NCBI GenBank assembly: GCA_018054125.1
Contig: JAGPKD010000007.1
Coordinates: forward strand, 1-33,532
Source of the DNA: Candidatus Oleihabitans oleiphilus
GTDB taxonomy: Bacteria > Atribacterota > Phoenicimicrobiia > Phoenicimicrobiales > Stramentimicrobiaceae
Length of the DNA: 33,532 bases
Direction of reading: 5' to 3'
The notes below the pieces were generated by a model. The model searched no databases. It saw only the letters and a list, made by a program, of their open reading frames with translations, and was not told where the DNA came from. Both the position numbers and the translations under genes were made by a program. Positions 1-33,532 of the stretch are shown one piece after another; the stretch's first letter is position 1, and each line of letters begins with the position of its first letter.

Positions 1-105
1 TGGTCCAATCTTATGTAAAAAACATTCTTTTATCTGTTGGTATAAGGATTGACCATCAGCAGCATAAAAAGAACCAGCGACTACAGCTCTTCTTTTATAT
101 CCCAT
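1..105 (-). CDS. amrB: AmmeMemoRadiSam system protein B (MEMO1 family), N-terminal fragment cut by window edge
   Basis: The gene starts with ATG at 105-103, behind an excellent ribosome-binding site (AGGGAGG on the minus strand, 120-114), and runs off the left edge after 35 codons. The visible protein begins MGYKRRAVVAGSFYAADG and continues to a HKIGP motif. This matches the start of the MEMO1/AmmeMemoRadiSam B family, where a basic residue is followed by AVAGSFYP and then a helix ending near GP. The family is a metal-site protein of the dioxygenase-like fold, usually encoded near an AMMECR1 protein and a radical SAM protein. Its biochemical role is not settled. Those partners, if present, lie outside the window. 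The gene is 98 bases downstream of the NHL/TPR gene on the same strand and could be co-transcribed with it. The family call rests on a short fragment only. Confidence 0.75.
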   Translation of the reverse strand, partial: MGYKRRAVVAGSFYAADGQSLYQQIKECFLHKIGP

Positions 106-136
106 AAATTAATCCTCCCTTCATCATATATTAAAT

Positions 137-154
137 AGATAAATGTATTTATCT
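137..154. repeat. 8-bp perfect inverted repeat in the gap before the MEMO1-like gene
   Basis: AGATAAAT and its complement are separated by 2 bases inside a very AT-rich 98-base gap. It is a short hairpin or a dyad for a DNA-binding protein, 32 bases upstream of the start codon of the downstream gene. There is no clear T-run for a terminator on either strand. A chance origin is quite possible in DNA this AT-rich. Confidence 0.3.
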
Positions 155-203
155 TTAATATTTATTTTTAATTTATGTTTATATATTTTATATATTATGT
201 ATA

Positions 204-1511
204 CTAAAATCTACTTCTATCTCGAAAATGTTTACCACCTTTTTTCTTTTTACTTATCAATTTTGGTCTAATAAACAAAATAACAATTATTATTATAACA
301 ACAATAATAATTATTTTAAAAAGTAATGAATTAAAAAAGTATTTAAAATAAGTTAAATAATAATTCTTTCTTGCTTCAGGATAATTTGGTTGTTCTTCCA
401 AGACGATTTTATAATGATTTAAAGCTTCTTTATAGCGATTCTCCTCAGAATATTGAGAGGCTAAGGCATAATGGACATCAATTACCTTTAACTTAATATT
501 TTGATCCTGAGGATATTCCTGTAAGATAAAATTATATTGATAAATAGACTCTTCTAATTGGTTATTTTTAAAATAGGCAAAAGCAATGCCCTTTCTGCTT
601 TCCATATCTTTTGGGTCTTCCTGGAGTACTTTTTGAAAAGATTGTATTGCCTCCTCCCATTGTTCACTTTCTAGATAATCTAATCCTAATTTTTTATTTA
701 TAATTATTTTAGAAATGCAATATTTAACAATTCTGTTATTTCCAGCATCAGCTACATAGATATAACCTCTTTGATCTACAGCGATACCTTCTGGATACAT
801 TAAAGATATACCATCTTCATTGGTACCAAATTCTGTTATGAAATTATATTCGCGATTAAACTGAATAACTTTACCATTTCTATAATCAGTGACATAGAGG
901 TTGTTGTTTTTATCAATAGCAATATATCTGGTACCATTAAACTCGCCAGGACCACTGCCAGGATTCCCTAATCGTCTAATAAATTGGCCTTTTTCATTAA
1001 AAATTTGCACTTGATGATGGAAAGTATCTGCAACATAAATATTTCCATCATTATCCAGGGCAATTCCCCTGGGATTATCGAATTCTCCTGGTTTATTGCC
1101 TTGCTGACCAAATATTTTGAGTGATTGTCCATCATAAGATATTTTTTGTATGAGATGGTTATGCTGCTCTATAACATAGATATTATTTTCATTATCTAAA
1201 GCAATACCCACCGGGCCATCAATTTGAACATTACTTGTTTCATCTGGTATCATACGGATAAATTTTCCATTACTGTCAAATATTTGAATTCGGTCATTTT
1301 CCCAGTCAGTAACATAAATATTATCATTTTGGTCTAGAGCAATGCCTACTGGATAGTTAAATTCCCCTGCTCTATTGCCATATTCACCAAAGGTCATTTC
1401 GATCACATAATCGCTATTGTTAGTATAGCCAACCTGAATGATAGTCATTAGTAGAAAAAATATAGCAATAAAAAATATCTTACTATAGTTATCTTTATTT
1501 ACGATTAGCAT
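204..1511 (-). CDS. Membrane-anchored NHL-repeat / TPR protein of unknown function
   Basis: A 435-residue protein with a clear layered design. A hydrophobic signal or anchor lies at about residues 10-30 (KIFFIAIFFLLMTIIQVGYT). Five NHL repeats follow at about 38-270, each with the pattern P-x-GIA-D-x-x-x-NIYV-D-x-x-N-x-x-I-Q-F. Three tetratricopeptide-like helical pairs occupy about 275-390 (for example QWEEAIQSFQKVLQEDP). A strongly hydrophobic C-terminal helix (about 395-418) ends in a lysine-rich tail typical of the cytoplasmic side, so the propeller and TPR domains are predicted to be outside the membrane. NHL propellers and TPRs are both protein-interaction scaffolds, and no catalytic motif is seen. 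The ATG start lies 17 bases inside the end of the plsC-like gene, suggesting translational coupling. The substrate or partner is unknown. Confidence 0.85.
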   Translation of the reverse strand: MLIVNKDNYSKIFFIAIFFLLMTIIQVGYTNNSDYVIEMTFGEYGNRAGEFNYPVGIALDQNDNIYVTDWENDRIQIFDSNGKFIRMIPDETSNVQIDGPVGIALDNENNIYVIEQHNHLIQKISYDGQSLKIFGQQGNKPGEFDNPRGIALDNDGNIYVADTFHHQVQIFNEKGQFIRRLGNPGSGPGEFNGTRYIAIDKNNNLYVTDYRNGKVIQFNREYNFITEFGTNEDGISLMYPEGIAVDQRGYIYVADAGNNRIVKYCISKIIINKKLGLDYLESEQWEEAIQSFQKVLQEDPKDMESRKGIAFAYFKNNQLEESIYQYNFILQEYPQDQNIKLKVIDVHYALASQYSEENRYKEALNHYKIVLEEQPNYPEARKNYYLTYFKYFFNSLLFKIIIIVVIIIIVILFIRPKLISKKKKGGKHFRDRSRF

Positions 1512-2166
1512 ACAGTTTTACCTCACTACTATTTGCATATACATTATTTTTAGATGATAATTGAGCTAATTCTTTTATTTCATTTTCTATTTTCTGCAAA
1601 GATTCTTTTAGATATTCTGCGTCTTTACGTCTACTACTATCTAAATAGATTGGTTTGCCAAAATTAACATAAATATTTTTTCTTTTAAAAAATGCCGGTA
1701 TCTTGGCATGGGGAGGATAAACATCAAAGGTGCCATTAAGGCCTATTGGAATAATTGGTGCGTTAGTTTGCAAGGCAATTTTAATTATTCCTGAATTTAA
1801 TTTTAGAAGCTTTCCATCTAAAGAGCGAGTCCCCTCCGGGAATATACCAAGAATATGCCCTTCTTTTAAAAGAGTAATAGTTTTCTTAATCGAAGTAGGA
1901 TTTGTGTTTTTTTTGTCAACCGGAATTACTCCTAATTTTCTAAGAATATAACCCAGGATAGGAACATCAAATACCTCCTTTTTAGCTATAAAATTGATAG
2001 GTCTTTTAACTGATATTCCCACAATGATTGGGTCTAAATAACTAACATGATTGGCTGCTATAATGATAGGTCCTTTATAATTATCAATATTCTCCCCTTT
2101 TATTTTGAGTGACCAAAAAAGAATAACAACTAGATAACAAATAGATCGACATATTTTATAAAACAT
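1495..2166 (-). CDS. plsC: 1-acyl-sn-glycerol-3-phosphate acyltransferase family protein
   Basis: The protein has the two hallmark acyltransferase motifs: NHVSYLD (HX4D, catalytic His and Asp) about 43 residues from the start, and FPEGTRS (glycerol-phosphate binding) about 70 residues later. An N-terminal hydrophobic helix (SICYLVVILFWSL) anchors it to the inner face of the membrane. It should acylate lysophosphatidic acid to phosphatidic acid, which cdsA in this window then activates. At 223 residues it is normal for the family. I chose ATG at 2166-2164, where the sequence begins MFYKICRSI as in relatives. A TTG at 2178 in the same frame would add four residues but lies inside a palindromic repeat. 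Neither start has a normal ribosome-binding site. The end overlaps the NHL/TPR gene. Confidence 0.88.
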   Translation of the reverse strand: MFYKICRSICYLVVILFWSLKIKGENIDNYKGPIIIAANHVSYLDPIIVGISVKRPINFIAKKEVFDVPILGYILRKLGVIPVDKKNTNPTSIKKTITLLKEGHILGIFPEGTRSLDGKLLKLNSGIIKIALQTNAPIIPIGLNGTFDVYPPHAKIPAFFKRKNIYVNFGKPIYLDSSRRKDAEYLKESLQKIENEIKELAQLSSKNNVYANSSEVKLYANRK

Positions 2167-2170
2167 TAAA

Positions 2171-2213
2171 ATATTCAAGGGGAATACTTCCCCTTGATAA
2201 CCCCTTTGAATAT
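2171..2213. repeat. Palindromic core repeat, copy A
   Basis: Core 2173-2205. Arms CAAGGGGAA (2176-2184) and TTCCCCTTG (2188-2196) pair perfectly around a 3-base loop, followed by a conserved AACCCCT. In this copy the flanks extend the structure: ATATTCAAGGGG (2171-2182) can instead pair with CCCCTTTGAATAT (2201-2213) with one bulge. It overlaps the possible upstream TTG start of plsC. With copy B it forms a pair whose starts are 159 bases apart. Confidence 0.85.
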
Positions 2214-2301
2214 GAATAAATTAATAAATTAATATTAAGCCATATTTCCTTAATCTACTTAATATCTTCTTATCTTTCATTTCTTATCTAAGTATTTTTA
2301 A

Positions 2302-2364
2302 GAATATTGTAATTTCTTATGAAATTCCAATATTCAAGGGGAATCCCTCCCCTTGAAAACCCCT
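2302..2364. repeat. Palindromic core repeat, copy B, with its leading hairpin
   Basis: Core 2332-2364 matches the other copies except for a slightly changed loop (GGGGAATCCCTCCCC). It is directly preceded by a hairpin at 2302-2335: GAATATTG pairs with CAATATTC, and inside it AATTTC pairs with GAAATT around TTAT. Copies D and F have the same arrangement but different stem letters. It lies 48 bases downstream of the tRNA 3' end on the minus strand. It is not followed by a T-run, so a simple terminator role is not supported. Confidence 0.85.
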
Positions 2365-2412
2365 CCAGAATTAATGTCAAGCTAATATTTACTAAATTCA
2401 CTAATAGCTTTT

Positions 2413-2489
2413 TGGTGTGCCCGAGAGGATTTGAACCTCCAATCTACGGCTCCGGAGGCCGTCGCTTTATCCAGTTAAGCCACGGGCAC
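2413..2489 (-). tRNA. trnR-CCG: tRNA-Arg (anticodon CCG), CCA encoded
   Basis: A complete 77-base cloverleaf on the minus strand. The acceptor stem GTGCCCG pairs with CGGGCAC, followed by A and an encoded CCA. The anticodon stem ACGGC/GCCGT encloses the loop CTCCGGA, giving anticodon CCG, which reads the arginine codon CGG. The T-loop GGTTCAAATCC is canonical. CGG should be rare in so AT-rich a genome, so this is probably a low-demand tRNA. It stands alone between the ATPase operon and plsC. Confidence 0.97.
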
Positions 2490-2509
2490 CTGTTTGTTAT
2501 TTCTATAAT

Positions 2510-2515
2510 ATCATA
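2510..2515 (-). promoter_or_regulatory. Possible extended -10 promoter for the tRNA-Arg gene
   Basis: On the minus strand TG-A-TATGAT forms an extended -10 about 20 bases before the tRNA 5' end. The -35 region is weak (TGGCAT, 18-base spacer). The spacing suits a short tRNA leader. It is a tentative call because AT-rich DNA yields such matches by chance. Confidence 0.35.
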
Positions 2516-2672
2516 TCATTTTTGTAGCTAAAAATGCCAGATAATTTTAAATATGGTAAGAATATTTATATTGATTTGATTTATTTTATTAATGGGTGTT
2601 TTTAGAAAAATGCCTAATCTCATACAGAATAAATCTGCAAAAATAATCAAAAATTATTGTTAAGAAAAAAAG

Positions 2673-3293
2673 TTATTCTGCACGAATTAGTTCTTTGATA
2701 CGCATAAGAGATGAGTTAGAAGATCTGGCCATTTCATCCAATTTCATAGTTATAAATTTAATAGTATCTTCTAAATTGGGAATCATTACATACTCTAAGG
2801 CATTTACCCTTCTCCTCGTCTTTTCAATCTCTTCAGTTAGAAGTACAATTGTTTTATCTAATTGAGCCATTTTTACCATTAAGGGTAAAATTTCCTGGTA
2901 TTTTTTTAAGGCATTGTCTATCTCTGGACTTGTTTGAATCATTCCATAAGTATATAAATTCCCCTCTTCAATAATTTCATATTTAGGCACCTTAACACTC
3001 ATGACATTTTGATACATTGTTTTCACTTTAGTTTCTCTTTGGGGAAACTGAAATACTGAATTTAATTCATCATCTCCCATAGATAGAGTGGCAATAAGAA
3101 AATCATTCATACATTTTTTTAGTTTTTCCTCAAATTCTTCTCTAGTTTTTTTGTATTCATAAACAAGACTTATAAATCTCTGTATAAGTGCATCTCGTTT
3201 ATCTTTTAATAATTTATAGCCTCGTCTGGCAAGCTCTAATCTTCTTTTTAATCTTAATAGTTCCATACGGTTAGGATTAACTGATAATATCAT
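2673..3293 (-). CDS. atpD: V/A-type ATP synthase subunit D (central stalk)
   Basis: A 206-residue, almost wholly helical protein. The N-terminus VNPNRMELLRLKRRLELARRGYKLLKDKRD is the signature of subunit D, the central shaft that rotates inside the A3B3 head. A long C-terminal helix (about 120-200) forms the second half of the coiled coil. Length is normal. It is the last gene of the ATPase operon, 63 bases after the B subunit gene. The start is ATG. The closest purine-rich site is about 14 bases upstream, so coupling to the upstream gene may help initiation. Confidence 0.95.
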   Translation of the reverse strand: MILSVNPNRMELLRLKRRLELARRGYKLLKDKRDALIQRFISLVYEYKKTREEFEEKLKKCMNDFLIATLSMGDDELNSVFQFPQRETKVKTMYQNVMSVKVPKYEIIEEGNLYTYGMIQTSPEIDNALKKYQEILPLMVKMAQLDKTIVLLTEEIEKTRRRVNALEYVMIPNLEDTIKFITMKLDEMARSSNSSLMRIKELIRAE

Positions 3294-3356
3294 TTTCTTT
3301 TATAGATACTCCTCATTGAATTATTAAGTTGATGATGATAAAAATATTTCCTCTTC

Positions 3357-4766
3357 TCATTCTTTATTGACGCTATTTTCATTATTATTATTCGAAGATT
3401 TTGGAAGATATTTTTTTATATATTCATCTTTTATTCTTTTTAATTCTTCTACTGGTAATATAGATAGAGCTTCCCAGCCAATGCTTAAGCTTTTTTCTAT
3501 ATCTCGATTTTCATCTTCTCCTTGCTGAATGAATATCTCTTCAAATTTGTCAGAAAATTCAACATATTTTTTATCTTCTTCTGTTAAGGCTGCTTCTCCT
3601 AATATGGTAGCTAATTCTTTTGCTTCTTTTCCTCGAGCATAAGAGGCAAAAAGTTGATTCATTACATTGGCATGGTCTTCTCTGGTTTTATTTTCACCGA
3701 TTCCCTTGTCTTTTAAACGAGATAGAGAAGGTAAAACATTTATAGGAGGGTAAATGCCTTTTAAATGTAATTCACGAGTCAGGATAATCTGACCCTCAGT
3801 AATATAACCTGTTAAGTCTGGAATAGGATGTGTCTTATCATCTTCGGGCATACTGAGTATGGGCATTAAAGTAATAGAACCCTTTTTCCCCTTTATTCTA
3901 CCTGCCCTTTCGTACATTCTGGCCAGATCAGTATATAGATATCCAGGATATCCTCTTCTTCCCGGAATTTCTTTGCGTGCAGCCGATACTTCTCTCAAAG
4001 CTTCGCAATAATTGGTCATATCAGTTAAAATAACCAATACATGCATATCTTTTTCGAAGGCCAGATATTCTGCAGTAGTAAGAGCTATTCTGGGAGTAAT
4101 TATTCTTTCTACTGCTGGATCATTAGCCAAATTAATATACATTACACTCTTTTCTATTGCCCCAGTTCTTCTAAAATCATTAATAAAGAAATTAGCTTCT
4201 TCAAAGGTAATACCCATAGCGGCAAAAACCACCGAAAAACTTTCTTCTTTCCCCAGTACTTTAGCCTGGCGGGCAATCTGAGAAGCAACCCTAGCATGGG
4301 GTAATCCTGATCCAGAAAAAATTGGTAATTTTTGACCCCTAACTAAAGTATTTAAAAGATCGATAGCAGAAATACCGGTTTGGATAAAGTCATTGGGGTA
4401 ATCCCGCGCATATGGGTTTATTGGACTTCCATTGATATCCAGTCGTTTTTCAGCAATTATATTTGGACCCTTATCAATTGGTCTTCCAGAACCATCGAAT
4501 ATTCTTCCCAGCATATCAATAGATACTGGTATCTCAATTACCCTTCCCAAAAATCGAACTTTGGTATTGGCTATATCAATTCCTGAAGTTCCTTCAAACA
4601 TCTGAACAATGGCCTTATCTTCAGATACTTCCAGAACTTGTCCTCTTCTTTTCTCTCCATCTGCTAATTCTATTTCTACTAATTCATCATATTTGACATT
4701 GGAAATTTTGTTAACAATAATTAAGGGTCCATTCACCTCAGTAATGGTGGAGTATTCTTTTATCAT
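3357..4766 (-). CDS. atpB: V/A-type ATP synthase subunit B (non-catalytic nucleotide-binding subunit)
   Basis: A 469-residue protein that alternates with subunit A in the hexameric head. In place of a functional P-loop it has [20 protein letters not shown] at about 150-169, the diagnostic sequence of the regulatory B subunit. [20 protein letters not shown] and the adjacent RAGRI further identify it. It shares the A of a TAATG overlap with the end of the A subunit gene (1-base overlap), so translation is probably coupled. The C-terminus is asparagine-rich (SSNNNNENS). Confidence 0.97.
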
Positions 4767-6556
4767 TATAACTCATCATCCTTTCCTGATTTCTTTGAGA
4801 TGAGGGAATTGATCTGTTCTTTTATTTTGTCCTTTATTTTATTAAATTCTTCTAATTTATCTTCTGGTATATATTTTGCTCTGGCTATTTGACTTTTAAC
4901 TGGTAGTTTATTTAATTGCTCAATAGAAATATAATCTTCTTTGATAGCTGATTGGGCCATTTCATGAAAGAAGATAATTAAATCTAACATTAAATATTGT
5001 TTTTTCATGGAGGTATAAGTATCAATTTCATCAAAAGCATTTTGATGCAAAAAATCTTCTCTAATAGAGCGAGCAGTTTCTAACACTAGACGTTCCTTCT
5101 TAGATAAGGCATCAATACCTACCAGACGAACTGTTTCTTCTAATTCTGACTCTTCTTGTAAAATACTCATAGCTGTAGTTCTAAGATGAATAAAGTCTTC
5201 ACTTACTTCTTCTTGAAAATAATCACTCAATTGGTCTAAATAAAGAGAATAACTTTTTAACCAATCAATAGCCGGGAAATGTCTCCTATAAGCTAATTTA
5301 TCCTGTAAACTCCAGTATACTTGAACCGTTCTAAGAGTGTTTTGAGTAACCGGTTCTGATAAATCACCACCGGGAGGAGATACTGCACCAATAACACTTA
5401 TGGTGGCTTCTTGCTCCTGGGAAGATAAGCATTTTACTCGACCTGATCTTTCATAAAAACTAGCAATTCTGGTGCCTAAGTAAGCCGGAAAACCTTCTTC
5501 CCCAGGCATTTCTTCCAATCTACCAGAAATTTCACGCATTGCCTCAGCCCATCTGGAAGTCGAATCAGCCATCAAAGCAACATTATATCCCATATCTCGA
5601 TAATACTCAGCAATAGTAATACCAGTGAATACCGATGCTTCTCGGGCGGCTACAGGCATATTGGAGGTATTAGCAATTAATACAGTTCGTTCCATTAATG
5701 GTTTTCCTGAATTAGGGTCAATTAGTTCTGGGAATTCAAGTAAGACATCGGTCATTTCATTACCTCTTTCCCCGCAACCAATAAAAACAATGATTTCTGC
5801 ATTACACCACTTGGAGAGTTGATGTTGAACTACAGTTTTTCCACTACCAAAAGGACCAGGGATACAAGCTGTACCCCCCTTAGCAATAGTAAAAAAGGTA
5901 TCAATAACGCGTTGACCAGTAATCAATGGTTCTTTAGGGGGTAATTTTTCTCTAAATGGTCTCATTTTTCTTACTGGCCATCTTTGTAACATCTGAATTT
6001 CGTGGACTCTACCTTCTTTATCTTTAATCTTGGCGATGGTGTCCGTAACCTTAAAACTACCCTCCTCAATACTTTCGATTTCTCCTTCTAAGCCAATAGG
6101 GACCATTATATAATGAGAAACAATGGATGTTTCCTGAATAACGCCTAATTTGTCACCAGAGGTGACTACCTCGCCTTTTTTCTTTAGAGGTTTAAAGTCC
6201 CATTTTGTTTTTCTACTTATACTTTCAGCCTCTACCCCTCTGGTAATATAAGCACCTTCATTTTTAAATATAATATCGAGTGGTCTTTGTATTCCATCAT
6301 AAATATATTTAACGAGACCAGGACCTAATTCCACACTTAAAGGTAGTCCTGTAGTATAGACTGGTTCGCCGGGACCAATGCCAGAAGTTTCTTCATATAC
6401 TTGGATGGTAGCTTTATCTTTATTTAATTCGATTATTTCACCAATTAACTTATTTTCACTTACTTTCACTACATCATACATCTTAGCCCCTCTTAAGTTT
6501 TCAGCAATCACAACTGGTCCTGATACTTTAACAATCTTGCCTGTATTTTGTTGCAT
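4766..6556 (-). CDS. atpA: V/A-type ATP synthase subunit A (catalytic)
   Basis: A 596-residue catalytic subunit that binds and turns over ATP in the cytoplasmic head. The Walker A P-loop GPFGSGKT is at 234-241, followed by the family motifs GCGERGNEM and [25 protein letters not shown]. The extra non-homologous region near residues 110-190 distinguishes V/A-type A subunits from F-type beta. Length and motifs are all intact. It sits two bases after the F gene and overlaps the B gene by one base. Confidence 0.98.
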
Positions 6557-6558
6557 TC

Positions 6559-6882
6559 TTATCCCTCTTTTCTAAACAATATATCTGTACCCACTGCTTT
6601 TTCCACATTTTTTCTCAACAATTTCATACTAAATTCGGAATCTTTAATCCGATTTGGAAGGATGCAAATAGACATGGGTGATATTTTTTGATATTTTTCA
6701 ATTTCTTCAGTGATTAATTGAGCAATATCATCAGTGATGAAAACAACTTGATAATTCTTGTGAGAACATTCTTCTAATGCTAATTTAGCTTCAGCAGAAT
6801 CAATTACTGGAAATGATTTTAGTCCAATTAGGTTAAATCCAATAATAATTTCTTTTTCTCCAATTATGGCTATATTAGACAT
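6559..6882 (-). CDS. atpF: V/A-type ATP synthase subunit F (central stalk)
   Basis: Subunit F binds the D shaft and modulates rotation. The chosen start is the ATG at 6882-6880 (MSNIAIIGEKEIIIGFNLIG), which gives 107 residues, the usual family length. It is preceded by a good AGGGA site and overlaps the end of the C gene by 8 bases. A longer reading to 6939 would add 19 residues lying wholly inside the C gene and unlike the family N-terminus. The IIGE and GF-x-L-IG motifs and the central LIT-x-EI segment match the Rossmann-like F fold. Confidence 0.93.
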   Translation of the reverse strand: MSNIAIIGEKEIIIGFNLIGLKSFPVIDSAEAKLALEECSHKNYQVVFITDDIAQLITEEIEKYQKISPMSICILPNRIKDSEFSMKLLRKNVEKAVGTDILFRKEG

Positions 6883-7915
6883 AAGTATCCCTGATTTTTT
6901 CTCTAATAATTTCGTTTGGTAAGAAAAGTCTTTTCCCATTCAGAATAATTCTGATGTTTTTAAGGTCATTAACCTTAGCATAATAATAACCAATGATGCT
7001 TTCCAACCCAAAAGTGGTATATTTACCGATTTTTAACAAGTTTAAAAGAAAATTATCACTCAGTTGCTCGATTTTTAACAAAGAATTATTTTCCTGCCAG
7101 TATTTAATACCTTCTTCTAATAAGGAAGCATATTCTGTTTTTTGAAATTGACCTGGCCAGGAAGAAATAGAATTTTCATAAACATCAATTATTTTTTGAA
7201 TAGAAAGACTACCATATTTTAGCAGTATTTCCTCTAATTCTGATTTCTTAACATTTCTAATTTTACATCGACAAACAATGTTAAAATTTAATAAATCTAT
7301 TTCAATTTTATAAAAGTAAAACAAAAAAGGTTGATTAATCTCCTCTAATTGATGGAAAAGAATTTCATAATAACCTTGATCTAATAATATTTCCATTAAT
7401 TCTAAATTTCTTGATTTCAGGTATTCAGCTTCTGCTTGTTTAATAATTCTTTCAATTTTTACTGGAACTAACTGATATTTCTCTTCAAATACAGCAGCAA
7501 ATAAGCCATTTTGGTTTAAATTACCAATATCATATATTGGGTATGGTTCTTTTTTACTAAGAAATTTAGCTTTCAATAACACCTTAAGATTATGAAAATC
7601 GTATTTCCATCTAAATAGATTAAATAGATAAGGATATGGTGAAATTTCATTAATAATATATATATTTCTCTTTAAAATATTCACTAAAACCAAATCAATA
7701 GTGTGAGGCTCAGTATTTTCAAAAGAATATTCACTAAAATTATTCTCAACTAAAACCTTAATAGCATCTTCTAAATTAGCTGTCTCAATCATTTTGTTAA
7801 TTGTCTCTTTGTTAAGTAAATATTTTTCTAATTCTCTAATTCGAGCACATGCATAGCCATATTCTTCCTGAGTATTAGTGCTCTCATTAATGTATTTAAG
7901 CATTTTATCCCTCAT
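6875..7915 (-). CDS. atpC: V/A-type ATP synthase subunit C (d-like subunit linking stalk to membrane ring)
   Basis: A 346-residue helical protein with the features of the funnel-shaped C/d subunit. YGYACARIRELEKYLL near the start matches the family Y-x-x-AR-x-R-x-x-E motif, and three diverged helical repeats follow. It caps the K ring and receives the D/F shaft. Two starts are possible: ATG at 7915, sharing one base with the end of the E gene, and ATG at 7903 (MLKYINES), which has the better-spaced GAGGGA site. I give the longer span, but the inner start may be the used one. Confidence 0.9.
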   Translation of the reverse strand: MRDKMLKYINESTNTQEEYGYACARIRELEKYLLNKETINKMIETANLEDAIKVLVENNFSEYSFENTEPHTIDLVLVNILKRNIYIINEISPYPYLFNLFRWKYDFHNLKVLLKAKFLSKKEPYPIYDIGNLNQNGLFAAVFEEKYQLVPVKIERIIKQAEAEYLKSRNLELMEILLDQGYYEILFHQLEEINQPFLFYFYKIEIDLLNFNIVCRCKIRNVKKSELEEILLKYGSLSIQKIIDVYENSISSWPGQFQKTEYASLLEEGIKYWQENNSLLKIEQLSDNFLLNLLKIGKYTTFGLESIIGYYYAKVNDLKNIRIILNGKRLFLPNEIIREKIRDTYV

Positions 7916-8517
7916 TATTTTTCATCAAATAGAAGTTGGTTTAGTTTTGTTTCAGTTTCACTCTTTATTTTTTCTAAAAGGACTTCTAAGGAGGCGTTTT
8001 TTTTAATTTCTTCTGTTCCCAGAATAACTCCACCTTTAATAGGCATACGTTCCTTGGCAAGTTTTAACTCCCCTTTTTTGCCCTGGGAGTTCAATTTTTT
8101 ATTAATTTTAGCAATAAATTCCTCATTGATTGAGGCCCTTTCTTGCTTTCCTATATAAACAGTCTCCTCGCCCTGTTCCACATTTTCTAAAATTAGTTTT
8201 TCTATAAAAGATAAATATTCTTTATCTTCTAATTTATTAATTCTTTTGGTTACTTCCAAGAAAATTTCATCAATAATAGCTTGTTTTTCAGCAAGGATAT
8301 CTTTTTTAGCATTTAATTTTGCTTCAGTAATAATCTTTTTTTCTTTTAACTCAGCTTCTTGCATATATCTTTCCATAATATTCTGTCTTATGGATTCATT
8401 TTCTTCTTTTATCTGTTTTTTAAAGTTTTCGATTTTAATTTCAGCATCCTTTAGTATTTTCTCTTTTTCTTCTAAAGCATCCTTTAGTATTTTCTCTTTT
8501 ATATCGTTTATGGGCAT
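7915..8517 (-). CDS. atpE: V/A-type ATP synthase subunit E (peripheral stalk)
   Basis: A 200-residue protein. The first ~110 residues form a highly charged coiled coil and the last ~90 the globular domain that binds the head (KGGVILGTEEIKKNASLEVLLEKI is typical). With the H/G-type subunit it forms the peripheral stator stalk. The N-terminal coil contains an exact 11-residue duplication: KEKILKDALEE is followed at once by KEKILKDAEIK, mirrored in DNA as a direct repeat (8444-8467 and 8477-8500, 33 bases apart). It starts with ATG behind AAGGAGA. Confidence 0.95.
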   Translation of the reverse strand: MPINDIKEKILKDALEEKEKILKDAEIKIENFKKQIKEENESIRQNIMERYMQEAELKEKKIITEAKLNAKKDILAEKQAIIDEIFLEVTKRINKLEDKEYLSFIEKLILENVEQGEETVYIGKQERASINEEFIAKINKKLNSQGKKGELKLAKERMPIKGGVILGTEEIKKNASLEVLLEKIKSETETKLNQLLFDEK

Positions 8518-8537
8518 AAGTAAAATCTCCTTAGATA

Positions 8538-9029
<492 letters not shown>

Positions 9030-9060
9030 TTATTTACATTTTAATTATCATCGTTATATT

Positions 9061-11043
9061 TTATTTTGTACTGTCTTCTACTTTAATATATTTAGTTTTG
9101 AGAGCAAAAGGTTTAAAAGGAATACCCCCAGCCTGGTAAAACTTGGGGAAAAATTCAACATATTGTAATCTAGCATCATGAATAAAAGCACTTAATCCGC
9201 TAATTAATAGATTAAAAGTATGTCCAATTATTAATATAATCAAAGCAAGTAAAAAACCAATATAAGGAATATTAACCATAGTAGAAAGCATATTAAACAT
9301 TTGAGCAATAATGCCAGTGGCTAATCCTAAAGCAAATAATCTGGAATAAGAAAGGACATCACTGAAATACCCTATAAGATCATATAAAGCTACAACGCCA
9401 CTGCCAATCCTTAAGATAATATTTTTTTTAGTTCTTCCCTGGGTGGAAACAACAGTTATAATACCAATTAATATAATTATCCAGGATATCCTTCCTAAAA
9501 TCGGCGGCTGTAATAATAACAAAATTATACCGGTTAACAAAAATAGCCAGGATACTTGATCCATCAAGCCATCGTATAATTTACCTTTTCTTACATTATC
9601 AATGAATTTTAATATTATTCCAGTATATATCTGTATTACTCCCAGAGCAAGGCTTAACATTAATAAGGGGAGCGGATTATTAGCTGGATCAAATAAAGCA
9701 AGTTTTTGCATTAAAAAATTTCTTAAACTGCTAAACATAGGTGGTAAATAATTTAAAATGTCACCAAACCAACTGCCCATAATTAGGCCACCAAAAATTC
9801 CGGAAATACCACAATAATAAAGCAATTTTAAGAATTTTTTGGTATTTCCTTCTAATTTTAATTTCTTTATAGCAAGATAAGTTAAAATTGCGATACTGGC
9901 ACCATATCCTACATCAGAAAGACATAATCCAAAAAATATAAAATAAAAAATAGAAAGAATTGGAGTTGGGTCAATTTCATAGTAATTGGGCAAACTATAA
10001 AGTTCGGTAATAGTTTCAAAGGGACGTATCAACTCATGATTGTCTAAGGCAACAGGAACTTCATCGCCTTCCTGTGGGTCGGAAAAATCAATTTCATAGG
10101 TAGTAAAACGTTTTTTAATTCTATTTTGTAGTGCTGGAATATGCTTTTTTTGTATCCATCCTTTGATTACAATAGCCCTTTCACTCTTCTTGAGATATTT
10201 TTTGGTATCTTCTTTTTCTTGATTAATCAACAGAAAATCATATACGGGATAAATCAGTTGATTATTTCTATGTAATTTTATAATAGCTTGCTCAATTTCT
10301 TTTTGTCGTTTATTAATTGATAGTAATTGCTCTGAAATAGTTTCCAGTATTTGCTTGGGGGTTCCTGTAAAGGGATAGCTATATCTATATATTTCAAAAT
10401 TGTATTTTTGTAGAAAGTTACTAATTACAGCATCCTTTTCCTTTAAAGTTATAATGACAATGTATAATTTATCTTTTTCTTCTTTGATTATTTGAATTAG
10501 GTTAGTTTTGGTTTCTCTTTCGATATCTTGAACCAAATTATTAAAGTTATTTTTTTTAAGTGAACCTAAGATATATTTAACATATTTTGTTTTATCTATT
10601 TCACTAAAATCAAGGTCCAAATCTTCCCATTGCTGAATTTCTTTTTTGGCTGTATTTAATTTGTTTTCTTCTAATTTAAGATGACTAAGTTCATTATCTA
10701 AGGTAGTACATTGTTGAAATAAGCTTTCATAATCAAATTGCTGAGCTATTTCGACCAACTTATCATAGTTTATTGTTTCTTTTGAGGATATTAAAGACTG
10801 TAACCCCTTTTTTCGCTCATTTCCATAATTTGATAGTAACTCTATACAAAATTTAACTTTATTTAATTTAGCAGAAGTTTTGTTTTCACTACCCTCTTCG
10901 ACACCATTCCAGTCATGAAAATCAGATGATTTCTCAATGCTGGTAATTTGTAAACAACCTAACCTTTGTAATTCATCTAATAAAGATTCTTTTATTGATA
11001 AATGGGCAAAAATATGAAACTTATTTACTTTTGATACTGCCAT
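9061..11043 (-). CDS. atpI: V/A-type ATP synthase subunit I (a-type stator membrane subunit)
   Basis: A 660-residue stator subunit. The N-terminal ~340 residues are soluble and helical, folding back along the membrane face to hold the peripheral stalks. The C-terminal half has seven or eight membrane helices carrying the ion half-channels. FFGLCLSDVGYG (about residues 370-381) and LSYSRLFALGLATGIIAQMFN (about 565-585, with the essential arginine) are diagnostic. It starts with ATG two bases after the H gene stop, as the second gene of the operon. Confidence 0.96.
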   Translation of the reverse strand: MAVSKVNKFHIFAHLSIKESLLDELQRLGCLQITSIEKSSDFHDWNGVEEGSENKTSAKLNKVKFCIELLSNYGNERKKGLQSLISSKETINYDKLVEIAQQFDYESLFQQCTTLDNELSHLKLEENKLNTAKKEIQQWEDLDLDFSEIDKTKYVKYILGSLKKNNFNNLVQDIERETKTNLIQIIKEEKDKLYIVIITLKEKDAVISNFLQKYNFEIYRYSYPFTGTPKQILETISEQLLSINKRQKEIEQAIIKLHRNNQLIYPVYDFLLINQEKEDTKKYLKKSERAIVIKGWIQKKHIPALQNRIKKRFTTYEIDFSDPQEGDEVPVALDNHELIRPFETITELYSLPNYYEIDPTPILSIFYFIFFGLCLSDVGYGASIAILTYLAIKKLKLEGNTKKFLKLLYYCGISGIFGGLIMGSWFGDILNYLPPMFSSLRNFLMQKLALFDPANNPLPLLMLSLALGVIQIYTGIILKFIDNVRKGKLYDGLMDQVSWLFLLTGIILLLLQPPILGRISWIIILIGIITVVSTQGRTKKNIILRIGSGVVALYDLIGYFSDVLSYSRLFALGLATGIIAQMFNMLSTMVNIPYIGFLLALIILIIGHTFNLLISGLSAFIHDARLQYVEFFPKFYQAGGIPFKPFALKTKYIKVEDSTK

Positions 11044-11045
11044 TT

Positions 11046-11357
11046 TTATTTCACCAGTTGATTTAATATCATTTCTACTGCCTGGTCAAATTTATCTTTT
11101 ATATCTTTTCTTATTTTTTCTTTTTCTATTTTAGTATGTTCATATATTTCTTCGGCTTTCTTATGAGCATCATTCACTCTTTTTTCAATCATGTCCTGAC
11201 CCTTTTTATTCCATTCAGAAAGCATTTTTTCTCTCAATTTTTCTTGTTTATTTTTTTCTTCCTGAATAATATGTTGGGCTTCTTTTTTGGCATTTTCAAT
11301 TATTTTATCAGCTTCATTTTCAGTTTCTTTTAGCTCTTCAACTATTTTTTTTAACAT
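11046..11357 (-). CDS. atpH: V/A-type ATP synthase subunit H/G (peripheral stalk coiled coil)
   Basis: A 103-residue protein that is almost entirely charged coiled coil, with runs such as NEADKIIENAKKEAQHIIQE and KKAEEIYEHTKIEKEKIRKD. Its size, composition and first position, just before subunit I, fit the H/G subunit that pairs with E in the stator stalk. No enzymatic motif is present. It starts with ATG at 11357. A strong promoter lies about 80 bases upstream, so this is the first gene of the ATPase transcript. Sequence alone would not separate it from any coiled coil; the operon position decides the call. Confidence 0.88.
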   Translation of the reverse strand: MLKKIVEELKETENEADKIIENAKKEAQHIIQEEKNKQEKLREKMLSEWNKKGQDMIEKRVNDAHKKAEEIYEHTKIEKEKIRKDIKDKFDQAVEMILNQLVK

Positions 11358-11439
11358 GATTATCTACTCCCAAAAAGTGATTTGATCAGGCATCATTATA
11401 AGTTGTCGTAAAACTTTGTTTAAATTTAGTATAGTTAGA

Positions 11440-11468
11440 AATTTATCACAAATTGTTTTTTAAGTCAA
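11440..11468 (-). promoter_or_regulatory. Sigma-70-type promoter for the V/A-ATPase operon
   Basis: On the minus strand -35 TTGACT (11468-11463) and -10 TAAATT (11445-11440) are separated by exactly 17 bases. A TG dinucleotide one base before the -10 makes it an extended -10. The predicted start of transcription near 11433 leaves a leader of about 75 bases before the first ATG. Confidence 0.7.
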
Positions 11469-11516
11469 ATTATACTAATGGGATATAACTTTGAAGAGAG
11501 GAATTATACTACTTTT

Positions 11517-11559
11517 ATGGGATCGATATTTTTTGAATTTCGATACTATAAAATCCCAT
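11517..11559. repeat. Imperfect inverted repeat between the glycosyltransferase gene and the ATPase promoter
   Basis: ATGGGA (11517-11522) pairs with TCCCAT (11554-11559), and inside it ATCGA (11522-11526) pairs with TCGAT (11540-11544), leaving an unpaired stretch on one side. It starts 3 bases past the glycosyltransferase stop codon and could end the ispG-side transcript. There is no T-run on the minus strand; five T residues follow on the plus strand only. Confidence 0.4.
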
Positions 11560-11561
11560 TT

Positions 11562-12188
11562 TTAAGGTTTTAGTTGGTTAATAATATCAAGATACATCTG
11601 TAATCTTTTTTTAGTACCTTCCACAATACCGTATTTTTCTTCTTTTATTCGTTGAGTAAGATTATAAAGTTTAACTTTAGCAACTCTATAGTTATATTTC
11701 TTAACATTTTTGGTAATTGCCATCTCCAAACCATACTTTAGGAGATCTAGGTCGGGTATAGTTTCAATTATTTCCCTTTTCATTGCTCTTTGTCCTGAAA
11801 GATAGGGCGTTATAAATTGGGGCAAATCCGTTAATAATCTTCCTTTGCTGAAAAGACCAATAGTCATATCTGCTGAATCGTCTATAATGGGATCAACCAA
11901 AGAATAGATATGTTCCGTCTTTAAACCAATTAAATCAGCATCTAAAAATAATAGTATTTCGGAATTAGTTTTATCAAATCCCCGTTTTATAGCCCCACCC
12001 TTACCAATGTTTTTTCCTATCTCGTAAACCTGGACATCTAAAGAATGAGCAATTTCCACCGTGCGATCAGTAGAGCCATCACTTACCACCATAATAGAAA
12101 TAATCTCAGGAACTTTTTTTACAGTTTTTATAACCTCGGCAATAGTAGCCTGTTCATTATAGGCCGGTATGATAACAGAAATTTTCAT
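11562..12188 (-). CDS. Family 2 glycosyltransferase
   Basis: A 208-residue GT-A fold enzyme. The N-terminus ISVIIPAYNEQATIAEVI binds the nucleotide sugar, VVSDGSTDRT contributes nucleotide contacts, NIGKGGAIKRGFD is a substrate-loop motif seen in polyprenyl-phosphate and glucosyl-3-phosphoglycerate types, and LDADL is the metal-binding DxD. No membrane segment is seen, so it is probably cytosolic or peripheral. The C-terminal helix ends near residue 208, shorter than membrane-anchored relatives. The ATG overlaps the ispG stop (ATGA), so it is translated with the isoprenoid genes; a polyprenyl-linked acceptor is a reasonable guess but unproved. Confidence 0.85.
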   Translation of the reverse strand: MKISVIIPAYNEQATIAEVIKTVKKVPEIISIMVVSDGSTDRTVEIAHSLDVQVYEIGKNIGKGGAIKRGFDKTNSEILLFLDADLIGLKTEHIYSLVDPIIDDSADMTIGLFSKGRLLTDLPQFITPYLSGQRAMKREIIETIPDLDLLKYGLEMAITKNVKKYNYRVAKVKLYNLTQRIKEEKYGIVEGTKKRLQMYLDIINQLKP

Positions 12189-13285
12189 TTTTTATTCCTT
12201 ATTAAACTTTCTTCTTTTGCCATTGACCTTATTTCTCTGATTAAAACTTCTACTGCTTCTTTAGCATTATATCGTCCTATTAATTCACCTTTCTTGAATA
12301 ACATAGCTTCTTTTTTATTAAAGGCGATACCAGCATCAGCAGTTTTTGCTTCCCCAGGTCCATTGACTATACAACCCATAATAGCCACAGTAAAAGGAGA
12401 TTGTATATCTTGTAAATTAGATTCTACTTTTTTAGCAATGTGGTATAGATTAACTTGACATCTGCCACAAGTTGGGCAGGTTATCATATTAATACCTATT
12501 TTTTTTATTCCTAATGAACGCAAGATATCATGCCCCACCAGGACTTCTTTTACCGGATCACCAGTTAAAGATACTCTGAGGGTATCACCGATACCTTCAT
12601 ATAGTAATATGCTAATTCCGGCAACTGATTTAACAATTCCTCTTTGACCAAAACCTGCTTCGGTAATACCAATATGAAGAGGATAATCACATTTTTGAGC
12701 AATTATTTCATTAGCTTTTATTGTATCAACAACCTTGCTTGATTTGATAGAAATAACAATATTTTGATATTCTATTTTTTTTAAAAATGAAATTAAGCGT
12801 TCAGTTTCTTCTACCATAGCTTTGAAATTTGGTTCCTTATTTTTTTCTATAATACTTTTATCAAGTGAACCGGAATTAATTCCAAAACGAATCATGATAT
12901 TTTTCTTTTGTGCCTCTTCAATTACCTGGTTAACCTGGGATTCTTTTTTTATATTACCAGGATTAAGCCTAATGCCATCAACATTGTATTTAATGGCTTC
13001 TAAGGCTATAAGATAATTGAAATGGACATCAGCCATTATAGGTATTTTGGTATTACTCTTAATTTTTGGTATTAGCTGACAAGAAGAAATGTCCGGAAAG
13101 GCAATACGTACTAAGTCACATCCAGCTGCTTCTAATTGCTTAATCTGTTTTATAGTAGCATCAATATCTCTAACATCACAATTGGTCATTGATTGAACAG
13201 AGATAGGATGATTACCACCTATTAGGAGTTTACCTATCTTGGCAATTCTACTTTTTCTTCTCTTAGTGAAATCAAAATTTTTCAT
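12185..13285 (-). CDS. ispG: 4-hydroxy-3-methylbut-2-en-1-yl diphosphate synthase (flavodoxin/ferredoxin)
   Basis: This [4Fe-4S] enzyme converts methylerythritol cyclodiphosphate to HMBPP, the penultimate step of the MEP isoprenoid pathway. The 366-residue protein has cluster ligands C270 and C273 (ITCPTCGRC), C305 (MGCIVNGPGE) and E312, as known for the bacterial enzyme. The N-terminal TIM-barrel contains the family motifs SMTN, DLVRIAFPD and RLNPGN. It has the bacterial short form, without the plant-type insert. It stands 41 bases after rseP, in the same cluster as dxr. Confidence 0.98.
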   Translation of the reverse strand: MKNFDFTKRRKSRIAKIGKLLIGGNHPISVQSMTNCDVRDIDATIKQIKQLEAAGCDLVRIAFPDISSCQLIPKIKSNTKIPIMADVHFNYLIALEAIKYNVDGIRLNPGNIKKESQVNQVIEEAQKKNIMIRFGINSGSLDKSIIEKNKEPNFKAMVEETERLISFLKKIEYQNIVISIKSSKVVDTIKANEIIAQKCDYPLHIGITEAGFGQRGIVKSVAGISILLYEGIGDTLRVSLTGDPVKEVLVGHDILRSLGIKKIGINMITCPTCGRCQVNLYHIAKKVESNLQDIQSPFTVAIMGCIVNGPGEAKTADAGIAFNKKEAMLFKKGELIGRYNAKEAVEVLIREIRSMAKEESLIRNKK

Positions 13286-13326
13286 ACTTTTACTATATAA
13301 ATATATAAAAGGAAAGATACTTTACA

Positions 13327-14373
13327 TTATTTTACGAAAATTCTTAAGATATCTTGATAAGTTGCAACTATAAATATCATAATAATTAATGCTAAGCCGA
13401 TAATATAGATAAAGTTAATATGTTCTGGTTTAAGCGGTTTACCTCTTATCTTTTCGATAATTAATAACAGGATCTGGCCACCATCTAGTATCGGAATCGG
13501 AAAAAGATTTATAATTCCTAAAGAAAAATTAATTATGGTAGCGAAAAATAAAAGGTTCAAAAAACCACTTTTTGCGGCTTCCCCTGCCATTTGAGCAATA
13601 CCTAATGGACCAGCTAATTCAACGGGCATTTTACCAGTAAACATTTCTAAAAATCCTATGCCAATTAGACGTAATATTTCACCAGTGGTAATAATGGATT
13701 TTTTAATTGACTGAAAAATAGTTATTTTTTCAGTTTTAAGCTCAAGGGTAATACCTATCATAGCCCTATCATATTCGATATTATATTCTGGCATAAGTGT
13801 TATTTCAATTATATTGTTATCTCGCAAAATTCTTAAAGATACAGTAGTATCACGATTGCTATCAATAATTTTGGAGATCTCCTCAGCATTATCTATTTCG
13901 ATAGAATTAATAGCAATAATTTTATCTCCTTTTTTAAGACCTGCTTCTGCGGCTGGAGTCCCTGCAGCAACATCAGCAATAGTATTGGTCACCTCAGCTG
14001 TACCAGAAAAGTAAAATATAATCACCAGCAAGAAGATAGCTAAAATAATGTTCATTAGAGGACCATTAACAATGATTGAAATTCTCAGTAAAATTGGTTT
14101 TTTATCAAATCTTTGCTTTTCAGGAACTTCTTCATCTTCTTTATTTCTTTCAGTTGCTGGCCCTTCCCCAGCCATCTTGACATATCCACCTAAAGGAAAT
14201 AAAGAAAGGGCATATTCTGTTCCTCTCCACGATACTCTGGCAATTTTAGGACCAAAACCTAAAGAGAATTGGAAAACTTTTACACCTGACACTTTGGCAA
14301 TGATAAAATGGCCAAATTCATGGAAAAAAATAGCTAAACCTAAAACAAATATAAAGGCAACAAAAGTAACCAA
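13327..14373 (-). CDS. rseP: Site-2 intramembrane zinc metalloprotease
   Basis: A 348-residue membrane protease that cuts transmembrane segments, for instance anti-sigma factors. Zinc site HEFGH is at 18-22 in the first helix, a PDZ domain lies at about 115-190 (AAGTPAAEAGLKKGDKIIAINS), and the third zinc ligand is in NLFPIPILDGGQ near 295. One PDZ domain is present, as in Gram-positive and Thermotoga-like forms, against two in E. coli. It starts with TTG at 14373, one base after the dxr stop, behind AAGGAGA that lies inside the dxr end. No earlier ATG fits the family. Confidence 0.96.
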   Translation of the reverse strand: MVTFVAFIFVLGLAIFFHEFGHFIIAKVSGVKVFQFSLGFGPKIARVSWRGTEYALSLFPLGGYVKMAGEGPATERNKEDEEVPEKQRFDKKPILLRISIIVNGPLMNIILAIFLLVIIFYFSGTAEVTNTIADVAAGTPAAEAGLKKGDKIIAINSIEIDNAEEISKIIDSNRDTTVSLRILRDNNIIEITLMPEYNIEYDRAMIGITLELKTEKITIFQSIKKSIITTGEILRLIGIGFLEMFTGKMPVELAGPLGIAQMAGEAAKSGFLNLLFFATIINFSLGIINLFPIPILDGGQILLLIIEKIRGKPLKPEHINFIYIIGLALIIMIFIVATYQDILRIFVK

Positions 14374-14374
14374 T

Positions 14375-15538
14375 TTATGTATTCTCCTTACAAATTTCTG
14401 CTGTTAGTTTTCTAGTTTCCCGGTCATAATAAATAATATCACTAATATTTGGATTTAATTTGTTTTGATGTTTACTCATAACTGTTGCTACTATTTTAAC
14501 AATATCTTTAAATTTTATTTCTTGTTTTAAAAATGCATTAACTGCTATTTCATTTGCTGCATTTAGTACCACAGGTAAAGTCCCACCTTGTCGTAATGCT
14601 TCATAACAGAGTTCAATACTAGGAAATCTTTTTGAATCAAGCTTTTTAAAAGTCAGCTGTCCAATTTTAGCCAGATTAATTCTTGGTAAACTATTTTTTG
14701 TTCTTACTGGATAGTGTAAAGCATAATGAATGGGAATTCTCATATCATGATCGCTTAATTGAGCAATCATACTACCATCATCATATTGCACCAGCGCATG
14801 AACATAGCTTTGGGGATGTATTAAAATTTCAATTTTATTGATAGGAAGGCTAAAGAACCAATATGCTTCAATAACTTCTAAACCTTTATTCATTAGAGTT
14901 GCTGAATCAACAGATACTTTTTTACCCATCTGCCAATTAGGATGATTCAAGGCTTCTTCAACGGAAATGTTTTCTAAAGCAGTTTCTTTTAAATTATAAA
15001 AAGGGCCACCAGAGGCAGTAATAATTATTTTTTCAATATTTTCATAATATGGTGGCTGAATACATTGAAAAAGACCACTATGTTCACTATCAATTGGGAT
15101 TATTCTTATCTCATTTTCCTTTGCCTTTTCCATTATTATTTCACCAGCAGAGACCATTATCTCTTTATTAGCCAAAGAGATTTGTTTTTTAGCACAAATA
15201 GCTTCCATAGTAGGCTTAAGGGCTGCTATACCGGTAATTGCTACTACTAACTGATCGATTTCTGGTAAAGTAGATATTTTGGTAAGCCCAAATTCGCCAT
15301 ATAAAATACGACAACTTGCTTTATCTGGTAATCTATTTATTAACTCTTTTGCTGATTTATCATCTTTAACTACTGCGTATTTTGGTTTAAAAGTAATAAT
15401 TTGTTCTTTTAATAATTCAATATTTTTCCAGGCAGATAAAGCAATAATTTCAAAGTTTTCAGGCTCACTTTGAATTACTTGCAAGGTTTGGGTCCCTATG
15501 GAACCTGTTGAACCTAAAATTGTTAACCGTTTTTTCAT
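14375..15538 (-). CDS. dxr: 1-deoxy-D-xylulose 5-phosphate reductoisomerase
   Basis: It catalyses the first committed step of the MEP pathway, using NADPH and a divalent metal. The NADPH loop GSTGSIGTQT is at 9-18, metal ligands D150 and E152 lie in PIDSEHSGLF, and SVDSATLMNKGLEVIEA carries the third ligand. The 387-residue length is normal and the C-terminal helical domain is complete. It is 24 bases after cdsA, followed by rseP with 1 base between. With ispG it makes this segment partly an isoprenoid operon feeding uppS. Confidence 0.98.
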   Translation of the reverse strand: MKKRLTILGSTGSIGTQTLQVIQSEPENFEIIALSAWKNIELLKEQIITFKPKYAVVKDDKSAKELINRLPDKASCRILYGEFGLTKISTLPEIDQLVVAITGIAALKPTMEAICAKKQISLANKEIMVSAGEIIMEKAKENEIRIIPIDSEHSGLFQCIQPPYYENIEKIIITASGGPFYNLKETALENISVEEALNHPNWQMGKKVSVDSATLMNKGLEVIEAYWFFSLPINKIEILIHPQSYVHALVQYDDGSMIAQLSDHDMRIPIHYALHYPVRTKNSLPRINLAKIGQLTFKKLDSKRFPSIELCYEALRQGGTLPVVLNAANEIAVNAFLKQEIKFKDIVKIVATVMSKHQNKLNPNISDIIYYDRETRKLTAEICKENT

Positions 15539-15562
15539 AATAATTAGGATTTTTCCCTAAAT

Positions 15563-16387
15563 TTATAATTTATTGATAAGAAAAAAAGAAAAATAATAGT
15601 ATAGAATGGGGACCGAGAATAAAACACTATCCATACAGTCCAAAATCCCCCCATGTCCTGGTAATAGATGGCCAGAATCTTTTACGCCAAAATTTCTTTT
15701 TATCATGGATTCAAATAAATCTCCCAGTTGACCAAATAGAGCAGCCATGATTCCAATAATTACTAATAGAGATGGTTTTATGGGAAGAATTAAATAGAAT
15801 GCCAAGCCACAAAGTCCCCCACCCAAAATACCGCTTAAGGATCCTGCTAATGTTTTATTAGGACTTAGGTAGGGGAAAGGATGCCTTTTCCCAAATTTGG
15901 TACCAATAAGATAGGCCACAACATCACTCAGCCAGGTGGTAAACAGGGTAAAAATAAGTAATATTTTACCATTTGGTAATTCTCTCATTTCTATTAAAAA
16001 AGATAATAAATGTCCTAAGTAAATAGCTATAAATATTGTTAAGGTAATGTTTAAAAGATTATTATATTTTTGAGGTTTTAGTAAGAAGTTTTCCATAATA
16101 ATTAAAAAAAATAGCAAGGTAAATACTAATCTGGAATCAAATAAAATTGATTCAGACAGAGTTTTTTGAAATAAAAAGAACATGGTAGCAAAAAATCCAG
16201 ATATTAAAGCTGGCTGATAATCTTTCTTTTTAAAAATCTGCCATAACTCTAAAGCAGCTAATAGAGCAATTATACTCAAACTTATATAAAATATAATTCC
16301 ACCTAAATGAATAATCAATAAAATAATAGGAATCCCGATCACAATAGTTAGTGTTCGTAGGCCTATTTTTTCAAACTTTTCCCCCAA
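15563..16387 (-). CDS. cdsA: Phosphatidate cytidylyltransferase (CDP-diacylglycerol synthase)
   Basis: It makes CDP-diacylglycerol from phosphatidic acid and CTP in the membrane. The protein has about eight hydrophobic helices and the C-terminal family signature around FGVKDSGHLLPGHGGILDCMDS, with its metal-binding Asp residues. The start is TTG at 16387, inside the last 17 bases of uppS, with GGTGAG upstream. No ATG or GTG exists near the expected N-terminus. The 274-residue length is normal. Confidence 0.95.
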   Translation of the reverse strand: MGEKFEKIGLRTLTIVIGIPIILLIIHLGGIIFYISLSIIALLAALELWQIFKKKDYQPALISGFFATMFFLFQKTLSESILFDSRLVFTLLFFLIIMENFLLKPQKYNNLLNITLTIFIAIYLGHLLSFLIEMRELPNGKILLIFTLFTTWLSDVVAYLIGTKFGKRHPFPYLSPNKTLAGSLSGILGGGLCGLAFYLILPIKPSLLVIIGIMAALFGQLGDLFESMIKRNFGVKDSGHLLPGHGGILDCMDSVLFSVPILYYYFSFFLINKL

Positions 16388-17114
16388 ATTTTCTCACCCT
16401 TTTTTCATAGTCACTTAAGGCTTTCCATAGTTTTTCTTTAGAAAAATCTGGCCAAAAAGTCTTAGTAAACCAAAGTTCGGTATAGGCAATTTGCCATAAA
16501 AGAAAATTGCTAATTCTTAAGTCCCCTCCAGTTCTTATTAATAAATCAGGGTCAGGTAGTTCTGCCGTAAATAAATGTTTATTAATAAGATCCTGAGTTA
16601 TCTGTGATGGTTCAATTACCCTCTGTAAGATATGTTCAGAAATTGATCGTAAAGCTTGACATAATTCTGCTCTGCCTCCATAGTTTATGGCTATATTCAA
16701 CAAAAGTTTTTTATTATCTTTGGTGGCTTCTTCTATATTATCCATCGCCAGTCTAAGAGAAGTTGGTAAATCATCTCTATTTCCTATAAATTTAATTTTA
16801 ATATGATGTTCAAGCAAGTTCATTCTTTCTTGTTCAATAGTCTCCTGGAATAGATTCATAAGTAAATCGATTTCTTTTTTGGGTCTATTCCAGTTTTCTG
16901 TAGAAAAGGCATATAATGTTAATATATTTATCCCAATTTTAATTGACTCAGCAATTACCATTCTTACTGTTTTTACCCCAGCTTTATGGCCGGCAAAACG
17001 AGGTAGATTATGTTTCCTAGCCCACCTTCCATTACCATCCATTATAATGGATAAATGATTGGGAATTTTATTAATATTTAGTTTATTTTTTCTATTTTTA
17101 GCATTATTATTCAT
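16371..17114 (-). CDS. uppS: Isoprenyl transferase (undecaprenyl diphosphate synthase)
   Basis: It condenses isopentenyl diphosphate units onto farnesyl diphosphate to make the C55 lipid carrier of wall synthesis. The cis-prenyltransferase motif IIMDGNGRWARKHNLPRFAGHKAG is near residues 23-46, with the catalytic Asp in MDGN. ALYAFSTENWNRP-type sequence (LYAFSTENW) and PDPDLLIRTGGDLRISNFLLWQ with the C-terminal ELWFT complete the family set. 247 residues is normal. The ATG at 17114 has little ribosome-binding sequence. A 298-base gap separates it from frr. Confidence 0.97.
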   Translation of the reverse strand: MNNNAKNRKNKLNINKIPNHLSIIMDGNGRWARKHNLPRFAGHKAGVKTVRMVIAESIKIGINILTLYAFSTENWNRPKKEIDLLMNLFQETIEQERMNLLEHHIKIKFIGNRDDLPTSLRLAMDNIEEATKDNKKLLLNIAINYGGRAELCQALRSISEHILQRVIEPSQITQDLINKHLFTAELPDPDLLIRTGGDLRISNFLLWQIAYTELWFTKTFWPDFSKEKLWKALSDYEKRVRKFGGKV

Positions 17115-17412
17115 GGATATAATAAATATCTTTTATGATTTAGCTTGCTATTTTAATAAGTATCAAATTTGGCTTTAAATTCCATTACTATAAAAAATCC
17201 CCCTTTTTCTTATGGAAATTTATTTTGTAAATATTTCCTTAACAAATATATTAGATAGGGGGAAATAATTTTTAACGATATTTAATAATAATAATAATTA
17301 TATTTTTGATAATATTACGGTTATTTTATTATAAGATAACTTTATTTTAAAAATTAGATGACTAATAATTAATTAGATATTGAATTATTCAAAATGACCG
17401 ATAAATTTATAA
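17115..17412. other. Non-coding gap between frr and uppS
   Basis: 298 bases without a gene. It contains the terminator-like structure at 17192-17263 and a run of AAT triplets near 17284-17300. A weak promoter-like pair (TTGATA, 18 bases, TAAATC) lies between the terminator and uppS on the minus strand. I see no recognisable riboswitch or RNA gene. Confidence 0.6.
17192..17263 (-). terminator. Possible terminator in the frr-uppS gap
   Basis: On the minus strand TCCCCC (17263-17258) pairs with GGGGGA (17203-17198), directly followed by six T residues (17197-17192). Between them GGAAAT and ATTTCC can form an inner stem. A GC-rich 6-bp stem plus T-run is terminator-like, but the 54-base interior is long for an intrinsic terminator. 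It may attenuate rather than stop the frr to uppS transcript. Confidence 0.45.
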
Positions 17413-17970
17413 TCAAACTTTCATTATTTCCGCTTCTTTTACCTGGCAAATCTCATCAAGTTCTTTAATATAAGAATCGGTTAAATCCTGGACTTTTTTG
17501 AAAACTTCCTTACTCTCATCTTCAGAAATATCTCCATCTTTTTCCAGTTTCTTAATATGTTCATTTATTTCTCTTCTCACATTTCTGATAGCTACCTTAC
17601 CTGATTCAATCTCTTTTTTTACTATTTTAACCATTTCCTTTCTTCGCTCTTCAGATAAAGGAGGAATTACCAATCTTATAACAGTTCCATCACTATTTGG
17701 TGTTAATCCTATATCAGCTTTCCAGATTGCTTTTTCTATTGCACTTACATAATTCTTATCCCAGGGTTGGATAATAATTAAATCAGATTCCGGAACCGAT
17801 ATATTAGCAATTTCTTTTAAAGGAGTTAAAACACCATAATATTCTACTTTAATTTTTTCTACTAATGCAGTTGAAGCCCTTCCTGTTCTAATTTGGGATA
17901 GTTCGTCTTTAGTTATTTGAATAGCTTTCTTCATTTTGTAATCAGTTTCTTTTATTAGGTCAGGTAACAT
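17413..17970 (-). CDS. frr: Ribosome recycling factor
   Basis: A 185-residue, tRNA-shaped protein that, with EF-G, splits post-termination ribosomes. The family motifs are clear: TGRAST (TGRASTALVEKIKVEYYG) near residue 31, and LTPNSDGTVIRLVIPPLSEERRKEMVK near the middle. The C-terminal three-helix bundle is intact. It starts with ATG behind AAAGGAGGATT, an excellent site, one base after the end of pyrH. Confidence 0.98.
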   Translation of the reverse strand: MLPDLIKETDYKMKKAIQITKDELSQIRTGRASTALVEKIKVEYYGVLTPLKEIANISVPESDLIIIQPWDKNYVSAIEKAIWKADIGLTPNSDGTVIRLVIPPLSEERRKEMVKIVKKEIESGKVAIRNVRREINEHIKKLEKDGDISEDESKEVFKKVQDLTDSYIKELDEICQVKEAEIMKV

Positions 17971-17971
17971 T

Positions 17972-18694
17972 TTAATCCTCCTTTACAATGGTTCCAATAG
18001 GTTCTCCTAAAATCACTTTCTTTATATTCCCAGGTAGATTTAAATTAAATACAATAACAGGTACTTTATTTTCCATACACAATGAGATGGAGGTTGCATC
18101 CATCACCTTTAAGTTTTTGTTTAAAAAATCAAGAAAACTTATTTTTTTATATTTTAAGGCCTTTGAATTTAAAAAGGGATCTGATTCATAAATCCCATCA
18201 ACTTTAGTAGCTTTTAATATAGCCTCAGTTTCTAACTCAATAGCCCTTAAAGCAGCAGCAGTATCTGTGGTAAAAAAGGGATGACCAGTACCAGCAGCTA
18301 GAATAACTATTCTCCCCTTTTCTAAATGTCTTATTGCTCTTCTTCTAATATATGGTTCAGCAATAGACCTCATTTCAATGGCAGTTTGAACTCTGGTTTC
18401 AATGTTAAGCTTTTCTAAAGAATCTTGTAAAGCCAGGGCATTGATGACCGTTCCTAACATCCCCATATAATCAGCAGTAACTTGATTGATACCTTTCTTG
18501 ATGGCTTCTCTCCCCCTAAAAATATTACCTCCCCCAATTACAATGGCAATCTGAATATCCATTTGTTTTATTTCAGCAAGTTCAGCAGAAATAAACTTAA
18601 CTCGTTCAATATCAATACCAATCTTTTCCTCGCCAGAAAAAGACTCACCACCTAATTTTAATAGAATTCTTTTATAAACAGGTTGCCCTTTCAT
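17972..18694 (-). CDS. pyrH: UMP kinase
   Basis: It phosphorylates UMP to UDP with ATP and is an amino-acid-kinase-fold hexamer in bacteria. LLKLGGESFSG (phosphate loop) near residue 12, GGGNIFRGR at about 54-62, and GTGHPFFTTDTAAALRA near 140 are diagnostic. At 240 residues it is standard. It starts with ATG behind AGGAGGAAA, in the conserved order rpsB-tsf-pyrH-frr. Confidence 0.98.
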   Translation of the reverse strand: MKGQPVYKRILLKLGGESFSGEEKIGIDIERVKFISAELAEIKQMDIQIAIVIGGGNIFRGREAIKKGINQVTADYMGMLGTVINALALQDSLEKLNIETRVQTAIEMRSIAEPYIRRRAIRHLEKGRIVILAAGTGHPFFTTDTAAALRAIELETEAILKATKVDGIYESDPFLNSKALKYKKISFLDFLNKNLKVMDATSISLCMENKVPVIVFNLNLPGNIKKVILGEPIGTIVKED

Positions 18695-18771
18695 TTTCCT
18701 CCTATTGATTATATTATTAATGTAATGCTATTAATAAATTTAGAAAATTATTATATTTATATTTTTATTAT

Positions 18772-19365
18772 TTATTCACCAAGTTGAAATCTAGCAAACC
18801 TTTTTACCACTATATTTTCTTTTAATTTAGAGATAGCCTCTAAAATTAATTGATTAACAGTTAACTCAGGGTTACGAATGTATTCTTGTTCTAATAAGCA
18901 CACCTCTTTAAAAAATTTATTCAGTTTACCCTCCACAATATTTTCCTTTACTTTTTGGGGTTTATCTATTTTTTCTAATTGAGCATAGTAAATCTCTCTT
19001 TCTTTTTGAATTATCTCTTCTGGTACACTTTCTCGATTAATATATTGAGGATTACTTGCTGCAATCTGTAAAGTAATATTTTTGGCTAACTCACCAAATT
19101 CCTGAGTCTTAGCAACAAAATCAGTTTCACAATTGATTTCCAGCAAAACACCGACTTTCCCATTTAAGTGAATATATGAGGTAATTAAACCATTAGAAGT
19201 TTTACGACCTAATTTCGAAGTTGCTGCCTGTATACCTTTTTTGCGAAGATAATCTATGGCCTTTTCTAAATCGCCATTGGTATGTGTTAATGCTTGTTTG
19301 CAATCCATCATACCTGCTCCTGTTTTTTCTCTTAGCTCTTTCACTAGTTTAGCACTAATATTCAT
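18772..19365 (-). CDS. tsf: Elongation factor Ts, short form
   Basis: The exchange factor that releases GDP from EF-Tu. The N-terminal UBA-like domain VKELREKTGAGMMDCKQAL is followed by the core TDFVA motif (CETDFVAKTQEF) near residue 80. With only 197 residues it has a single core repeat, like the Thermus and chloroplast-type factors, rather than the ~280-residue E. coli form. The C-terminal coil segment is lacking. It lies 44 bases after rpsB. Confidence 0.96.
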   Translation of the reverse strand: MNISAKLVKELREKTGAGMMDCKQALTHTNGDLEKAIDYLRKKGIQAATSKLGRKTSNGLITSYIHLNGKVGVLLEINCETDFVAKTQEFGELAKNITLQIAASNPQYINRESVPEEIIQKEREIYYAQLEKIDKPQKVKENIVEGKLNKFFKEVCLLEQEYIRNPELTVNQLILEAISKLKENIVVKRFARFQLGE

Positions 19366-19409
19366 TTTTCCCCTATCTCCTTTTAGTAAATTTTAAAAAA
19401 AATAAATTA

Positions 19410-20123
19410 TCACACAGCTACTTTCACATTATCTTCTAATGATAATTTTTTACCTTCTAAAACAGCATCGGCAATAACAGAAGTTAATAATTTTATTGCT
19501 CGTATAGCATCATCATTACCTGGGATAACATAATCAATCTCTTCTGGATTGCAATTAGTATCAACCACTGCTACAACAGGTATTGATAATTTTTTGGCTT
19601 CAGTAACTGCGTTTCTCTCTCTTTTTGGATCTATTATAAATAATGCATCTGGTAATCTTTCCATATTTTTAATGCCAGTTAAAAGTCTTTCTAATTTTTC
19701 TTTCTCTCTTTTTAAGATAATAACTTCTTTCTTAGGTAAAAGAGAAAATTTTCCACTATTTTCCATTTCTTCCAATTGAAAAAGACGTTTAACTCTTTGA
19801 TTAATGGTGCTAAAATTAGTTAGTGTACCTCCCAGCCATCTATAATTAACATAGGGCATTCCACATTTTTCAGCTTCAGTGCTGATGGACTCTTGTGCCT
19901 GTTTCTTTGTTCCCACAAATAAAATAATACCATTTTTACTGGTAAGGTCCCTAACAAAATTGTAAGCATCATCAATAAGTTTAACTGTTTGTTGTAAATC
20001 TATAATATAAATATTATTTCTTTCCGTAAAGATATAAGGTCGCATTCTAGGATCCCAACGTCTCTTTTGATGTCCAAAATGTACACCAGATTCTAACAAT
20101 TGTTTCATTGATATAACACTCAA
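19410..20123 (-). CDS. rpsB: 30S ribosomal protein S2
   Basis: A 237-residue S2 with the family N-terminus [26 protein letters not shown], then [29 protein letters not shown] and [12 protein letters not shown]. The start is TTG at 20123, supported by AAAGGAGAG eight bases upstream and by the usual [11 protein letters not shown] start of S2. The ATG five codons later has no ribosome-binding site. A strong promoter lies about 90 bases upstream, so this gene heads the tsf-pyrH-frr transcript. Confidence 0.98.
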
Positions 20124-20220
20124 ATGCCCACTCTCCTTTAAATATATTTTTTAGATTTTTTTTATCGAATTTTTTTAAATTCTAATACTATAAATTAATA
20201 ATAAATCATAAAACCAGATT

Positions 20221-20249
20221 AGTATAACATACTTGTAATTGTTATTCAA
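20221..20249 (-). promoter_or_regulatory. Sigma-70-type promoter for rpsB
   Basis: On the minus strand -35 TTGAAT (20249-20244), a 17-base spacer, and -10 TATACT (20226-20221). Transcription would begin near 20214, leaving a leader of about 90 bases, long enough for autoregulation by S2, which is known for rpsB leaders in other bacteria. Confidence 0.72.
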
Positions 20250-20269
20250 TACAGACAATTAGTAAAATT

Positions 20270-20352
20270 AAAGATATTCAAGAGATTAATAAATAGGGAA
20301 TTTATTGTTAATTCAGGTACTATCTAAAGAAAGAATCCCCTTGAATATCTTT
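20270..20352. repeat. 13-bp perfect inverted repeat, rearranged relative of the palindromic core
   Basis: AAAGATATTCAAG (20270-20282) and CTTGAATATCTTT (20340-20352) are perfect complements 57 bases apart. The right arm reads, on the minus strand, ATATTCAAGGGGATTC, the first half of the core repeat found at six other sites. An inner pair AATAAAT/ATTTATT could form a second hairpin. It lies 35 bases downstream of the hslU stop and just upstream of the rpsB promoter, and might also serve as a terminator for hslU. Confidence 0.6.
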
Positions 20353-20387
20353 AAAATATTAGTAGTGTTCATAGAATGTTGTATTTT

Positions 20388-21821
20388 TTAGAGGATATAT
20401 TTACTCAAATCTTCTTTCTTAATAATATTCTGTAAACGATTTTGTACATATCTCTTAGTTATGATAATTTTTTTCTTCCCCATTTTAGGGGCGTTAAAGG
20501 AAATGCGATCTAATAATTTTTCCATAACAGTATACAGTCTTCTCGCTCCGATATTTTCATTTTGTTCATTGAGAAGAGCAGCTATTCTAGCTATTTCATT
20601 TATAGCCTCTTTTTCAAAATCAAGGTCAATGTCCTCTGTTTTTAGAAGAGCTTTATATTGTTTGATTAAGGAATTATCTGGCTCAATTAATATTTTCTCT
20701 AAATCCTCTTGGTTCAGGCTATTTAATTCTACTCGTAAGGGAAACCTACCCTGCAATTCAGGTATTAAATCTGATGGTTTGGAAGAATTAAAAGCACCAG
20801 CAGCAATGAAGAGTATATAATCAGTTTTTACTGCTCCATATTTAGTCATAACCATCGAACCTTCAATAATAGGTAGTATATCCCTTTGTACTCCACTTCT
20901 AGATACATCAGGTCCATATGATTTTTCTTTCATAGCTATTTTGTCAATTTCATCAATAAATACAATGCCTAATTCTTCTGTCCTATAGATAGCCTCTTTA
21001 GCTATTTCGTTCATATCTAATAGTTTTTCTATTTCATCATCAAGCAGAATTTTTCTTGCTTCTGATATTTTCAATTTTTTTCTTTTTTTTCGGCCGGGGA
21101 GCATTTTATCCATAATATCTTTAAAGTCAATGCCAATTCCTTCTATTCCCATATTCGAAAATATCTCAATTGAAGATTGACTTTGCTCTTCAATCTCAAT
21201 GCTAATTTCTCTTTCTTCTAATTGGCCACTTCTTAACTTATCTCGTAATTTTTCTTTTGTTTTCTTAAATCTTTCTTTTTGGGTGTTCTGATTGCTCAAA
21301 ACAAAGTCTATCTCTTTATCCTCTTTGGTATGCATTAGTTCATCAGTTTTAATATCTTTATAAATATCCTCTTCCCTGTCTTCCTCATCATTTTGAGTGA
21401 TAGTAGGTAGCAAGGCTTGCAATAACCTTTCTTCTACTTTTACCTTTGCTTTATCTCTAATTTCTTCAATTTTTTCCTTACGGATTAGCTGGACAGCTGC
21501 CTGCACTAAGTCTCTTATCATAGAATCAACATCTTTGCCCACATATCCCACTTCAGTAAACTTGGTAGCCTCTACTTTAATAAATGGTGCCTGTACTAAT
21601 TTTGCCAATCTCCTGGCAATTTCTGTTTTACCAACTCCGGTGGGACCTATCATAATGATATTTTTAGGTGTGACCTCTTCTATTAGGGTCTGTGGTAATT
21701 TTTTTCTTCTAATCCTATTTCTTAAGGCAATAGCTACAGCTTCTTTCGCCTCTTTTTGTCCCACAATATATTTATCTAATTCTGCTACAATTTCAGACGG
21801 TGTTAAACCTTCCAACACCAT
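20388..21821 (-). CDS. hslU: ATP-dependent protease ATPase subunit HslU (ClpY)
   Basis: The AAA+ unfoldase that feeds proteins to HslV. I chose ATG at 21821 (MVLEGLTPSEIVAELDKYIVG), preceded by GGAGGAAAGATA. A longer TTG reading to 21860 would run into hslV and adds residues not seen in the family. Walker A GPTGVGKT is at 59-66, Walker B is in GIVFIDEIDKIA, and the sensor region GRFPLRVEL is present. The intermediate I-domain (about 110-240) is rich in Lys and Glu. The C-terminus LSKYIL matches the conserved tail that docks into HslV. 477 residues is normal. Confidence 0.97.
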   Translation of the reverse strand: MVLEGLTPSEIVAELDKYIVGQKEAKEAVAIALRNRIRRKKLPQTLIEEVTPKNIIMIGPTGVGKTEIARRLAKLVQAPFIKVEATKFTEVGYVGKDVDSMIRDLVQAAVQLIRKEKIEEIRDKAKVKVEERLLQALLPTITQNDEEDREEDIYKDIKTDELMHTKEDKEIDFVLSNQNTQKERFKKTKEKLRDKLRSGQLEEREISIEIEEQSQSSIEIFSNMGIEGIGIDFKDIMDKMLPGRKKRKKLKISEARKILLDDEIEKLLDMNEIAKEAIYRTEELGIVFIDEIDKIAMKEKSYGPDVSRSGVQRDILPIIEGSMVMTKYGAVKTDYILFIAAGAFNSSKPSDLIPELQGRFPLRVELNSLNQEDLEKILIEPDNSLIKQYKALLKTEDIDLDFEKEAINEIARIAALLNEQNENIGARRLYTVMEKLLDRISFNAPKMGKKKIIITKRYVQNRLQNIIKKEDLSKYIL

Positions 21822-21840
21822 TATCTTTCCTCCATGAACA

Positions 21841-22374
21841 TTAGCCTTTAAGAGTTTCAACAGTAATACGATTATTAGTATAGATACAAATCGAAGCAGT
21901 AATCTTTAGTGATTCCAGAGCAATTTCCTCGGCAGATAATTGAGTAAATAAAAGTAAAGCTTGAGCTGATGATAAAGCATATGGGCCTCCTGAACCGATT
22001 GCTGCAATAGGTTTATCAGGCTCTATAATATCACCATTACCAGAAATTGTAAACATATCCTGTAAGTCAGCAACAATAAGTAAAGCTTCTAATCTTCTTA
22101 ATGCTCGGTCTGTTCTCCAATCCTTAGCTAATTCAATTGAAGCTCGTTTTAAATTACCTTGAAATTCCTCTAATCTATTTTCAAATCTTTCATACAAGGT
22201 AAGGGCATCGGCTGCGCCCCCAGCAAAACCAGTTAGAACTTTATTGTGATATATTTTTCTTATTTTTTTAGCCTCGTTTTTGGCAATGGTATTTTCCATT
22301 GTAATTTGTCCATCACCAGCTATAGCTACTTCGTTATTTCTTTTAACGGCAAGAATTGTTGTTCCTTTAAACAT
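21841..22374 (-). CDS. hslV: ATP-dependent protease peptidase subunit HslV (ClpQ)
   Basis: The proteolytic double-ring partner of HslU, related to proteasome beta subunits. The sequence [26 protein letters not shown] aligns with the mature family N-terminus TTI-x-(A/S)V. The nucleophile is therefore Thr5 and a four-residue propeptide must be removed, as in other short-propeptide forms. [14 protein letters not shown] and [15 protein letters not shown] are also typical. 177 residues. It ends 19 bases before the hslU ATG, whose ribosome-binding site lies in the gap. Confidence 0.97.
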
Positions 22375-22459
22375 TTTTTTCTTTCACTTCTTTCTTTTCT
22401 TTATTTTAGATATTTTAAAAAATATCATCTTATTTTATTAGATTTTCAATAATTTATTA

Positions 22460-23371
22460 CTATTTTCTAGGAATTGATTTTTTATATGTTTCTATCAATT
22501 TCCCTTTGGTTATATGAGTATATATTTGAGTGGTTGATAAACTTTTATGACCTAATAATTCTTGTACCGAACGCAAATCAGCACCTCCATTTAATAGATG
22601 AGTGGCAAAGGTATGACGAAAAACATGTGGACTAATCTTTTTATTCAGAGATGCTAATTTCATATTTTTACTAATCATTTTTCTGATACCTCTAGTTGAG
22701 AGTCTTTCCCCAAAACAGTTAATAAACAAGGGGGCTGTTAAAAGTGATTTCTGGTATTTTTTCCAGGGCACCTCTTCTCTATGTGCCAAATAATTATTTA
22801 TGGCCTCTTTAACTGGTCGGCTAAGGGGTACAATCCTTTCTTTAGAGCCTTTGCCTAAAACTTTTATTTGCTCTTCCTCTAAATTAAGATCATCGATATT
22901 TAAATTTGATAATTCGGTCTCCCTGATTCCTGTTCCATACAATAATTCTAAAATCGCTTTATCCCTTATTTTAATAGGTTTATTTTCATCTGATGAATCG
23001 ATTAATTTCAAAACTTCCTCTAAAAATAGAAACTCGGGTAATTTCTTCTTTATTTTTGGGATTTGAACATATTCAGCCGGATTTTTATCAGCAAGTTCTT
23101 CCTGAATTAAATATTTGAAGTATACTCGTAATGAAGATATTTTTCTAGCAATAGTTCTATCGTTATATTTTTGTTGTTTTAAATAAAAAATATACTTTCT
23201 TATTATTCGAAAATCTACCTTATTAATATCATTATTAATATCGTTACTATTATTAGTCTGTTGGATATATTGAGCAAAACCTATTATATCTTTTAAATAG
23301 GCATTAATGGTATTAGGTGAAAAATTCTTCTTTTCTTTTAAATAATTTTGATAATCTTTAATAATACTCAT
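22460..23371 (-). CDS. xerC: Tyrosine recombinase, XerC/XerD type
   Basis: A 303-residue site-specific recombinase, by position and length the chromosome-dimer-resolving type. The N-terminal SAM-like DNA-binding domain contains KEKKNFSPNTINAYLKDI. The catalytic set is complete: Arg in YGTGIRETEL, Lys in LGKGSKERIVPL, HxxR in HVFRHTFATHLL, His in LLGHKSLSTTQIYTH, and the nucleophile Tyr284 in that last motif. The chosen ATG at 23371 lies just past the topA stop. Two starts further upstream (23392, 23401) overlap topA; none has a strong ribosome-binding site. Neighbours topA, hslV and hslU repeat an order common in Firmicutes, minus trmFO. Confidence 0.92.
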   Translation of the reverse strand: MSIIKDYQNYLKEKKNFSPNTINAYLKDIIGFAQYIQQTNNSNDINNDINKVDFRIIRKYIFYLKQQKYNDRTIARKISSLRVYFKYLIQEELADKNPAEYVQIPKIKKKLPEFLFLEEVLKLIDSSDENKPIKIRDKAILELLYGTGIRETELSNLNIDDLNLEEEQIKVLGKGSKERIVPLSRPVKEAINNYLAHREEVPWKKYQKSLLTAPLFINCFGERLSTRGIRKMISKNMKLASLNKKISPHVFRHTFATHLLNGGADLRSVQELLGHKSLSTTQIYTHITKGKLIETYKKSIPRK

Positions 23372-23372
23372 A

Positions 23373-25490
23373 TTAATGGTTATGCTCTTCATCTTTAGCA
23401 ACCTTTTCTTTATAATTACATTCTTTATTGATACATTGGTAAATATTACCTATTTTCTTATTGCTTATGTTTACTAAAATTGAACCACATTTGGGACATT
23501 TTTTATCTACTGGAGGAAATTGGGAATAAAAATTACAGTCAGGGTATTTGCTACAACCATAGAATACCCTGCCCTTCCTACTTTTTAATTTAATTATCTC
23601 GCCCTCGCAACCTTCTTTGGGACAGGAAATACCTAATTTAATAATATATGGTTTGGTAGGGTGTTGGGTAGGAAATTTAGAACAGGCTAAGTATTTACCA
23701 TAAGGTCCGTTTCTAATTTCCATCTGGTTTTCACATACTACACATTTTTCTTCAGTTAACTCTTTTGATTTCTGTATTAACTTTTGGGGAGGATTCTCCA
23801 TCAGCTGGTCCATATTTTTTAATAATAATTTATAGAAGTTAGCTAATATTTTTTGCCAGTTGTATTCGCCTGATTCAATTTTATCCAATTCATTTTCCAT
23901 AGTTGCAGTAAACTTTACATTGATAATATTCGAAAAGTATTCCCTTAAAAATTGATCTACCACTATTCCCAATTTAGTTGGTTTTAATTTTTTATTTTCT
24001 TTTTCCACATATCCTCTACTTATTATTTTATCAATAATCATGGCATAAGTGCTTGGTCGACCGATACCCTCTTTTTCTAAAACCTTTACCAGGCTGGCCT
24101 CATTGTATCTAGCAGGTGGTTTGGTAAAGGATTGTTTAGGATCAATTTTTAACAATACCAGTCTATCACCTTCTTGCAAAGGTGGAATAACTACTTTTTC
24201 TAAATCAGTTTCTTCTATAACCTTTAAATATCCAGGAAATAATATTTTAGTAGCATTTGATTCGAAAATATATTCTTTAGCTTTGATTTTAAAATTATTT
24301 CTCTCTAACCAGGCAGATTTCATTTGACTGCCAATAAAATATTGCCAAATCAATTGATAGAGCTTATATTGATCAGATGATAAATCAACTTTAATTAATT
24401 CAGGTTCAAGATCAATTGAAGTAGGCCTTATTGCTTCATGGGCATCTTGTATTTTTATGTTGTCTTTATTTTTTGCCCTTTTTATTACACTTTTACCAGA
24501 AGAAACATAATCTTTGCCAAAATGTTCCTGGATATAATTACGGGCTTTTATTTTTGCCTCTTCAGATAAGCGAGTAGAATCAGTTCGCATGTAAGTAATT
24601 AATCCCAAAGTCCCGCGGCCGGTAATTGAAATACCTTCGTACAATTGCTGGGCAATTTGCATTGTTTTTTTAACTGAAAAATTTAATTTATGATAAGCAA
24701 TTTGTTGTAAAGTACTAGTTTTTAAGGGTAGGGGTGGGTGTTTATATTCTTTCTTGGTGATAATTTCAGAAACGATAAATTGACCATCTTTAATTTCATT
24801 ACAAACTAATTCAGCTTCTTTCTTATTGCTAATTTTAATCTTATTTCCATTTTTAGAGACTAAAGTGGCTTGAAAAGAGTTTTCTTTTTTATCGTTTTCT
24901 TTCAACAATAATACATTTATTTTCCAATATTCTTCTGGTTTAAATGCCTCAATTTCTTTTTCTCTCTCTACAATCAAATGCACTGCAACTGATTGAACCC
25001 TACCAGCACTCTTCCCTTGAGTATATTTATAACATAAAGGGCTTACTTGGTAACCTACCAAACGATCGAGTAATCTTCGAGTTATCTGGGAATCAATAAC
25101 ATTCCTATTTAGTTTTTTAGGATTTTTAATTGCTTCTCTTACCACATCTTTGGTGATTTCGTTAAAAGTAACTCGACACTTTTTGTTTTCAATATGCAGT
25201 TCTTTAGCAATGTGCCAAGAAATGGCTTCTCCTTCTCTATCAGGATCGGTTGCTAATAGTATATTTTCTTTCCCCTCAGCCAAACTTATTAAATTTTTAA
25301 CTATCTGACGCTTCTCGGGGATAGTAATCCAGGTCGGCTTGAAATTGTCTTCAATATCAATTCCTAATCTTGATTTTGGTAAATCTTTAATATGACCCTT
25401 GCTAGAAGCAATTAGAAAATTATCTCCCACCATTTCTTTGAGTACTTTTTCCTTAGTTGGTGATTCTACGATAATTAAACTTTTTTTCAT
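23373..25490 (-). CDS. topA: DNA topoisomerase I
   Basis: A 705-residue type IA topoisomerase that relaxes negative supercoils. The TOPRIM domain has E9 (VESPTK) and DPDRE at 82-86. The catalytic tyrosine is Y300 in GLITYMRTDSTRLS. The C-terminal ~115 residues carry three zinc-ribbon-like motifs: CVVC...C (incomplete, the fourth ligand position is not Cys), CPKEGC...CSKYPDC and CPKC...CINKEC. It starts with ATG, 73 bases after plsY. Confidence 0.98.
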   Translation of the reverse strand: MKKSLIIVESPTKEKVLKEMVGDNFLIASSKGHIKDLPKSRLGIDIEDNFKPTWITIPEKRQIVKNLISLAEGKENILLATDPDREGEAISWHIAKELHIENKKCRVTFNEITKDVVREAIKNPKKLNRNVIDSQITRRLLDRLVGYQVSPLCYKYTQGKSAGRVQSVAVHLIVEREKEIEAFKPEEYWKINVLLLKENDKKENSFQATLVSKNGNKIKISNKKEAELVCNEIKDGQFIVSEIITKKEYKHPPLPLKTSTLQQIAYHKLNFSVKKTMQIAQQLYEGISITGRGTLGLITYMRTDSTRLSEEAKIKARNYIQEHFGKDYVSSGKSVIKRAKNKDNIKIQDAHEAIRPTSIDLEPELIKVDLSSDQYKLYQLIWQYFIGSQMKSAWLERNNFKIKAKEYIFESNATKILFPGYLKVIEETDLEKVVIPPLQEGDRLVLLKIDPKQSFTKPPARYNEASLVKVLEKEGIGRPSTYAMIIDKIISRGYVEKENKKLKPTKLGIVVDQFLREYFSNIINVKFTATMENELDKIESGEYNWQKILANFYKLLLKNMDQLMENPPQKLIQKSKELTEEKCVVCENQMEIRNGPYGKYLACSKFPTQHPTKPYIIKLGISCPKEGCEGEIIKLKSRKGRVFYGCSKYPDCNFYSQFPPVDKKCPKCGSILVNISNKKIGNIYQCINKECNYKEKVAKDEEHNH

Positions 25491-25563
25491 AAATTATGTC
25501 TTTCTATTTCGATATTTTATATTTATTATCTTGTCTTTTATTTTTTATTCTTTATTTCTGTTA

Positions 25564-26151
25564 TTATTTTAATTTATTCTCTTTATGTTGTATTAGGCGA
25601 ATAATATTGCTCCGATGACGGAATAAGGCTAATAAATTTATAATTATTAAGAAATATTTGAATTCCAGGGTAGTGTTAAAGATAAACGATAAAATAAGCA
25701 TGGACAAGACAGAAATAATAGAACCAAGTGAGGCAATTTTTATAGTTATTACTATAATGCCCCAAATTAATGCTGAGATAAGGGAAATAATAGGATAGAA
25801 AGAAAATACTACTCCATAAGTAGTAGCAATGCCTTTGCCTCCCTTAAATTTTAGGAATATAGACCAATTATGTCCGATAATAGCAAAAAGTCCAATTATT
25901 AGATAAAAACTGATATTATCAATTATTAATAATCTTCGAGCCAGAAATACTGCTAAAAAACCCTTTAAACAATCTCCAATTAAAACTAATATGGCATATT
26001 TTGCTCCCATCACTCTAAAAGCGTTAGCCGTACCTATATTGCCGCTACCCCGTTCTCGGATATCAACATTTTTTAGATACTTACCAACTAGATAGCCGAA
26101 TGGTATAGAACCTAAAAGATAACTTAAAATAATCCCAAAAATATAGTTCAT
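25564..26151 (-). CDS. plsY: Acyl-phosphate glycerol-3-phosphate acyltransferase
   Basis: It transfers an acyl group from acyl-phosphate to glycerol-3-phosphate, the first step of phospholipid synthesis. The 195-residue membrane protein has about five to seven helices and the three family motifs: GSIPFGYLVGK, RERGSGNIGTANAFRVMG and GHNWSIFLKFKGGKGIATTYG. The acyl-phosphate maker PlsX is not in the window. PlsY and the plsC-like protein together would make phosphatidic acid. Confidence 0.97.
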   Translation of the reverse strand: MNYIFGIILSYLLGSIPFGYLVGKYLKNVDIRERGSGNIGTANAFRVMGAKYAILVLIGDCLKGFLAVFLARRLLIIDNISFYLIIGLFAIIGHNWSIFLKFKGGKGIATTYGVVFSFYPIISLISALIWGIIVITIKIASLGSIISVLSMLILSFIFNTTLEFKYFLIIINLLALFRHRSNIIRLIQHKENKLK

Positions 26152-26191
26152 ATTTTAAATACCATTAATTTATTCAATCTAAACATTTTTT

Positions 26192-27523
26192 TCAACTTTT
26201 TTCATAATGAAATACAATAGGAATGCCTTCCAATTCAAAATTTCTAATAAATTCATTTTCAAGATATCTTTGGTAAGAATTATATAAAAGATCAGGTTCA
26301 TTTACAAATATTTTAAAAGAAGGTGGTTTTGTTCCTGTTTGAGTAATATAGTAAAATCGAAGCCTTCTCCCCTTTATAATATTGGGTGGCTTATTATTTA
26401 CTATTATTTGCAGCAAATTATTTAATTCTGAAGTAGTTATTTTTTTATTAAATCTATTAAATACTTCGATGATTGTTTTTATAATGTGAGAGCTATTTTT
26501 TTTAGGACCTACCGCTATAGTTGTTAGGAGGGGCGCACCCTTAAGAAATTTCAAATTATATTTACTTATTTGTAGTAAAGAAGCCTTGTCGATATCTTTG
26601 TTTTTAGCTACCAAATCATATTTATTCAGTAAAACAATGACTGCTTTCTTTTCTTCCCTGATTTTTTTTGCCAATCGTTTATCCTGCATGCTAATCGCAT
26701 TGCTGGCATCTAAGACCAGTAAAACTACATCTGCTTTCTTAATAGAGGCTATGGTTCGTAAATTTCCAAAATATTCAATTTTATTTTTTACACTTTTTCT
26801 CCTTCTAAGACCAGCAGTATCCACAAATTCTAACTTATATTTTTCGAAATTAATCGATGCGTCAATAGCATCCCTGGTGGTACCTGGCTGTTTATCGACA
26901 ATAGCTCTTTCTTCATTTAAAAGAGCATTTAATATACTAGATTTGCCTACATTTGGTTTACCAATAATGGCTACTCTTATTAGATAGTTAAGATCATTTT
27001 CAGAAGCAAATTTCTCCTTATTATTATAAGGAATTAATTCTATTATTCTGTCTAATAGTCCATTAATATTTATACCCTGTTCGGCTGAAATAAGACACGG
27101 TTCACCCAAACCTAAATGATAAAAATCACCAAGAAAGTAATGCTTATCTTTTATATCATTCTTATTGATTACTAAAATAGATTTTTTTTTATTTTTACGA
27201 ATAAATTTTGCTAGGTCAGTATCTTCCTGCTGGATACCAGTCATTACATCAACGAGGTGAATTATTAGGTCAGCTTCCATAATTGCTTTTTTTACTTGCT
27301 CAAAAACACTCTTTTGCACCAAATCTTGTTTATTGGTATAATCAATACCGCCAGTGTCAATCAAAGTAAATTCTCTACCCTGCCAGTTCAAATCAGCATA
27401 ATTACGGTCACGAGTAATCCCGGCTTCTGATAAGACAATTGCTTTTCTAAATCCTAGTAAGCGGTTAAATAAGGTAGATTTACCAGTATTTGTTTTTCCA
27501 ATAAGGGCAACTTTATTTTTCAT
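26192..27523 (-). CDS. der: Ribosome biogenesis GTPase Der (EngA)
   Basis: A 443-residue GTPase with two tandem G domains and a C-terminal KH-like domain; it acts in 50S assembly. P-loops are GKTNTGKS at 9-16 and GKPNVGKS at 188-195, with DTGG and DTAG G3 motifs, and NKND (120-123) and NKYD G4 motifs. The first P-loop has Thr-Asn-Thr where relatives often have Pro-Asn-Val. The ATG has no visible ribosome-binding site; instead a copy of the palindromic repeat ends 14 bases upstream. Confidence 0.97.
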   Translation of the reverse strand: MKNKVALIGKTNTGKSTLFNRLLGFRKAIVLSEAGITRDRNYADLNWQGREFTLIDTGGIDYTNKQDLVQKSVFEQVKKAIMEADLIIHLVDVMTGIQQEDTDLAKFIRKNKKKSILVINKNDIKDKHYFLGDFYHLGLGEPCLISAEQGININGLLDRIIELIPYNNKEKFASENDLNYLIRVAIIGKPNVGKSSILNALLNEERAIVDKQPGTTRDAIDASINFEKYKLEFVDTAGLRRRKSVKNKIEYFGNLRTIASIKKADVVLLVLDASNAISMQDKRLAKKIREEKKAVIVLLNKYDLVAKNKDIDKASLLQISKYNLKFLKGAPLLTTIAVGPKKNSSHIIKTIIEVFNRFNKKITTSELNNLLQIIVNNKPPNIIKGRRLRFYYITQTGTKPPSFKIFVNEPDLLYNSYQRYLENEFIRNFELEGIPIVFHYEKS

Positions 27524-27536
27524 ATAACATAATATT

Positions 27537-27569
27537 ATTCAAGGGGAATCCTTCCCCTTGATAACCCCT
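27537..27569. repeat. Palindromic core repeat, copy C
   Basis: Full 33-base core: ATT, arm CAAGGGGAA, loop TCC, arm TTCCCCTTG, then ATAACCCCT. It lies only 14 bases before the der start codon. It begins the C-D pair, whose cores start 152 bases apart. Confidence 0.88.
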
Positions 27570-27659
27570 GAAATACATAATATCAAACTCAATATATATT
27601 ATTTTCTTCATTATTTTATTTATTAGTTTATCCTTCACGTTTTATCTTTGTATATTTAA

Positions 27660-27721
27660 GAATAATGAAATTTCCCAGAAATTTCATTATTCAAGGGGAA
27701 TTCTTCCCCTTGATAACCCCT
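27660..27721. repeat. Palindromic core repeat, copy D, with its leading hairpin
   Basis: A perfect 14-bp leading hairpin spans 27660-27692 (GAATAATGAAATTT against AAATTTCATTATTC, loop CCCAG). It shares its last bases with the core at 27689-27721, which has the same GGGG-CCCC arms as the others. The spacer between C and D is repeated almost letter for letter between E and F. Confidence 0.88.
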
Positions 27722-27818
27722 TTATTTCCATCTCAATCTAATCATTATTATTAAGCAAAGAGAATATATATCTTTTAATATCTTGTCTTTTAATATTTTT
27801 TATAACAAATCAATTCCT

Positions 27819-27895
27819 TATCTTGAGGTATCGGAATTATTGAAAATTCTCTACCTCAAGATATTCAAGGGGAATTCTTCCCCTTGACAACCCCT
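27819..27895. repeat. Palindromic core repeat, copy E, with a different leading hairpin
   Basis: The leading stem is TATCTTGAGGTA (27819-27830) against TACCTCAAGATA (27852-27863), a perfect 12 bp with an inner GAATT/AATTC pair. This sequence is unrelated to the stems of D and F, yet is in the same position directly before the core (27863-27895). Confidence 0.88.
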
Positions 27896-27973
27896 GAAAT
27901 GCATAATATCAAACTCAATATATATTATTTTCTTAATTATTTTATCCTTCAAGATTATTCTTTGTATATTTAA

Positions 27974-28035
27974 GAATAATGAAACTTCCTAGTAATTTCA
28001 TTATTCAAGGGGAATCCTTCCCCTTGAGAACCCCT
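27974..28035. repeat. Palindromic core repeat, copy F, with its leading hairpin
   Basis: The leading stem GAATAATGAAA (27974-27984) pairs with TTTCATTATTC (27996-28006) around an 11-base loop. The core is 28003-28035. E and F start 140 bases apart. The spacer 27896-27973 is a near-copy of the one between C and D, shortened by about a dozen bases. Confidence 0.88.
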
Positions 28036-28205
28036 GAAATAATCTATTATCTTATAATTATTAACTATTATAATGTTTTGAAAAAATTCTATCCATTCTC
28101 CTGCTTCTTGCCTATCTCTTTGTAAGAAAATTTAGACAAGGTTGAAGAAATCAATTTCAGTCCTTACCCTGAGAAGAAAGAAGGGAATTGTGGTTACGTA
28201 GACTC

Positions 28206-28307
28206 CCACGTCTTTACAGACGTGGCACTCACTTTTACAGACTAATGTCTGTCCCGATTTGTCGGGAACTTGCTCTCATCCCCACCTTTACAGGCGGGGA
28301 GTTCCCG
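28206..28307. other. Cluster of four GC-rich hairpins, probable structured RNA or mobile-element end
   Basis: Four perfect or near-perfect hairpins lie in 102 bases: CCACGTCT/AGACGTGG with loop TTAC (28206-28225), ACAGAC/GTCTGT with loop TAAT (28237-28252), CCCGA/TCGGG with loop TTTG (28253-28266), and a nested stem with CGGGAACT/AGTTCCCG outside and CCCC-A-CCT/AGG-C-GGGG inside with loop TTAC (28263-28307). The third and fourth share bases, so only one can form at a time. TTTACAG recurs three times. The block is much more GC-rich than its surroundings. It starts 21 bases past the rpe stop. GC-rich subterminal hairpins are known in IS200/IS605-type elements, but no transposase or TnpB gene is seen. 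Confidence 0.7.
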
Positions 28308-28327
28308 CTAGATTAAATGCATTGCTA

Positions 28328-28999
28328 CTATGATAATTTCAATATTTTTTGTATATTTTCGATTACTTTTTCTGGATACTGAGCTTTAAATATTTCCGAA
28401 CCGACAACTAAAATATTGGCGCCAGCCTGCTTTACCTTCACTATATTTTTGCTATTAATCCCTCCATCTACTTGAATAGCTATATCTTTTTCACTTTGTT
28501 CTATTATTTCTCGAGCATCAGCAATTTTTAATAACATAGAAGGTATAAATTGTTGTCCACCAAAACCGGGATTAACAGTCATAATCAATATTATGTTCAG
28601 TTTATCTAAAACATATTTAATCATTTCTAAAGGAGTAGAAGGATTAAGAGCTACTCCCGCTTTTAATCCACAATCAAGAATCATTTGCAATGTTTTATCT
28701 AAATGTGGGCATGTTTCCACATGAATAATGAGACTATCTTGTTTATTAATAACCTCAGAAAAGTCTTTAATATATCTTTCTGGCTTTTCAACCATTAAGT
28801 GAACACTAAGAGGAAGATTAGTATTCTTTCTGATTGTAGCAACAATCTTGGGGCCAAAAGTGATGTTTGGAACAAAATTACCATCCATAATATCCAGATG
28901 CACTAAATCTACCTTATTTTTTTCCAGCATAGACAGAACTTCTCTCAAACAAGAAAAATCTGCATTTAATATGGATGCAGCTAATTGTTTTTTAGTCAT
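28328..28999 (-). CDS. rpe: Ribulose-phosphate 3-epimerase
   Basis: It interconverts ribulose 5-phosphate and xylulose 5-phosphate in the pentose phosphate pathway. The 223-residue TIM barrel has SILNADFSCL, VHLDIMDGNFVPNITFGP (metal-binding His and Asp), VHLMVEKPERY, MTVNPGFGGQQF and QVDGGIN. Everything is intact. It starts with ATG behind AGGAAGG, 33 bases after the comM-like gene. It is the last gene before the repeat region. Confidence 0.98.
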   Translation of the reverse strand: MTKKQLAASILNADFSCLREVLSMLEKNKVDLVHLDIMDGNFVPNITFGPKIVATIRKNTNLPLSVHLMVEKPERYIKDFSEVINKQDSLIIHVETCPHLDKTLQMILDCGLKAGVALNPSTPLEMIKYVLDKLNIILIMTVNPGFGGQQFIPSMLLKIADAREIIEQSEKDIAIQVDGGINSKNIVKVKQAGANILVVGSEIFKAQYPEKVIENIQKILKLS

Positions 29000-29032
29000 T
29001 TTGTGACCTTCCTATTTAATAAGCTAATTTTT

Positions 29033-30568
29033 TTATATTAGATATTCTCTATCCAGGCTTCTATATTGAATTGCTTCAGCAATATGAATCGTTTGAATTT
29101 CGTCAGTAAAATTAAGGTCAGCAATGGTTCTGGACAATTTTAATATTTTATCATAAGCCCGAGCACTTAATTTTAGTTTTTCCATAGCCTGGCTTAATAA
29201 ATTCCATCCCTCTTTGGATAATTGGCAATATTTTTCAATATCTTTTCTATTCATCTGGGAATTACTAAAAATATGTCTATTTTTAAAGCGGGTCAGCTGG
29301 ATTTTTCTTGCTTTCTCAATACGTTTTCTTATTTCCTCGGAAGTATCACTTTTCTTATCTTTATTTACCAATTCTTTGTAATCAAGTCTTGGCACTTCAA
29401 TTTGAATATCAATTCTATCTAATAAAGGGCCAGAGATTCTGGCTCTATACTTTTGAATTTGATAGGAGGTGCAGGTACATTGCTTTACTGGATCCCCAAA
29501 ATAACCACAGGGACAGGGATTGGCAGCTGCCACCAGCATAAAACGCGATAAATAAGTAACTGAACGTAAAGCCCTAGAAATAGTTACTTTTCCATTTTCC
29601 AGAGGTTGTCGCAATGATTCTAACGCAGAGCGACTAAACTCAGGAAGTTCATCCAAAAATAGTACACCGTTATGAGCTAAGCTAATTTCACCAGGTTTAG
29701 GTATTGTTCCCCCACCAATAAGACCAATATCACTAATAGTATGATGGGGAGAGCGAAAAGGTCTTCTGGTCATAATGGGATATTTTCGATCAGTTAAATT
29801 GGAAATACTGTATAAACGAGTAATTTCTATTGCTTCTTCCAGGGTTAAAGTTGGTAAAATGGTGGGAATACGTTTTGCTAACATAGTTTTACCAGAACCA
29901 GGAGGTCCGGTCATAATTACATTATGACCTCCAGCAGCTGCTACTTCTAATGCTCTTTTAGCATGATGTTGACCTTTGACCTCAGAAAAGTCTATAGAGT
30001 AATTATCAATATTTTTCATTAATTCTTCTTTATTGACATAAACTGGTAGTATTTCTAGTTCCTGATTTAAAAATTGAACCACTTCTCTTAAATTAGAAGA
30101 TGGGTAAATATTAATTCCATCTACAATGGCAGCTTCACGAGCATTTTCTAAGGGTACAATTAAATTTTTAATTCCATTTTTTTTAGCCATCAAGGCAATA
30201 GATAAAACACCATTAACTGGTCTTATGCTACCATTAAGAGAAAGTTCACCAATAATAATAAAATCTTTAAAAGGGATTGCCTCCATTTGCTCATTAGCAA
30301 TTAGTACCCCAATGGCAATTGGTAAATCTAAAGCTGGGCCTTCTTTTTTGACATCTGCCGGTGCTAAATTAACAGTAATCCTTTGCATAGGAAAATGATA
30401 TTCAGCATTTTTTAAAGCAGACCTTACTCTCTCTCTTGATTCTTGTATCGCGGTATCAGGTAAACCAACAATATTAAAAGACGGTAAGCCATTAGAAACA
30501 TATACTTCTACTTCCACAATGAATGCTTCTACACCTAAAAGTGCAGAACTACGTAGTTTAGAAATCAA
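29033..30568 (-). CDS. comM: YifB/ComM family Mg-chelatase-like AAA+ ATPase
   Basis: A 511-residue protein. The N-terminal ~170 residues are the Lon-protease-like (ChlI-type) domain. The AAA+ domain has Walker A GPPGSGKT at 221-228 and Walker [13 protein letters not shown] Cys-rich motif [17 protein letters not shown] is typical of the family and precedes the C-terminal Mg-chelatase domain. In Haemophilus and Vibrio, ComM is a helicase promoting branch migration of transformed DNA, but the family is also widespread in bacteria not known to be competent. It starts with TTG at 30568, behind AGGTG, since no ATG is near the family N-terminus ([13 protein letters not shown]). Confidence 0.94.
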
Positions 30569-30599
30569 AGGAACACCTGCAATTATTATTAAATTTCTT

Positions 30600-30959
30600 T
30601 TATTGTATAAAAGCGTTGGTAATATGTTTTATTTCTTTTAATAAATTCTTATCCAAAAGGATAGCAATAACATCGAATCGAAAATATTTATCTTTAATAT
30701 TTTTCTTTTTGATATAAAATTGAGCAACCTTTATAATTTTATTTCTTTTGTAAGTGGTTAGTGCTTCTTCAGGGGTACCATATCTATTTGATTTTCTACA
30801 CTTTACTTCAATAAAACAAATATAATTGCTTTTTTCAGCAATTATATCTATTTCACCAAACGATACTTTATAATTTTCCTCTAAAATACGGTAACCTCTA
30901 TTTTTAAGATAATTACTGGCTAATTTTTCTCCGGCCTTCCCTTTTCCTATATTATTCAT
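30600..30959 (-). CDS. yraN: UPF0102 / YraN family putative nuclease
   Basis: A 119-residue protein with [35 protein letters not shown] and FIEVKCR, the restriction-endonuclease-like core (Asp, Glu and Lys in GEID...EVK). Its cellular role is not established. It overlaps the end of rnhB by 8 bases and is 31 bases from comM; the rnhB-yraN-comM neighbourhood recurs across many bacteria and hints at a shared nucleic-acid function. Confidence 0.95.
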
Positions 30960-31683
30960 ATAAGCTTTTTTGTTTAGGATATTTTATTTCTTTATATTTA
31001 TCTATTATTACACCTTTAAATGTTTTACGATGTATGGGAGATATTCCATTTTCCTTAATAGCCTCAAGATGATTTTTGGTTCCATACCCCATATTTTTAT
31101 TAAATTGATAAAGGGGATATTTTTCATGAAATTTTCTCATTATACCGTCACGATACACCTTAGCAATAACTGATGCGGCGGCTATAGAAATACTTTTATC
31201 CTCACCTCTGATAAGGTTATCTTGAGGAGTCAAGATATAAGGAATTTTAAAAGCATCAACTAAAATATAATCAGGATATTGTTCTAAGGACCGGAGAGCT
31301 CTTTTCATTGCTAAAAAAGTTGACTGAGCAATATTTATTCTATCAATAGTATCAGCATCAACTAAGCCAATACCTATATCGCATAATTTATCAGAAATTA
31401 ATTGCGAAACATACTCTCTTCTAATTTTGTTTATTTTTTTTGAATCTTTCAAATAGGCAACAAAAAAAGAATCAACTTCTTTTATTACGACCGCTGCTGC
31501 CACCACCGGACCAGCTAAAGCCCCTCTACCTACTTCATCAATACCGGCAATATAATGATAACCAGAAAGCGATAGTTCTTTTTCTAAACGTTTTAGTCTT
31601 TCAATCCTCAATCTTTCCTGGTATAAAAAATAGATTTTTTTTCTTAAACTATAAATTTTACTAAGAAAAACTGCCTTTTCCAA
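30952..31683 (-). CDS. rnhB: Ribonuclease HII
   Basis: It removes ribonucleotides from RNA-DNA hybrids. The active-site motif GIDEVGRGALAGPVVAAAVV contains D49 and E50. YILVDAF carries another Asp, and SIAAASVIAKVYRDGIM is the C-terminal signature. The ~45 residues before the catalytic motif resemble a shortened form of the N-terminal extension of the Bacillus enzyme. The start is uncertain: TTG at 31683 is first in frame but has no ribosome-binding site, whereas TTG at 31611 (giving MRIERLKRLEKEL) follows CAGGAAAGA closely. Confidence 0.95.
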   Translation of the reverse strand: MEKAVFLSKIYSLRKKIYFLYQERLRIERLKRLEKELSLSGYHYIAGIDEVGRGALAGPVVAAAVVIKEVDSFFVAYLKDSKKINKIRREYVSQLISDKLCDIGIGLVDADTIDRINIAQSTFLAMKRALRSLEQYPDYILVDAFKIPYILTPQDNLIRGEDKSISIAAASVIAKVYRDGIMRKFHEKYPLYQFNKNMGYGTKNHLEAIKENGISPIHRKTFKGVIIDKYKEIKYPKQKSLYE

Positions 31684-31703
31684 TTTAACTTAACAAATTT
31701 TTA

Positions 31704-32036
31704 TTATGTTAATAATCCTTTTTGACCTACTCTGTCTCTTAGATAATATAATTTGGCTTTTCTGGTAGAACCTTTTTTAATAAGAATAATCTTTTCTATA
31801 TTGGGAGAATTTATGGGAAATATTTTTTCTATTCCGATACCTTTGGTAACTTTTCTTACCGTAATGGTTTCTCTAGTTCCACCGTGTTTTCTAGCAATTA
31901 AGATACCTCTGAAAATTTGTATCCTTTTTCGTTCTCCTTCCGTAATCTTTTGATGTACCTCTATTAAGTCTCCAGGACTTACTTCCAACTTTTCTTTTTT
32001 CAATTGCCCATCTTCAATATGTTTTATATAATCCAT
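31704..32036 (-). CDS. rplS: 50S ribosomal protein L19
   Basis: A 110-residue L19, normal length. Typical sequence: SPGDLIEVHQKITEGERKRIQIFRGILIARKHGG, then TVRKVTKGIGIEKIFPINSPNIEKI and KAKLYYLRDR. The ATG at 32036 (MDYIKHIEDGQLKK) has GAGAGGAAAT upstream. A longer reading to 32081 would overlap trmD and is not family-like. Confidence 0.98.
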   Translation of the reverse strand: MDYIKHIEDGQLKKEKLEVSPGDLIEVHQKITEGERKRIQIFRGILIARKHGGTRETITVRKVTKGIGIEKIFPINSPNIEKIILIKKGSTRKAKLYYLRDRVGQKGLLT

Positions 32037-32055
32037 CTCTATTTCCTCTCTTTTC

Positions 32056-32802
32056 TTAGTCAGATGTTTTAAAATCATCAATTATTTTTAGTTCTTCTTT
32101 AGTAAACTTTCTATCTATTAACAGGTCTGGTCTTCGGATCATGGTTCTCAAGAGAGACTGTTTTCTTCTCCATTTTTCAATCTTTTTATGATTACCGGAT
32201 AACAATATCTCTGGTACTTTATACCCTCTATATTCTTCAGGCCTAGTAAAGTGAGGATAATCAAGTAAACCATCAAAAAATGAATCATTCCTCATCGATT
32301 CTTCCTTCCCCAGGACACCAGGTAGCATTCTAATGATAACATCGATCATAACCATAACCGGTATCTCACCGCCTGTTAATACATAGTCTCCAATAGAAAT
32401 TTCTTCTGCCTTGATTAGCCTATGAATTCTATCATCAATGCCCTCATATCTTCCACAGATAAAAATAATTTTCTCTCTGGTTGATAATTCTTTTGCGATT
32501 TCTTGATTAAACAGTTTACCCTGTGCTGATGCTATAATAATCTTGCTATTTATCCAACCCGGGTCTTTTTTATAAATATCTTCTACCGCTTCTACGATTG
32601 GTTCCGGTTTTAATACCATGCCTGGTCCACCACCATAGGAATAGTCATCAACACTTTTATGTTTATCTTTGGTAAAATTTCTAATATCTATTATATTTAT
32701 CTTTACTAATTTCTTTTCCTGCGCTCTTTTGACAATGCTTTCCGAAAATGGTGAAGTAAACATATTCGGGAAAATGGTTAATATAATTATTTCCATTTTC
32801 AT
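32056..32802 (-). CDS. trmD: tRNA (guanine37-N1)-methyltransferase
   Basis: It methylates G37 next to the anticodon with S-adenosylmethionine, preventing frameshifts. The trefoil-knot SPOUT fold motifs are there: IFPNMF near the start, DDYSYGGGPGMVLKPEPIVEA, ICGRYEGIDDR, and EISIGDYVLTGGEIPVMVMIDVIIRMLPGVLG, the deep knot and SAM site. The C-terminal HFTRPEEYRGYKVPEILLSGNH binds tRNA. ATG at 32802 follows AAGGGA. It is placed directly after khpA, with no rimM between. Confidence 0.98.
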   Translation of the reverse strand: MKMEIIILTIFPNMFTSPFSESIVKRAQEKKLVKINIIDIRNFTKDKHKSVDDYSYGGGPGMVLKPEPIVEAVEDIYKKDPGWINSKIIIASAQGKLFNQEIAKELSTREKIIFICGRYEGIDDRIHRLIKAEEISIGDYVLTGGEIPVMVMIDVIIRMLPGVLGKEESMRNDSFFDGLLDYPHFTRPEEYRGYKVPEILLSGNHKKIEKWRRKQSLLRTMIRRPDLLIDRKFTKEELKIIDDFKTSD

Positions 32803-32833
32803 ATTAATCCCTTGAATGGTAATTTTATTTTAC

Positions 32834-33064
32834 TTATTCGCTAATTTCAATTATAGTCCTCTTTTTTTCTTTTATAGTAGCCGCATTAATGACTGTTCTA
32901 ATGGACTTAATTACTCTTCCCTGTTTACCAATAATTTTTCCTAAATCAGCTGGATCTGCTGTTATTTGCAAAACTATAACATCTTCTTTTTCAATTTTTT
33001 TAACTATGAGTTTTTCTGGAAAATCAACAATTAATTTTAGTAAATATTCAACTAATTCTGCCAA
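32834..33064 (-). CDS. khpA: KH-domain RNA-binding protein KhpA
   Basis: A 76-residue single KH domain with the RNA-binding GXXG loop in KIIGKQGRVIKSIRTVI. The family binds RNA, often with KhpB, and lies between rpsP and rimM/trmD in very many bacteria. The start is TTG at 33064, behind TTGGAG eight bases upstream. A full-length KH fold requires this start. Confidence 0.96.
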   Translation of the reverse strand: MAELVEYLLKLIVDFPEKLIVKKIEKEDVIVLQITADPADLGKIIGKQGRVIKSIRTVINAATIKEKKRTIIEISE

Positions 33065-33170
33065 TAATTCATCTCCAAGAAATCTGAATGAGTTTATTTA
33101 TTATAAATAATCAAATTAATTATATGCAATAATATGCAATATATATATACAATAAATGGGTATTACAATT

Positions 33171-33413
33171 TTACAATACACCATTTTTTTTAAACAAAGA
33201 TTCCACAGTCTTGGTCATTTTTACACCTTGCTTAATCCATTTTAAGCTTTCTTCTTTATCTATTTGAAAAACATATGGTTCAAAAGTAGGTTGATAGTAG
33301 CCCAATATTTTTATAAATCTTCCATCTCTTGGTTTACGAGAATCTATAACTACAATTTTATAACAAGGATTCTTTTTAGCACCTTCTCTTTTTAGCTTTA
33401 TTGTTGCTGACAT
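33171..33413 (-). CDS. rpsP: 30S ribosomal protein S16
   Basis: An 80-residue S16: KLKREGAKKNPCYKIVVIDSRKPRDGRFIKILGYYQPT, with YKIVV and the RDGRFI-x-x-LGYY core motif. Typical S16 has Arg-Met-Gly near the start (RMGAKKRPFYRIV); here the equivalent is REGAKKNPCYKIV. Length is normal. ATG at 33413 follows TATGGAGGAAAAAT, an excellent site. Confidence 0.98.
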   Translation of the reverse strand: MSATIKLKREGAKKNPCYKIVVIDSRKPRDGRFIKILGYYQPTFEPYVFQIDKEESLKWIKQGVKMTKTVESLFKKNGVL

Positions 33414-33464
33414 ATTTTTCCTCCATAGAATAATATTTATTACTAAAATACTATGTTCAAAATT

Positions 33465-33532
33465 TTACCTCATAAAAGGTATTAATGATTTTTTACTAAC
33501 ATTTTGTTGTTTTAAATATTTCTTCATTTTAA
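33465..33532 (-). CDS. 3' end of an upstream gene, probably ffh (signal recognition particle protein)
   Basis: An open frame enters from the right edge and ends at a TAA at 33467-33465. The 21 visible residues are lysine-rich (KMKKYLKQQNVSKKSLIPFMR), like the tails of many Ffh M domains. ffh usually lies just upstream of rpsP. The fragment is too short to prove identity, so the name rests on gene order. Confidence 0.4.
   Translation of the reverse strand, partial: KMKKYLKQQNVSKKSLIPFMR

Follow-up and report, generated by a model that had tools for sequence, protein, structure and literature searches.

The window, i.e. the whole stretch of 33,532 nucleotides that was analysed, comes from a draft genome of 1.67 Mb in 181 contigs, further referred to as G000. 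It was searched for the 31-base core CAAGGGGAANNNTTCCCCTTG allowing up to 3 mismatches. Exactly six matches (A to F) were found, each with 0–1 mismatch; the chance expectation is 0.02, and none of 100 shuffles reached six. The sequence-only reading that preceded this analysis had listed six almost identical cores at these positions with start distances of 159, 152 and 140 bases, and both the cores and the distances proved correct. The features are as follows.

2174..2204, plus strand: core A, TTCAAGGGGAATACTTCCCCTTGATAACCCC, the 5' hairpin of a unit (pattern search)
2205..2301, plus strand: x-type AT-rich body from core A to the leading hairpin of B
2302..2335, plus strand: leading x-type hairpin GAATATTGTAATTTC-TTAT-GAAATTCCAATATTC, which overlaps the start of core B (covariation, folding)
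2333..2363, plus strand: core B, with no 3' hairpin after it (pattern search)
about 20190-20352, minus strand: eroded seventh copy, the relic of one unit, AAGATA/TTCAAGGGGATTCTTTC...CCTGAATTAACA...TAGTATTAGAATTTAAAAAAATTCGATA, sense to the genes here
26192-27523, minus strand: EngA/Der GTPase gene
27538..27568, plus strand: core C, 14 bp upstream of the EngA/Der start codon and antisense to the gene
27569..27659, plus strand: x-type body between C and D (sequence comparison)
27660..27692, plus strand: leading x-type hairpin of D, GAATAATGAAATTTC-CCA-GAAATTTCATTATTC (covariation, folding)
27690..27720, plus strand: core D (pattern search)
27721..27818, plus strand: y-type body between D and E, recurring at other loci, e.g. 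L040, L024 and L052
27819..27863, plus strand: y-type 3' hairpin TATCTTGAGGTA...TACCTCAAGATA, closing in a target-like CAAGATA (folding)
27864..27894, plus strand: core E (pattern search)
27895..27973, plus strand: x'-type body between E and F; the first 84 bp from core E are 95% identical to C–D
27974..28006, plus strand: leading x-type hairpin of F (comparison, folding)
28004..28034, plus strand: core F, the last core of the array (pattern search)

The cores had been described as three pairs, A–B, C–D and E–F. The spacings stand but the pairing does not, as C, D, E and F form a single array in which three spacers (x, y and x') separate the four cores. The flank 3' of core B runs into a tRNA-Arg. 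The eroded copy at 20190-20352 indicates that old copies decay. No terminator was found in the window array, and promoter-like sites numbered 7 against 4.9 expected.

Another repeat, 120 bp long (GTAGACTCCCACGTCTTTACAGACGTGG...CCCCACCTTTACAGGCGGGGA), occupies window positions 28198-28317. It is 100% identical to G000:C74, and its copies in other genera are about 85–90% identical. Several related matches directly adjoin Y1 transposase genes or their fragments. Judging by these matches, the repeat may be an end of an IS200-type element or a derivative of one.

The repeat family and the anatomy of its units

Searching the source genome and its relatives for the core, as had been suggested from the sequence alone, revealed a large family. 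With the 31-base core and up to 3 mismatches, 204 copies were found in G000 and 177 in a genome of the same genus (G001), while the reversed-pattern control gave 0 copies. Nine further genomes of the same order hold 1–22 core copies each. Outside the order, 77 genomes were searched (26 from the same phylum and 51 from other phyla), and none has the core; viral contigs contain no exact core match. Among the matches listed for the genomes searched, the family thus appears restricted to Atribacterota. A second, related 5' hairpin (TCAGGGG...CCCCTGAAACCCCT) is present in 131 copies in G000 and 161 in G001; both core types have body types in common.

The repeats encode no protein, in agreement with the sequence-only reading. 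Only 3 of 114 cores lie inside ORFs, and no recurring gene family was found beside cores. Some cores (L024 around position 1500, L054 and L040) touch or enter reading frames, and the reverse strand of such cores reads LSRGRIPLEY-like peptides in one frame; by their sequence, these cores may extend proteins. Extra repeat modules (GTCATTGCGAGGAGCGAAGCGACGAAGCAATCTC, CCCTCACC...CTCTCCCTTCTAAGGGAGAGG) are located beside or inside the arrays at L068, L079, L163, L177 and many other loci, so that the intergenic regions are mosaics of several repeat families.

A unit has a 5' core hairpin, then the sequence NAACCCC and an exchangeable AT-rich body, of which several types exist. Most unit types also have a 3' hairpin, closed by TATCTTG...CAAGATA or a variant of it; its sequence is unlike that of the core hairpin. 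In 324 unique cores the 5' foot is (GA)TA-TTC and the 3' foot NAACCCC. Tandem cores have the same direction, and unit lengths mostly fall into discrete classes of 76–88, 123–159 and 162–175 bp, with a few longer units. The y spacer between D and E is itself a recurring unit type found at other loci. The x-type hairpin nearly always directly precedes a core; since its closing GAA pairs with the TTC of the core, the two form a double hairpin. Arrays of the x type end in a core without a 3' hairpin.

This anatomy changes the repeated unit proposed earlier, core-spacer-core. The clearest insertion (locus L195, see below) has one terminal core, with a hairpin at the opposite end. The paired arrangement does recur elsewhere in the genome, but as tandem units, in arrays having several cores. 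A CRISPR array was considered and ruled out: instead of unique spacers of near-constant length, the cores are separated by recurrent body types of variable length that are common to several loci.

A second hairpin was confirmed before all four of the cores B, D, E and F. However, the hairpin before E (TATCTTGAGGTA...) belongs to another subfamily than those before B, D and F, and therefore gives no evidence of compensation with them. Nor does every leading stem have a perfect complement, as had been claimed, the stems before B and F being imperfect. Compensatory change is nevertheless found genome-wide. This analysis used an alignment of 30 distinct x-type double hairpins, taken from two genomes, in which the pairs of the named structure were counted. 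Both sides have changed in 5 of the 15 pairs of the leading stem. Compensatory cells numbered 29 compared to 10.1 ± 2.2 in shuffles, with none of 500 shuffles reaching 29. The shuffles leave relatedness in place; versions with the structure slid along the alignment keep it too, yet give at most 13 compensatory cells. Of the leading-stem cells 91% are paired, against at most 58% when slid. The core stem is almost invariant and so uninformative on covariation. As single-stranded DNA, the double hairpins fold far better than shuffles (z from −5.4 to −8.0). The leading stem thus covaries, and selection on a folded nucleic acid, proposed in the sequence-only reading, is supported by covariation together with folding; the data are compatible with DNA or RNA.

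Filled sites, empty sites and the target

Orthologous loci of G000 and G001 are about 96% identical, and filled and empty sites can be compared between them. At L195, a 127-bp unit is present in G000 and absent from G001, where the site lacks any unit and reads GTTAATAAGATA/ATCTATT (the slash marks the junction). The filled site reads GTTAACAAGATA[TTAAAGGGG...CGATACTGTAAGATA]ATCTATT, with the unit in brackets. The gap between the flanking matches is 130–174 bp shorter also in G002, G004 and G006, as judged by gap lengths and not by base-by-base reading, so the L195 unit is most simply a gain. At two other loci, a 79-bp and a 138-bp unit were added beside CAAGATA, next to existing units of another type. 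The reverse direction is seen at L060, where G001 has two units (about 206 bp) and G000 none. These sites show that units were inserted recently, beside CAAGATA.

In the window array, the gene-gene gap is about 810 bp compared to 46–125 bp in five relatives; the orthologous flanks of other genera are too diverged for unit ends to be placed there. Units of the x type, which make up most of the window arrays, appear old, and the comparison of G000 with G001 gave no clean x-type polymorphism at any new site.

Several differences between G000 and G001 (L017, L171 and L181) concern how many identical units stand in tandem. Such tandem-copy gains could also be recombination, and they are what would be expected if arrays of old repeats grew only by replication slippage or unequal recombination, with no present transposition. 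As an account of the whole family this is extremely improbable: the L195 insertion is at a site that has no unit in the relative, that at L060 is where G000 has no units, and two of the array gains are of another unit type than their neighbour.

The 114 cores with a left flank that occurs once in the sampled sequence give the consensus (C)AAGATA before the core. In the largest class, A, A, T and A occupy positions −5, −3, −2 and −1 in 48 of 49 cases, and G occupies −4 in 41 of 49. The x-class target is looser than this.

Comparison of orthologs for a target duplication, also suggested earlier, gave a divided answer. At L195, the empty site has a single AAGATA, and in the filled site the unit lies between two copies of it; a few loci have the same unusual copy on both sides (CAAGGTA/CAAGGTA, CAATATA/CAATATA, CAAGATG/CAAGATG). 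Both observations fit a classical MITE moved by a DDE transposase that duplicates a 6–7 bp target (AAGATA). At many other loci, contrary to duplication, the left and right copies are unlike, e.g. CAAGATA on the left and TAAAATA on the right. A single motif is used throughout, which also argues against a MITE of this kind, and the units have no terminal inverted repeats: the left end TTCAAGGGG and the right end ...CAAGATA are not inverted copies of each other, the right end being an unrelated AT hairpin. We therefore regard such a MITE as unlikely. As for which of the two copies is the original, the downstream CAAGATA of L195 matches the empty site at the sole informative base, whereas at L060, opposite to L195, the upstream flank fits better.

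In our opinion the repeats are probably copies and tandem arrays of very short, non-autonomous, target-specific mosaic mobile elements of Atribacterota, moved in trans. An enzyme acting in trans would insert units, each made of a conserved 5' hairpin (TTCAAGGGGAATNCTTCCCCTTGA followed by NAACCCC), an exchangeable AT-rich body and usually the 3' hairpin TATCTTG...CAAGATA, beside (C)AAGATA; it would presumably recognize a folded single strand. Many units end in CAAGATA, so each can supply a target for the next; insertion at this unit-terminal site would produce the tandem arrays.

Orientation and gene context

Between co-directional genes, 51 regions have antisense units and 6 have sense units (p = 6e-10), with gene positions taken from a simple ORF caller. 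The units often lie just upstream of the start codon, the median distance to it being 82 bp. The target motif AAGATA upstream of genes has the opposite bias, with 66 sense occurrences and 29 antisense. A first, smaller test of local skew in divergent gene regions gave 11:1 and suggested replication-linked orientation. This was dropped, as a larger test on long contigs gave 8:8 relative to GC skew in such regions. The orientation bias thus follows the genes and not the replication fork. The antisense bias may stem from insertion or from selection.

Dependence of the orientation on genes rather than on the fork, the strong antisense placement at a median of 82 bp from the start codon and the compensatory change in the leading stem are all consistent with elements selected at the RNA level. 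In that case the hairpins would function within the 5' untranslated region of the gene that follows, and their mobility would be secondary or past. However, hundreds of near-identical copies adjoin unrelated genes, recent gains occurred at sites that are empty in relatives, and the Rfam search of the window gave no match except one tRNA. The compensation could be explained equally well by single-stranded DNA required in transposition. Selection at the RNA level is therefore rather unlikely as the main explanation.

The antisense bias would be explained if TATCTTG of the end hairpin, being complementary to CAAGATA, served as a guide that chooses the insertion site, and if the transposase acted on whichever strand transcription exposes. 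Upstream of genes, units would then enter the sense strand. Such a family would consist of guide-dependent single-strand elements, coupled to transcription and not to replication. We consider this improbable.

Candidate movers and relation to known repeats

If the units are mobile elements moved in trans, as we prefer, their likeliest mover is an HUH (Y1-type) single-strand transposase. This choice is tentative and is made by analogy with IS200/IS605 (PMC6006769), given the hairpin ends, the lack of inverted repeats and the fixed target. Many Y1 transposases exist in the order, but cores flank none of the about 30 Y1 loci that were sampled. No Y1 gene was found in G000; this is uninformative, since the assembly has a gap at the orthologous RAYT locus. 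The IS200 of G001 (L202, L203) has hairpins CCCTGTGGCTTGCCACAGGG and inserts after AACTTG, and its ends are unlike those of the units. Nor do the ends of this IS200 differ from each other in sequence, as the two hairpins of a unit do. Neither G000 nor G001 has a Y2 transposase, TnpB is nearly absent, and nothing of this kind is linked to cores. No autonomous copy was found. Candidates for a long autonomous copy, with the 3' hairpin at a large distance from a core, were for the most part the same palindromes on the opposite strand. The RAYT genes of the order (L204 2078-3007 and other loci) sit between inverted GGGGACGGTCCTTTGTCA-type palindromes, a REPtron-like arrangement in Atribacterota.

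The sequence-only reading had offered a MITE- or REP-like element mobilised in trans. Likeness to such elements is borne out by hundreds of non-coding copies, presence/absence polymorphism, one target motif and the lack of an own gene. Membership in either family is not: there is no GTAG or CGTC tag, there are no terminal inverted repeats, and none of the Y1 transposases sampled lies beside a copy. REP/BIME repeats (PMC3733652, PMC6006769) are likewise short, intergenic, palindromic, present in hundreds of copies and clustered in mosaics, and a Y1 HUH enzyme presumably moves them in trans (PMC3733652, PMC6006769). The abundance and clustering of our palindromic intergenic repeats, as well as the RAYT-like Y1 genes of the order, would thus fit REP/BIME members moved by a RAYT (TnpA_REP). 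However, REPs are defined by GTAG or CGTC tags (PMC3733652), and neither is found at the hairpin foot in 324 unique cores. The units are mostly 77–175 bp long, contain two unlike hairpins, have the defined target CAAGATA and are antisense to co-directional genes; their arrays are tandem head-to-tail and not inverted REP pairs (REPIN). Sampling of about 30 Y1 loci revealed no cognate RAYT. Where RAYT flanks are readable, they mostly hold another palindrome (GGGGACGGTTCT type) in inverted pairs, and the RAYT was rejected as the mover on this ground. G000 has no detected Y1 gene, though its orthologous RAYT locus is in an assembly gap. Membership in the REP/BIME family is therefore very unlikely.

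By architecture alone, BOX of Streptococcus pneumoniae (boxA-boxB(n)-boxC; PMC3049150) is the nearest in style, being composite and modular, with a variable number of tandem modules, stem-loops, mostly non-coding sequence and a parasite-like nature (PMC3049150). BOX has been linked to an IS through similarity of terminal inverted repeats (PMC3049150). In contrast, the units described here have neither inverted repeats nor such an IS, and each carries a conserved 5' hairpin of its own.

IS200/IS605 elements and their non-autonomous derivatives (PMC6006769) share with the units the end hairpins, the lack of inverted repeats, insertion beside a short fixed target with whose sequence the element itself also ends, and a guide-like complementary stretch within an end hairpin (PMC6006769). 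The differences are that here the end hairpins are unlike each other, the 5' hairpin starts 2–3 bases from the junction, the target has about 7 nt and not 4, neither TnpA nor TnpB is attached, and orientation follows genes, not replication.

ERIC and RU of enterobacteria (PMC2759123) are of similar length (103–168 bp), intergenic, mobile and without an own transposase. They are described as similar to miniature inverted-repeat elements (PMC2759123), whereas the units here are double-hairpin mosaics with a target heptamer.

A literature search, carried out mostly outside subscription journals, found no report of such repeats in Atribacterota. The best reading is that the repeats form a new lineage within a known type of small genomic parasite, REP- and BOX-like in style, but not members of those families. 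They add a recently mobile mosaic palindromic repeat family in a deep, uncultured phylum. The many-contig assemblies of these genomes may be due in part to the hundreds of hairpin repeats. The filled and empty sites between near-identical genomes provide a usable system for finding the mover of such repeats, a question that is also open for CGTC-tagged REPs. The same sites can be used to ask why the units sit almost only antisense to co-directional genes.
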